A stretch of DNA of 64,000 nucleotides from Hermatobates lingyangjiaoensis. Taxonomy: Eukaryota > Arthropoda > Insecta > Hemiptera > Hermatobatidae. Shown in pieces: positions 1 through 64,000 of the stretch. Position 1 is the first letter of the stretch; every line of letters begins with the position of its first letter. The notes under the pieces were generated by a model. It was not told the DNA's origin and searched no databases. It saw nothing but the letters and a program-made list of their open reading frames with translations. The stretch lies in the NCBI GenBank assembly GCA_026182355.1, contig JAPFBL010000034.1, forward strand, positions 1,054,001 to 1,118,000, read 5' to 3'. A program made the translations under genes and the position numbers.

Positions 1-180
1 ACTTCTGAAAATGTATACATTCACCAAATGATTCTGTTCATTTGATACTGTGTTTCTCTGAGCGCGCTTGTGGAATGGGTCTCTAGATCATCATATTTAT
101 AAAAAACCGATTGCGTGATTAAAAAAACAAATACATTATCTATCAACAGTTTTAAAACAGTTTTAAACAATTGAACAAGA

Positions 181-490
181 AGACAATGATCGCCTGAGGA
201 CGGGTAGATTCAGGTTCGATTCTCACTCTGACATCGATTTCTTTACGCTGGAAGTGAAAAAATATAAGCACTTAGTCTCTCGGAAAGGACTTTAAGCTGT
301 CGGTTTCGAGCCAGTACCATGTCAAGTACTCGTTAAATTATCTACTCTAAACATACTTGGGGTTGACAAAATTTAGGACTCCCAATGTAGAATCAATCAA
401 CCTAGATTTGTTGTTCGCCTATTTACTGAAATAGGTGCCAAATAATAAATGAGCCATACTTTCCGCTCCTAGAACAGCACTAAAAGGTGA
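181..490 (+). repeat. tRNA-derived SINE, diverged copy 1
   Basis: A pol III B-box-like GGTTCGATTCT lies at 213-223. The body matches the copy at 52850-53165 (GTCGGTTTCGAGCC near 300, GTCAAGTACTCGTTAAAT near 318). Both share a 3' tail reading GCCAAATAATAAATGAGCC then GCACTAAAAGGT. The tRNA-like head is damaged, so this copy is old. Confidence 0.75.
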
Positions 491-654
491 AAACATGTGT
501 GGGCATTGGAAAAACAAAATAATTTTATTCGCAACAATTTATTAATGTATTTCTCAAATGCTTTGTAGACTTCCATTTTTTATTAAGAAACACGAAGATG
601 ATTGAATGTGAAATATTTATGCATATACAGAAGTTTTGCAATAACAGGGGGATA

Positions 655-960
655 TTAAGTCTCCACACGAAAGACTTCATTAGAAAAGTACGAATTTCAA
701 ACTTTGTGTTCATCTTCAAGTTAATCTAAAGTAAAAAACCAAAAACAAAAAATAAGAAATTTTTTGTTCACAGCATTGTAGTTTTCGAGTTGAATATTCA
801 GTTATTTTTTGTTTTTATGTTTTAACCTGAAGATGAACAGAGTGTTCGAAATACGTAGTTTTTCAAATAACTCTTTTGTGTAGTGATTAAATTTTCTTAT
901 TTTATTCTCATTATGAGTAAATACCACACAACACATGATTGCAGTACTCTGAATATAGAA
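655..960. mobile_element. Fold-back PLE-type element with hammerhead-like arms
   Basis: Left arm on the minus strand (about 655-722) and right arm on the plus strand (about 828-960) each carry CTGAAGA-like core, T, GAAC...GTT(C/T), GAA. The right arm ends in GAGTAAATACCACAC then TGATTGCA, the same 3' end as the family-F elements at 30.6 and 58.0 kb. The left-arm core is mutated (TTGAAGA). No clear target duplication was found. Confidence 0.6.
834..860 (+). ncRNA. Hammerhead-like motif, right arm
   Basis: AAC (stem I) - CTGAAGA - T - GAAC/GTTC stem II - GAA - ATACGT (imperfect stem III) - A - GTT (stem I). Stem I AAC/GTT pairs perfectly. One T sits between CTGAAGA and stem II, as in other copies in the window. 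Activity is not shown by sequence. Confidence 0.55.
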
Positions 961-2061
961 GTTTCTTTCAGAACCTGACACTAGTTTCTATTTTGAATTC
1001 CCTAATATTTAGAAATAGCTTTTCATTATCTTGTATTCACAATTGCATTCAATATTTTCAACATTTACCCCAGACCCTTCTTAAGTAGATAATTTTTCAG
1101 AGATTATTAAAATCCATTTACAAAGTTTGCCGTCCAGGCCGAAGAGAAAAGACCTCATTTCAGTTGTGGTCCTCGGATGCTCTGACGTCATCAAACCACT
1201 TGTATTTTCATAACCTCCCCTCACTCTCTTAATTATACTCTTCTTTTAACTTTCCTTTTTCCTTTTATTTCTCGTAATAATTAAAACGACATCACAGCTT
1301 GTTTCTTTTCAATTTAGGTATGTTGTATTCCTACTGCTTTAGAAAAAGAGAAAATGACGACTGTATTTTTTTCTTTTTTAGGTTTATACTCATTCGTTTC
1401 TTATTAAAGGGCATTTTTAAAAGAAACTTTTATTTTATTGTTACTTTTTATCTCTCTACAGCAGTATTTTATAGTTTTTTGTCTCAATGTCTCATTTCCA
1501 AAAGAAAACAAAGTTTATATAGAAACCATATTTCATATGGTTGCCGTTGCTTAAGTGAAAGATTCAAATATGATCAAAATAAAGGAAAGCTAATTTTGGT
1601 GGTTTTAAACCAACTTTTTTTCTTATATTGTATAACACTTGAATGTAATTTTTATTTAAATGTATTCAGAATAATGGTGCATTTCGAACTGTAAGATTTC
1701 TGACAGACTTGTAACACGGGCCTCGGCGGCAGAGAATGGCGGCGTCTCAGTAGCTGTTTCACTGCTAACGTTCACTTCGTGACGCCTTCAATACCCTTTT
1801 TATGAAATAACTTTCACAAGTTTTTCTTGTTCATTATTTTCTTTTTCATCCAACCCCCACCTGTTGAGTTTTTTTTCAAATTCAGTACTATGAATGAAAA
1901 GTGTAGCTCATTTCCCAATATAGTTTTATTTTAATCGTGGTCACACTACATAACCGAATTCACTGTATGTAGGAAATTTTAAAATTTACAACAGTCAAGT
2001 CAATCTTTGGTAGGCATTTTTAACAACATTCAATTTTTACATTAACTCGGAAAGAATAATT
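961..2061. other. Non-coding stretch, no gene recognised
   Basis: AT-rich, with two GC-richer patches (about 1126-1200 and 1715-1795). The first contains a palindromic TGACGTCA (CRE-like) near 1189, possibly fortuitous. A 131-codon open frame starting at 1299 is Phe/Leu/Ile-rich and looks like chance translation of T-rich DNA. Confidence 0.5.
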
Positions 2062-2073
2062 TTTTCTCATCTT

Positions 2074-2209
2074 GTAGGGTAAAAATCTAATGAAATGGTC
2101 TCCACATATAAAAATTTTTTAATGATATAAACAACGCGTTTCGAACACGTAGTGTTCTTCCTCAGGCATTAACTAAGGATGAGTGCCTCTAAATAAGACT
2201 GACTGACTC
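2074..2209 (-). mobile_element. Solo family-F PLE-derived element with 12-bp target duplication
   Basis: On the minus strand it has the family-F hammerhead-like module (CTGAGGA, A, GAACAC/GTGTTC stem, GAA, ACGCGT, T, G), then the family 3' end (TGGAGACCATTTCATT, CCCTAC). The 12-bp sequence TTTTCTCATCTT flanks it exactly (2062-2073 and 2210-2221). It has a single arm, unlike the fold-back copies elsewhere. Confidence 0.8.
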
Positions 2210-2221
2210 TTTTCTCATCTT

Positions 2222-4439
2222 TCAAATCAGAAACTTTGAGATCATAATAAGGCAGTTATTCTCGATCTGCAATAGTAGTGACAAGATATATATTACGCCA
2301 CTCTTTTCTAAAAACACTTTCAATATTTCTTAATTTTTTCATTACAGGAAAAACAAAGTCTCTTGGAAAAGAGAGCTTTTCTGTAACCAACTATTTTAAT
2401 TGGAGTTTTCATCTTTCTCAGCAAAAGGTTTCTCTAATTTATACCTTCAAAGATGGTAAATTTTTATTTGACAGTATTTAAAAGCTTAAACTGTACTGAT
2501 AAAGTAGAACGTTTTTATTATTAAATACTTTTTGTATATTAAAAATTTACTTAATTGGCATGTTGTGATAAAAATTATATCATTCAGTCATTAATTGCTA
2601 TGTGAATTTTATTAATTTTAGAAAAAAATCTTAATACAAGTATCTACACAAAAATATTTTATTTAATAAACACAACTTTCAATCTGTGCGTGTGCGAAAC
2701 GAATCATTTTTATTCAACATTGCTATGTGAAAGCTTTATATGTATTTTGTTTTAAAAAATTATTCCAAGGAGATTTTCTTAATGCTGAATGTTGAGAATG
2801 GCGTACATTACAAAAAAAGATCATGATACTAGGAAAATAAAGCTGTGATATTCACATGGGAAATACTTTGTCATTCAGAATTGACATTCAGAAGTCTGAT
2901 TGAGTCATATGTAAATACATTGATTTGAATATTGGGTTTGTGATTGAAGAATGTTTCTTGGATGATTAAGGACTTATATTGGCTCTAGGTTGTCTAGAAG
3001 TAAAGGAGAAAAGTTATTTGCAGTCACAAGGAAGGGTTTGTATTCAGTGTAATGTAAGAGGGCAACATATCTAGTGTACATTGACACATCTGCTTACTAT
3101 TTGTGTGTCTAATATCTTCTGCTAAACCTAAATACCTTTATTTATATCAATATTTTAAGACTCTACACCTTCTTGTAAATACAGTTTCATCGAAAACTCG
3201 ACTTTTGATTCTGTTTATGTCTAGGATATTTAAAAAAAAAAAATGTGGCCACATGCCAGTTTTATAGAGAATATTTGATTACAGAAAGATCAAATCAACT
3301 TTCACGCCTCGAATTCGTCCCAAAATTGCCTTAAAGAAAATCTAAGTGTGATGTTCTCTAGAATGACTTTGAATTGCTGCACAAACTATACTTCAGTTTA
3401 ACGTTGCAATTTAGTTTCCCAAGCAATGTTGGGCCCATGTTAGTTGATGTATTAAATTATATAACAACATAATGTTGGACTCTGTTACCAACTAATACCA
3501 TATATGATGCGTTGAGGTTAAAAGATTTCATCTTAATAAGGTAATTAACAATCTAATCAACCATTTCTGAAATGAGGTTAATTAATAGTTATTTCCCTTC
3601 CTTCATTGAATCTTATACTGTCTAAGCAAGTCATTGAATTTAATTTAAAACTGAATTATTCTGCAATATTGAATTTATACTATAGTATGTTACTATTACT
3701 AAATTACTTTAGTTAGTGAACTTAATCATTACTTACGAATGAAGTGGAATAATATTACAAATAACAACAATAATAATTTAAATAACATTTATAATATATA
3801 TCAATTATTTGCAGTTTTCTAATAATTTGGATTAAGAGTTCTTAAATTAATTCTTCAATTAAATAATTTTTATTTTCTTTCTATATTGGTATCGATGGCT
3901 ACATAACTGGTTAATTTTATTTTGAACTATATTATTGTAAAATATTGTATTTATATCATTAGTAAAATGAATCATTACTATTGAAGGGAGTATGGCTGAA
4001 ATATGCTTACAGTAATTTATGTAGAATTCATGCAATATGCTTCTTATTGAGATATTTAAACTGAAAAGATGAAGTTGTTGAGAGTCGAGGTTACTGGTGT
4101 ATTATAGAAATCACAGGAGGGATATGAAATCGATAACTTTTGAAGTCATTTCACGGCTGCCATTTCCACAGTAGCGATTGTGGTAAGAGCCACTAAGAGT
4201 TCAAAGAGATCGTAGTACCCTTGAGAAGTTTTGACATACACAGAAGAAACTGTTAAAGCGTTCTCTTTTGTGTCAAGTTGATAGAGCTTATTGTCAAAAT
4301 AAATTACATAGTTTGAAATTGACAAGCACAAAGGTTTCTAGTGTTTGTACTGCTTTTATCGAACAATAGGCTTTGTGTGTGTAGATAGTGGTGTGCAACA
4401 CGCCAAAGGCTTGATTGAGTTTAATTAGAGGGGATACTG
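2222..4439. other. Non-coding AT-rich stretch
   Basis: I see no convincing exon, RNA gene or intact transposon. Short open frames here have no recognisable similarity. Confidence 0.5.
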
Positions 4440-4660
4440 TGAACGCTTTGTGGCTACCGAGGGACTTGACCAACTGAGAGACAGTCCTGTCATAACTGGG
4501 GCTTCACTTCTCTCTGACTATCCTCCTTCAGCCACTGTTGACGAAACAACCTCCGCTGTTGACACGTGACCAACACTCTGGTCAAGCCGGCCTTCATTTC
4601 CGCCTTGGCTTCCACTGAATGACAACTGTTACACAGCCCTATCTAATTCTAAAACCGTCT
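4440..4660. other. GC-richer unassigned block
   Basis: Base composition differs clearly from its AT-rich surroundings. No continuous reading frame with recognisable protein, no tRNA-like boxes and no repeat elsewhere in the window were found. It could be a non-coding exon or an old repeat. Confidence 0.3.
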
Positions 4661-5194
4661 CAATACCAGTCCAACACTCATGTTCTCTACACATTGTGAA
4701 ATCCTCACGCAATCTAGTCCAAAAAAAAAGAACATAAACGTAATAAAAAAAAATCCCCTCATTCAAACATCTAAAATTCTTATATATACATCGTGTTTTT
4801 TACAGAAAAAAAATCGAACAAAAACATTACATTTGGTAAAACTCCTCCTTCTTTTTATTTTAGCGTGCCAAAATGGAATCGCTAAAAATTTTGGCGATTT
4901 ATTTCACGCCAAATTTCTTCTTTCTTTCAATTTATTTCACGAGTAGACTCGTACAGTAGAGGTCTCAGTTTATTTAACAATGAGAGAGGAGTAACTAAAT
5001 AAACATATTTAACAAAATTATCTGTTCCTGGTTACACAACACTCCCTATCATCAAACATGTATTGATAATCATTACGCATAAGCAAGTCATTCTGTCCTA
5101 TAATATATTTTTTTTTTATCACAAGCTTATAATCTTCCAATAGGGTTGTTTATTTGGTTGCTAGGTTCTTAAATTTGAAATTTTTCTAGTTCCA

Positions 5195-5440
5195 AATGAT
5201 CAGACGTCACATGCGGTAGTGGCGGTGTAACGTGTAACGTGTAGAGGCTTGTCCTTCTCACCTCTGGACTGGTATACCTGGGTTCAATTCTCAACCTGAT
5301 ACTCGTCTTCCTTCTCAATCTGAGAACAGAAAATCTCAGAAAAAATGTTACGCTATCAGTCGCTTGCCTGCATATTAGCAGTGGCACTTCACAACCTGAG
5401 ACCCCAGTGACACACATTCAGCAACGTCATATTCAACTCA
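5195..5440 (+). repeat. Possible degenerate tRNA-like SINE
   Basis: A B-box-like GGGTTCAATTCTC occurs at about 5280-5292, downstream of a GC-rich head that includes a short tandem GTAACGT. The spacing resembles a tRNA head. The body does not clearly match the main SINE family here, so this is tentative. Confidence 0.35.
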
Positions 5441-8117
5441 CTCAGGAAAAACTTCCTTATTTCTACTAAGATGTAGCACGATTTTGTTCATATTATATTA
5501 ATTTTAATATTTCAACTATTAATTCAAAATCTATTTTATTATAGTATTATTTAATTATTTTATAATTCTTCATACAATTTCCTTTTATGAAATTATAAAT
5601 TCATAAGTTAGATTATGAGTTTTCATAAAGTTAATGAACATGTTTAAAGCATAATTGTTGCTATAAAAAAGTAAACACTTTGGTTTTGTCCATAATAAAC
5701 TTAATTAGAAAGTCATCTAGTTGAAGTCTTAAATGCAAGGAAGTTTCAAACTTAATTTTATTTCAGTTATATTGTTTGGAGGCATCTTCATGATGTCTTA
5801 AGCCGGCAAATGATTTAATTGCAGGGTCCGAGATTTGTTTCTTAAGCAAAAATAGTGCAATGAATAAAACTATTTGTAACTATGAGTCGTAAATTAAGAA
5901 ACATTAATTAACAAGCTACGCAAATGACCAAAGATATTTTCTTAGGTAATTTACAACAATTTTTGAACTACGTTGGCAATGACTTTAACAGGAGAATTCA
6001 ATTTTTTTTAGTCATACCAATTGCTTTAGCAGCCACTAATCATAAGTCAGTGGCGAGCAACAATTTCACGGCAAGAGTCTAACCATTTTTATAACGTACT
6101 ATATCTCCCTGATGATGAGAATCCACAGCTGAACTCCTGTATTATCTTCAGACCCAGATCATTGTGTAAATCGGCATTACTGACAGTAAGAAACACCAGT
6201 GATGATCTCAGACCTTTCTTCTGATCAAACTGCTAACATCTTTTGTTTAATATAAACTAAAGATCTACTTGTTCTTCATCCAATGTTCACTATTTCCAAC
6301 TGAAAAATAGAATTTAAAGCATTGACAAAACGTGTTTTCTGAAACAGTACATCATGAGTGTTTTATGTCCAGTATTCCTTCTTGGAGAGGATCTATACTT
6401 TTAGGAAGCTGGCCAAGTAGTGAACGCAATATTGCAGATCATCTTATGATATATCTAAAAGAAAATTAGCAATATTGTTTCTTGAAATGAAAACCAATTT
6501 TTCATTAAAATAGGCTAAACCTAAACATTAAATTGTTAAACCTATTCGAAGTTTTTCTTTTTTTCCTTATCAAAGTCCCAAACGTATACGTATGTCAACA
6601 CTACACTCCGTTTACAATGAGTAGAGAAATCAATTTTGACCGAATTCAAATTACAAAATATCTCAAGAAGTCAAATTACAAGAATAGTGCATTTAGATTT
6701 CCCTTATTAAATATGTGACAGTACTATCAACATTCCGACTTATGGGCTGGTTTATTACAGTTGAATACATTTATACAAAATACTGTATTTAGGTAATCTA
6801 CTTAACTACTTTATCGCATGTAAATAGTTTGAGACTACAAATATTTACACTTTTAGTTAAGATTAAATCATCTTTCTTAATCCAAGTGGTTTTTTTGCGA
6901 TGAAGAGAGAGAGGTGTAGTGTTTTAATACCCAGCAAAATTTAGAAACTCAGTAAAAGTTATAAAAAAAGATTTCATTAATATAAAACAGGAAGTAGAAG
7001 AGAAAAGTTCTTTTAACGATTATGAATAGAAGTGAACTATTGCTTGAATGATGCCCTTCTTATGTATTCAGTGACTGAGCAAATGAACATTCACATCCCA
7101 AACAGCTAAGAATTCTTAAAAATTGTTGATATTTCTCTGAAATTCACGTTGCTTTTTGAAAATTATCACACTTACAGTGAAGGTTTGTAATGAGTCTATG
7201 TAATGATTCATCCAGTACAGATCGAAGGTACACAACCCATTATTATTATAAACCACTGCATATTCAGAATAATAGAGGAGTTACAAATTGAATAACGCTG
7301 TTTGAAATATCAATGCATCACCTAGAATCTTTGCTTATTTTAAGTAAACTGGGATGAATAATCATTCATCAAATTGATATTTATAAAAAAATTTCAAGGT
7401 TACCACCATTCCTAAGGATATCTTATTGATTTATAACAGCTGGAATATTTAATCCTCAAAGCGAACTATTATAGTGTGTCTTCAGATTTTTTTTTATATA
7501 AAAAGACAATTATGTACAAAGGGCGTAGATATTAAAAATTCAAAATTTGTTTGCAGCTTCTCCTCTGCATAGTTCGGAATCCAGCTGCTCTCTCATGTAG
7601 TACTGTGCACAAATAAATACCACTACATCAATTTTGATTTTTTATTGATCAATGTACTGTAATTAACATATTATCTGTCTAATCATTTATTTTATTGTAT
7701 TTATTCTTAGCAAGATTAATAGAAAACTTTCTTCTTACCAACGTGTTATATTGATTTATATATTCATATGTACTGCAATTAGCACATTACCTGGCTAATC
7801 AGTTACTCTGTAGTTTTAATTATGATGTGAATATTAAAGAAACTAGTCTCTATATAAAAGAAGTTTTAAGAAAAACGCCGCATTTCGATATTACCTATAT
7901 TGCTTATTATCTTATCGGGAATATTGAAGAAATATGATGATGCAGTCTAAACTGAACACTGAGTTATTCAAATAGTGTAAAATCAAGTACCAACTAAGTG
8001 GTACAAAGTTTTCTGATAACCTTCCTATTCAACTGATGAGTGTACGTCAGGTGGTTTTTGTGATTAGGTTTGGCAATAAAGTGTGAGTCAAATCCTTAAC
8101 CGTTGGTTCTTTATATT
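5441..8117. other. Non-coding AT-rich stretch
   Basis: No gene, RNA or mobile element recognised. Probably intergenic or intronic. Confidence 0.5.
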
Positions 8118-8125
8118 GTCTAGAT

Positions 8126-8837
<712 letters not shown>

Positions 8838-8845
8838 GTCTAGAT

Positions 8846-11173
8846 TATATATGGTTGATATGAGATGCGCTAATACACATAATTGATGATATTCTAATTT
8901 CATAGAAAATAAAATTAGATGTTATTAAAAAAAAATGTAGCATTTCGTTTAATTTCCGACCTCATCCTTCACGAGAGCATTCTTTTGTATCACCGTGCTG
9001 AACTCCTGCAGATGGCGATGCGCTGATGGACCTAAGCATCTATTTCATTCAAATATGAGCAAAAAAGAGCTCAAGAAATATTTTCCTTGGTTTACCAAAA
9101 ATATTTCTAGCCTACCTTCAAATATAATGTTTATAAATCTTTATAATACTTTATAAAGTATTTATAAATTTTACTCTATGATGTCATTTAGGCCTTGAAT
9201 ATAAAAAAAAACTGTAATAAGAAATATTAGCATCTAGTTTTCATTTTAATGAAAGAGTGTAAGTATTTTTAAGGATCATTTTTTTTTCTTATTGGAAGAT
9301 GTAATAATATTTCACTCGTTTCTACATCATTCCATTGTTAACGTAAAGAACTGTAAATTTATTAGTAGTAATTAATAAAAATTACTATGTTTTTAAATTT
9401 TTGTATATAAAGATAAATTCAAACAAACATTTTTATCTATGATCATTCATTTTATGGTTTAAGTATAAATTATTCCGATTCACTTGAAATTTATATCTCA
9501 AGTATTCAAAAGAGCAGAAATGGTGTTCGATACTTTAATTTAAACAAAAAAATATTTGCCAAATTAATAATTATTATTACTTTTGGTTCTCCCAAAGGAG
9601 TCTGTGGGGCCCTGGTGTTACTATAATAGTATGCAATCATACCATGTCTGTTCTGATCTCCATTCCTTGACTGGTTTCCGATTTTCTATATAATCAAAAG
9701 CAAAGTATAACGTTTTTAATAAAGAACATGTGCAAAAGTAGTCGAAAAGACAAAAAATGAGGAAACAATGTAACATCTGGTGATGTTACAAACAGCCTCT
9801 ATGACTGTAATGGTAATAACAATTTACTTAATATTCGTATTGCTAAACTATCAAAAAAATATTAATCAAATTTTTAATTGCTTTGATTACTTTAGATTTA
9901 GTTTGGAATAAATAAACATTTTTTTAAAAAAAAATAAAATGACTAATGAAGCAAAATAATAATATGAGATAGGATTAAGGGAAAAGTTGAGCTCGGTTTG
10001 CTTGAGTTGTTTGTGGATGTTGGCAAAAGCCCAGGCAGGGCATGCTGACAAGCACACTTGATGTTCGTACTTGAATCATGGCGAAACGTTGGAGATTTGC
10101 CAGCCAATTTGAAGACGAAACTGCTGCAATGATATACACTAATTTAATATTAAACCTGTAGACCTACTCGCTTTAATGGTTCTCCTTACAGCGTGCAACT
10201 CTGATATAGAGGACTCCATCTATTGTTAGTATTATACCCTCCACTTGTAAAACAGCAATTAAATAATAATTTATATTCACCAAGTTTATCATGTTATATA
10301 TTTACCTTAATATAATGATTTTAATTATTCCCTTTTAAATTATCAATATTAAAAGTATTTTTTTTTGTTATTTTTAATAGTTATAATTTATTTACTTATA
10401 CAGATTCATAAAATGACTTTAATCATCACTTGATGATTAAAAATTAATCAAAATTTAATAAAAAATGTAATATCTCAAATAGGTTTTATTAAATTAATTA
10501 CTAAATTTTGCAGAAAGCCATCCTTTATGATTTACAACATAAATTTACTTAAAGTTGTTAATTAAATTATAAATAATTTAAACAAATATTTAATAATCTT
10601 TGAAAATATATTAGAAAATTAAAAATAAATGTTTCTTGTATATATAGTAGCGTTTACAGTAATGCAACTCATTAAACAAAATTAAACTGTGCTTCTCAAA
10701 CTGAAAACAAATTATTTTTTTTTCCTTTTTTTTTTTCTTTTTTTTTAGTGACTGACATTTTTAATTTTGCTTGCTTTCTAAGAAAGTTAAAGAGTAAGAC
10801 TTCTTGAACAAACTCTTAAGCAAGCAAAGTTATATTGTTTACAATATGGAATGACTACACTAATTAAATAGGTTACTGAAACAAAATTATTTGTTTAAAT
10901 TCTATTAGAATGTTATTACTATCACAATTATGTACAGACATAAAGATAGAAAGATATGTTTGTAATCTAGGAATGTAAATTACATTTGTTTATATGTAAG
11001 CAATTTAAATTACATACCATTTTTTGGTTTATGCAACATTAATAAATGTCAAGTAGGGAGGTTCAAAGTCGTTCAGAGGAAGAGGCAAACGTACAGGGTA
11101 GCCCAGTTTATTACTCTAAGTTCATTATTATTAGTAATTATAATACAAGATTATCATATATATATCCACATCT
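8846..11173. other. Non-coding AT-rich stretch
   Basis: No gene recognised. It contains homopolymer runs (around 10715-10747) and a GGCGAAACGTTGG string near 10080 that resembles the 3' half of a hammerhead-like motif but lacks a core. Confidence 0.5.
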
Positions 11174-11203
11174 CTAGAACAAGCAAGTTGTTGCTTGTTC
11201 TAG
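11174..11203. repeat. Perfect 13-bp hairpin, 4-nt loop
   Basis: CTAGAACAAGCAA, loop GTTG, then its exact reverse complement. Placed in AT-rich DNA with no adjacent gene. No function can be assigned. Confidence 0.8.
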
Positions 11204-11510
11204 TTTTAATTAATCAAATTATGGCAGTTTTCAAGAAATGAATTGCGTTTGATTAAGACAATAGGCGACTTAAATATGCATCTTAAATATGCAATAAGCG
11301 ACTTAAAATGCATCTGCGTGCATAATTTATTCATTTCAGTTCATCAAGAATTGAACTAACAACCCTATGATAGAATGAGTTTATGTCAGCCATGAAATGT
11401 GGGTTGGCTCATTGAATATTCGTTAAAACAAATATATTTATAGAAAATATAACGTTTTCTGTTTAATATTGTTAAGAATGCATTTATCTATATTTCATTA
11501 ATATTTTTTT

Positions 11511-11645
11511 TAACATCTTTATTTAAAAATATACAACTACGCATATTCTACGTAACAGGCGTATGTAGTAATAGATTACACAATAACATCGATGCACATG
11601 AGCAAAGAATCAAACCCACTGGTTCAACTTTTCAATTTGTAATTA
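11511..11645 (-). mobile_element. Jockey-like LINE 3' end (UTR only)
   Basis: The minus strand matches the 3' UTR of the Jockey copies at 20105-20376 (plus) and 49200-49746 (minus): CCAGTGGGTTTGATTCTTTG, CATGTGCATCGATG, TAATCTATTACTACATA, then TACGCATA motifs and an A-rich end. No coding sequence remains. Confidence 0.8.
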
Positions 11646-11659
11646 ATGTTAATAAATTA

Positions 11660-11815
11660 AATTAATATAATTAATTAATAATATTAAATAAATAATTACA
11701 AATAAATAATTAATTAAGAATGAATTATTAGTAAATAATAAACAATTAAATTAATTAATAATATTAAATTAATATTAATAATACATTAAATTAATAATAT
11801 ATTGAAGAAGTGCAA
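11660..11815. repeat. TTAATAATATTAAA-type low-complexity block
   Basis: Imperfect tandem repeats built only of A and T with AATTAAT/AATATTAAAT units. Simple-sequence DNA. Confidence 0.7.
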
Positions 11816-11880
11816 TGACAGGAAGATTTATTGAAATATATTATCAAATATTGATATAGCTTCTCGACCACTAATATTTG

Positions 11881-12102
11881 AAATTCACAGAAGGGGTTCT
11901 TGAGGATTTTGGTCATAAACATACAACTCCAGATTATATGCCGACGTTTCACCAAAATCTGTTTGGCATGGACCGGTAAATAGTGTTTCCTTTAAAACAA
12001 GCATTAAAAATGCCAAAAAACTTTTGGCGAAACGTCAGCTTATAATCAGGAGTTGTGTGTTTATGACTGAAATCCACAAGAGAATCCCCTTCTGTGAATT
12101 TA
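11881..12102. mobile_element. Fold-back element with degenerate hammerhead-like arms
   Basis: Arms are inverted copies: AATTCACAGAAGGGG at the left end and CCCCTTCTGTGAATT at the right, with both arms reading outward through a CCAAAA...TTTTGG stem, GAA, ACGT, C and (A/G)GC. The upstream CTGANGA core is no longer recognisable. Same architecture as the other fold-back families here, but older. Confidence 0.65.
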
Positions 12103-13371
12103 TATTATCAAACTTGTGTGTGATGTAACAGAACTTTTAGGAGTTGATTATCACTGATTGATAATAACTGAATGAACATTGAAGAGAAGTATACAAAGAA
12201 TAATATCCCGAATGGTCAGAGAAGAAAGAAAATTAAACTATTAAAACTATGATTAGGAATTAAAATGAGCTTTAGACTGTTATTAAATAAAGGCGGCATT
12301 CTTTTAACATGTTCTGCTTCTTCAAAGGAATTGATGTAATGTTGATACTGGTAGATATCATTAGTTTTAGGCAGATTTAACATCAGATTTTACGTTTGGG
12401 AACAGATGTGCAATTGGGGTTTGTCGGTTTTTTAAAAACCTTTTTTTTGGAGAAAATTATGAAATTCGCAAACTGGTGTTTTAGTAGAAAATATTGCTTT
12501 TCAATGTATGAATAATACTTAAAAAAAATTTGAAAATGACAAATGTAGCCAAATGTAACAGATTGATGAAAACACTGTTGCAAACGGTTTGGTTCTTGGA
12601 ATCATATTGGTCCGATTTAATAATATGGTTATTATAAATATATTATAGTTATAAAATAATATGGCTAATAATATGGTTATTATAAAAATATGAAAATATA
12701 TTGTTATTATTTATTTGAACCCTTTGCTGAATAACTCGTTTCACTTTTATAAAAATATTTACATTCTTGTATGTGAAAATTATGCATAAACAACGAATAA
12801 TTGTTTTTAAAGTTATTTAATCCTGGTTAACTATTATTTCTTTGTTCTATTTAATTGCATAAACAAATTTTACTATCAATAAAATTGAACAGTAAATAAT
12901 TTTAGTCAAAAATTGTTTTAATCACTCTAAATTTTCTGTTAAAATTTTTGTTTGAATTACAGAATATTCGAGGAAGAAAATTTTTTTATGAAAATTTGAA
13001 ACCGGTTAAAACCGGTTTTCTGGAAAAATTACTATTCGAAAACTGGTTTTCTAAAATGTCGGTTTTTGTACAAACCCTTTGTGTGATATATCCTGAAACA
13101 TATTTAGACTATTTAATCTTTATTATATGAGGGGGATAGGCAATTACCCCTTGTAAGAACAATGTTTTGTTTATAAAAGTTCTTTTTAGGCAGAGAATGA
13201 TAATCAGTCTTATATAACTTGAACTTAATTGTAGTAGTGGTGGGGAAGAGGGAGGGAATAATTAAGTATCTTCCTACAATAGATCAGCAACAGGTACATT
13301 GATAACAGGGACTTTACATCAAAGCCAGTCAGTCTATAATCTTTCTTCAAATAAACGCTTTTTAAATCATC
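12103..13371. other. Non-coding AT-rich stretch
   Basis: A short local duplication of AATAATATGGTTATTATAAA occurs near 12620-12690. No gene recognised. Confidence 0.5.
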
Positions 13372-13470
13372 AGCTGTGCAATCCGTAATTGTGTGGTATT
13401 TACTCATTCTGAGGTAAAATGGATAAACAAACAAAAGTCTCCAAACAAATGAAGTTTTATTCGACAACAA

Positions 13471-13506
13471 CAACGCGTTTCGATCACTTTGTGTTCATCA
13501 TCAGGA
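13471..13506 (-). ncRNA. Hammerhead-like motif, family G left arm
   Basis: Minus strand: CTGATGA - T - GAACAC/(GTGATC) stem II - GAA - ACGCGT - T - G. Inverted partner of 13876-13910, with a slightly weakened stem II. Confidence 0.6.
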
Positions 13507-13875
13507 AGACACTATAATATAAATTATATCTAATCAGTTACAAAATTAGAGTGAAATAATAAAATTCAATTAAGAGAATTCAAGACATACCCAAGGATGA
13601 GGTGCTGAAGGTATACTTTAAGCATACCCGACTCCTTTGTCACCTTATCTCCTAAATGCCTCTCCCTCACTCTATCGAAGTGGACCTACTAGTATTTCCT
13701 ACCTACTACCTACTGGTATTCAGGAAATACCTACTGATATTTCCTACTAGTTCTTTCCACTCGACCAACCCTTCAGCACCAAATCCTTGGGTATGTCTTT
13801 AATTCTCTTAATTAAATTTTATTATTTCACTCTAATTTTGTAACTAATTAGATATAATTTGTATTATAGTGTCTT

Positions 13876-13910
13876 CCTGATGATGAGCACAAAGTGTTCG
13901 AAACGCGTTG
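13876..13910 (+). ncRNA. Hammerhead-like motif, family G right arm
   Basis: CTGATGA - T - GAGCAC, loop AAA, GTGTTC - GAA - ACGCGT (self-complementary) - T - G. Stem II is six pairs including one G-U. Stem I is weak (one clear C-G). One T is inserted between the CTGATGA box and stem II. Confidence 0.65.
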
Positions 13911-14356
13911 TTGTTGTTGAATAAAACTTCATTTGTGTGGAACTTTTGTTTCTTTATCCATTTTACCTCAGAATGATGCTTTTCAATTTACTGAATCTAT
14001 ATTGTGTTTAATATGGCTACCTGAAATTTTATCAAGCAATGGTCTCAAGATAGTAACTAACAATTTGGATAACTAACAGTCAACCTGTTCATATTTGACA
14101 ATGGAGAGAATTTTTATAGAAATTGATATAAATATATCTCAATTATATCTAAATATTAGTTACAGATTATAAAAATATTTGTTTCTTGGATTTCGTTCCC
14201 TGCTTTTCTACCAGTTTCTGAACTTGTAGACTTCCAAAACTAAGTTGAATGAGGTTTGCTAAAAATGGCTGAAAAGATTCACAATAGAGAATATTGCTGA
14301 AGAACATTGGACAGCCACTCTTATTGAAACTTCTGCCTTTTACACGGGGAAAAAGT

Positions 14357-14835
14357 GTGGTTCATTTAATTTTTCGACATTCATTTAACAAGGATGGTCA
14401 CCCATCCAAGAACTAAAGACATGCATTGTTGCTTAACTCGTCTGATCCATTGAATACCAGAGTATTGAAGCGCATTAAGCCTGATCAGGGTTTTTGGTTT
14501 ATTGAAGAACAATAGGTTGCAGTGGCAATCCCACAAGGGAACACACGTAGGCCGAGCATTGGGCCTTTGTGATACCACACAATGAAGATTGATTCGCTTC
14601 TACAGTGGGAGTATTAAATTTTGCCTAAGTCAAATGTATTTAGAGTAGGGATCTTTAACGAGTACCTGACATCGTAAAGGCTCGGGACCGACAGTTTAAC
14701 GTCCTTCTCCGAGGGACGACGCGCTCAGATTTATTCACCTCCCGCGTGAATAAATCGAGGGCCAGGAGAGGATCGAACCCCGGTGCTATCAGTTCAGAGG
14801 TGAGCACGTAACCACTGAGCTAGCCTGGCCCCCTC
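14357..14835 (-). repeat. tRNA-derived SINE, composite copy
   Basis: Minus strand. The tRNA-like head has A box TAGCTCAGTGGT (complement at 14811-14822) and B box GGTTCGATC (complement at 14771-14779). The body is shared with the 18215 and 52850 copies. Then come TGGTATCACAAAGGCC and CCACTGCAACC as in the 18215 copy, a 5S-like block, and a tail resembling AATAAATGAGCCAC of the 52850 copy. A composite of two SINE subtypes or a SINE with an inserted segment. Confidence 0.8.
14392..14451 (-). pseudogene. 5S rRNA-like segment
   Basis: Minus strand reads GATCAGACGAGTTAAGCAAC near the start and TTAGTTCTTGGATGGGTGAC near the end. This matches the internal half of animal 5S rRNA, including its A-box, intermediate and C-box promoter region (family knowledge: TTAGTACTTGGATGGG). 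The 5' and 3' parts of 5S are missing, so it is a fragment, embedded in or next to a tRNA-derived SINE. Confidence 0.75.
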
Positions 14836-14879
14836 TGATTGAATAACAATACTGAATAAAGTATCCTGGTTCATATTGA

Positions 14880-15747
14880 AATAGAATCTACACAAAGTTA
14901 TATGTTCTTGAAGATTGAAAGATTTTAAAACCATTCAGAATGAAAATCAACCTGATATTAAAGTTCAATAATTTATTTATAAAAAAACTACGTTAATAAT
15001 TTAGTTTTGTTGAAACCTTTATATTAATTAAATCGTTTTGTGCCTTTATAAACTTTCTACAGCAACCCCTATAACCTTATATTATGTAAACTTTTCCTCA
15101 ATTTTATTGCAGTAAGAATAGCCAAGGGAAGTAGAGGCAACCACTGGTAGAATTATTAATGTTCTTAGTGACAATAAAACCCCTTTAAAATCTTTTCTTT
15201 GCGCTAACAATAAAAGAATATAATCAAATAAAAATTCATGTCTGCTTTTAAATTCATTGTATGTTTTAAATTACAAAATGTTTAAAGATGCTTATTTTTA
15301 AATCAAGATATATTAAAATTATAAACTCTTATAATTCATTGTCAGGTTTATTATTAATATAATTGGTCTTGTCTGGCTATTTAAGCCTGTAGGGTGTAAT
15401 ATCTTTATAAAACTCTATGAATGAACATTACTTTTATACAGTTCTATAACTTTTTGAAGAGAGTCATAAAAATATTTCAAGTGGCATCATTACATACTTG
15501 TAACCTCTCTTTTAGTATCACAGATTGACGGATTTAGACAAAATTTATAGGATAGGTAGTACTTGGTGTGGAAAAAACTGCTATTGTTTCTTTAGAGAAA
15601 ACTGCATTTTGGCAATAGTGCAATACACGCAGAACACAAATATTGTTAGTATGTAGTATACTTAATGTATAGTATATTTACAAAATATATTCACCGTAAA
15701 TGTGCTTACCATGCTTGATATTCAAACTGACTTTTAGAAATATAAAC
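14880..15747. other. Non-coding AT-rich stretch
   Basis: No gene or element recognised. Confidence 0.5.
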
Positions 15748-15761
15748 ATTTTTAATCAGTT

Positions 15762-16013
15762 GATTACTTGTGCAATCTGTTATGGTGTTGTATTATACTC
15801 ATTATGAGAGATTTCAAAAATTACGTCTCTACACAAGGATAGTTAACATGAAAACTAATAACGCGTTTCGAACACCTAGTGTTCTTCTTCAGATTCACAT
15901 CTGCACTCTTGAGATGTCAACCCGTAGAAGAACACTAAGTGTTTAAAACGCATTGTTTGTTTTCATATTAAACTTTTTTTTTGTGCGAAGACATAATTTG
16001 TAAAATCCCCAAT
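15762..16013. mobile_element. Fold-back F/G-type element with 14-bp target duplication
   Basis: Inverted arms each hold a hammerhead-like motif: ACGCGTTTCGAACAC on the left, GAACACTAAGTGTTT then AAAACGCATTG on the right. The left end keeps TGTGCAATCTGTTATGG. The 14-bp ATTTTTAATCAGTT flanks it exactly (15748-15761 and 16014-16027). Confidence 0.8.
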
Positions 16014-16329
16014 ATTTTTAATCAGTTTTACTTCAAAATCTGTGTATAAAAAAAAAATTAATTACTTTTTTATTATTGTTAAGAGCAATATTACTGTACA
16101 AAATTTATTGACTTTCATCTGTCGTCTCTTGTCGAATGGTTTACCTTAATTTTATAAAACCTCCAGGTTTTAATATATAACTTACTGGAAGCCAACTTAA
16201 AATTAATGAATTTTGAAAATAATCAATACCAATTAAATGAATTTGTATTAAAAGAATAGTTCTGCACAAAATTATATAAGTTCTTGGATTTTTGAGAGTT
16301 TAGGTCTTAGGATTTAAAAAACTTCTTTC

Positions 16330-16367
16330 GCCAACGTTTCCACATATATTTATGTGTTCTTAAGAGC
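16330..16367 (-). ncRNA. Hammerhead-like motif, family H left arm
   Basis: Minus strand: GCT - CTTAAGA (one change from CTGAAGA) - A - CACATA/TATGTG stem II - GAA - ACGT - T - GGC. Stem I GCT/GGC pairs with one G-U. Confidence 0.6.
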
Positions 16368-16510
16368 TAAAAATATGTTTTTACAATTAGCACTATTACT
16401 ATAACAATTTTAATGTTGTAGTAATACTGCTAGTACTTGTAGTAGAACCAAAATTGTTCTATTAATAGTGTTAGTTGTAAAAACATGTTCATGTTTCATG
16501 AAAATTCATA

Positions 16511-16551
16511 GCCCTGAAGAAGGCTATGTATATATATGTCGAAACGTTGGC
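16511..16551 (+). ncRNA. Hammerhead-like motif, family H right arm
   Basis: GCC - CTGAAGA - A - GGC...GTC stem II with a long AT-rich loop - GAA - ACGT - T - GGC. Stem I GCC/GGC is perfect. The extra base before stem II is A here. Confidence 0.7.
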
Positions 16552-16612
16552 AAAGGAAATAATTTAAAGCCCAGGACCTAAACCCTCAAACATTTTATAA
16601 CTTGTGAATAGT

Positions 16613-18214
16613 GGGCAACAAAAGAAAATCACAACTGTTCATACAATTTAAAATTTACCCAAAAATATATCAAATGGAATGAACTAAATATTAATAATGT
16701 ATACTATTAATTAATTAAATATTCAAAAATCTTATTAAAATGAACTATTGTTATAACGAAATTAATAATTTTTACTTTTTATATTACCATTAACTGTAAC
16801 ATTTCCATTTTCATGATATCTAACAAGAAAAATTGAAAGTAGTTTTTATAAACTAAATTTTATTATAAACTATTATGTTATAAAATCTTTAGAAATAACA
16901 AAAACTAAAGGCGTCTTATTTCTAACTCATTACATTATTTCCTTTATCATGTTAAATTATTCATATTATTTTATTTTAATTCCATTAAGTGTAGGCCATA
17001 ACTTTTATTTGTACTTTTTCTTTTCATGATCAACATAAATTACCGTGTAATATTTCAGACAGATTTATAAATCCCATTGAGGATGAATATTGAGCAAGCA
17101 GAAGGGTATACAGATTAAGGTATAAAATATACAGAAGCAAACAGGTGAATTATAATAGTACTATAATGATTGTAAGTATGGTGCTTATCGGTTCCAGGTT
17201 GGTGACTTTAAAGAAAAGAGGGTGTTTTAGTTGGTAGTCTGGCTTATCTGGGAGCCCTGCACTATGTGCGTAAATGCATTTCACCTCATTATAAAAAAAA
17301 TAAAAAATAGGCTTATAATTATAATACATATTATAGTCACATTATGATGAAGGTTTTTACTGAAGGATCAGTCGCCGAGTAGTCATTGGTTTGTTAGTGC
17401 GGGAGTAAAACAGTGTTGTTTTTCCTTAGGTGTGGAATGTTTGGTGGAAAGTAAAGAATTCTAAATAGACAGTGCTGTTTCTAAACAGTGGATCAAGAAT
17501 TTATGCTATACGTGTGGGGAAAAAGGCGTTAACTAGTGCAATACAAAGTCCATTGTTAATGAATGAATTAGTATACCAAGCCTAGCACATATGCCAATGG
17601 AAAGAACAAGAAAAAACAGTTCGATTAAAAAGTTTTAACATTTTAACAATCTAAAAAAAAAGAGTTCCATTCGTTTACTCTCCCCTTAAATTGTTACTGT
17701 TTCAAATATTCAACTCATTCTTGGCCCTTCACGAATTTGTTGAATCCCCTAAGGGAGGATTCTCTCCTGATATAGAATTCCTTCGAATAGCTAATACTAC
17801 TTCAATGCCTTTTCCAACACCTTCTAAAATGTCTCACATCCTTCAAGAGGTGTTAAAGATTATAAAGATTATATGAACACCACCTATATAAAGTAATTAA
17901 ACGAACATAAAAAATATGATAAAATACTATTTCACAAAAATTTGATAATACATAAATTAATATGTTTCAGTATAATTTAAATAATCATTAATTCAATTTA
18001 GTAATTTAATTAAAATTAGTAGCATTAGTTTATTGAAATGTTGTTTATTCAAAAGTTAAAAGGATTGAAAAATACTAAGCTTTGTTTGATGTAACGTTTA
18101 TAATTTGAAAAATATGTTTTTTAGGAAAAAATATTAAAATAAATAGAGAGGCACTGTAAAAATATAGAGAGATTAAATATTTATAACAATTTAATATAAT
18201 TTGATTAAATTGAT
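16613..18214. other. Non-coding AT-rich stretch
   Basis: No gene recognised. A 61-codon open frame from 17691 contains a less biased stretch (GGFSPDIEFLRIANT) that resembles coding sequence, but I cannot assign it and see no convincing splice sites. Confidence 0.4.
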
Positions 18215-18560
18215 TTAAACAAGTTAGGTTAGTTTAGGTTAGGTTGCAGTGGCAGTCCACCATAAGGGAACACTAATAGGCCGAAGATTGGCTTTTTTAT
18301 GATACCACACAAAGAAAACTAATTCTACATTGTGAGTCCTGCATTTTGCTTAACTTAAGTGTATTTAGAGTAGGGATGTTTAACGATTATCGGTCATCGC
18401 ACAGGCTTGGGACCAAGGGCCTAAAGTCCTCTCCGACGGACGACGTGCTCTGATTTATTCACCTCCCAAGTGAATAAATCGAGGGCCAGAGTGAGTTTTG
18501 AACCGCGGACCTACCAGTTCAGATGCAAAAATGTTGCAATTGAACTAACCTGGCCCCCAT
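18215..18560 (-). repeat. tRNA-derived SINE with TTAGG-like tail
   Basis: Minus strand: tRNA-like head (GGTTCAAAACTC B-box region near 18500), body (CTCGATTTATTCAC, GAATAAATCAGAGCACGTCG) as in the 14357 copy, TGGTATCATAAAAAAGCC, CCACTGC, then AACCTAACCTAAACTAACC. On the plus strand the tail reads as TTAGG-type units (about 18221-18245), matching the common arthropod telomere repeat. Confidence 0.8.
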
Positions 18561-18894
18561 TTAAACAAATGAACCAACTATAAATGAAAGCAAATAAACA
18601 TATAAAAATAGAAATAAGTTAACCGATAATGCATCTTTTATGAATATATGATGTTTTAATTTAAATCCACCTTATTGCTCATTTGATAGTAAACTGTTAA
18701 AAGAGGATTATTATGATTTTAAACATTTAATAATTATAAATCCCAATACTATCATTGATTCTGATTGAACACTCAGATGACTCCAACGCTCGAAGTTATT
18801 CGTGTTGCTCTAGAGGAGAGAAAAAAAAATACCTTATTTGTTTTGTTTACCAGATATCGCTGGGTTAGATGAAGATCTGTGGACTTGTAAAATA

Positions 18895-19135
18895 GTTTGC
18901 CACTTTACAAAGTAGTTGCAGAGAGTAACTTTACGAAGTTCAAACTGACTTTAAAGTCTGCTATTCCTTGGTTTGGTTGACTTCAAATCTCCATTTACTC
19001 TTACTAATGAGAGCAAGCAGACTATATAGAAAGTGACATAATGAAAACCGAAACTTTGCACAGATATTGTACCAAGTCTGTATTTATATCGACGTCTAAA
19101 CCACAGTAATGGGACCAGGATTTCAATCAAAATAA
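18895..19135 (+). repeat. Dispersed repeat R1, copy a
   Basis: Shares GACTTTAAAGTCTGC (a palindromic core), a TTCAAAT(C/T)TC block and GTGA(C/T)(A/G)TAATGAAAACC with the copy at 21000-21190. Non-coding, family unknown. Confidence 0.6.
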
Positions 19136-19824
19136 CTGCTATTCATCAGAGTCTCACTCAAACTGAAACAAGTGACGTTAGACATGTGGTTTAAAATTGA
19201 GAAAGGAAGGAGAAAATAGATGTGTTTTATAGGGCATAAAAAGTGAAGAAAGGGAAGAAACGACCGGACAAGTCAAGTCATGGTAAACAAGAAGATCAAG
19301 AAGAAATCTTATCTTGACTTACGTTATCTACTGACTGGCAACCCTTGTGCTCCCGTTAACACTGAGTCTAACTAGTAATAATATTTACAGTCTTTGATCT
19401 TTAATTTTCATTAAACCAGAACAAGATAATATTTCATACATCAATCCTCCATATGTACTATATTATTTTGAATTCCGTCCCAATTTATATAATGATTATC
19501 ATTATTTATATATAAGAATAAGGCGCTACTTGTTCACCTCTGACTACTGAGTATATATTGGTGTTGTTTGACTCGTAATTTTAATAAATTACCCAGTGGC
19601 GTAAAGCAACTATTTTTGTATTTTTGTCTCCCAGTGTGGTTGTAAGATCCCTTCCCCCCCAATCTGTTGATAATCCAATAACCTTCAAAATTGCAGAAAG
19701 TACTTAAAATATTTATTTTCATTGAGTTACAATGAAGGTTACAATTTTAAACTGCTGTTATTAGTCTCAAACTTTGTTTTATTACAGTACTCATATGCAT
19801 ATAGAAAAATCAAAGAAAACTTTC

Positions 19825-19895
19825 GTTGGCTTAAAGTCATCCTTTACCAGAAAGTTGGACATTGCCTAGATAATAAGGAAGTTTATTGCGCTTTA
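19825..19895 (+). repeat. 71-bp segment duplicated at 21510
   Basis: TTGGCTTAAAGTCATCC through TTTATTGCGCTTTA is repeated at 21510-21580 with about two mismatches. The surroundings of the two copies do not match, so this short segment moved or was copied on its own. Confidence 0.8.
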
Positions 19896-20104
19896 CAAAC
19901 ATTTTACAAAACAGAAACGTATAATTCGAGTTCTTCAACATTTAAACGTATACGTTCAAATCATAACAAAATTGTTAAATTAATTTAACTGGCCTCCAAA
20001 ACAAATATAATAAACTTTAAAAATTTGTTTTTAAAAATTTAAAACACATTTATTTTTAATTTGCAAATTAACAGTTAAAAAATCCGCTTAAAAACAGTAT
20101 TAAA

Positions 20105-20376
20105 GAACCTTTCCTCTCACCCAAATCCATTTGTACGAATCCTTGCTTCCTCCTCACCTTCCCAGAATCCCCCAAGACGACTCAAGAGAAAATGGCCCAG
20201 GGATCTGCTATTACAATAATATGCTTTAAAAAAAAAAAAACCAAAGTGAGAAATTGAACCAGTGGGTTTCATTCTTTGCTCATGTGCATCGATGTCATTG
20301 TGTAATCTATTACTACATATGCCTGTTACGCATAATATGCGTAGTTGTATATTTGTAAATAAAGATGATAAAAAAG
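20105..20376 (+). mobile_element. 5'-truncated Jockey-like LINE, 12-bp target duplication
   Basis: A short reading frame encodes the RT-protein C-terminus (SSHPNPFVRILAS and PPRRLKRKWPRD), followed by the 3' UTR shared with 11511 and 49200 and ending GATGATAAAAAAG. AACAGTATTAAA flanks it exactly (20093-20104 and 20377-20388). A classic target-primed insertion. Confidence 0.9.
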
Positions 20377-20599
20377 AACAGTATTAAATACATAAAAGTA
20401 TTAAAGTATTAAAGTATTAAAAACAATTACGACCTTATAAACTTATAAAATATCATATTTTTTCTTAGATTTTTATTATTTTAATTTTTTTCTATTTTTT
20501 AATTTTACTCACACAAAATGCCACCCACTGGTGTTTGCCCCTCCCACTCTTCTCCTGCTCTGACCTAAGAGTGATTCTACCACCCTGACATAAGTAACT

Positions 20600-20984
20600 T
20601 TTATGGTAATATTTCACGGAATTTTATAAATACGATTATACCCAAGTTCTCTAGAAGAGTTTTTAATTAACAAAGTACCTACTTATTAACTTTAAAAAAT
20701 CTATATAAGATTATGATTATATGCAAACCTATGTAGAGGGAGGGAGAGTTTAATGACTCGTATTATAGTTTATCTGAAGTTTTTGAAAAAAAATAGTTAT
20801 GAAGCGATTTTATTTAATTAACACATGTTTTCATTGGTCTCTCTCACTTTAATGGAAAGTTACTGAAAAACTTAGGTATTTGAAATGAAACTCTAAGATA
20901 AAGAAATGAGACTAGGAATTATTAGTGAGAGGATTTGATCAAGAGTTTTTAGAAACTCTTCATTTAGGGTGTTTGACGAGGGTG
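20600..20984. other. Non-coding AT-rich stretch
   Basis: No gene recognised. Confidence 0.45.
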
Positions 20985-20999
20985 TATGCTGTGGGTGTG

Positions 21000-21190
21000 C
21001 GGAGTAGTTTAAACAACTATAAAAAGTTCAGACTGACTTTAAAGTCTGCCATTTTTTGCTGTGACTGAATTCAAATTCTCTGATTAATGAGAACAGCCTC
21101 TTCACAAAGTGATGTAATGAAAACCCGAACTTAGATATTGTATGTAGTGTATATTTATATCAACATGTAACCAAAGTAAGAAATCCAGAT
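21000..21190 (+). repeat. Dispersed repeat R1, copy b
   Basis: Diverged copy of 18895-19135: AGTTCAGACTGACTTTAAAG, TTCAAATTCTC, AAGTGATGTAATGAAAAC. Confidence 0.6.
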
Positions 21191-21509
21191 TTTCTAACTA
21201 GAAGAAAAGAACTACAAACCAAAAACTGGAAGAATTCTACTGAATGCATGCAAAGCCGTGCACAACAGATAGTATAATATCTAGTGTAACTGCTAGGATA
21301 ATATAATATATATAAAATATTCTACTTTAGGTGAAATTAAACTTTATAAATGAATAGCATTTCTAATATTTTACAGTTTTTCTTTTCCTCTTTTATCCGT
21401 ATAAGTTCATTCTTATCATTATTTAGAAAGTGTCACACTTCATATGGTTTGAAATAGTAGCTGTCAGAGAGAGATAATACAGAAATCTGACTGACCGGTT
21501 TCATTTCCA

Positions 21510-21580
21510 GTTGGCTTAAAGTCATCCTTTATCAGAAAGTTGGACATTGCCTAGTTAATAAGGAAGTTTATTGCGCTTTA
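21510..21580 (+). repeat. 71-bp segment, second copy
   Basis: Near-identical to 19825-19895 (see that entry). Confidence 0.8.
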
Positions 21581-22257
21581 GCCAGCATGGATTAGTTCAA
21601 TATTGAAGAATTCGACTTGATCGAGTGCTTAATAAACTTTCTCAATAACCGATTCGTGTGACCCTTAGATTGCGCCTCTCTGAAAGCTAATGGTGATGAT
21701 TCGGCCTGTGATGAGAACACTTCTCACTAAAATTGATAAAGTTAAATTACCTTTGCTTTAACTTTAGATTTTTCAAGTTTAGCTTAAGTTTCTATTAATT
21801 AAGTTTCTATTAATTGACCTCAATTGTAACAAATCTTATACTTACATGAAATTTATTATATCTAGTAAAATAGTTATAATAATTTATAATTTTTTCTTTA
21901 ATAATATTTATTTTTAGTTCTTGTTTAGGTAATATTAAAAGTGTACATATATATCTCTTCATATGAAACACAAGCCAGATGGCTCAGAATAACTAGGGTA
22001 GACAGAACTAACATAACACTCTTTTATATTTCCTCTTTTGTCATCATCAGAAGAACAGATTTCTACTTTCAAGGCAGCCTGCAATTAGATATGGAATGTC
22101 AGCTATAATAATAAAATCAGGGCAGCTACCAACAGAGGAAGAGAATTGTGAAATAACATAGAAGAAAATGAAAGAGAGAAGAAGACAAAAGAAAATGATG
22201 ACCAATAGAGCAAGTGAAATAAATAATTACTATAATCGTTATTAAGTGTAATGACAA

Positions 22258-22400
22258 ATGATTTGGCAATTAACACCAGCCCATCGGAAAGTTGTTAGAA
22301 AACTAGAGCAGATCAGTTTAAAAGTCGTGAACGCAGAAGCTGCTGTTTATTTTGATCAAATATGCCTACGCCAAGATTTGCTGCCCTCATACACTAATAT
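22258..22400 (+). pseudogene. PLE reverse-transcriptase N-terminal fragment
   Basis: Encodes LTPAHRKVVRKLEQ then VVNAEAAVYFDQICLRQDLL and ends PSYTNI before running into ATATAC(AT)n. The NAEAA-YF--IC-R-DLLP-YTNI pattern recurs at 44526, 58600 and 58934, and resembles the region before the RT domain of Penelope-like elements. It breaks at the TNI codons, directly followed by (TA)n and a family-A fold-back. Confidence 0.7.
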
Positions 22401-22410
22401 ATACATATAT

Positions 22411-22708
22411 AAAATAAATTCAAAACAAAGGAAACACACAGAAAGGCACAGACATAACTCACATCGATATTTCGACCATCGTCGTCATCAGGAGGTGTGA
22501 ACAGCGAAGAGTACCGCAGGAAGGTAGGGCGGTGACTGAACTGGGTGACTGCAGCCACTTGCTTTCCTGCGGAACTCTTCGCTCTTCACACCTTCTGATG
22601 ACGACGATAGTCGAAATTCGATGTGAGTTATGTCTGTGCCTTTCTGTATGTTTCCTTCGTTTTGAATTTATTTTATTTAAAAAAGTCCGCTGGACCGTTT
22701 CTTTTAAT
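22411..22708. mobile_element. Fold-back PLE element, family A
   Basis: Inverted arms outward from about 22540. The 3' end reads TTCCTTCG...TTATTT then AAAAAGTCCGCTGGACCGTT and TCTTTTAA, flanked by (TA)n on both sides. Each arm has a hammerhead-like motif (minus 22460-22497; plus about 22589-22625). Family A is the same family as the coding palindrome at 27.3-30.1 kb. Confidence 0.85.
22460..22497 (-). ncRNA. Hammerhead-like motif, family A
   Basis: Minus strand: CACCTC - CTGATGA - C - GACGATGGTC - GAA - ATAT - C - GATGTG. Stem I CACCTC/GATGTG pairs at five of six positions. Confidence 0.7.
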
Positions 22709-22787
22709 ATATATATATATACGTATATCCGTAGATATATATATACGTATATATATATATATATATACGATTCGTATATATATACGA

Positions 22788-23080
22788 ATTCAAAATTCAA
22801 GAAGAGTAACACACAGGGTAAGGAAACACACTTAGAGACTCAAATTTTCGGGTAATCTGTCTTCAGGAGAAAAGAGAAAGGGAGACCAAGCACGTTGTAG
22901 ACGCAACGGTTTCGTTTGCAAGAGTGCTTGATCTCCCTTTCTCTTTTCTCCTAAGACGGATTACCCAAAAATTTGAGTCTGTAAGTGTGTTTCCTTACTT
23001 TGTGTGTTACTCTTCTTGAATTTTGAACTCGTATTGTGTCCAGTTTGGATCGTGTTTCGTTTAATTAAGTGATATATATA
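22788..23080. mobile_element. Fold-back PLE element, family C
   Basis: Inverted arms: left AATTCAAAATTCAAGAAGAG, right CTCTTCTTGAATTTTGAA. Both read outward through a hammerhead-like motif (22839-22869 minus; 22948-22977 plus, where the core has lost one base, CTAAGA). The 3' end is GTCCAGTTTGGATCGTG. (TA)n on both flanks. Confidence 0.8.
22839..22869 (-). ncRNA. Hammerhead-like motif, family C with canonical GAA
   Basis: Minus strand: CTC - CTGAAGA - C - AGATTACCC - GAA - AATT - T - GAG. Stem I CTC/GAG is perfect. Other family-C copies here have AAA in place of GAA. Confidence 0.6.
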
Positions 23081-23131
23081 TAAATATTATATATATAATA
23101 TATATATATAATATATTATATATATATATAT

Positions 23132-23430
23132 AGTTCAATATAGAAATAGAAACATAGAGAAATCAAAAGAACACACTTACAGTCTCTAATTTTTGGTTTG
23201 AACCGTCTTTTTCGTTGGAAATACGGTCCGAAACGAACAAATATAGTTCAATGTAGAATAAGAAACATAGAGAAATCAAAAGCACACACTTACACTTGGA
23301 GATGGTTGGGTCTCCAAACCAGTGCGCTTGGTTTCCCTCTCTTATCTCTCTTGAAGACGGTTCATACCGAAAATTGGAGATTGTAAGTGTGTGCTTTTGA
23401 TTTCTCTATGTTTCTTTTTCTACAATGAAC
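23132..23430. mobile_element. Two overlapping family-D fold-back fragments
   Basis: AGTTCAAT(A/G)TAGAA...GAAACATAGAGAAATCAAAA occurs twice as a left arm (from 23132 and 23236). One right arm (to 23430) carries TGAAGACGGTTCATACCG then AAAATTGGAGA. A family-D copy seems to have inserted into or replaced part of another. (TA)n flanks. Confidence 0.7.
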
Positions 23431-23431
23431 T

Positions 23432-23463
<32 letters not shown>

Positions 23464-23464
23464 T

Positions 23465-23610
23465 ATATAATTAAAATTACAACTAGATAACACAAAAAAG
23501 AGGACTAAAAGTAACAATTTTTGATCATTTCGGCTGTCTTGCCATCTTCAGGAGAGGAGAAAAGAAAAAGGAGAAGGAACGAAGGAGCAGAGGCGTAAAT
23601 GCATCCACCG

Positions 23611-23612
<2 letters not shown>
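23465..23612 (-). mobile_element. Family-E PLE 3' fragment (single arm)
   Basis: Minus strand: CTGAAGA - T - GGC...GCC stem - GAA - ATGATC, then a 3' end reading TTTGTGTTATCTAGTTGTAA. Stem I is not clear. Same family at 32355 and 60540. (TA)n on both sides. Confidence 0.65.
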
Positions 23613-23647
<35 letters not shown>

Positions 23648-23660
23648 TATATATATATAA
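23611..23660. repeat. (TA)n tract
   Basis: Simple TA repeat bordering the family-E fragment. Confidence 0.9.
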
Positions 23661-24109
23661 TTACAGCATTAAATCTTAAAAAGAAACACATAGAGGAAGA
23701 ATTAACATATCTCATTTCAATATTGAAAATGCACAGTCATCAAGTAAGAAGGATAGGTTAGTTGAGTACATGATGATTAATCATCAGATAGTCTATTAGA
23801 TTAGTTTATTATATTTTTGTATTAGATCATTTTTCACCAAAAATGATGCGAAAAATCGAATAGCAGTTAGGTAGAAGGAAGGAGTCGAGATATGAAGACA
23901 AAGTAATAAAAGTGTGATAAAAAAATAAAAGTAGTAAATCTAGTAATAGTGAATAATAATAAAATGAAAGAGAAACTTAAAGGTAAATAATAAATACTCT
24001 TATCATGTGAAAATATTACTTATAAGTATATATAATTAATATAGTGGGCTTTTCAGTTCCTTTTTCTGAATTTTGTTACTGTGGCATTGACTTCGACTTC
24101 ATTTACGTG

Positions 24110-24345
24110 TTTACTGTGAAATCTTTATACATATATTAAATGAAATGCTCTCCAACAAAGTTGTTGATGACAAAAGAACAAACAAGGTAAACAAAAGTCA
24201 ATTATTAAACTAACTTTTGGTATTTACTTTTTAGTATTTCGATCACTGTCAGGATATTGATATTGAGAAGTGAGTTTAATGGGTCATGTTCTTTGTTTTA
24301 CTTTTGTTTGTTTTTTTTTTGTCGTTATATATACATATATATTAG
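24110..24345. mobile_element. Possible degenerate fold-back element
   Basis: ACAAAAGAACAAACAAGGTA on the left and complements near 24290-24320 (TTCTTTGTTTTACTTTTGTT) form imperfect arms. The minus strand has CCTGACAGTGATCGAAATACT, which keeps GAA but not a proper core. Confidence 0.35.
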
Positions 24346-25400
24346 TTCTCTGACAGTGATCTATCGAAAGCATTTACCATCTTTTGACTGATGTTTTCCC
24401 CTTTCACACAATCTCACAATTTTCCCTTATCAGGAGGAAAAAGCTGTCTATAGGACATGTGTCATCAATAATAAATGTAGTGATAAAAAGAGCATTGAGC
24501 GAGAAAAATATTCAAATAACCAACAGATTCATCATGAATAAGCCAGGCTGATTTAAATTAAAGAAAATAGTTCATTCTGGAAATATTATAATATAATTAT
24601 AATATATTTATATGAAAATTTTTTTTTCAAAATCTGTTTAAACATTTATGAGACTGACTTTGGACTTAGAACGCATAGGATTCTCATATTGAAGCCTGCC
24701 CCCAATTAATCCAAGTGTTAAGATGAATTGGAATAAAGCTTTAAAATGTATTCAGCATTTTGTCTAAATTTATTCTAAAATGTGAAGTATTAAAATATAC
24801 TTTTTATTTCAATATTTTTTTTTTGATTTCGTTAAAAATAATATCGTCAGTTTTCACTTCAAAAAATGATATTTACATTTTAAAATAGATGATAATTATT
24901 GAAATGGTAAAAATTCAGCGTAATATTTTTTTTTTTTTTTTTCGGATGACAGAAATTAAAAAAAAATGCTCTAAATTTCATAAGAATTGGAATGATAATA
25001 ATTTATGGAATACGTTTTCCATTTTCCATAGTAAGTTTGGATAACAGCAGTGGATTCATAAAATAAACAAAACTGATTGTATCAGCAAGTCAAATAAAAC
25101 ACGAGGCTTGCAATGAATTGTAAATTTGAGATAGAAGGCTTTGAGAAGCGGTAGCCGCACCTAGACTCGCGGACCAACACGGGTCCCTTTCCTTTATATG
25201 CTTCAAATGAATAAACGACCGCCATACGCTGTCCAATAGCAGTACAACATCTATATCAAAATGGATTTTAATTAATTTTCTTTCAATAATCTATAAAATT
25301 GTGGAAACATAAAATATAAATGATATGTTTATTCTAACATATGGAAACAAATTGAAAACTCTCTTCAAAATAATTCCATTCCTAATGTATTTATATGTGT
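24346..25400. other. Non-coding AT-rich stretch
   Basis: Nothing recognised apart from a T-run (24929-24942) and a short GC-richer patch near 25140-25200. Confidence 0.5.
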
Positions 25401-25419
25401 TTGTATGTGAGTGTGTGTG

Positions 25420-25735
25420 CATGATAGATAGATAGATAGTGAATAAAGGGAGGAGGGAGGGAGGGAGGGAGAGGGGGAGAGAGAGAGAGGGAGGGAGAGA
25501 GGGAGGGAGAGAGAGAGGGAGAGAAAGGGAGAGAGAGGGAGAGAGAGGGAGAGAGAGAGAGAGAGACAGAGTGAGAGAGAGGTAGTTAGAAGTGGAGAGA
25601 GAGTGAGAGAGTGTGACAGAGAAGTAGTTATAGAGAGAAAATGAGAGAGAGGTAGTTAGAGGTAGTTAAAGGTGAGTGAGAAAAAATGAGAATACGGGTG
25701 GGAAGGAGGGACAGAGTGAGAGTGAATGATGAGAG
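25420..25735. repeat. (GATA)n then (GGGA/GA)n microsatellite
   Basis: GATA repeated at about 25424-25438, then an irregular purine tract of GAGA/GGGA units. The tract is strongly strand-asymmetric (purine on plus). Confidence 0.9.
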
Positions 25736-25740
25736 ATGGT

Positions 25741-26380
25741 TATTTTTCTCTATTATTCACGTGAATGGAGTTATATTTTAATTTTGTTTTAAATCATATA
25801 CTACGCTGGTTATTAAAAGTTAAGGTAATTCTACATTTTAATTTAATCAAGTTTTTATATTATTATAAGCCATCTTACCTCATAAATTTTTCACATCTCA
25901 CGAGTGCTTTCGAAATAATTCCATCTTTACAGCTGTTGACAGAATGTTTATCTGTGGAGTTACCACATTAGTCTAACGATCTTTTTAATTTTACAACTTA
26001 CTCGATTACTATTATTGTCAATTAAATATTCGATTCATTATCTATTTTTTTAATTTTTATTTAATTTTAACTTTTTTTGTGTGCTACCGTCGTTCCTTGT
26101 CTCTCTCTATGCCTGTTAAATAAGAAGTCATCGGGGGTCGTTAGTTTGTTCGTTTATAATAGGCTTGTGTATGATTTTATGTTTAAAATATTTCTAATGA
26201 TTCTGCTAAATGTTAATACTAATATTACGTCTTATCAATTTGAGAAGGGATCCACTTGAGGAGGCACTTTTCTCTAAACGAGTTTTGTTTACAAAATTGT
26301 TGTCCTTGTACACAGAAAACAAATCAGAATCGTAACTCAAGTTTAATCCATACTCACTAAACTACACTTTATTTTCCAAA
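25741..26380. other. Non-coding stretch
   Basis: No gene recognised; short open frames only. Confidence 0.45.
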
Positions 26381-26383
26381 TGG

Positions 26384-26512
26384 AACTATAAAAATGTCAT
26401 AGCCAGGCCAGTCCCCGCCCTGGGCTCCAGCTTGTGGGGGCTATGCAGGACAACGGTGGTGACATCGGACCAATGACCTGCTCACTGGTTAATCTGTCAT
26501 GCCGATGGCAGA
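26384..26512. other. GC-rich unassigned block
   Basis: A sharply GC-rich island (CCAGGCCAGTCCCCGCCCTG and following) between AT-rich DNA. It has no long reading frame, no tRNA boxes and no copy elsewhere in the window. Possibly a fragment of a repeat not otherwise represented. Confidence 0.35.
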
Positions 26513-26514
26513 TT

Positions 26515-26670
26515 TTATTTTCAAATATAATTGAAATTTCTAAATTTTATTTTAAATTTATTTATTTTATTTTATTTATTTAAATATAAAATAAAATAAA
26601 ATATATTATAAAATATAAATAAAAATAAAATATATTTTATTTTATTTATTTTATATAAAATTTATTTAAG
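26515..26670. repeat. A/T-only self-complementary block
   Basis: TTTATTTTATTT-type runs followed by their complements; simple sequence able to fold back. Confidence 0.6.
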
Positions 26671-26702
26671 ATTTAGGTTAACACTATTATAACCTATAAC
26701 AC

Positions 26703-26703
<1 letters not shown>

Positions 26704-26750
<47 letters not shown>

Positions 26751-26825
26751 TAAAATTTATCGGGACTCGGTCAGAACTGACGTTCTGAAAGGTCAAACTT
26801 GAGTTTTGTTTCTATTCATATATAT
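26704..26825. repeat. (TA)n plus family-H 3' end fragment
   Basis: (TA)n at 26704-26746, then AAAACTAAAATTTATCGGGA and CTCGGTCAGAACTGA, which match the outer end of the family-H fold-back at 33545-34010. Confidence 0.7.
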
Positions 26826-26856
26826 GATCAAACCACAATAAGAACTGGGAAAACAA

Positions 26857-26899
26857 GACTAAGATCTTTCAACCATAACAAGCGGTCTTCGTCAGAGTC
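26857..26899 (-). ncRNA. Hammerhead-like motif, family B left arm
   Basis: Minus strand: GACT - CTGACGA - A - GACCG/(T)GGTT stem II - GAA - AGATCT - T - AGTC. Confidence 0.7.
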
Positions 26900-26961
26900 A
26901 AAAACCCAACTGAACCAAGAACCCAACCCAACTAACCAAAATCTAAATCAGTTAGGCTTTT

Positions 26962-27004
26962 GACTCTGACGAAGACCGCTTGTTATCGTTGAAAGGTCTT
27001 AGTC
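26962..27004 (+). ncRNA. Hammerhead-like motif, family B right arm
   Basis: GACT - CTGACGA - A - GACCG... stem II - GAA - AGGTCT (AGATCT in the partner) - T - AGTC. Stem I GACT/AGTC is four perfect pairs. Confidence 0.7.
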
Positions 27005-27058
27005 TTGTTTTCCCATTTCTTATTGTGGTTTGATCATTGATTGTTATTTAATTAAATC

Positions 27059-27074
27059 TTTATATATATATATA

Positions 27075-27120
<46 letters not shown>

Positions 27121-27130
27121 TTTATATATA
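27059..27130. repeat. (TA)n tract
   Basis: Interrupted TA repeat between the family-B fold-back and a diverged family-A-like fragment (CCTGAAGACGAGGACATCG at 27176, GAAATATAGTGG) before the big palindrome. Confidence 0.85.
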
Positions 27131-27317
27131 TAAAATATATGTCGTTATCAGCCTTTGGAGCGATTCACTTCTTTTCCTGAAGACGAGGACATCGAAATAT
27201 AGTGGTGAGTTCAGTGGTTTCCTTTCTATGTGTTCTTTTTTAAATTCGAGTTTATATATATATATATATAATAAAATAAAAAACGAAGGAAACACACAGA
27301 AAGACACAGACATAACT

Positions 27318-27355
27318 CACATCGATATTTCGACAATCGTCGTCATCAGGAGGTG
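27318..27355 (-). ncRNA. Hammerhead-like motif, left arm of palindrome
   Basis: Minus strand copy identical in layout to 30014-30051: CACCTC - CTGATGA - C - GAC/GTC - GAA - ATAT - C - GATGTG. Confidence 0.75.
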
Positions 27356-27652
27356 CGAAGAGCGAAGAGCGAAGAGTCCCGCAGGAAGACAGGGCGGTAC
27401 TGAACTCGGAAACCGCAGCCAGTACCCCACCACTTACCACCAAGCGGGGGAAGGGAGGGAAGGAAATGAAGAGCCAAATTAAGACGTAAAAGGAACGAGT
27501 AAAAATTATAACTATAAAAAATTATAAAAAAGTAGATAAATCAAATAAAATTAATAAAAATAATAAATAAAAAGTAAAATAAAAAATAATAAATAAATAA
27601 ATAAAAAATAATAAATAAAAAATAATAAATAAATAAATAAATCATAAATAAA

Positions 27653-28681
27653 TTATCGGTTGAGGTTGAGTCCGGGGGAAGAGCGAGCATCAAGTAAGCA
27701 TATGTATGCCTCCTCTGAAGCTCTTAGGGTAACTTTATTGTTGGATTCGGGGATCTGTTTCAGGATCTGAACCCTGAAACAGTCATTGAAACTGAGTCCA
27801 TGCGAGTTCGCATGGATGGCTACAGGATAGTTACTGCGTTGACCGACTGAAGCCCTATGACCATTCATACGAAGGCTCAACTTATTAGAAGTTAAGCCAA
27901 CGTAAAAGGAGTCACACTGAGTGCAATCCAGTCGGTAAACACAGTTGCTCGAGGTACAGGAGGAATTGACCTGAACCGGGTAGGAACTATGGTGGAGAGG
28001 GGAATCGAAGGAAGGATTAGGATTAACAATCAGGCAAGTTTGACAGCCACGGCGTCCACATTGTTTCATTCCAGGAACAGGATTGGAAGGCTGAGGGGAA
28101 ATATGAGAGAAAATGCTTTTTAGATTGGCAGGTTTACGGTAGGAAATAGAAGGGGGGTGATTAAAGATGGAAGAAGTAGAAGTAGAAGTAGACAGAATCG
28201 GAAAAGACTCCTTAATAACAGCACGAAGCTTATAAGCGCCAGGGAAGTAGGTTGTCAGGAAGAAGGAAGCGTTACTTCTATCCCTCTTGGGTCTGGGTTG
28301 GTGGGAAATGTCAGCCGGTAAAACACGACTATCAATGAAGGAGCGAGGATAGCCTCGTTCAGAAAATTTGTCCTTTAAGAGGTTAAGGTGATGTCTGCGG
28401 TCTTGGAGATTATTGCAGATATTGTGAATACGGAGGGACAAGGATCGAGGTATAGACTTTTTAACATGGGATGGATGGCAACTATTGTAATGGAGGTACT
28501 GTTGGGAGTTGGTGGGTTTTATATGTACGGAAGTCAAGAAGTGTCCATTGTCTAAAGTAACGTCAACGTCAAGAAAGGTGATAAGTCTGTCGGAGATGTC
28601 GTAAGTGAAAGTGATGGAGGGGCAGAAATTTTGAAAGGAGTGTAGGAAAAGTTCTAAGTTATGTTTGCCATGGGGCCAAAT
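27653..28681 (-). CDS. PLE ORF: RT C-terminus with GIY-YIG endonuclease, 5'-truncated
   Basis: An open frame of 350 codons starts at 28705, but the first eight residues come from the opposite arm across the loop. PLE-derived sequence begins at IWPHGK (28681). Residues 9-120 are the RT thumb region (TFLDVDVTLDNG). A cysteine cluster CGRRGCQTC is at 216-224, with further CxxC pairs at 250-264. The GIY-YIG-type nuclease has CVY at 255-257 and FYVG at 267-270, then R279 and a Glu near 331 in ASEEAY. Family members reverse-transcribe their own RNA and nick target DNA with this nuclease. The copy lacks the RT active site, so it is not autonomous, but the nuclease half looks intact. No start codon of its own was kept. 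Confidence 0.9.
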   Translation of the reverse strand: MWPHGKHNLELFLHSFQNFCPSITFTYDISDRLITFLDVDVTLDNGHFLTSVHIKPTNSQQYLHYNSCHPSHVKKSIPRSLSLRIHNICNNLQDRRHHLNLLKDKFSERGYPRSFIDSRVLPADISHQPRPKRDRSNASFFLTTYFPGAYKLRAVIKESFPILSTSTSTSSIFNHPPSISYRKPANLKSIFSHISPQPSNPVPGMKQCGRRGCQTCLIVNPNPSFDSPLHHSSYPVQVNSSCTSSNCVYRLDCTQCDSFYVGLTSNKLSLRMNGHRASVGQRSNYPVAIHANSHGLSFNDCFRVQILKQIPESNNKVTLRASEEAYICLLDARSSPGLNLNR

Positions 28682-28688
28682 TTTCTTC

Positions 28689-29716
28689 ATTTGGCCCCAT
28701 GGCAAACATAACTTAGAACTTTTCCTACACTCCTTTCAAAATTTCTGCCCCTCCATCACTTTCACTTACGACATCTCCGACAGACTTATCACCTTTCTTG
28801 ACGTTGACGTTACTTTAGACAATGGACACTTCTTGACTTCCGTACATATAAAACCCACCAACTCCCAACAGTACCTCCATTACAATAGTTGCCATCCATC
28901 CCATGTTAAAAAGTCTATACCTCGATCCTTGTCCCTCCGTATTCACAATATCTGCAATAATCTCCAAGACCGCAGACATCACCTTAACCTCTTAAAGGAC
29001 AAATTTTCTGAACGAGGCTATCCTCGCTCCTTCATTGATAGTCGTGTTTTACCGGCTGACATCTCCCACCAACCCAGACCCAAGAGGGATAGAAGTAACG
29101 CTTCCTTCTTCCTGACAACCTACTTCCCTGGCGCTTATAAGCTTCGTGCTGTTATTAAGGAGTCTTTTCCGATTCTGTCTACTTCTACTTCTACTTCTTC
29201 CATCTTTAATCACCCCCTTCTATTTCCTACCGTAAACCTGCCAATCTAAAAAGCATTTTCTCTCATATTTCCCCTCAGCCTTCCAATCCTGTTCCTGGAA
29301 TGAAACAATGTGGACGCCGTGGCTGTCAAACTTGCCTGATTGTTAATCCTAATCCTTCCTTCGATTCCCCTCTCCACCATAGTTCCTACCCGGTTCAGGT
29401 CAATTCCTCCTGTACCTCGAGCAACTGTGTTTACCGACTGGATTGCACTCAGTGTGACTCCTTTTACGTTGGCTTAACTTCTAATAAGTTGAGCCTTCGT
29501 ATGAATGGTCATAGGGCTTCAGTCGGTCAACGCAGTAACTATCCTGTAGCCATCCATGCGAACTCGCATGGACTCAGTTTCAATGACTGTTTCAGGGTTC
29601 AGATCCTGAAACAGATCCCCGAATCCAACAATAAAGTTACCCTAAGAGCTTCAGAGGAGGCATACATATGCTTACTTGATGCTCGCTCTTCCCCCGGACT
29701 CAACCTCAACCGATAA
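28689..29716 (+). pseudogene. PLE ORF, right arm, frameshifted
   Basis: The inverted twin of the minus-strand ORF. The frame is open from 28665, then breaks near 29212 where a six-C run has become five, ending at 29249. The remainder is open in another frame (29300-29716) and contains the cysteine cluster and GIY-YIG region unchanged. The single lesion relative to the left arm suggests either a very recent mutation or a sequencing homopolymer error. Confidence 0.88.
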
Positions 29717-30013
29717 TTTATTTATGATTTATTTATTTATTTATTATTTTTTATTTATTATTTTTTATTTATTTATTTATTATTTTTTATTTTACTTTTT
29801 ATTTATTATTTTTATTAATTTTATTTGATTTATCTACTTTTTTATAATTTTTTATAGTTATAATTTTTACTCGTTCCTTTTACGTCTTAATTTGGCTCTT
29901 CATTTCCTTCCCTCCCTTCCCCCGCTTGGTGGTAAGTGGTGGGGTACTGGCTGCGGTTTCCGAGTTCAGTACCGCCCTGTCTTCCTGCGGGACTCTTCGC
30001 TCTTCGCTCTTCG

Positions 30014-30051
30014 CACCTCCTGATGACGACGATTGTCGAAATATCGATGTG
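30014..30051 (+). ncRNA. Hammerhead-like motif, right arm of palindrome
   Basis: CACCTC (30014-30019) - CTGATGA (30020-30026) - C - GAC GATT GTC (30028-30037) - GAA - ATAT (30041-30044) - C - GATGTG (30046-30051). Stem I pairs at five of six positions. It lies downstream of the GIY-YIG ORF, where PLE pLTR ribozymes are known to sit. Confidence 0.78.
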
Positions 30052-30164
30052 AGTTATTTCTGTGTCTTTCTGTGTGTTTCCTTCGTTTTTTATTTTATTG
30101 TAAAAAAGTCCGCTGGACCGTTTCTTTTAATTGTGGTATATATATATATATACATATGTAATGT

Positions 30165-30350
30165 CTGGGTGGGGAGGCCCCGCAATGGTTGAGTTATCAC
30201 GGTCCCGCAATGGCCGCAATGGTTGTTATCCCGAGCCACGTACCTTCCTAAGGGCGACCATGGTCATGGCCAAATCTTCATGTTGGAACCTGCATTCATA
30301 ATTTCTTATATATAGGACAACACATACTGGAAAAGATTTTTTTTAAATCA
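30165..30350. repeat. Dispersed repeat X, copy 1
   Basis: GTGGGGAGGCCCCGC, GACCATGGTCATGGCCAAAT and GGAAAAGATTTTTTTAAAT recur in order at 34052-34215. Both copies directly follow a (TA)n tract. GC-rich, no reading frame, family unknown. Confidence 0.75.
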
Positions 30351-30553
30351 TAGAGGATTTCACACGGGCAGATAAAAGTCAAAGTTGATAAACTCATAAA
30401 TATAAAGGTAGTGATTATGCTTCTATAGTGCTGTGGAAAATGAGGAAAATTCAAAATTTAAACAGTTACCAGTTGAAATGTAGTTATTTGAGAATAGTAA
30501 TAAAAGTCATAAATATAAATGTTTTATCGAAACAACGTGTATAAATAAAATGA

Positions 30554-30905
30554 TTCTAACGTAGTTCAATCAGTTATTATGTGATATTTACTCATTGTAG
30601 GGTAAAAAGCTAATGAAAAGGTCTCCACATAAAAAATTTAATAATATAAACAACGCGTTTCGAACACGTAGTGTTCTTCCTTAGGCATTAACTAAAAATA
30701 CAATGTCATCTATCTATCAGTTATCAGAGAGTTATCTATCTGATAATATAGATATACATATAGAAAGACAATATAGATAACTCTCTGATGACATTGTATT
30801 TTTTAGTTAATGCCTGAGGAAGAACACCACGTGTTCGAAACGCATTGTTTATACCATTAAATTTTTTTATACGTGGAGACCATTTCATTAACTTTTTACC
30901 CTACA
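30554..30905. mobile_element. Fold-back element, family F, 13-bp target duplication
   Basis: The left end CTAACGTAG...CAATCAGTTATTATG begins the minus-strand arm; the right arm ends CCCTAC. Both carry CTGAGGA, A, GAACAC...GTGTTC, GAA, ACGC(G/A)T, T, G. The loop holds a secondary GTTATCTA hairpin. ATAAATAAAATGA (30541-30553) and ATAAATAAATTGA (30906-30918) flank it, one mismatch. Confidence 0.85.
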
Positions 30906-30918
30906 ATAAATAAATTGA

Positions 30919-31790
30919 ATTTTTGTACAGACACAATTACTCTTGACACACTATTGGGTGCATTTCATTCATCAAAAAATTGATGTATACTGAAAAGGAA
31001 AACTTCTCTAGGGTACACATTGTTTGTATAAACATTGTGTGAGGAGAGGTTAATTATTTTCTTAATATCAAGAGAAAAAATATTAAAATAATTGCAAACA
31101 TTGACCAATACTTTTTTTTTTCTTCTTCTGGCATAAATCAATCATAGTAGAGGCGAGTGATTCAAAGGGGGTTAAGATAAAAACGTGACAAGTGCCTTAC
31201 TCGATTGCCAACTATAGGCAGGACGGGCGGGGTTTTCCCCCATTTCATTTAACTTTATTCTTCCCATCCATGGCAGAATGTAATATTAACCGTAAATAGT
31301 GGTCCATTTGGTTAGGTCAATAAAAAAAGAAAAAGGGACAGATTTACGTTAGACAGATGCGAGCCCATGTATTCTACAGAGTTAGGACAACCTACACACG
31401 ACGTATGGCAAACCCAGCCTTTAGGAAAAAAACGACTTCGAATAAATTCAAAATAACTTCCACACATTCGTTAACTCCCTAAATATACCATCCATTTTTT
31501 TTTTAATTTACATTGTTATGTCAGTGGATATATTTATTTCCCTATTATTCTTAATATACTTTATAATGGTCAATAATAAATATATATTTCATAAACACTC
31601 TTTTCTGAAATAAAATTTGTGTAGTTTATATATAAATTAATTTAATGTAATATATGGAATATAAATTTTAATATTTTCCTATATGGGTAATATTTTAATA
31701 TATTTATTTATTTTAATTGTATATAAGCGTGAGATGGGCTGTAGTGATTAGCGTGCCTACTATTCCTAACTAGCATATATATATATATAC
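30919..31790. other. Non-coding AT-rich stretch
   Basis: No gene recognised. Confidence 0.45.
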
Positions 31791-31799
31791 ATATATATC

Positions 31800-31984
31800 A
31801 CTTAAAATACTTAAAATTTGAATAAATGATCCAAACTGGACGCAAATCAATTCAAAAACGAAGGAAAGCAACACACGGAAAAAGAGACACTTACAAACTC
31901 AAATTTTTGGATGATCCGTCTTCAGGAGAAAAGAGAATGGGTGACCAAACACGCCGGTAACACAATGGCAGGAAACCATCCCGG

Positions 31985-31985
<1 letters not shown>
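31800..31985 (-). mobile_element. Family-C PLE 3' fragment (single arm)
   Basis: Minus strand: CTCCTGAAGACGGAT...ATCC, AAA, AATT, T, GAG, then the family-C end (CCAGTTTGGATCATT). It stops in (TA)n at 31988. Confidence 0.75.
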
Positions 31986-32024
<39 letters not shown>

Positions 32025-32025
<1 letters not shown>

Positions 32026-32205
32026 TGTATTTAGGTAACAGACCTTCGTTAATACATGCACAGGTAAATTTCTTGCCAATTTAATTTCTCTATGAATGAT
32101 TTTTTTGTATAACTTCTCGAGTTTTCTGATCTGAATTTAAGTGACAGATCAGAAAATTCGAGAAGCTATACCGAAAAATCATTCATAGAGAAATTGTAGG
32201 GTTTT
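32025..32205. repeat. Repeat Y with 50-bp-arm hairpin
   Basis: GTGTATTTAGGTAACAGACC then CTTCGTTAATACATGCACAG recurs at 41822-41885. From about 32085 the sequence AATTTCTCTATGAATGATTT is inverted at 32178-32203, forming a long imperfect hairpin closed around AGATCTGAATTT. No hammerhead-like core. Confidence 0.7.
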
Positions 32206-32306
32206 TGACTCTGACGAAGACCGCTTGTTGCTGCTGAAAGATCTTGTTTTCTCATTTCTTATTGTGGTTTGATCATTGATTGTTATTTCACGTGTTTATT
32301 TGAGGT

Positions 32307-32310
<4 letters not shown>
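32200..32310 (+). mobile_element. Family-B PLE 3' arm
   Basis: GACTCTGACGAAGACCGC, then GAAAGATCTTG, CCCATTTCTTATTGTGG and TTGATCATTGATTGTTATTT. Single arm ending near (TA)n at 32311. Confidence 0.75.

Positions 32311-32371
<61 letters not shown>
32311..32371. repeat. (TA)n tract
   Basis: About 60 bases of TA repeat separating a family-B arm from a family-E arm. Confidence 0.95.
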
Positions 32372-32376
<5 letters not shown>

Positions 32377-32605
32377 GTTACAGCTAGAGAACACAAAAAA
32401 AGGACGAACACTCACGAATCTTGATTATTCGGCGTCTTGCCGTCTTCAGGAGAGTAGAAAGAAAGAAAATAAAATAAAAGGAGAAAGAATGAAGGAACGG
32501 AGACGTAAATGCGTTCCACTGGCCGATGTAAACTGGCGCGATACAATGACACGCAGTGCAGCCACCTTACCAACGTGAACCAGTGTAGGCTGTGAGTTAA
32601 AAATA
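32355..32605 (-). mobile_element. Family-E PLE 3' fragment
   Basis: Minus strand: CTCCTGAAGACGGCAAGAC, GCCGAATAATC, with the 5' flank CACTGGTTCACGTTGG and GTGGCTGCACTGCGTG. Relative to 23465 the GAAA box is GAAT. Confidence 0.65.
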
Positions 32606-33191
32606 TATAATATATATAATATATATATATATATATAAAGATTTCACAATAAACACGTGAAACAACAATCAATGTTCAATCCAAAAAAAGTTTTTTTTTT
32701 CCATTTGTTATTGTAGATAGAAACTTTCATTAATAGAAGTGCAAACATTCGTACATTAAGAAACACTTATAGTATATAACAGATATACAATACCTGTGCA
32801 TTTTATTAGCTTAGTATATTTTAAATTATATTTTACTATTATGTTATTTAAAGAATAACGAAGTTGCTTTGATTAGCTGAATATAAAATAAGTTTGTAAG
32901 ATTGATGTAATATCTGTATTGAAAGAAATATCAAAAATCTGATAGAATCTGTGAATTTAAATCTTTCTAACCAATTGGCCTGGAATAAATGTTGATGTAT
33001 CGTATGTTCTTGAATTTTGGATTTTCTTTAGCACTTAAAACCTTTTTCAAAGGAGAGGTGAATAAATTATTGAAGTGAAATAGAAAGGTAAATGTAATAA
33101 AGTGCGGCTCTAGTGGGAAGTTGAAGCTTAAATAAAAAATCTCAAGGGAGGCTGAGAGTGAGAGAGGAAGTGCTCACACGGCGAATTACAA

Positions 33192-33292
33192 TTGGGGTCA
33201 GAGAAGGCAATTCTTAGTGGATCGAAGTAACATCTATATAGAGATATCTGGCAACCACTAAATGTGAATCGATCTTCCAATATCAACCAAAC
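33192..33292 (+). repeat. 101-bp segment duplicated at 35147
   Basis: TTGGGGTCAGAGAAGGCAAT through GATCTTCCAATATCAAC recurs at 35147-35247 with a handful of mismatches. The flanks differ. Confidence 0.85.
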
Positions 33293-33544
33293 ACCTTCTA
33301 CCAAATATCTCAATTTTAGATAGAAGGAAACCTGAAATTATTTTCCTTTCTTCAAAATATTAGATAGTAAGTAAAAAATAGATGCTTTATCTGATTCTGA
33401 AGAAGAAAAAGAAGCCTATAATATTAAATATTACATTATAACTCACTATTTAATTAAGAAAAGAAATAAACATAACTCAAATTAAATTCAGGCAAAGAAT
33501 ATTTTTCAATTGTCTGTTAAATATTGTAAGAATCAATATATATA

Positions 33545-34012
33545 TATATAAAACTAAAGTTTATCGGGACTCGGTCAGTTCTTCAGGTTCAAATTAAACT
33601 CTCATTGCCAACGTTTCGGTTTTTATTTAAAACCTTTTTCATAGGCAGAATTATAATTTTTGAAGCAGAAAAACTAAGTATTACATTACAAATTTTTTAT
33701 AAAGAAAAATGGTCTGTGGATTCAACAACAACTGTTGTTTGGATGAACACGTGGCACTGAACTGTTCAGTGTCACGTGTTCATTCAAACTACAGTTTTTG
33801 TTGAAATCCACAGACTATTTTTTGTATAAAATAATTTGTAATGAGCATTTACAAAATGCATATTACTTTTCTGTTTGTGTTTTTCTGTTTCAAAATTTAT
33901 ACTTCTGCCTATGAAAAAGGTTTTAAATAAAAACCAAAACGTTGGCAATGAGAGTTTAATTTGAACCTAAATAACTGACTGAGTCCCGATAAACTTTAAT
34001 TTTGTTTCTATT
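33545..34012. mobile_element. Fold-back element, family H, diverged ribozyme arms
   Basis: Arms of about 220 bp: left CTAAAGTTTATCGGGACTCG, right GAGTCCCGATAAACTTTAAT. Central inverted parts TCTGTGGATTCAACAACAAC and GTTGAAATCCACAGAC. Both arms hold GCCTATGAAAAAGGTT...AACC, AAA, ACGT, T, GGCA: stem I TGCC/GGCA and stem III survive, but the CTGANGA core is mutated. Confidence 0.8.
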
Positions 34013-34051
34013 CCACGGTCGATTCTTTTATCGTTATATATATATATATAT

Positions 34052-34215
34052 ATATATAATTCCTGGGTGGGGGAGGCCCCGCAGTGGTTGAGTTGTCCCG
34101 GGCCCCGCACCTTCCTAGGGATGACCATGCTCAAGGCCAAATCTTCAGGTTGGAGCCTGTATTCCTAATTTTATATATATAGGGCAACGTGTACTAAGAA
34201 AAGATTTTTTTAAAT
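34052..34215. repeat. Dispersed repeat X, copy 2
   Basis: Second copy of 30165-30350 (GGTGGGGGAGGCCCCGCAGT, AAATCTTCAGGTTGGAGCCT), again right after (TA)n. Confidence 0.75.
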
Positions 34216-35146
34216 ATATTTTTAATTTATAAATTTATTTATATTTATATTATTTCATATATTGTTATGTACTGTCAACCAAAGTCAAATATTATCCACT
34301 TCAGAAGTACCTGTAGTATAGGTGCACAGTAAATTCATCGCCTAAGCCTCAGGGGTCATGCCTCTGTATTACTGTTAGTATTTGAGTACTGTTAATCATG
34401 ACTCTATATTAACATTCAATCGTCAGTTTCTCCCTGTAGAAGAAAATAATCCTTCTTCTTGTTTTCTGAATGATTTATTTTTCTGGGCTTTCAAGGATGG
34501 CTCAGTGTTTGAGGTTGATCTTTGGTATTTTTTTGTTTTAAAATGGCAAAGTGTATTGCTTAGATAAATTTACTCCTGTAGATACTTTGTCTGATTTAGA
34601 GCTGCGATTATGGACAAGACCTGCATTCAAATTGTTTAGAATAAATATGACCACATTTGAGCCACCAAAAATGTGGATATATGTACTACGTGATTTGTGA
34701 TGGAAATCTATTCATCGCTATGTTATAAACCAATGAAGATGAGAGCAGTGCTATCCATCAAAATATCTTTGCAAAGCTCTTAATCTGAGCATCAATCTTC
34801 CCCAGTCCCACTAAACCTTATAGAACCTTACCTCTACTCCTCGCTATTTTACATAAAATCTTACTAGAAACAGCACAGACTATTTTATAAAGTTTCACCA
34901 AGATTAAAAAAAAAAAAAACTACGAATAACTAATTCATAAAACGCAATGTCCTTACTTATAAATGCAAATGATTCAGCTGAATTGAGCCAAGAGCCCGAC
35001 CCTGCTAATTACGACGTCCATTATAGTGGAGGTAAAACTTGTTGGTTGTTGTTTGTTAGGGAATTAATCTTAATAATAAAAAGAAATCTTTTAATTTTGT
35101 ATCAAATAGTTTGCTACTCTATTTGAGTAAACCTTGAAGAGTGTAC
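34216..35146. other. Non-coding stretch
   Basis: No gene recognised; short open frames only. Confidence 0.45.
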
Positions 35147-35247
35147 TTGGGGTCAGAGAAGGCAATTTTTAGTGGATCGATTTAACATCTATATAGAGAT
35201 ATCTGGCAACCACTAAATGTGAATCGATCTTCCAATATCAACGAAAC
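35147..35247 (+). repeat. 101-bp segment, second copy
   Basis: Near-identical to 33192-33292. Confidence 0.85.
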
Positions 35248-35517
35248 ATTCAATCATATAAATTCAATCACATATCAATAGTAACTACTCCTTACTCTAG
35301 GAATTCTTAGAGATCTCTAAGTAGACTCTTGAAGATGGATGTTTTTGTTCATCAGTTGAGGTGGTTAGAGGTGGTTCAGAAAGAGTTATATTTTTTAGTA
35401 GTATTTATAGTTATTTTGTTATACTTTAATAGTGTACTTAATGGCATATTAGTATTAACAACGTTAATATTATTATTATTATTATTATTATATTTGAAAC
35501 ATAATAATCGATCATAT

Positions 35518-35644
35518 CTCGTATGATACTGTTGGAGTTGAAGACTGGTTTCTGGCATTACCCATTTTCGAAAGGAAGTACTTCCAGTTCCTTTCAAAGA
35601 TGGGTAACGCCCGAAATCGAACAACTCCAACAGTATCATACGAA
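35518..35644. mobile_element. Small fold-back with 21-bp perfect outer arms
   Basis: Outer arms CGTATGATACTGTTGGAGTT and the exact complement at the right end. The inner arms are imperfect. The right arm contains AAAGATGGGTAACGCCCGAA then ATCGAAC, which resembles a degenerate GATGGG..CCCGAA hammerhead-like segment. Confidence 0.6.
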
Positions 35645-35710
35645 GCATGACGGTTTATTTTGTTTCTTATATTAATCATACGGACCATACTAACACTATG
35701 TTCGAATTTA

Positions 35711-35936
35711 ATTGTAGGATAAAAAGCTAATGGAATGGTCTCCACATATAAAAATTTAATGGTATAAACAACGCGTTTCGAACACGTAATGTTCTTCCTC
35801 CGGCATTAACTAACTACACTACGTGTTCAAAACGCGTTGATTATACCATTAAATTTTTATATGTGGAGACAAGTTCTTTACCTTTTGACCTTACAATGAG
35901 TAAATACCACATAATAACTGATTGCACTACGTTAGA
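35711..35936. mobile_element. Fold-back element, family F
   Basis: Left arm starts TTGTAGGATAAAAAGC; the right arm runs full length to GATTGCACTACGTTAG. Hammerhead-like modules on both arms (right arm GAA mutated to AAA). GTTCGAAT flanks it (35700-35707 and 35937-35944). Confidence 0.8.
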
Positions 35937-35944
35937 GTTCGAAT

Positions 35945-37026
35945 ATTATAAACTTTAATTATGTTTAATATTGCAGAAGGTGTTAGTGACTAGTAACGCC
36001 ATTAAGGATTTGAGTCATTCTGACTTTAGAGTCTGCTCCGTAGGATGAGTAGTTTGGGAAGAAGTTGATTTCAGCAGAGGAATCTTCTCATTCTTTTACC
36101 TATCTTCATTGGTACAATAACACCCTTCATGGTGGTATATAACACTCTTAGATTACATCCCACAAACCAGAAATGAAATAGATACAACTTTGTCATTTGT
36201 ATTCAATTCTTATCGGTGAACACTCCTAAGATGATTAAGGTGATGGTATTTAGAGAAGTAATGTAAAAAAAAATTGCTTATAGATGTTCAACTTGTATAA
36301 ACAATTATGCAGATTTTTATAAATACCTTTATCGAAATATCAAGATTGAATATTCTTACCTTAAAGGCGATGAACGGGTTCATAACGTATAACACAAGTA
36401 TCATAGATAATGTTTACGTTTCGATTGTAATATACAGTAATTATTTACTGTTGAACCTATAAGAAAAAAGAGTTGGCCTACCATGGTTTAGAATCATTCT
36501 TGCATTATATTGGAAACTTAAGAAAAAAAAATCATTAAATATTTTACTACAATAAATAGGAAACATCAACGTACGAGTATATTCAACTTTTGATAATAAG
36601 GCTTTTAACTGATAATTATTTTCTCATTATAATTAATATAATTAACCTAATTAACGATCCATGGTAATCTATTACATGAAGAGAATGCTAGTATCCAGCA
36701 AAGATGTATTTCTTCTAAATGCAGATGCAGGTAACTGAAATGTGCTAAGTAAAATAAAATACACTAGAAGTAGTGCAATTTTATATTTAATGTTAAACAT
36801 AGAGGTTAACAATAGAATCTTGGAGGCTTCGACTGGTTAATCACAAGATATATATGTTAAATAACTATAAGTTAGTTGTTATTGACTTCCAGTCAGCTTA
36901 TAGCTGAAAAGTTCGTAATGTTATTAGTTTTTGAAGAGCTAACTGCAGTCTAAGTTGGGTGCTACAGAAGCTGTTAGATAAATGTTTGAGTTGACGTATA
37001 GGGTAAAGCAGGAATGTTAGACTTAC
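35945..37026. other. Non-coding stretch (candidate intron)
   Basis: No repeat of note apart from a GACTTTAGAGTCTGC string near 36020 related to repeat R1. Lies just 3' of the minus-strand exon. Confidence 0.4.
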
Positions 37027-37427
37027 ATTGTAGGGGTCGACGGCTGTGGTGTGCGGAGCGATGGAGTTTGCGGAGGAGTGCGACGCCGAGGGTTTTTCAA
37101 GGGCGATTTGATTTTGGTACTCCTGCGAGGGCGTGTAGAGCTTGGAAGGCAGGGAGCCCAAGGCATAGTATACCACTTTCGCTCCTTCATTGTTGCCAAA
37201 GGAGTTCTTTCCTACTGCAGGCTGTCTCCTTTTCGTCCCGCTCCTATACAAACTTGGCTTAAATGCGTTCAATTTTCCTGTTGAAAGCTTCTGGATATCG
37301 TATGAGAATCCTCTCCCTTCTTCTTTATTGATATAGTTTTGATTTTGCTGCAAGTACGGATATTGTATTCCTTCTTCATCAAAAAGTAACGATGCCCTGA
37401 GCAATGCGGCAGCCACTTCGTCCTGAC
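37027..37427 (-). CDS. Internal exon of an unidentified protein
   Basis: Minus strand. The acceptor is TTGTGTTTCAG, ending at 37428; the donor is AAT|GTAAGT (exon ends 37027), a consensus 5' splice site. The exon is 401 nt: two bases of a split codon, then 133 open codons. The translation is compositionally normal (EVAAALLRASLLFDEEG; PAVGKNSFGNNEGAKVVYYA; ALGSLPSKLYTPSQEY), unlike the Phe/Ile/Tyr-rich chance frames around it. There is one dibasic stretch (GTKRR) and a Ser/Ala/His-rich end. I do not recognise the family and assign no function. It is on the opposite strand from the MICAL exon 13 kb away, so it belongs to another gene. Confidence 0.65.
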
Positions 37428-37930
37428 CTGAAACACAAGCAACACCATGAGAACACAAAAACCATTACCAGAACTCCATGACAAAAAAAGTGAACCACAA
37501 TATTTAATCAACAGATAAATCCTCTAAAACACATTCGAAGGAATTCTTTTTATTTTTTTTATTCTATTTTATCTCTAAGTGTAATACAAAGTCCAATACT
37601 AACTACTCTTTTCGTACAAGTTCAATGAAATTTGATATAAATTTAGATCACATCATGGGTATTTTTATTGTACTTTTATTATGTGTAACAATGTGCCTTA
37701 CTTTTACAGTAGAACAGATTATATTGATGTTTACTTAATGTTTAATTCATTATAATTTTACTTTGTTTAAAAATACCGTTAAATTAAATACATCCAATTC
37801 TGTTTAATAAAAAAAATGTATAATTCAATGACTAAATTTTCTACTATGCTAATTAATAAGCATGGACGAAGAGCGCGAATTTTATTTGATTGTAATTGTG
37901 ATTGAACGATGGACTCTAGTCGATCCTCCA
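37428..37930. other. Non-coding stretch (candidate intron)
   Basis: Upstream of the exon on its strand. No further exon recognised. Confidence 0.4.
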
Positions 37931-37934
37931 CCCC

Positions 37935-38095
37935 TCCCATTGGAAGTTTATTTGACGATGAACTCCGAGTGTTTGAAACGCGTAGTTTGAGTTAAAAAAA
38001 AACTTCTTTTATGTGAAGACTTTGTGTCATCCACTATTTATATTGAATGAGCAAATACCAGACAATTACGGATTGCACAACTAATGGGTATTATA
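37935..38095 (+). mobile_element. Family-G PLE 3' arm (single)
   Basis: TTGACGA - T - GAACTC...GTGTTT - GAA - ACGCGT - A - G, then ATGTGAAGACTTTGTGTC and GACAATTACGGATTGCACAA, the family-G tail. Confidence 0.7.
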
Positions 38096-38199
38096 CACGT
38101 GTACGTATCAATACCAGGGGTATCATTTTTTACTTGAGTTAGCTTTTCCATTGAAAACAACTATTTTTGTTAAAGATCTCCACTTAAAGTTGTAAAAAG

Positions 38200-38365
38200 A
38201 TTTCACATAAACACATGAAATAACAATCAATGATCAAATCACAATAAGAAATGGGAAAACAAACCCAGTTGGGTTTTTGACTCTGACGAAGACCTCTTGT
38301 TACGGTTGAAAGATCTTAGTCTTGTTTTCCCATTTCTTATTGTGGTTTGATCATTAAAGTTGTAA
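38200..38365. mobile_element. Fold-back element, family B (left arm shortened)
   Basis: GATCAAATCACAATAAGAAA on the left and TTCTTATTGTGGTTTGATCA on the right. The right arm has GACTCTGACGAAGACCTC, GAAAGATCTTAGTC. The left ribozyme segment is deleted. Confidence 0.75.
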
Positions 38366-38370
38366 ATGGA

Positions 38371-39355
38371 GCTTTTTTAATTTAGGATTCAAACCAATCG
38401 TAAACCTTTCACAGTCACCTATACAACATGATATTTCGTATTTACCTCCTTTGAGGACACTGAATACTGGTAGCATGGACTATTTTAAAACCTTGACCTG
38501 TAACAACATGTTACAAAACAGAAGACAACAACATGTCAAAACTGACCTCTCTACTAAAAACAGCATAATCTAGCAGCAAAAACCTACCTCTAGTCAAAAA
38601 CTGCTCATTACAATATGCGCAATGGTGTACGCAAATATTGCCATATATTTTAGCAATCTTTTTTTTCAAAGGATCAATTTTCTAAATAAGTCCTCAGAAA
38701 TGTACTATAAAGTAAATAAGGTAGTCCACTTCTTCATTTTTATTTTATATTTTTTCTATATTATATAAACAGTAAAAAAACGTTACATTTTTATAATGTG
38801 TTTAAAAGACTAAATTGATTTAATTGTCGATTGTTTTAATAATTGACTAATATTTTATGTTTGTAACATTTACATACAATATAGATATTGCAAAAGTATA
38901 TTGAAGTTTTATTGAAACAAAGGTTTAATAAATTATCCCGTTATAAAAAAATAAAATTGATATAGCAATGATAGCTTTGTTTATATTAGCTACTCGTACT
39001 TCCGTTATTTATTTTTTTTAATTATTTCAATGGATGATCAAATTAATAAAAATATGTTTTTTTCTTCATATAGCTTTTTGTTAATTATGTTACGTCTTTT
39101 CTACAAATGAATGCCTGTAAAATTTCAAATTAAGCTTAGGAGTAAGTGATATTCCTCGCTATACCGGGTATTGCGGTTAATTCAACAGTTCTATTCTGTT
39201 TGGTCCATGTTCATATTCCCTTAAGTGGCTACTGGCTTGTGCTAGTGGTTCCATTGTGTTATCTCTGCTCATTCAATTATTAATGGTTTCTTTATAATAA
39301 TTACTAGTTGCATACATAGATGATATTGGATACCTCGCATATTTTATAGTGAATA
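38371..39355. other. Non-coding AT-rich stretch
   Basis: No gene recognised. Confidence 0.45.
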
Positions 39356-39369
39356 TATATATATATATA

Positions 39370-39600
39370 TTCATTATATAAAAAGATTTCACATAAACAC
39401 GTGAAATAACAATCAATGTTCAAACCATAATATGAAATGGGAAAACAAGGCTAAAATCTTTTAGCCCTAACAAGTGGTCTTCGTCAGAGTCAAAACCCCA
39501 AAAACTGGGTTTTTGACTCTGACGAAGACCGCTTGTTACGGTTGAAAAATCTTAGTCTTGTTTTCCCATTTCATATTGTGGTTTGAACATTGATATTCAT
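39370..39600. mobile_element. Fold-back element, family B
   Basis: Outward arms with both hammerhead-like modules (left minus GAGTC/GACGAAGACCACTTG; right GACTCTGACGAAGACCGC). TATTCATTATATA occurs on both sides (around 39363-39382 and 39594-39612), within (TA)n. Confidence 0.8.
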
Positions 39601-39612
39601 TATATATATATA

Positions 39613-40440
39613 TGATTATAAAATTATAAATTATGTTTTAATAAACATTATATAAATATAACAATAATTTATTAAAATTATTTTAAATAGTGAAATTATG
39701 GTAATTTTTTTTGTATTCAAGTAATTGTTGGTAAACACAATTGTTTTTAACTGACTTGAAAAGGTTTCGAAAATTGAGAGTACTTAAACTTTCGTTGTTT
39801 TTTGGATTTTTGACTGATTGAGATTGCGTTATAACAGTATCCCAATACCCCTACTTACTAAAAAGAAAAAAAAATTACTAAGCATTTGTTTTAAACCCGA
39901 GAGCCTCAGTAATAGAATAATGCAAAAAAAAAAATTATGCATTCCTCTGCTGTCAGTTATCAATTTTTTTTTAAAATAGGTATCACGTTACTTGGGCTGA
40001 TCCTTAGCGCCGACTGAATATTTGAATACGTGAGTATCAGTTCTTTGAGTTGTTAATTTTCATTATTGGTAGAGGATGTCCGAATACAAATTCAAGGGGA
40101 CTTTTAGTAAAAAAAAAAGCATTCAGGATTTCCAAACTTTTCTGAGTGCATGAAATGCTTACAACTCCAAATTCAAACATTCCCTTTGAATGTTATCAAC
40201 AAATTAAATACGTTTTTATTTTCTTTTCAATAAAAGTAAACGAGGCACTGGTAACAGGAGTGTCCAGACATTCAATCTTGGACATCCAGTCTATATAGAA
40301 ACGAGAGGCACTTTTATCATTTATCATTTTTTTTTATATTACTATTTTCAATAATATTATTGGGTTCTGTAATTTTTTAAAAAAAAAATAGAAACATTTT
40401 GTTCTCAAATGAAATAATTCTATTATTTTCTATAGCAGGA
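39613..40440. other. Non-coding AT-rich stretch
   Basis: No gene recognised. Confidence 0.45.
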
Positions 40441-40451
40441 TGTATAATAAC

Positions 40452-40638
40452 CTAACGTAGTGCAATCAGTTATTATATGGTATTTACTCATTGTAGGATA
40501 AAAAGCTAATGAAATAGTCTCCACATATAAAAATTTAATCGCATAAACAACGCGTTTTGAACACGTAGTGTTTTTTTCAGGCCTGAATACGATTAAATTT
40601 TTATATGTGGAGACCATTTCATTAGCTTTTTACCCTAC
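40452..40638. mobile_element. Fold-back element, family F (short)
   Basis: Left end CTAACGTAGTGCAATCAG, right end TTTTTACCCTAC. The left arm carries ACGCGTTTTGAACACGTAGT; the right arm keeps only the part after the ribozyme. AATAAC flanks both sides (40446-40451 and 40639-40644). Confidence 0.75.
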
Positions 40639-40644
40639 AATAAC

Positions 40645-41435
40645 CTTTGTCCAACTCTTAGTGAGTTATATTATAAAAATTTAAAAAAAAACTATAACAT
40701 GCTGAACCATATTAAATATAATTTAAAAATTGGTTATTTCTTAAAACCATAACTAACTGTGCTCAAATGTAGTGGATGCTAAATATTATAATTTTCTTTT
40801 TGATAATGCAATGAAATAAAATTAGTACACTTACTTACTGAACACTTACAATTGGGATTCATTTTCTTGACTTCGGAAATTATTTAATTGATTTTATGAT
40901 TAAAAAGAAATGACATTTTTTTGACATACAGAAAATTATTGATTCATTATGATCAGAAAACGTTATCTGATATGGTTTTTAGAATTTGTTTGAGTTTTAG
41001 TGATCCCATATGGATAAGAAAAAGCTTCTAGCAGGTAAAAATAATAAATAGCTAGTTTCACCAGGCTTTTAATATTGATCACAGTGGAAGAAGCGAGGAA
41101 ATAGTAGGAAGTAACTGCTAAAATAATTACAACAGTTTAAAAAGAGAAGGCTCCTAGGAAAGGAAAAATATTTATGAAACGAACAATAAACTAGAGAAGC
41201 CTAACAAAAAAAATGTATATAAAATAAGTACTTAGGAATATAAAAAATATAGTAATAATATTAAATAAATTTAATAAGTTTCTATGAATTTAATTTCATC
41301 AACAGTATAAAAAAAAAAATTGAAAATTATATCATCTTTCGAAATTGATGTCGGTAGGTACATACATTTAGTGGCTAATTGTAAGTTCTCCTAGAAGCCC
41401 CAATATTGAGGTTATACTTTAATTTTTAAATTATG
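40645..41435. other. Non-coding AT-rich stretch
   Basis: No gene recognised. Confidence 0.45.
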
Positions 41436-41439
41436 TTGC

Positions 41440-41800
41440 AACCAACGGTCCTAAGTAGGGATTTAACTTTCAGTGCTATTCTAAAGACAGAGCGTGTGGT
41501 TCATTTATTATTTGACACCCATTTCTTGTAATGGGTGAGGAACATTTTCAGATTAATTCTATATCGGGAGTGATAAATTTTGTCTTTCTCAAGTTTAAAA
41601 GAGTAGGGCTTTTAGGGCGTATCTGTCATTGAACAGATTTGCAATCGAATGCTTTTGGAGAAACGCCGTGCACTAGATTTTTAATATTCTTCATAAAATA
41701 TCTAAATCAGGGATAAGATTCAAACCTGGAATATTCATTATTAATGGATATTCGGTCCCATTTCCTACGGTCCCACTAATGGCGAGATTACACCTGGATC
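41440..41800 (-). repeat. tRNA-derived SINE, diverged copy
   Basis: Minus strand: GGTTTGAATCTTATCC (B-box region), ACGGCGTTTCTCC, CTACTCTTTTAAACTTGAG, then TCAAATAATAAATGAACCAC and AGAATAGCACTGAAAG, parallel to 52850-53165. Confidence 0.75.
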
Positions 41801-41821
41801 CATTTTTGAAATATATATATA

Positions 41822-41885
41822 AGTGTATTTAGGTAGCAGACCTTCGTTAATACATGCACAGTTGAATTTCTTGCCAATTTCTCTG
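41822..41885 (+). repeat. Repeat Y fragment
   Basis: GTATTTAGGTAGCAGACCTT through ACATGCACAG matches 32028-32090. Confidence 0.75.
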
Positions 41886-42038
41886 ATTTAGGAGCCTTCT
41901 CCTGTATTCTAGAGTAAATTTCTCATGTCGGACTGCTGGGTCATATAACTTAACATTATTGTATTTAGGTGGTGGTAATCTCTAATTAAAACAATTAGAA
42001 AGAAATTGGCAACATAGACATGTATATATATATATATA

Positions 42039-42577
42039 CAGTCGATTCCGGTTAATTGGGACACATCGGGACCGAGGCGTTTTGTCCCAATTAAGCGGCT
42101 GTCCCAATTAAACGAATTTCACTTTTTTTTTGGAAATTCATTTGATTGGTTTTAGGAACAATGCCATTAAACATTGGATTGTGGGAGGGGGGGGGGGGGG
42201 TTGTTTTGCCGCTGCACTGGCTCGGATAGAAAAGAATGCAAATGTGAACATGAGGCAGCTGCGGATTTTTAAAACACGGGTATCGGGTTCAGAAAGAAGC
42301 CGCCTTTCTGGCTTTCCCGGGATTTAGAAGGGGGTGGTGTTTGTTTTGCCGCTGCACCGGCTCGGTTAAACCTGAACTCAGTTAAAACATACTTGGTTAG
42401 TCAGGACTCTACTGTACTAAAATCTTAAATTTACTGTCTCAATTAAGCGGAATGTTGTCCCAATTAAACATACAAATTTACAATTGTAGTTCATAGTTTG
42501 GTTTCCGTTCTTTGAGATTTGTCCCAAATAAGCGGCTGTCCCAATTAAGCGGTGTCCCAATAAAGCGGAATCCACTG
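42039..42577. mobile_element. pogo/Tigger-like MITE in (TA)n
   Basis: Starts CAGTCGATTCCGGTTAATTG and ends with the complement of CAGTGGATTCCGCTTTATTG. Each end repeats GTCCCAATTAAGCGG-type units several times (subterminal repeats). It is bounded by TA on both sides, the target of Tc1/mariner-pogo elements. The GC-rich middle has a G14 run and two copies of TTGTTTTGCCGCTGCAC. No transposase frame, so non-autonomous. Confidence 0.85.
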
Positions 42578-42599
42578 TATATATATATATATATTTCAA

Positions 42600-42708
42600 A
42601 TAAAAACATGAAATAACAATAAGTAATCAAACCATTCTTGTTTACCCATTTCTTATTGTGGTTTGATCATTGATTGTTATTTCAGGTGTTTGTGTGAAAT
42701 TTTGTTTT
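42600..42708. mobile_element. Family-B remnant fold-back
   Basis: Left AAAAACATGAAATAACAATAAG / GATCAAACCA, right CCCATTTCTTATTGTGGTTT and GATTGTTATTTC. No ribozyme core left. Confidence 0.65.
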
Positions 42709-42811
42709 CGATATATATATATATATATACAATTAAAAGAAACGGTCCAACGGACTTTTTTACAATAAAATAAAAAATGAAGGAAACACACAGAAAGACA
42801 CAGACATAACT

Positions 42812-42849
42812 CACATCGATATTTCGACAATCGTCGTCATCAGGAGGTG
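42812..42849 (-). ncRNA. Hammerhead-like motif, family A
   Basis: Minus strand: CACCTC - CTGATGA - C - GACGATTGTC - GAA - ATAT - C - GATGTG. Confidence 0.75.
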
Positions 42850-42932
42850 CGAAGAGCGAAGAGTCCCGCAGGAAGACAGGGCGGTACCCTGTCAGTACCG
42901 CCCTGTCTTCCTGCGGGACTCTTCGCTCTTCG

Positions 42933-42970
42933 CACCTCCTGATGACGACGATTGTCGAAATATCGATGTG
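42933..42970 (+). ncRNA. Hammerhead-like motif, family A
   Basis: Same layout as 30014-30051 on the plus strand. Confidence 0.75.
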
Positions 42971-43014
42971 AGTTATGTCTGTGTCTTTCTGTGTGTTTCC
43001 TTCGTTTTTTATTT

Positions 43015-43015
<1 letters not shown>

Positions 43016-43061
<46 letters not shown>
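43016..43061. repeat. (TA)n tract
   Basis: TA repeat between family-A and family-B fold-backs. Confidence 0.95.
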
Positions 43062-43062
<1 letters not shown>

Positions 43063-43064
43063 GA

Positions 43065-43268
43065 TAATAAAAAGATTTCACATAAACAGGTGAAATAACA
43101 ATCAATGATCAAACCACAATATGAAATGGGAAAGCAAGACGAAGATGTTTCAACCATAACAAGCGGTCTTCATCAGTGGTTCGGTTTTGACTCTGACGAA
43201 AACTGTTTGTTACAGTTGAAAGATCTTAGTCTTGTTTTCCCATTTCATATTGTGGTTTGATCATATAT
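43065..43268. mobile_element. Fold-back element, family B
   Basis: Left AATCAATGATCAAACCACAA, right TTGTGGTTTGATCATATA. The right arm core is TTGACTCTGACGAAAACTG, GAAAGATCTTAGTC. Confidence 0.8.
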
Positions 43269-43279
43269 ATATATATATT

Positions 43280-43444
43280 GGTATGCTTTGGGAGCAGATC
43301 TTTTGAACATGTATCATTAAATGATTTGCCTACTTCATGTCTTGTATGTTTCCTACATACCTTCTCCAGTTTACTGATATAATTCTTCCATCTTTCAGGT
43401 ATCATATATATTAACTCACCGAATGATTTATTTTTATTTCTCAT
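43280..43444 (-). pseudogene. PLE N-terminal ORF fragment, different subfamily
   Basis: Minus strand encodes MIPERWKNYISKLEKV, then GKSFNDTCSKDLLPKHTNI, running straight into (ATATAT)n. The CSKDLLP-HTNI end matches CLREDLLPLYTNI of other PLE fragments here. It breaks at the same TNI codons. Confidence 0.6.
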
Positions 43445-43924
43445 ATTTACACTGGGGCCGACGTTTCAGTCTAAACTGACCATTATTAAAGAATATCTTT
43501 TTACAAACTTAATACAATACTTATTTACCATTACAATCACTTAATTTAAAGATAACTGATAATGAAATATACATTTTATATACAATCTACCTTAATAATA
43601 CTAAACATAACCTTGTGTTAACAGGTTTATTTCGAAATACTCTACATTAATTTTTTACACAATGTTACTTAAATCACTATCTAGTTATTGTGTCTTCTTC
43701 ACGTATGTAACTTTAAACTTTTGGAAAAACAGTTGGCCTGATTGTTAAGGTTGGCTTCTTCTCCTGTATACTTAACGATTCAATTATATGCAGCTTCGTA
43801 TGCTCATTTTCTAGATATATATCTAGGTGAACCCTTGTGCTCTCAAATAAACCAAAAGTAAACACCCCGGAGCTTCACCGCAGTCACCTAGTATATCAGT
43901 ACTGATGTTCAACAGGGGATTGTG

Positions 43925-44226
43925 CAACCTTGAATTATAAGTATATCGGAATGGCTGCAAAGAAGCTCTCAAGATGTCTTACTATGCATCCCTCGACAGG
44001 AGCCCCTAAAAAAACATACGAAATCAAACTCACCAGAGGAATATTAGTTGGGGGAACTTCGGCACTACAATACAATAATGACAAGAATAGATTGGCTATC
44101 CTGGAAGCCCTGTACATCAAGATATCAATCCCAGACTCAATATCTAAAATTACGATCTTAATGTTATCCCGAGTACCACCACTTTTGACAATAGTTTTAA
44201 TTTGTCAGAGGACTAGAAACCAGTAG
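43925..44226 (+). pseudogene. PLE GIY-YIG C-terminal ORF fragment
   Basis: Encodes YKYIGMAAKKLSRCLTMH, then KLTRGILVGGTSAL and RLAILEALYIKISIPDSI. This matches the C-terminal GIY-YIG region of PLE proteins (YIG...LSRRLT-H; ILEALYIK with the catalytic Glu). The 5' part of the nuclease is missing. Lies 175 bases upstream of a hammerhead-like motif on the same strand, as expected for a pLTR. Confidence 0.8.
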
Positions 44227-44399
44227 GGTTGGCAACAATTGAGGGTCTAACCTGAACTTTGTTGCAACCCTGCTGGAATTTACTTTTGGTTTTACCTTCA
44301 CAAACTGCATTTTCTCTTGATTTACTTGTGTTACACCAGTTATGTTTAGTTTTTTAAAGATTAATTTATTAAATTTCTGTAGATTTTATTAATAGTTTT

Positions 44400-44436
44400 A
44401 ACCTGAAGATGACCAATGTATGGTCGAAAGCTTGTT
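44400..44436 (+). ncRNA. Hammerhead-like motif between PLE C- and N-termini
   Basis: AAC (44400-44402) - CTGAAGA - T - GACCA/TGGTC (five perfect pairs, loop ATGTA) - GAA (44426-44428) - AGCT - T - GTT (44434-44436). Stem I AAC/GTT is perfect. This is the cleanest example and the one best tied to a PLE coding context. Confidence 0.78.
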
Positions 44437-44525
44437 TCTTTTTTAGTGTCTTAGTAATATAATAAAGTTGTGTGTTATTAGTTTTCTTGGTTCACATGTC
44501 TCTGACCCATTATATATAGCAATTA

Positions 44526-44609
44526 CCTCAAGAACAACGAAGGGTAGTGAGGACACTCGAGGCCATCAGTAGAAAAGTCGTTAATGCAGAAGCTGCTGCA
44601 TATTTTAAT
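44526..44609 (+). pseudogene. PLE N-terminal ORF fragment after pLTR
   Basis: Twenty-eight codons: PQEQRRVVRTLEAISRKVV then NAEAAAYFN, then (TA)n. With the upstream GIY-YIG fragment and hammerhead-like motif this is the junction expected between tandem PLE copies. Confidence 0.75.
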
Positions 44610-44625
44610 TATATATATAGAACCG

Positions 44626-44822
44626 GGCACGGGGAGCAGCACTGGTGGTTGCCGTGTTACTAACCGTTGCGTCTACAATGTGCTTGGTCTCCCTTTCTCT
44701 TTTCTCCTGAAGACGGATTACCCAAAAATTTGAGTCTGTAAGTGTGTTTCTTTTACTTTCTGTGCTACCCATCTTCAATTTTGAAGTGTTATTGTGTCCA
44801 GTTTGGATCGTCTTTCCGTTTA
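44626..44822 (+). mobile_element. Family-C PLE 3' arm
   Basis: CCGTTGCGTCTACAATGTGC, then CTC - CTGAAGA - C - GG/CC - AAA - AATT - T - GAG (44704-44734) and the end GTCCAGTTTGGATCGTC. The GAA box is AAA. Confidence 0.75.
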
Positions 44823-44844
44823 TCAAGTGAATATATATATAAAC

Positions 44845-45080
44845 TTAAAATAAACTGTGACACATAGACAGAAACATATTAAAGACTCACTTTTCAATAT
44901 TCAATTTTCAATTCACTTCTTCTCCTGAGGAATGGGAGTAACCCTAGCCGTTGCGTCTACAACGTCCTTGGTCTCTATTTTTCTTTTCTCCTGAAGACGG
45001 ATTAACCAAAAATTTGAGTTTGTAAGTGTGTTTCTTTTGCTTTCTGTGCTACCTATCTTTAATTTTGAACTGTTATATAT
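44845..45080. mobile_element. Family-C-like fold-back, asymmetric
   Basis: The left part (ACTTAAAATAAACTGTGACA, TTCTCCTGAGGAATGGGAGT) differs from family C. The right part (44988-45018) is CTC - CTGAAGA - C - GGATTAACC - AAA - AATT - T - GAG. Possibly two families joined. Confidence 0.5.
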
Positions 45081-45084
45081 ATAT

Positions 45085-45240
45085 ATAACCTTAAATTACA
45101 CAAAGCACGACACAGAAAATGGAATAAAAGGCACACGTACAGAATTCTCAATATTTCGAACCGTTGTTCGTCATCAGGAGTAGACTAGAAGAGAGGACGA
45201 AGTGAAGAGAGGACTAGGAGAGAGATCTCCCCACTTCGAA
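45085..45240 (-). mobile_element. Family-I PLE 3' arm
   Basis: Minus strand carries the hammerhead-like motif at 45147-45180, then TTCTGTACGTGTGCC and CACAAAGC. Single arm between (TA)n tracts. Confidence 0.7.
45147..45180 (-). ncRNA. Hammerhead-like motif, family I
   Basis: Minus strand: CTC - CTGATGA - C - GAAC/GTTC (perfect, loop AACG) - GAA - ATAT - T - GAG. Stem I CTC/GAG is perfect. Confidence 0.75.
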
Positions 45241-45264
45241 GGATATATATATATATATATATAT

Positions 45265-45300
<36 letters not shown>
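45241..45300. repeat. (TA)n(TG)n microsatellite
   Basis: TA repeat followed by a run of TG. Confidence 0.95.
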
Positions 45301-45835
45301 TGTTATGTCTAAGTTTTAACAGTTTTGTCATTATTATTTTAATTTTTTCCTTACTTTATTAATTATGTATCTGAAGAAGTGTGTGCCACAATGACAAAAT
45401 TAACTCCACAATGGATGGTGGTTGTTCATTATAAGTGGATTATCTTAAAATAACGCGTGGTTTGAATTCACCCTTGGACAGAATAAATAATGAAAATCAG
45501 ATGGATGCAGTTTTCTGCATTTTTACATCTATTGCGCAAATACAAACTGATAAGTAGTTGAAATTGGGTCACTGTTGCTTGATGTTTTCAGTTTGAGACT
45601 TCTTTAAATGTTTTTTTGATAGATATGTTGTGTAAAAGTCCACCTTTTAATGTTTGAAAATAACGAAACTTATAAGTAGCTTAACTGTTCTTAAAAAAGA
45701 ACTGTTCCTCTAATGCACATGTATATAATATACTAACAAATATGCAGAATAAATGTACGAATGATTATAAGCCTTGAAATTTAGAAAATTTTAATATTGA
45801 TCGAAATAAATGTTGTCTGAGTCAAATATGAATTG
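45301..45835. other. Non-coding AT-rich stretch
   Basis: No gene recognised. Confidence 0.45.
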
Positions 45836-45839
45836 AGAA

Positions 45840-46145
45840 AAGAGACATTCTGCGGCGAGTGGTAACCAAAAGGAGGAAGAAAGTGGGAGAGAGTGTGTGA
45901 GTGCGTGGCAATGTAGGAGGGGTCTCTAGGGTATTGAAGCAAGCGATAAGAAGCAACATTGCAGACTCTACCTCGGCACCCTCCCGCCTTTAAGCAATAT
46001 CAGACTAGCCAAGGACAGAGGGTTGAAGGCAACAACGTCTATTCTGTTACAAAGATGCACTTCGTTGAGTGACTCTACATTCGTCCAATGGTTATCCCAG
46101 TCCAGCGCCTGTCTTCTATCTGCACTTCTCTTATTACATTTTCCC
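45840..46145. other. GC-richer unassigned block
   Basis: About 300 bases of balanced composition within AT-rich DNA. No long frame, no copies elsewhere in the window, no tRNA-like boxes. A promoter, untranslated exon or old repeat are all possible. Confidence 0.3.
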
Positions 46146-46474
46146 CCTTTTCCGAATTCCTGCCAGTATTATTGTTGTTTATTTTTTTCAATTTAGACTT
46201 ATGTAGTAATATCCTATACTCCTTTACGACATTCAGCTTTATAATTGTTTAATCTTCTTTTACTCAAACTCTGAAATCAAACAATTTCTTTGTAATTCCT
46301 TAAGTACAATTCAAATTAAAAATTATTCCAAATGTGTTCCTGAATACCTTTTAAGTGTAGTAATATTATTTATTATAAATCAATACAATATAAAAACTAA
46401 TAATTTCTATAGGTTGTAGATAACTCAGTCTTTTTATTAATTAAGTAAAATATAAAATCAATATTTCATCCACT

Positions 46475-46575
46475 CTTGTCAAATATGTATCGTTGGGACG
46501 TCTAATAAAAGTCTCTCCGCAAGAATCTTTTATATAAACGTTTCGATCACACCTTCTGTTTCTTCAGAATACATC
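46475..46575 (-). mobile_element. Degenerate hammerhead-like PLE remnant
   Basis: Minus strand: TTCTGAAGAAACAGAAGG, GATC, GAA, ACGT, TTATATAAAAG. Core and stem III remain; stem II is poor. Confidence 0.45.
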
Positions 46576-46661
46576 ACTGTTATGCTGAATGGAATGCAAA
46601 CTCCCATAATAATGATGACAACCTATATTCAAGAATGTCAGTATCATGCATTACCAGCGTG

Positions 46662-46664
<3 letters not shown>

Positions 46665-46723
<59 letters not shown>
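46665..46723. repeat. (TA)n tract
   Basis: Long TA repeat before a family-D fragment. Confidence 0.95.
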
Positions 46724-46724
<1 letters not shown>

Positions 46725-46832
46725 ATATATATAGTTCAGTATAAACAAAGAAACATAGAGAAATCAGAAGAACACACTTACAGTCTCTAACTATATTTGT
46801 CCGTTTTGGATCGTATTTCCAACGAAAAAAAG
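46725..46832. mobile_element. Family-D remnant
   Basis: TAGTTCAGTATAAACAAAGA...ACAGTCTCTAA is the family-D left arm, joined directly to CTATATTTGTCCGTTTTGGA, the extreme 3' end of family D. The ribozyme has been lost. Confidence 0.65.
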
Positions 46833-46854
46833 TATATATATATATATATATATA

Positions 46855-46960
46855 TTATAGAAGTGCGCGAGTACTTCGCACTTCTTCCCGATGACGACGG
46901 ATGTCGAAATATCGAAGTGAGTTCTGCAGTGTCTTTCTGTGTTCTTTTCTATGTGTTAAA
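46855..46960 (+). mobile_element. Family-A-like 3' arm with variant core
   Basis: CTTC - CCGATGA - C - GAC/GTC - GAA - ATAT - C - GAAG (46884-46917). Stem I CTTC/GAAG is four perfect pairs, different from other family-A copies but still complementary. CTGATGA has become CCGATGA. Confidence 0.6.
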
Positions 46961-46998
<38 letters not shown>

Positions 46999-47045
46999 CA
47001 ATATAAACAAAGAAACATAGAGAAATCAAAAGAACACACTTACAG

Positions 47046-47079
47046 TCTCTAATTTTCGGTTTGAACCGTCTTCAGGAGA
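47046..47079 (-). ncRNA. Hammerhead-like motif, family D left arm
   Basis: Minus strand copy of 47195-47228. Confidence 0.7.
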
Positions 47080-47194
47080 GATAAGAGAGGGAAACCAAGC
47101 GCACTGGATCAGAGACGGTTGGAGACCAACCGTCTCCAACTTGGTTGGTCTCCAACCGTCTCTGATCCAGTGCGCTTGGTTTCCCTCTCTTATC

Positions 47195-47228
47195 TCTCCT
47201 GAAGACGGTTCAAACCGAAAATTAGAGA
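47195..47228 (+). ncRNA. Hammerhead-like motif, family D right arm
   Basis: TCTC - CTGAAGA - C - GGTT/AACC (perfect, two-base loop CA) - GAA - AATT - A - GAGA. Stem I TCTC/GAGA is perfect. The two-base loop leaves stem II very small. Confidence 0.7.
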
Positions 47229-47335
47229 CTGTAAGTGTGTTCTTTTGATTTCTCTATGTTTCTTTGTTTATATTGAATTATATTTGTCCGTTTTGGATCG
47301 TATTTCCAACGAAAAAAGTGTATATATATATATTT

Positions 47336-47530
47336 ATATGATCAAACCACAATATGAAATAGGAAAAGAAGAGCTAAGATGTTTCAGCCGTAACAAGAGG
47401 TCTTCGTCAGAGTCAAAAACACAACTGACGAAGACTGCTTGTTACAGTTGAAAGATCTTAGTCATTTTTTTCCTATTTCATATTGTGGTTTGATCATTAA
47501 TTGTTATTTCATCTGTTTATTGTGAAATCT
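47336..47530. mobile_element. Fold-back element, family B
   Basis: Left ATGATCAAACCACAATATGA, right TCATATTGTGGTTTGATCAT and TTGTTATTTCA. The left arm has a full core (minus); the right arm core starts at CTGACGAAGACTGCTTG. Confidence 0.8.
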
Positions 47531-47559
47531 AGTTTTATTGTGACTTCAGAAACCTCACG

Positions 47560-47672
47560 TTTCTGAGAGGTCAGAAACTTCGAAAAACTGGTGAATTAAA
47601 TGACATCAGTAAAATATGGTCAGTTATTCAACGAAATATGTTTGAATGAAGGACTGCTTCAAAATTTTACAA
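47560..47672 (+). pseudogene. PLE N-terminal ORF fragment, degenerate
   Basis: After frame breaks the last part encodes FNEICLNEGLLQNFTNI, matching CLREDLLPLYTNI of other copies, and then becomes (ATATAT)n. It breaks at the same codons as 22258, 43280 and 58600. Confidence 0.55.
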
Positions 47673-47689
47673 ATATATATATATATATA

Positions 47690-47970
47690 TATATAAAGAT
47701 TTGACAGATACAAGTGAAATAACAATCAATGATCAAACAACAATATGAAATGGGAAAAAAAGACTAAGATCTTTCAACCATAACAAGCGGTCTTCATCAG
47801 AGTCAAAAACCCAACTGAGGTTGGTTTTTTGAGCTGGGTTTTATTAGTTATTGTTATTAGTTATTGAGTTGGTTTTTCAGTTGGGTTTTTGACTCTGACA
47901 AAGACCGCTTGTTACGGTTGAAAGATCTTAGTCTTGTTTTCCCATTTGATATTGTGGTTTGATCATTGAA
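47690..47970. mobile_element. Fold-back element, family B
   Basis: Left GATCAAACAACAATATGAAA, right TTGATATTGTGGTTTGATCA. Both arms hold GACTCTGA(C/T)(G/A)A-type cores. The centre contains TTATTAGTTATTG-type short repeats. Confidence 0.8.
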
Positions 47971-47984
47971 TATATATATATATA

Positions 47985-48235
47985 TAATAAATTCAAAACG
48001 AAGGAAACACACAGAAATACACAGACATAACTCACATCGATATTTCAATCATTGTCGTCATCAGGAGGTGTGAAAAGCAGGAAGAAAGGGCGGCGACTCT
48101 TCGCTATTCACACCTCCTGATGACGACGATGGTCGAAATATCGATGTGAGTTATGTCTGTGTCTTTCTGTGTGTTTCCTTCGTTTTAAATTTATTTTATT
48201 TAAAAAGTCCGCTGGACCGTTTATATTTATATAAT
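47985..48235. mobile_element. Fold-back element, family A
   Basis: Left ATTCAAAACGAAGGAAACAC, right GTGTTTCCTTCGTTTTAAAT then AAAAGTCCGCTGGACCG. Motifs at 48033-48070 (minus, stem II weakened) and 48111-48148 (plus, intact). Confidence 0.85.
48111..48148 (+). ncRNA. Hammerhead-like motif, family A
   Basis: CACCTC - CTGATGA - C - GACGATGGTC - GAA - ATAT - C - GATGTG. Confidence 0.72.
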
Positions 48236-48244
48236 ATATATATA

Positions 48245-48345
48245 TAAACCTTAATATCAGCGTTTTGGTTTTCTTTAATCTGATTTTCCATAGGCATCTT
48301 GGTTTTAGAAATTAATTTTAAGATCACCTTATTCGTTTTGAATTA
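48245..48345 (-). mobile_element. Family-H-like degenerate arm
   Basis: Minus strand: TGCCTATGGAAAATCAG, AAACC, AAA, ACGC, TG, similar to the mutated motif at 33545-34012. Confidence 0.45.
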
Positions 48346-48349
48346 TTCT

Positions 48350-49195
48350 CTTAGACAGTCAATTGATTATTCTAATTGTTTATATATTTGGGGCAAACAA
48401 GACTGCAGAATATGGGCGTTTATGAAGATAGAGAAAGAACACCAATGCAAATGCTTGACTATCAAGGTGTATTTAGTATTATAGAACTGCAGCCATTAGC
48501 AGAGAGGCACTCATCTAGCTGACTTAGGGAGTTAGCTTTGAGTTTGAAACAGTATTAAAAAAGTACATAACATATAAAGAAATTATGTTTTAATTTTACT
48601 TATTTTATAATGGTATATTTCTAATCAGATTGTTTTTGAATTGAATTATAAATTGTATTAACTTTACGAATTAACGGTTGAGTGATCCGTAAAAAACCTT
48701 TTGAAACAAATTACTCCATCAACTGGAAGTTTTCAAAGTCTAATTCACTAAAACAATTGAATTGAAACGGGGAAATTGGTATTCATTTAAAAAATATGGC
48801 AAACCGAAATTAAACTGGAAACAATATTTCCCTTTTTCAGTATAGCAATTTTTATGAAAAGTATATTAAAGTGTATTTTTGAGGCAATGCCAGTAATGCG
48901 AGCTATATGCTGTTTTCAGACATACTAGTGAGTGACTCAAAGCAGGTTTCACTCGAGAAGCGCTTGTTCTTCTTGATTACTGCTAAACAAAGGTGGCTTC
49001 ACGTTATCTTTCGCTGTCCGACTACTATTCAATCCACTGACTGCCTTCCAAAACTAAATTGCCCCATTGTTTTTTAATGTCAGCAGTTCTACTCTGTTGC
49101 GCCTAGTGTTTAAATCCTGGGATGCTCAATACTTCGAAGACCAGTACTATTTTACTTTCTCTTTAAACTTTTTAGCCTGACTAATATTTATTTTT
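48350..49195. other. Non-coding AT-rich stretch
   Basis: No gene recognised. Confidence 0.45.
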
Positions 49196-49199
49196 ATCA

Positions 49200-49748
49200 T
49201 CTTTTTTTAAAAATATACAACTACGCATATTATGCGTTACAGGCATATGTAGTAATAGATTACACAATGACATCGATGCACATGAGCAAAGAATGAAACC
49301 CACTGGTTCAACTTGTCACTTTGTTTTTTTTTTTTTTTTAAAGTATATTATTGTAATAGTTGATCCCTGGGCCATTTTCTCTTGAGTCGTCTTGGGGGAA
49401 TTCGGGAAGATGAAGAGGAAGCAAGGATTCGTACAAATGGATTTGGGTGAGAGGAAAGGTTGTTGTGAAATGACTTATAACGATCAGAGGCTAGGTTTTG
49501 GATGAATGGAATTTTTAGGTCTTTATGAAGGGTGTAGTTTTTGACGTAATATGGAACATTTGTGATAGTGCAGAGGATTTTAGATTGCAATGATTGTATT
49601 CTATGAATATTGGATGGTTTTGCACAGCCCCATAGTTCAAGTCCGTAAGTCCAGGTCGGTCGCAGTAATGTGTTGTATAGTAGTACTTTGTTATATAGCG
49701 TCAATTTTGAGTGTTCCCTAGAATTATATACAGTAGTAAGAATCATCG
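49200..49748 (-). mobile_element. Jockey-like LINE, 5'-truncated
   Basis: Minus strand. The 132-codon frame (49348-49746) is the C-terminus of a Jockey-clade RT protein: YNTLLRPTWTYGLELWGCAK, IQSLQSKILCTITNVPYYV, LHKDLKIPFIQNLASDRY and PPRRLKRKWPRD. A stop lies just upstream, so the RT catalytic domain is gone. A short 3' UTR follows to about 49200, shared with 11511 and 20105. The C-terminal frame is intact, so the insertion is fairly young. Confidence 0.92.
49348..49746 (-). pseudogene. Jockey RT C-terminal ORF
   Basis: Coding part of the truncated LINE above: the thumb/C-terminal region of a non-LTR reverse transcriptase with the family's typical PTWTYGLELWG motif. Not expected to be functional without the RT core and the endonuclease. 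Confidence 0.9.
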
Positions 49749-49749
49749 T

Positions 49750-50497
49750 TTTAAGTCAAGTCTTGTCGACTAATTTAATAAAAAAAAAAACAACCTTTCA
49801 AAATGGAACAATTCTAAACGGATGTAATTACACATAAATATGCTATTATTTGAGCAATTATCTGAAGTATAACTGCTGAAAAAAATAATAGTAATGTAAA
49901 AAAGTAAACTTTTTAAGCAAGTACACAGTTGACATTTTGGATCCTTTATCCCGTCAATTTTAATATGAGAAGAAATAGAAGCTGTTTTAAAACTCACAGT
50001 TGTATTTCTAACTTGTTTTGAGGGATCTATGGTTTGTAAGCTAAGTGTTGTACTATCATCAACAAGAATTGAGTTAGAAATTTGAATTTCGCTAGTTATA
50101 TTAGTTTCTTTTCTGAAGTATCGAAAACAGAATATTGACTTAAATGAACTTGAGGACGAGATACTGGAGACATCTTGAAGGCCTGTCTCGAGATGTAGAC
50201 ATTAATACAATTAGGTGAGGTCTATAAAGCTTTTAGATGGCATTCAGAGACAGGAACTTGAGAAAATTTAGCTAGTGAAACTATATAAACCTAGTTATTC
50301 AAGTATTGGAGAAGCTTGAAGGACAAGTGAGTTAATTAAAAATGAATAAACTTTAGGAAGGAAGCCCTTTGGTGTAGTGCATCTTGACGTCACAATGAAT
50401 CATGTTATTTCATTTTTTTCTATTATGGTAATATTGTGAGCTTCCATCATCCTCTTTTTAAACTGAATCAATTAATCTGATTGTGAATGTGATTCAG
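49750..50497. other. Probable intron upstream of the MICAL exon
   Basis: AT-rich, no exon recognised. Ends in the acceptor GTGAATGTGATTCAG. Confidence 0.45.
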
Positions 50498-50701
50498 GTG
50501 TTGGTGATTGGAGCTGGGCCTTGTGGACTCCGGGCAGCTATCGAAGCTCAACTCCTAGGAGCCAAAGTGGGAGAAAAGAGATCGAATGTCCAGAAACAAC
50601 GTTCTTCATCTCTGGCCTTTTGTCATTCACGACCTAAGGGGACTGGGTGCTAAAAAGTTCTTCGGCAAGTTTTGCGCTGGAGCGATTGACCACATTAGTC
50701 A
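50498..50701 (+). CDS. Mical: MICAL flavin monooxygenase exon, FAD-binding region, with frameshift
   Basis: An acceptor AG at 50496-50497 opens a phase-0 exon: [12 protein letters not shown] (the GxGxxG dinucleotide-binding loop), [12 protein letters not shown]. After one extra base, in a shifted frame: [40 protein letters not shown]. This order and sequence match animal MICAL, which oxidises actin Met residues and disassembles filaments downstream of plexin/semaphorin. Relatives have a few residues (V-V-V/I) between KV and EKR; here eight bases are missing, breaking the frame at 50570. The exon would end at TCA|GTAAAG (50702), but relatives continue DHISIRQL, so the donor region may also be altered. 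Either a real defect (pseudo-exon) or an assembly error. No other MICAL exon was found in the window. Confidence 0.85.
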
Positions 50702-50703
50702 GT

Positions 50704-51880
50704 AAAGCCATTATTTCTAAATAGTATTTCATAAATAAAGCCCAACTTGACAAATATTTATTTGAAAATTATAACCAAAAAATTATTGTTAGTTACATAT
50801 TTTTTTTAATTAAATTTTCAGAAAAATTTTTTTTATTAATATCTCACGGAAAAATTATTTCATATTTTGGTTTTGTATACTGAAAAATAACGTTTAACAA
50901 TGTTGAACATTGCACAGAGCCTGTTAACATTTAGATCAATTCTCAGACCAGTGTTTCGCAAGGACTTATTAAACTTCATGCTACCAATTCATTAAACGTT
51001 AATATTTAGTATATCATTAATCAAATTGGAATAACATTAAATAAACATTAATCGACATTCTTAACAAGAGTTCGTCATGAGAAAAGGTTGGCGTAGAAGT
51101 TGAAGCGAAAGAGATGTTGCCAAGCAGTCATATTAAAGGAGGGTCAAAGCAGACTCTCTGTAATATTTTACTTAGTGAGAGCTTTTTTCTCTGTGTACAG
51201 TGTAATTTTAGTTATACATACAAGTCTTGGACTATTTCTGATAGCACAATACATTTTTTTGTTGTTATACGTTGATATATACTCATATATCAAAGAAATT
51301 ACCATAATATTCATAAATAAATGAAAAAGTTCTTAGGCTTCTCAAGAAGCCTTTTCTATTTTTTATTAAAAACTTCAGAAATGATGAGGACTGTCTCAAT
51401 ATTAATGTGAGGAAAGTACTTAATTTATGCAACGCACCACAATTCTTTACATTTGTAGGAATGTGAACTGTAGTTTCTGAATTAATAACGACGTAAGATA
51501 GTTCATGTTCCTTCTATATTATTAAAATAGTCTTAACAGTAAAAATGTTTTATTCTTCAAATTTATTGATATAACATTACAAACTGAGTAAGAACATGAT
51601 ATAATAAAATGTTATTTTGTTCTCACACCGAGTGAGAACATACTAAAACTCAAACATACATTGTGGGTTATTAACTTCTCATGATGATGATGATGTCATC
51701 AAGCTTTTGCGTGGAGCAGTTGGCCTGACTTTTGGTATTATTGCCTATGTGAATGAACATGTGCTTAGTTACGCGTGTTTTGAAGGTTATTAGGAACTAC
51801 TCCTTATGCCGATCAGGTAAGATCAGCTTTTGTACTCAGGTAACCTGTATGGAATGGTCATCCTCGTTAAAAGGATCGTA
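50704..51880. other. Non-coding stretch after the MICAL exon
   Basis: AT-rich; expected to be intron if the gene is real. No next exon (RQLQ...LLLGVE) recognised. Confidence 0.4.
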
Positions 51881-51886
51881 TACAAA

Positions 51887-52088
51887 AAGTTCTTTCCTAC
51901 TATCAAAGAGAGGAAAAAGTGCGACATAGAGCTTTCACACAAGCTCTTACAGGCCATGGTGGGACTAAATCTTACCTCAATAGATTCCATATCATGACAA
52001 TGACAAGTGTTCTTGTGATGATGTATCACCACAGACTTGGAACCATATACTCCTCAACTGCCCAATTCTTGGCCAAGAGCGACAATGA
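51887..52088 (+). pseudogene. LINE C-terminal fragment (R1/I-like)
   Basis: In one frame AFTQALTGHGGTKSYLNRFH, then shifted: DNDKCSCDDVSPQT, NHILLNCPIL. The LTGHG...YL-RF...C-C...T--H-L--CP arrangement is the end of many R1/I-type LINE proteins (RNase H tail and zinc-knuckle). One frameshift; no 3' UTR identified. Confidence 0.75.
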
Positions 52089-52091
52089 TTT

Positions 52092-52845
52092 ATGAAATTC
52101 ACAATAATAACTGACTGTGGCTGGTCTACAAATTTGTAGACTAACAGGAAAGAATGATAGTTTTGACCATTTTCTTGATATAATGACATGTCTATTGTTC
52201 ATTTTTTTGTTTCTGTCTTGTATGATAGTTACTTCATTTTTATTTATGTACTAAACACTGAAAGGGTTAAAATTGAATTTGTCAAAGTCTGATGCTGTAA
52301 TGGGAAATGGAATTGGCTCTTTAAATAGTGAAGAATTGGAGAAAGAAGGTTAAGAACCAGTGGCTTAGAGAGAAAAGGCCATCTATTAATATACTATTGA
52401 CAAATAGAATAAAGTATAAGAATAGTTTAGATCAGCGGGCAGTCGTGCAAGATTTCTTCAGGTAATAACAATTGGGGGCAACAACCCCTAAGTCACTCAA
52501 CCTTCACCATTTAAAAAAATAATTTTTTCCCCTTTAATCCTTCAAATGCATTCTATTTTCACTATACAAAAGAACTATTCATATTCAAATTATTTCTATT
52601 AACAAGAGCATTATTTACATCAATTGAAAAGGTTAAAAAAGCAAGTTCCAGTCAAATACAGTTTTAATTTTTAATAATGTTTGTATTTAGGAAGGGCTGG
52701 TACCAAAATTTGCATATATTTAAAGGAATATCCATTTAAGGAATTCGTAAGAATGGAGATCAGTGGTGAGTTCATTATTGTGGAATACAATAGCTACAAC
52801 AGTACGCTAACCACTGACCTGACAAAAGGTAGCCACTTTTGTCAC
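52092..52845. other. Non-coding AT-rich stretch
   Basis: No gene recognised. Confidence 0.45.
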
Positions 52846-52849
52846 TAGT

Positions 52850-53165
52850 GGGTCCAGGTCAGCTCAGTGGTTAATATACTTGCCTGAGATCCGGGGTTCG
52901 ATACCCACCTGGTCCTCGATTTATAGTCTCGTTAGATGAATAAATCTGAGTACGTTGTCTTTCGAAGAGGACGTTATACCGTCGGTCCCATGCCTTTACG
53001 ATGTCAGGTACTCGTTAAATACTCTTGAATCAGGTTCTCTATTTGAGTTAGGCAAATTTTAGGACTGACAATGTAGAATTAACAGGTAATATGGCACACC
53101 TATTACTATAATAAGTGCCAAATAATAAATGAGCCACAATTTTGCTCCTAGAATAGCACTAAAAG
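52850..53165 (+). repeat. tRNA-derived SINE, best-preserved short subtype
   Basis: Head GGGTCCAGGTCAGCTCAGTG (A box) and GGGGTTCGATACCC (B box, near 52895), tRNA-like spacing. Body TCGATTTATAGTC, GAATAAATCTGAGTACG, GACGTTATACCGTCGGTCCC, TACGATGTCAGGTACTCG. Tail GTGCCAAATAATAAATGAGC and AGCACTAAAAGG. Pol III-transcribed and moved by a LINE; no matching LINE tail was found here. Confidence 0.85.
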
Positions 53166-53169
53166 GTAA

Positions 53170-54105
53170 AAGTCTTTTAGGCTTTTTCCCAAAAGTGTTG
53201 GGGAACACAAACAAACAACACTTTTGTTACTATTATATTCTTTACTGTCCCATGAAGTCAATAACCTTTTACGCATCTTTTTTCAAACTATTATTGTTAT
53301 CGGTAACAAAAATAGGAGTAGATAAACAGAAATTAATTTTCAAAAATACATTATGAAAAGAACATAACTAAGTGTATTCAATTTCATCTTTTCATACAGA
53401 TGATAAGAAATGTTCAAAACTACTTCAGAGAATGAACTACAAAAATCATAAAACAAATCAAACCCTCTGATAACTAGTTTTTCTTGGTTGAACTGAAACC
53501 TGGTGAAATGAGATTCATCAAACTTTTTTTTCAAAAAAATTTAATAATAAGTATGTCGTAATGATCTCAAACCCTTACTTCATTGGTTCAAATGATACTC
53601 AGCCAATTTAATTAATGTTTTATTTAAAATCAAATAAGTATGTTGTATAACATAATATGTTCTTAGTGAAATAAATTATTAATTTCAAAGGAATTTTTAA
53701 ATATCGCAGAACATAGTAAAAGAAATGAACTCAAGAGTCTAGCAAGCGAATAGAAGGACTAATTTCTCACTCTTTTCAAATTGATTATTAGTATAAATAA
53801 AATAATTATAATTAAATAATATTCTTACCTGGCTTTAGATATTTATATAAGTGTATTAGTTGTTTATATCAATAAATTAGTAAAAAAAAAGAAATTGTAT
53901 TATCGGGACCAGTATCAACAACAATAGACAATTATACATTTTTATATTATTTTTGCAATTATACAGCAATTATATTGTTTTTGCATAAAAATAGATTCTG
54001 AAATTTTTGTAGATCTGATACTTTCTCAATTATTTCTGAACTTCAATGAATATCTTTATATTACGTAGCATGTAACTTTAATGAATTAGCATTCTGACTT
54101 ATTGA
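53170..54105. other. Non-coding AT-rich stretch
   Basis: No gene recognised. Confidence 0.45.
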
Positions 54106-54107
54106 TA

Positions 54108-54111
<4 letters not shown>

Positions 54112-54147
<36 letters not shown>

Positions 54148-54175
54148 TATGTGTGTGTGTGTGTGTTTGTGTGCG
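54112..54175. repeat. (TA)n(TG)n microsatellite
   Basis: TA repeat followed by TG repeat. Confidence 0.95.
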
Positions 54176-54689
54176 TTCGAGTTTACACACTCTCTTGTTG
54201 GCGAGAAACTGTTTCATGAATCTTATTGACGTATGATTGTGGATAAATTAGTTGGATTGATAATATTGAGTGTACTATGACGTAGTTGTTAGATACTATA
54301 TATTCATTTCATGATGTGATTGTGAATTGTTTCAGTGAAGTCACACGGCAACGTCGAAAGCTGCTTGGATGAAGAAAACACCAAACGAGGTACGTCGGTT
54401 TAATCTTGAACTCTCATTGTGCACTGTGTAACGGCTACTGTATTCCACAATACAGTCTTTCTCTAACATACGCCGACCATAGGGTCTTCCAAGCTATTTC
54501 CAGTTGTTCGCAGAACAAATTTGCGTTATTATTATTTATAATTTCTTTTGCGTTATTACAATTATGATTTATCATGTTTCCTTGCTTGTTGAAGACCGGT
54601 TACTGCCACAGTTTCCAAACTCTGATATCTCAGTTATTCCACTTTTTTAAGGATTATTTTTGTTTTTTACAAAAGTTTAAAAGATAGCT

Positions 54690-55060
54690 GTGTAATCTGT
54701 ATTGTCTCCTCAAATCAATGAATTCTCCCGAATCGGTCAAGGACCTTCTCTATAAGGGGGTCGTTCGTTCGGTTATGACTTATAGATGCTCCGTCTGGTT
54801 TAGAGCTGCACCGACAAGCCAGAACCGACAGATCATTCAGAATAAGCGTGCCCGCCTTATAGGCAGGGCTCCTTGGTACGCCCGAAATGTCCATATTCAC
54901 TCTTCACCTTGATTTGAAAATGAAATCAATGAAGAAAATTAACTATGTACTCATCCAAACCTCCTTGAACAAGCCCTCAATAGTGCCACTAACCTTTTTC
55001 AATCTCCCTGAACAATTACATCATCCACTGACAATTTTTTTTCCAAATCTTGACTAAAAA
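54690..55060 (+). pseudogene. Jockey-clade RT C-terminal fragment, older
   Basis: Encodes SPESVKDLLYKGVVRSVMTY, then SVWFRAAPTSQNRQIIQNKR and LIGRAPWYARNVHIHS; after a frameshift LDLKMKSMKKINYVL. This is the WTYG...W..A...I-Q-K-LR-I--APW---N--IH-DL-M-S pattern of Jockey-type proteins, a different subfamily from 49200. One frameshift, and no recognisable 3' UTR. Confidence 0.75.
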
Positions 55061-55408
55061 TAGTTTGCACTACAGAACTCCATGAACAATAAGACCACAT
55101 GACCACAAATATGGCATCAATACTCTACAGACAAACTTAATAACCGACATGAATTACTCTCAATCCACGTTAAAGTAGCACAGTAAACAAGCAGTAGAAG
55201 GTGTCTGGTCTGGAACTGCTAGTTACGACTTGAAGTGGATATATTCAGTGGTCGTTGGTGTCTTAAACCACCAATAATCTAAAGATTAATCCACTCTTAA
55301 GATTTAAAACTCTTTAGAATAGATTATTGAATATCATAGCACATAATACTCATTCTGCTGACTCAATAGTCTGTAGTATTTCAGATAAAAGTAAACTTGT
55401 TTTCAAAA

Positions 55409-56027
55409 CAGTGGCGTAGAAAATATTTTTGCCAATCAGGGCGGCCGTAAGATTTGCCCACCGTTGGGTAAAGAAATCTAAGTAAGATTATGGCTGGCCG
55501 TTGATAATCCCTTAACCTCCAAATTCAAAAAGGCATCAAAATATTTATTTTCATGGAATCACAATCAAGAATCTAATATTCGACCCAAATTTTCATCTTA
55601 CCACAGTACTCATCAAACTCATCTTAATACAGTCGTCATCAAAGAAAACCAAAGATTTTTCAAAACAATAACGTAATTACAGTTATAAAAAAAATGTTAA
55701 ATTTAATTAACTGGTTACGTAAACAAGTATAATATATTTTCAATTTCAATAAACAAAACAAGCTTAGAAAAATGTTAAATAAATTTATTTTTAATTTGCA
55801 AATATTACAGTTCAAAATTTGTTTAAAGCCAGTTTTATGCATATAAAATATAAAAACAATTACGACTTTAAAAACTCATATTGGTATAAAATTTCAGATT
55901 TGTTGTTAGCTTTTTATTATTTTAATTTTTTTGTATTTCCTATTTTTACCTCTTCCCCTACCTCTACCCCCCTAAAATACCGCCCCCCCCCTGGCACGTC
56001 ACCCCTTCCACTCCTTGATACGCCACT
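55409..56027 (+). mobile_element. DNA-transposon-like element, CAGTGGCGTA/TACGCCACT ends, copy 2
   Basis: Ends CAGTGGCGTA (55409-55418) and TACGCCACT (56019-56027) are inverted repeats. Flanks TTTCAAAA and TTTCCAAAA may be an 8-bp-class duplication with one change. Interior matches 19594-20560 without the Jockey insertion and the 71-bp segment. No transposase frame: a non-autonomous element, hAT-like by end and target size, but this is tentative. Confidence 0.7.
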
Positions 56028-56039
56028 TTTTCCAAAACC

Positions 56040-56735
56040 TCATTAGTTAATGGATTATTTTAAGTGAAATCAAAACAAACATAGAATATTACAAAATAAA
56101 ATAATTTTATTGGAAAAACTTTGATTTTTACCAATTTAATACTACGAATAGTAGTAGTAGTTTTGAATTGCCAATATAATATTTAGAGTCACTTTTATAA
56201 AGTGAAATAATTCATGACAGTTGTCATGAATTTTGTTGGAAAGGCATTAGGTCTAAAGTTTTAAGTCAGCGATTATTTAATTATGGGAATTATTCGTTAG
56301 GAGAAAGCAAGACTGTTCTCAGCGGAAGCAAGTTGTGGAAAGTATTAAGAATATCATAATATTATATTTATAATCGTTCAGAGGTCCTGGTCTACATGCT
56401 TTATTGATTTGCAAAATTAGTTGTAGATACATGCATACTGTCAGTACTATGGAGGTTAGAAAAGGTAATATTATTACTGTTATAATAGTGTTATTTCAGT
56501 TGCTAAACATGATCTAATCAGCAAGACATAGTAACATAAAGGTCAAATAGAATTGTTTTATATAAGTTCTTTTAAAAGAAAAATATTTTTTGAATGTTTT
56601 AATATTGATTGAGAATTGGAATCAAGATTTATTAGAATCATATTCTATTTATTTTCATTGTTTCTTTTTCAATTGCTTGCTCATAAACAGTATGAGTCAT
56701 ACTGGATTTAAACGATCATACAAAGCCTGCATATA
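56040..56735. other. Non-coding AT-rich stretch
   Basis: No gene recognised. A short perfect inverted repeat CATGACAGTTGTCATG occurs near 56212. Confidence 0.45.
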
Positions 56736-56740
56736 AAAGT

Positions 56741-56945
56741 GGTTTTTTATTCAAACTACGCGTTTCAAACTGTTCATCATCAGATAAACTTCTACTAGGA
56801 TCAGTGGAAGTTTATCTGGTGATGAAAACGAAGTGTTTGAGACGCGTAGTTTGAATATAAACTTATTTTGTGTTGAGATTTTGTATTACCGTTTCTCCCA
56901 AAATATGAGTGAATACGCACAATTACGGATTGCATAATTAATATA
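56741..56945. mobile_element. Fold-back element, G-like family
   Basis: Left ATTCAAACTACGCGTTTCAA, right TTTGAGACGCGTAGTTTGAA, then the shared tail GAATACGCACAATTACGGAT. Left core (minus) CTGATGA - T - GAAC..., right core CTGGTGA - T - GAAAAC. Stem III ACGCGT is kept in both. Confidence 0.75.
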
Positions 56946-56949
56946 TTGA

Positions 56950-57590
56950 TATATATTAATATATTGCATAATAAATCAATTTTGATTTCGATTAAAATCC
57001 TACTCAATTTTTGTTTATAATATTGTATGACAAAATTTAAAATTGTTAATCAAATTTGACTTTTTTTTTTGTTCAATCAACCATTCGAATTGGATTACAG
57101 AATAAGAGAAAAAGTTTTCTAAACAAAGTGTGTTCAAGACTGTGTTTCTGGAAGTTAAACCATATTTCATGTAGGAAATTCGTTGCAAAGGAACATTGTT
57201 ATAAGAGAAATATTTATAGAGAGCAGATGAGTGGTTGGTTCGATACAAAGTTGGCGACTTTCAATTTGCTGGGAGTCCGGAGGCCACCCAACATGACATT
57301 CAGTGCGGCTCCAACTTTAAGCCCTGCATTATTTTCCTCTCTGCCACTACATTGCTATTTCATGACCACTCGCTTTCACCTCTTTCAATTTGTCTTCTAC
57401 CTTTGAATAATACAATTATTCGTCCATTTCAACTAATAAACACACCAAGCAACTCGAGATATTACAATATATTATTTGATAATAGAGGACGTCATATTTC
57501 ATTGTAGTCGCCGGTGAGGCCTACCATTAGAGGCCGCATTATGACAGAATCTCACGAGTGCGCATTCCTTAACCCAATCCCAACTTTTTC
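56950..57590. other. Non-coding stretch with a less AT-rich patch
   Basis: Two overlapping frames run through 57056-57507, with composition closer to coding around 57230-57370. No protein family recognised and no splice sites chosen. Confidence 0.35.
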
Positions 57591-57591
57591 G

Positions 57592-58290
57592 GATTAATTT
57601 AAAATAATCCAAAATTAATTAATTAATTAAAATATACGAAGTTTAATTTAAAATGATCTCAGCTTAATTTAACATAATCCAAGTTCAATTTAAAATAATC
57701 CAGGCTTAATTTAAAATATACCAAGTTTAATTTAAAATGATCCCAGTTCAATTTAATAAAATCCAAGTTTAATATAAAATTATCCAAGCTTAATTTAAAA
57801 TAATCCAAATTTAATTTAAAAAATCCAAGATTAATTTAAAATAATCCAAGTTTAATTTAAAATACAACACGATTAATTTAAAATAGGTCAAGTTTAATTT
57901 AAAATAGTCCAAGATTAATTTAAAATATGACAAGTTTAATTTAAAATGATCCCAGTTTAATTTAACAAAATCCAAGTTTAATTTAAAATTATCCTAGTTT
58001 AATTTAAAATGATCTAGGTTTCTAATGTAGTGCAATCAGTTATTATGTGGTATTTACTCATTGTAGGGTAAAAATCTAATGAAATAGTCTCCACATATAA
58101 AAATTTTAATGATATAAACAACGCGTTTCGAACACGTAATAAGACAGTCTTATTCAGAGGCACTCATCCTTAGTTAATGCCTGAGGAAGAACACTACGTG
58201 TTCGAAACGCATTGTTTATATCATTAAAATTTTTATATGTGGAGACCATTTCATTAGATTTATACCCTACAATGATCTAGGTTTAATTTA
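57592..58290 (+). repeat. Minisatellite of about 20-22 bp units, interrupted by a family-F insertion
   Basis: Tandem units close to AATCCAAGTTTAATTTAAA, with variants (GATCCCAGTT, TATACCAAGTT). The family-F element at 58022-58270 sits inside one unit. Confidence 0.9.
58022..58270. mobile_element. Fold-back element, family F, inserted in minisatellite with 14-bp target duplication
   Basis: Left end CTAATGTAGTGCAATCAG, right end TACCCTAC. The left arm motif (minus) is truncated in stem II; the right arm is CTGAGGA - A - GAACAC/GTGTTC - GAA - ACGCAT - T - G. AATGATCTAGGTTT is at 58008-58021 and 58271-58284. Removing one copy plus the element restores a normal repeat unit, so the duplication is unambiguous. 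Confidence 0.92.
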
Positions 58291-58594
58291 AAATAAATAT
58301 GGTTAACTTAATCCTATTACCCAAGCTTATTGATAGACCTAAATATAATATTTTTTAAATGAATAAAGTTGTATAAATTACTTTCTTCACTGTTATAATA
58401 ACAATGTTTTACTTAAGTTGATTTCCATGTTTTTATTTTTCCTTGGTGATTTTAAGAAACACTTTATTGTGCATTTATTTTTGTTAATTTTTTTAAGCAG
58501 TATCAGTATATATGTTCAACAAACGTTCTATTCCATCATAAGTTTTTTTATTTGGAACTTCAAAAAATAGTTCGAAATAATATATATATATATA

Positions 58595-58682
58595 AATATA
58601 TATATATATTTGTGTACAATGGCAGCAGGTCTTCCCTTAAGCATATGTTATTAAAATAAGCAGCAGCTTCTACAGGGTCGAC
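58595..58682 (-). pseudogene. PLE N-terminal ORF fragment
   Basis: Minus strand: VEAAAYFNNICLREDLLPLY then TNI, and then (ATATAT)n. The cleanest of the PLE N-terminal fragments. Upstream (higher coordinates) it joins unrelated sequence with a GGGGAGGGGGAGG run. Confidence 0.7.
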
Positions 58683-58843
58683 CCTGTCGCCATGCATACC
58701 TCCCCCTCCCCTCACTCCTACCTTAGCTTTACTTCCTAAAGTACAGGTGTATTTACAAATACACACAGTATTTGTGTAGACACCGTTCAAATATTTTATT
58801 CTATTTTAACTGTAGTGCATTAGCCTTAATTAATTTTAGTTTA

Positions 58844-58879
58844 TACCTGAGGATGGCGAATGACAGCCGAAAGCTTGTA
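58844..58879 (+). ncRNA. Hammerhead-like motif upstream of PLE N-terminus
   Basis: TAC (58844-58846) - CTGAGGA - T - GGC/GCC - GAA (58869-58871) - AGCT - T - GTA (58877-58879). Stem I is TAC/GTA, where 44400 has AAC/GTT: a compensated pair change within one family. Confidence 0.75.
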
Positions 58880-58984
58880 CGTATTGTTTATTTAGTTTGT
58901 TAATTTAGTGATTAAAACGGCATTTTAAAAAAAGTGATGTATTCAAGTGTTTTCGTGTTTGACCTATGTTTATTCTTTGTGTTA

Positions 58985-59104
58985 ATGTCTTTTGCTAACC
59001 TTCTTTGGAAGCTACCAGAGTCTCACCGCAAAGTGATACGAAAACTAGAGAGTGTCAACAAAAAACTGGTCAATGCAGAAGCTGCTGCTTATTTTAATAA
59101 CATT
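58985..59104 (+). pseudogene. PLE N-terminal ORF fragment downstream of pLTR
   Basis: Encodes LPESHRKVIRKLESVNKKLV then NAEAAAYFNNI, then (TATA)n. The open frame extends upstream from 58934 as a hydrophobic stretch that may or may not be coding. Order (hammerhead-like motif, then N-terminus) is the pLTR-ORF junction of a tandem PLE. Confidence 0.72.
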
Positions 59105-59319
59105 TATATATATATATATATATAGCCATGTATAGCTGCAATATATGGCTGAAATACGAATTCAGATAATACTTGATGAAGGAAGTGAAAGAAAATATGG
59201 AAGTTAAAGTAGATTGTCATGGTAAACAAAGATTGTCATCATAACAGTGAAGGAAGCAATTTTTTCATTAAATTATGTTATTTTTGGTCTATTTATCAGT
59301 TTGAGGAGTGTGGATTAAT

Positions 59320-59645
59320 CGTTCTTATTTTAAATTACACTTGGACTATTTTACTTAAACCTGGATTATTGTAGATTAAAACTGTATTCACGAGCTATAC
59401 AAGCAGTTATTAGTATGGCCTTTACTCATGATAGGGAGGAAAAATGTATTAAATCTTCATCACAAGGATTTTATTATACAACGAGTTTCAAACACTTAGT
59501 GTTCATCATCAGGTACATCTACAATGCACCTGATGATGTTCCTAATGAATATAAAAGGTTCAAAAATCGTTGTAAAATAAAATCTTTGGGGTTAGCACAT
59601 ATTATATTTTTCTTGACTAAACTTGGATTATTTTAAATTAACCTG
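59320..59645 (-). repeat. Inverted outlying units of the minisatellite
   Basis: TTACACTTGGACTATTTTAC near 59335 and AAACTTGGATTATTTTAAAT near 59617 are reverse complements of the 57592-58290 unit. The array therefore has inverted outliers about 1 kb away. Confidence 0.65.
59440..59545. mobile_element. G-like fold-back, right arm truncated
   Basis: Minus strand: CTGATGA - T - GAACAC/GTGTTT - GAA - ACTCGT - T - G. The arms meet at GGTACATCTACAATGCACC; the right arm stops after CTGATGATG. Confidence 0.7.
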
Positions 59646-59954
59646 AAGAAGTTGTAGTCCGATAAATATGACGTTCAACTATCCTATTGAGTATTATTTA
59701 AATCCCTGAAGGAATTATTCCTTATCTCGTAGCACTATTAGATTTCATTACCTTTATATTATCAGGATTATTGAATAGCAATATAGTTCTTGAAAAATTG
59801 TTTTTATTTATATTGTTATTGAAGAATTATAATTCTTGATATTCTTCAACCTTTATAAAATGGAGTTCAATGAAATAGTCCTACTAAAAAATTACCACTT
59901 ATTTACATAAAGTTTATTAAATCGAAATGGCTAAATAAATGACTGAAATACATA

Positions 59955-60175
59955 ATTAATTATTCTGTGGTAAAATGGATAAAAAAAACAAAAGTCTCCA
60001 CACAAATGAAGTTTTATTCAACAACAACACGTTTTGAACACTTTGTGTTCATTATCAGGAAGACACCAAGGATTTGGTGCTGAAGGGTTGGTCTAGTGAA
60101 AACAACTCAACCTTTTGTTTATCCATTTTACCTCAGAATGAGTAAATACCATACAATTACGGATTGCACAACTAG
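59955..60175. mobile_element. Fold-back element, family G (ribozyme on left arm only)
   Basis: Left GGTAAAATGGATAAAAAAAA, right TTTGTTTATCCATTTTACCT then AATTACGGATTGCACAA. The left (minus) motif is CTGATAA - T - GAACAC/GTGTTC - AAA - ACGTGT. The central CACCAAGGATTTGGTGC matches the loop region of 13372-13975. Confidence 0.75.
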
Positions 60176-60179
60176 TGAT

Positions 60180-60535
60180 GTCATTAATTATGTTTATGGG
60201 AAATGTCACTGTTATTCTTTACTTTTGCAAAAAATTAATTAAAAATACTTCAAATTTAGAAACGTGTAACTAGTTAACATTATAAAACTCGTATATTTGT
60301 TTATGCTTATTAGGTTTTTTTGTGTGTGTTCTCAGTAGTGGAGAATTTGCTATCTGATAAACGATGAAAGTTTTTTGATGTTTATTAAAATAAGATTCTT
60401 GGATTTATAAGTATAAAATATAATTAAATAATTATTTTAGTAAATAAATTGTGGTTGGGGTCTCGTAGGTGACTGATATTGATTTTGGGTAAGAAAGATT
60501 AAGGAAAAATTTTTAAGTTTATAAAATTTAAACTT
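60180..60535. other. Non-coding AT-rich stretch
   Basis: No gene recognised. Confidence 0.45.
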
Positions 60536-60539
60536 TAGT

Positions 60540-60650
60540 TATAAAATGACGTTATTTTTGGGCTTTCTTGCCATCTTCAGGAAAGTAGAAATAGAAAAGG
60601 AAGAAGAAACTGCAGCGGGGATGTGATAACGTCCACTGACCGAACTTTCA
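60540..60650 (-). mobile_element. Family-E PLE remnant
   Basis: Minus strand: TTTCCTGAAGATGGCAAG, AAGCCC, AAAAATAACG; upstream GGTCAGTGGACGTTATC parallels the family-E arms at 23465 and 32355. Confidence 0.6.
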
Positions 60651-60654
60651 ACTT

Positions 60655-63600
60655 TTAAAAATAATGAGTATATCAAAAGTATTGTAAGTTTTAACGTTTC
60701 GTATTCAATCCTGTCCAAAGATTTTATATTTGAATGAAAAGAAATTGTACAAATTAATTTATTAGTAGTTGGTAACACTGAATGGTAGTTGGTAAGTACT
60801 GAATGGTAGATACCATGGATAACCATATAAAAGTTGTACTGGATATTGAAACAAAAGTCATTTTCTCCTGTAAGAGATGATTTCGTAACACAAAATCTAT
60901 ACTTTTGTGTTTAAAAAATGTTATTATTGCTGTAATTATACTAATGATATATGCATCAGTGGTGTGATATACAAAACTAATTATATATATTGATAAGTGG
61001 ATCAATCACTATGTATACTACCTCCAGGAATGAAAGACTAATAAACATCTCCCATTTAGATATTTATATTATGTCTAAATGGGATATTATATATTTAGAA
61101 TGTATGATATTATGTTTACTTATAGTAAGTTGGGTTTTTTGTTTATGAAATTTGTTCTTTCATATTATGAAAATGGGAAGAATACTAATAAAAACTCTAT
61201 AAAGTACAAATATTTTTATTGGTTTATTTTGTTGCTTTTTAGCCAGTGAGAAAGCGATATGTTTGAAACATGATACTATACTTTAGTTTAACGTACTCGT
61301 TAGAAGTTTTTGCTCTAATTAAATCAAACAAAAGATTGGAGGGGAAAATGTAAGTGCCAAATCAAATCATTAGCGTAAAATGGGAAGAAATAATAGAACT
61401 GTGCTATTAGCCTGTGCTTCAAAACTGCAGGAATTGACTGAATGAAAGGAGCAAATAAATTATTAATTGATTAATTATAAATGACAGCCCGTTAGTTGGT
61501 ATATTGGCAGCCTGTCATTTGATTCGCTCAAGCAGACGTATACCTGTAATGGCCACCTGTGAATCAAAACACGTCAAATAATCACCAAATGAACATAACT
61601 AACAAAACTTAACTCGTTGCTAGCGTTAATGTTTTTCAATTTAGTTAATGCATACTTTTATAAATTTAATGTTTCACCAATATAGAACAAATTATAAAAT
61701 AACAGAATGATTAGTTGTAGTTTCAAGTAGCTGCAAGCTTAAATCTGAAATCATCTTTATTTGAGGTCAAAATGTAATTGTTTACGATATTTTTTAAGGA
61801 TCTTAAAGCTTTCTGATCTGTATAAGAGGACCAAGTAGGTCTCGTTTTTTGTTCGGCTCATGGTGTTGAGCACATTTGTTGTTAGGCCACATTACCGTGT
61901 GTAATAATTGGGACTTTGTGCCACCTATCGAGCTTGTAACAACACCGAACCTTGTTTATGAGTACAGTCGTACATAGACTTAAGAACGTATCGACATTCG
62001 CTTATTTCTATATACGATGTAAATTTCGAACTGAAACTCGTCTCGATATACAAAGATTTGCTCGAGATACAACATTCGATGAACCACTGCATAGTGATCT
62101 TAATAAAACGAGTGGAAGTGAAGAAAGAAAACTTAAGGAATAGTGAAAAGCAAAAAAAAATTAATAAATAAAATTCTCTCTCTGTACAAACGTTTTACAT
62201 CAAGTGAAGCATACAATTTAAAACAAGAAAAATAAATTAATGCAAATTAGAGTCCAAATTAGGGTGTAAGTTACAGAACGCTCCACACTCATCGTATTTC
62301 TCTGTACCTCCACACCATCCGCCAGTCTCTATGCCTTGTTTTAAATCTATTTAACTGATATCAGTTAATATTTATCTGTAAAATGCTATTTATACTTATA
62401 TTTACGCAGTATTATTTAAGGATTTATTGCAGGTCTGTGCAACAGATTAATCGAATTGTGACATATTCTTACAGTAAAATTAGTCTCGACAAATGACTAT
62501 TTCGATATAAGAAGTCGGTCCCGGAATGAATTAAATTCATGAGTGAAGGTACAACTGAATTGAGAGGCAGTATTGATAAAACAAGTGAATCTTTTATGAT
62601 CATTAGTTTTATGATGCATGAAACTAAGATTGATGAATAATGATCCTCTGTGATAGATGATCAAAACACACAGACACATATACATACAAATACAGAACAA
62701 TCTGAGAAATCTATGTTATACCTCAAACGTTTGATATCAACATTTTACCCCTATGTAATACTTATCTTACTGTATAGGACTTGTGTAAGGTAAACGTTTA
62801 CCTAGTGTAAGTATAAAAATGTACTGAATAGAAATTATTTTAAGCAAATGAAATATTCAAAGCTGAATTTTTTTACGTATAATGTTTCAATTTTAATATT
62901 TTGTTGAACAGACAAAGGATATTGAACGGGTTTAGTTAATTAAACAATAGGAGTAGGAGAGTTATGAGATGGGCTAACACAATGGGAAATATTTAGAACT
63001 GTCTAATTAGGGAGACTAACTATTGTTGACTAAGGGAGCAACGGTTGGAAATGCATGGGCTGAGTGGAGCCTCGGCCAACTAACTCCATGTATGGAATTT
63101 TTGGCTTTTCTCAACTCATCATCCATAAATTAGAAGAGTTTCCAATGGAAGGGATTTTAGTTTTAAAAGTTTTTGATCGATTATTCTATGGTGAGTAAAT
63201 GACCTCCGTGGATTTAACATTGAAGTAAGTTTCAGTTGAAATGTCAAAGAGAGATCGATTCCATTAAACGGCATTAATTTTCCCCAACGATATATTGGTT
63301 TAGTTTGCATGTCTTTCCATTTGAGTTCACGCAGCCAGCTCATAAAGTAAAGAGGAATTAATGACCTTTCGTTAAAACAAGTCAGCCTCATGAATAAACA
63401 CAAGCCATTTTAGAAAGTTCATATCATTAATGTAAACTTAATTAATAGTCCAAGGTTTTAATATAAATATATTGAGATTTTCAAATAGGTAGGATCAAAC
63501 ACTGTTGTGTCACTGTTAATGGTGACGGATTAGTCTGCTCTATATACCTTCAAAGGTATTGATTGATTTGGTATATCACAGTCATGTCTACTTTGGATGA

Positions 63601-63735
63601 CTGAAGGGTAGAGAGATATTGGAGTATGTTTAGGAGTGAGTTAGTGTGTGTGAGCTTACAGGAAATAAAAAGCAATATTATTAACGTGTAAAGTATATAT
63701 GTTTTGAGAGAGAAAGAGGGTGTGCGAATGAGAGG
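60655..63735. other. Non-coding stretch, no gene recognised
   Basis: A short hairpin CCCATTTAGA/TCTAAATGGG lies at about 61050-61082. The 61952-62143 open frame has near-normal composition (FRTETRLDIQRFARDTTF) but no recognised family. A GGGCTGAGTGGAGCCTCGG patch lies near 63057. Confidence 0.4.
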
Positions 63736-63767
63736 GCGTCGTTGTAATTGACAGAGAGAGAGAGAGT

Positions 63768-63799
<32 letters not shown>

Positions 63800-64000
63800 G
63801 AGGGTGTGCGAATGTCATTGTAATTAACAATAACAATGAAGGTGTCGTTGTAATTAATAGAGAGAGAGAGAGAGAGAGAGAGTGAGAGAATGTATTTGTG
63901 ATAGACAGCGAGTGGGTAAATAAATATGTTAGAATGCGTGTGCACGTGTGAGTGAGAGTGTATGAAAGAGAGAGAGGGAGAGAGTGAGAGAGAGAGAGAG
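63700..64000. repeat. (GA)n microsatellite, runs off the window
   Basis: GAGA runs interrupted by GGTGTGCGAATG and CATTGTAATTAACA-type blocks, some of which repeat (GTCGTTGTAATT near 63738 and 63845). The plus strand is purine. Confidence 0.9.

What the first reader, a model, noticed from the sequence alone, without database searches (positions are those of the whole stretch)
30014..30051. Hammerhead-like core with a fixed extra base before stem II in every PLE family
Nine or more separate families (834, 13876, 16511, 26962, 30014, 44400, 45147, 47195, 58844 and partners) all read CTGANGA, one extra nucleotide (T, C or A), a stem II, then GAA. The canonical core has stem II directly after CTGANGA. 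The base varies by family, yet its presence does not, which suggests selection rather than one shared mutation. I do not know whether this variant has been described.
Basis: partly seen in the sequence, partly recalled or inferred. Interest (0 to 1): 0.85.

Follow-up and report, generated by a model that had tools for sequence, protein, structure and literature searches.

The report
PLE hammerheads with an extra base
This genome holds very many copies of a tiny RNA motif, probably a self-cleaving hammerhead ribozyme of Penelope-like jumping genes, and nearly all counted copies have one unpaired base where textbook hammerheads have none; the ribozyme class is known, but the constancy of the extra base gives a clear, testable question about what it does.

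Summary
Confirmed and strengthened. The motif at 30014-30051 reads as a complete minimal type I hammerhead: stem I 30014-30019/30046-30051, CTGATGA, one extra C (30027), 3-bp stem II, GAA, palindromic ATAT for stem III. In 264 kb of this 910-Mb genome, the 101 covariance-model hits with E<=0.1 all have a base at the extra position (C 40, A 38, T 22, G 1). Genome-wide, with one stem pattern: spacer 0, 155 copies (control 30); spacer 1, 61,855 (24); spacer 2, 311 (19). Phage contigs show the reverse. Stem II covaries in the spacer-1 register, not in spacer 0. Families with a compensated U3-A8 core (5,107 matches) also fit the spacer-1 pattern; their spacer-0 count did not complete. Two PLE lineages carry the motif at their outer (3') ends. 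Known already: minimal PLE hammerheads said to cleave as dimers, and an extra base at this position in a viroid hammerhead. I found no statement that PLE hammerheads carry it as a class, but the two key papers were not held. T or C could pair with core base G12; A cannot. My reading: an old, length-constrained bulge, perhaps restraining cleavage. Function is unproven.

The parts
30014..30051 (+). Minimal type I hammerhead, C type: stem I 30014-30019 with 30046-30051 (one mismatch), core 30020-30026, extra C 30027, stem II 30028-30030 with 30035-30037, GAA 30038-30040, palindromic ATAT 30041-30044, C17 30045
   Evidence: Read; spacer; model hit 30014-30053, 27.6 bits, E 0.00093
30027..30027 (+). 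The extra base (position 10) of the named copy
27316..27355 (-). Twin hammerhead at the other end of the inverted PLE duplication
27300..30069 (.). Inverted duplication of a 5'-truncated PLE: 857-nt and 529-nt arm pairs, 100% complementary, 7 nt between the inner arms
   Evidence: searched only within 27300-30100
27653..28735 (-). PLE coding remnant, open frame of 360 aa, with weak GIY-YIG resemblance in the mirror copy
   Evidence: 17.5 bits, below the 22.6 cut-off; 24 related proteins, best E 2e-88; 11 of 24 with PF00078, one with PF01541
28635..29716 (+). Mirror copy of the PLE coding remnant, in two overlapping frames
821..863 (+). Hammerhead, extra T
   Evidence: 43.8 bits
2127..2171 (-). 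Hammerhead, extra A
   Evidence: 40.8 bits
13871..13915 (+). Hammerhead, extra T
   Evidence: 41.2 bits
15854..15898 (-). Hammerhead, extra A
   Evidence: 38.8 bits
16508..16556 (+). Hammerhead-like, extra A, weak stem II
   Evidence: 18.9 bits, E 0.079
26960..27006 (+). Hammerhead, extra A, decayed copy of the commonest family
   Evidence: 20.4 bits
30808..30852 (+). Hammerhead, extra A
   Evidence: 38.6 bits
39513..39559 (+). Hammerhead of the commonest A-type family
   Evidence: 32.7 bits
42810..42849 (-). Hammerhead, extra C, one arm of a divergent pair
42933..42972 (+). Hammerhead, extra C, other arm of that pair
44397..44441 (+). Hammerhead, extra T, best model hit
   Evidence: 48.6 bits, E 1.8e-08
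45142..45183 (-). Hammerhead, extra C, 4-bp stem II
   Evidence: 35.9 bits
47042..47081 (-). Hammerhead, extra C, one arm of a divergent pair
47193..47232 (+). Hammerhead, extra C, other arm of that pair
58841..58884 (+). Hammerhead, extra T
   Evidence: 35.5 bits
59474..59518 (-). Hammerhead, extra T
   Evidence: 39.4 bits

Best explanation
The motif is the minimal type I hammerhead ribozyme of Penelope-like retroelements, in a form with one unpaired nucleotide between A9 and the first pair (10.1-11.1) of stem II. Many copies have a 4- or 6-nt palindrome as stem III, too short to close on itself, so two copies probably pair through stem III and each supplies the cut site to the other's core. 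The extra base is most likely an old, length-constrained bulge of PLE hammerheads: its presence is kept while its identity varies (T, C, A, rarely G). As an inference beyond this, it may keep the lone ribozyme slow: U or C there can pair with core base G12. Shown here: sequence, covariation, genome counts, PLE linkage in two lineages. Inferred: cleavage, dimer mode, constraint rather than plain inheritance, any restraining role.
For: Spacing fixed: 36 of 37, 32 of 34 in the window, 61,855 against 155 and 311 genome-wide. Base present in 101 of 101 model hits at E<=0.1, though the model was built from spacer-1 copies. Stem II covariation only in this register. Palindromic stem III together with stem I of 3 or more pairs and H17 not G in 20 of 48 distinct motifs against 2.2% in shuffled controls. 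Compensated U3-A8 cores: 5,107 matches (control 126) against 2,411 (48) for U3 alone; this covariation is described for natural hammerheads (PMC3088659, section 8 read). PLE coding sequence beside C-type copies in the window and beside a T-type, U3-A8 copy in L024. A PLE hammerhead of Anolis cleaves, with its protein (PMC11167929, passages).
Against: No cleavage test. No Rfam hammerhead match at any threshold tried. Palindromic stem III alone is not above control: 31 of 48 against 57%, a rule that allows 2-nt palindromes. RNAcofold gave the expected dimer in only part of the cases. The L024 motifs score E 0.55 each. The single-mutant count for A8 and the spacer-0 count for U3-A8 cores did not complete, so the covariation test is incomplete. 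In the viroid, C at this position is strongly detrimental (PMC3705267, passages), yet C is common here.
Confidence: 0.68

Rival explanations
1. Plain inheritance: one insertion in an ancestral PLE hammerhead, kept because single-base deletions that spread are rare, with no function for the base.
For: PLE elements share ancestry; identity of the base varies freely, with all four bases seen. X-deleted copies exist among spacer-0 matches.
Against: The spacer stays 1 across many families and two PLE lineages whose proteins match different relatives, while stem II length and sequence change.
Confidence: 0.3
2. The extra base pairs with G12, so that stem II is one pair longer and the drawn core is wrong for most copies.
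For: Possible in 13 of 16 representatives; in isolated hairpins the modelled pairing is 0.75-0.94 for C and 0.39-0.45 for U in the 8 sequences tried; C goes with 3-bp stems.
Against: A types cannot pair with G12: 38 of 101 model hits and a family of 62,016 matches, nearly all A in the printed part. G12 is a catalytic base of hammerheads (recalled), so such a pair should be inactive.
Confidence: 0.12
3. In T types the extra U makes an AUG with A9 and G10.1 that starts the PLE reading frame, so translation and cleavage compete.
For: [quoted passage not shown] The ATG frame is open through the motif in 31 of 34 typed T-type strings, the other frames in 11 and 25.
Against: C and A types have no AUG there; several T-type copies meet a stop soon after the motif; the copies seen here lie at element ends or are isolated.
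Confidence: 0.15
4. The motif is only a conserved structural repeat without ribozyme activity.
For: No Rfam match; no experiment here.
Against: Core letters, stem I, stem III and the U3-A8 compensation fit a hammerhead together.
Confidence: 0.05

Closest known systems
Minimal type I hammerheads of Penelope-like elements and Terminons (Cervera and De la Pena 2014; Lunse, Weinberg and Breaker 2017; seen here only as titles and through reviews)
   Same: Host element, type I layout, tiny stem III, no obvious loop-loop contacts, dimer mode proposed
   Different: Perhaps nothing: I could not see whether their consensus shows the base between A9 and 10.1
Plus-strand hammerhead of chrysanthemum chlorotic mottle viroid with extra A10 (De la Pena and Flores 2001, through PMC3705267, passages)
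   Same: One extra base between A9 and G10.1
   Different: A single viroid case with A; U raises and C and G lower its rate; here T, C and A are all common
PAc hammerhead of an Anolis PLE (PMC11167929, passages)
   Same: PLE hammerhead; its start codon position suggests an extra U (my inference)
   Different: Tested in vitro and active only with PLE protein; its sequence was not seen
Canonical hammerheads in viral contigs
   Same: CUGANGA, stem II, GAA, A15.1

Membership tests
Hammerhead ribozyme | CUGANGA core and GAA after stem II | tested here: met
   All 16 aligned representatives, chosen by that core; U3-A8 variants counted apart
Hammerhead ribozyme | Stem II supported by covariation | tested here: met
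   95.8% of cells paired, covariation 0.670, 0 of 500 shuffles
Hammerhead ribozyme | A15.1-U16.1, H17 and stem I | tested here: met
   Joint test met in 20 of 48 distinct motifs against 2.2% in controls; the other 28 fail at least one part
Hammerhead ribozyme | Stem II directly adjacent to A9 (consensus form, not required: one or two inserted nucleotides are allowed for in PMC10085705) | tested here: not met
   Spacer 1 in 36 of 37; this marks a variant rather than excluding membership
Hammerhead ribozyme | Self-cleavage 3' of H17 | not testable with these tools
   Needs transcription in vitro
PLE-associated minimal type I hammerhead | Lies in a Penelope-like element | tested here: met
   Window 27300-30069 and L024:920-5143; not shown for the other families
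PLE-associated minimal type I hammerhead | Very short stem III and dimer mode | tested here: inconclusive
   Palindromes AGCT, ATAT, AATT, ACGT, ACGCGT, AGATCT, ACATGT read; palindromes alone not above control; cofolds mixed
CChMVd-type position-10 insertion | One extra base between A9 and G10.1 | tested here: met
   relation by descent to the viroid not tested

The most novel reading that the evidence does not exclude
PLE hammerheads are a separate, old position-10 hammerhead lineage in which the obligatory extra base is a built-in brake: U10 or C10 pairs with G12 and keeps the lone ribozyme silent, and dimerisation or the PLE protein breaks that pair, so that cleavage waits for the assembled retrotransposition complex; C-type families join the strongest brake to the shortest stem II.
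Probability: 0.17. Interest if true: 0.8.

Novelty: new variant of a known kind. Interest (0 to 1): 0.5.

Why it matters
A review read in passages calls the role of PLE hammerheads unknown (PMC7761336). A one-base bulge, fixed in place and free in identity over the 123,871 matches of two stem patterns, gives one exact position to change. It is also a natural data set on which bases a ribozyme accepts at position 10, set against the viroid result that C and G harm it. The genome is extreme too: 328,252 matches to the core pattern against 30,788 for the reversed control; the largest hammerhead count in the passages I read is 126,247 in axolotl (PMC7229834).

Tried and rejected
Rejected: the spacer-0 reading of stem II; chance. 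Spacer-0 matches as a canonical family: among the 20 loci fetched several look like copies that lost the base, and a repeat with CTGAAGAGATCCGAAAGATCGAAAC shows no U16.1 or stem I by eye; I left all of them in the 155. The G12 pair as a general stem extension is rejected because of A types. Led nowhere or mixed: Rfam, solved structures (no match), RNAcofold dimers, the AUG idea (mild support). Incomplete: counts for CTGANAAN, for TTGANAA at spacer 0 and for the spacer-0 form of the T-ended A family did not complete. Rows dropped before counts: one search needed 4 pairs and score 9; one search needed 3 pairs and score 7.5 and gave 76 of 79 at spacer 1, with overlapping loci L003-L008 counted more than once; one search used the first 101 of 150 aligned hits (170 hits at E<=10), at least one of which (L018:4529-4560) lacks GAA; searches used strings typed from the first printed places only.

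Full report
What is there. The window is G000:C34:1054001-1118000 of a 910-Mb genome in 1629 contigs. At 30014-30051 the sequence reads as a whole minimal type I hammerhead: CACCTC, CTGATGA, C, GAC GATT GTC, GAA, ATAT, C, GATGTG.

Is it more than chance. A scan that lets the spacer be 0-3 on the 5' side and 0-2 on the 3' side put 36 of 37 good stems (4 or more pairs) at spacer 1,0 in 264 kb; Markov shuffles gave 3 hits in three runs, none at that spacer, and three decoy cores gave 0, 3 and 2. With the same stem classes (GRY paired to RYC) the genome-wide counts are 155 at spacer 0 (control 30), 61,855 at spacer 1 (T 19,223, C 40,721, A 1,244, G 667; controls 9, 4, 9, 2) and 311 at spacer 2 (control 19). 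By their letters these patterns exclude one another. A family whose stem ends in T adds 62,016 matches (control 0).

Covariance model. Sixteen representatives were aligned and modelled. In 264 kb the model gives 170 hits at E<=10. The best 101 (E<=0.1) have C 40, A 38, T 22, G 1 and no gap at the extra position. The model was built from spacer-1 copies and so leans that way; the pattern counts do not. Single-linkage clustering gave 19 clusters with majority T 11, C 6, A 2; one of them mixes 9 T and 6 A.

Which register pairs. On the 16 representatives the spacer-1 helix pairs 95.8% of cells with covariation 0.670, reached by 0 of 500 shuffles; versions slid by 1 to 3 columns reach at most 47.1%. 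The spacer-0 register pairs 42.5%, and the extra base pairs its would-be partner in 1 of 16. The extra base could pair with core base G12 in 13 of 16 (8 U-G, 5 C-G) and cannot in 3 (A); adding that pair leaves 93.2% of cells paired. In isolated hairpins of 8 sequences the modelled pairing with G12 is 0.75, 0.93 and 0.94 for C, 0.39-0.45 for U and 0 for A. An extra C goes with a short stem II (9 distinct motifs: 3 pairs in 7, 4 in 2), T and A with longer ones (33 motifs: 3 pairs in 2, the rest 4-6); Mann-Whitney p 1e-5 and, on typed strings from the genome listings, 5e-7. Related families are not independent, so the p values are too good.

Stems I and III. In 48 distinct motifs, a palindromic stem III with stem I of 3 or more pairs and H17 not G is found in 20, against 2.2% with shuffled downstream sequence; a palindrome alone is found in 31 of 48 against 57%, so it says little by itself under that permissive rule.

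Core compensation. Among 119 model hits, C3-G8 is kept in 102, changed on one side to C-A in 5 and T-G in 5, and on both sides to T-A in 3, two of which are the arms of one duplication. Genome-wide, TTGANAAN before the same stem classes gives 5,107 (control 126) against 2,411 (control 48) for TTGANGAN. The printed places show several families, many in inverted pairs, mostly with T and some with A or C at the extra position. The CTGANAAN count and the spacer-0 form did not complete. Perreault et al. 2011 describe this covariation in natural hammerheads (PMC3088659, section 8 read). I take it as good, though incomplete, evidence that these cores were selected as hammerheads.

Surroundings. The 30014 copy closes one end of a 100% inverted duplication of a 5'-truncated PLE, and its twin at 27316-27355 the other. 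The coding part matches 24 proteins, 11 with a reverse transcriptase domain and one with GIY-YIG, and has a sub-threshold GIY-YIG match itself; the name PLE rests on that combination and on recalled knowledge. In L024 another PLE, whose best matches are other proteins at 24-30% identity, forms a 99.6% inverted duplication with a T-type, U3-A8 motif near each outer end; those two motifs score only E 0.55. Among the best 120 model hits, 58 neighbours lie closer than 400 bp: 26 divergent, 19 convergent, 13 tandem. I infer that the motif marks 3' ends of elements that often insert as inverted, 5'-truncated pairs.

How it may work. I infer dimers from the palindromes, from the title of Lunse et al. 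2017 and from reviews (passages). PAc, a PLE of Anolis, cleaves its RNA only with its protein (PMC11167929, passages). In the viroid CChMVd, A10 lowers the rate moderately, U10 raises it 3-4 fold, and C10 and G10 are strongly detrimental (PMC3705267, passages). C is common here, so either these ribozymes want low intrinsic activity or the dimer changes the effect. That leads to the brake proposal, which is inference.

Novelty. [quoted passage not shown] In the listings and the passages read from them I found no statement that PLE hammerheads as a class carry the extra base, but the two papers that would say so were not held. I guess at even odds that their consensus already shows it.

Noticed in passing
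window 42850-42932, 28639-28731, 32070-32209: Rfam microRNA models match below their gathering scores (E down to 1.5e-7); the first two lie in perfect or near-perfect inverted repeats of PLE copies, so they are probably artefacts of inverted structure.
   Followed up: partly
window 26855-27006, 42810-42972, 43136-43233, 47042-47232, 47370-47465; L012:5547-5642; L017:3057-3171; L022:5317-5437: Many hammerheads stand as close divergent pairs, as if tiny inverted, 5'-truncated element pairs had inserted; the commonest A type does so with only 3-71 nt between the arms in several cases.
   Followed up: partly
L033, L034, L037, L039-L041, L046, L047: A repeat containing CTGAAGAGATCCGAAAGATCGAAAC, often in inverted pairs, has a spacer-0 hammerhead-like core but no visible U16.1 or stem I; what it is remains open.
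   Followed up: partly
window 44397, 13871, 821 and other T-type copies: The extra T makes ATG with A9 and G10.1; the frame is often open through the motif.
   Followed up: partly
window 49348-49755 (-): Open frame that resembles the end of a jockey-like non-LTR reverse transcriptase, by eye and recall only.
   Followed up: no
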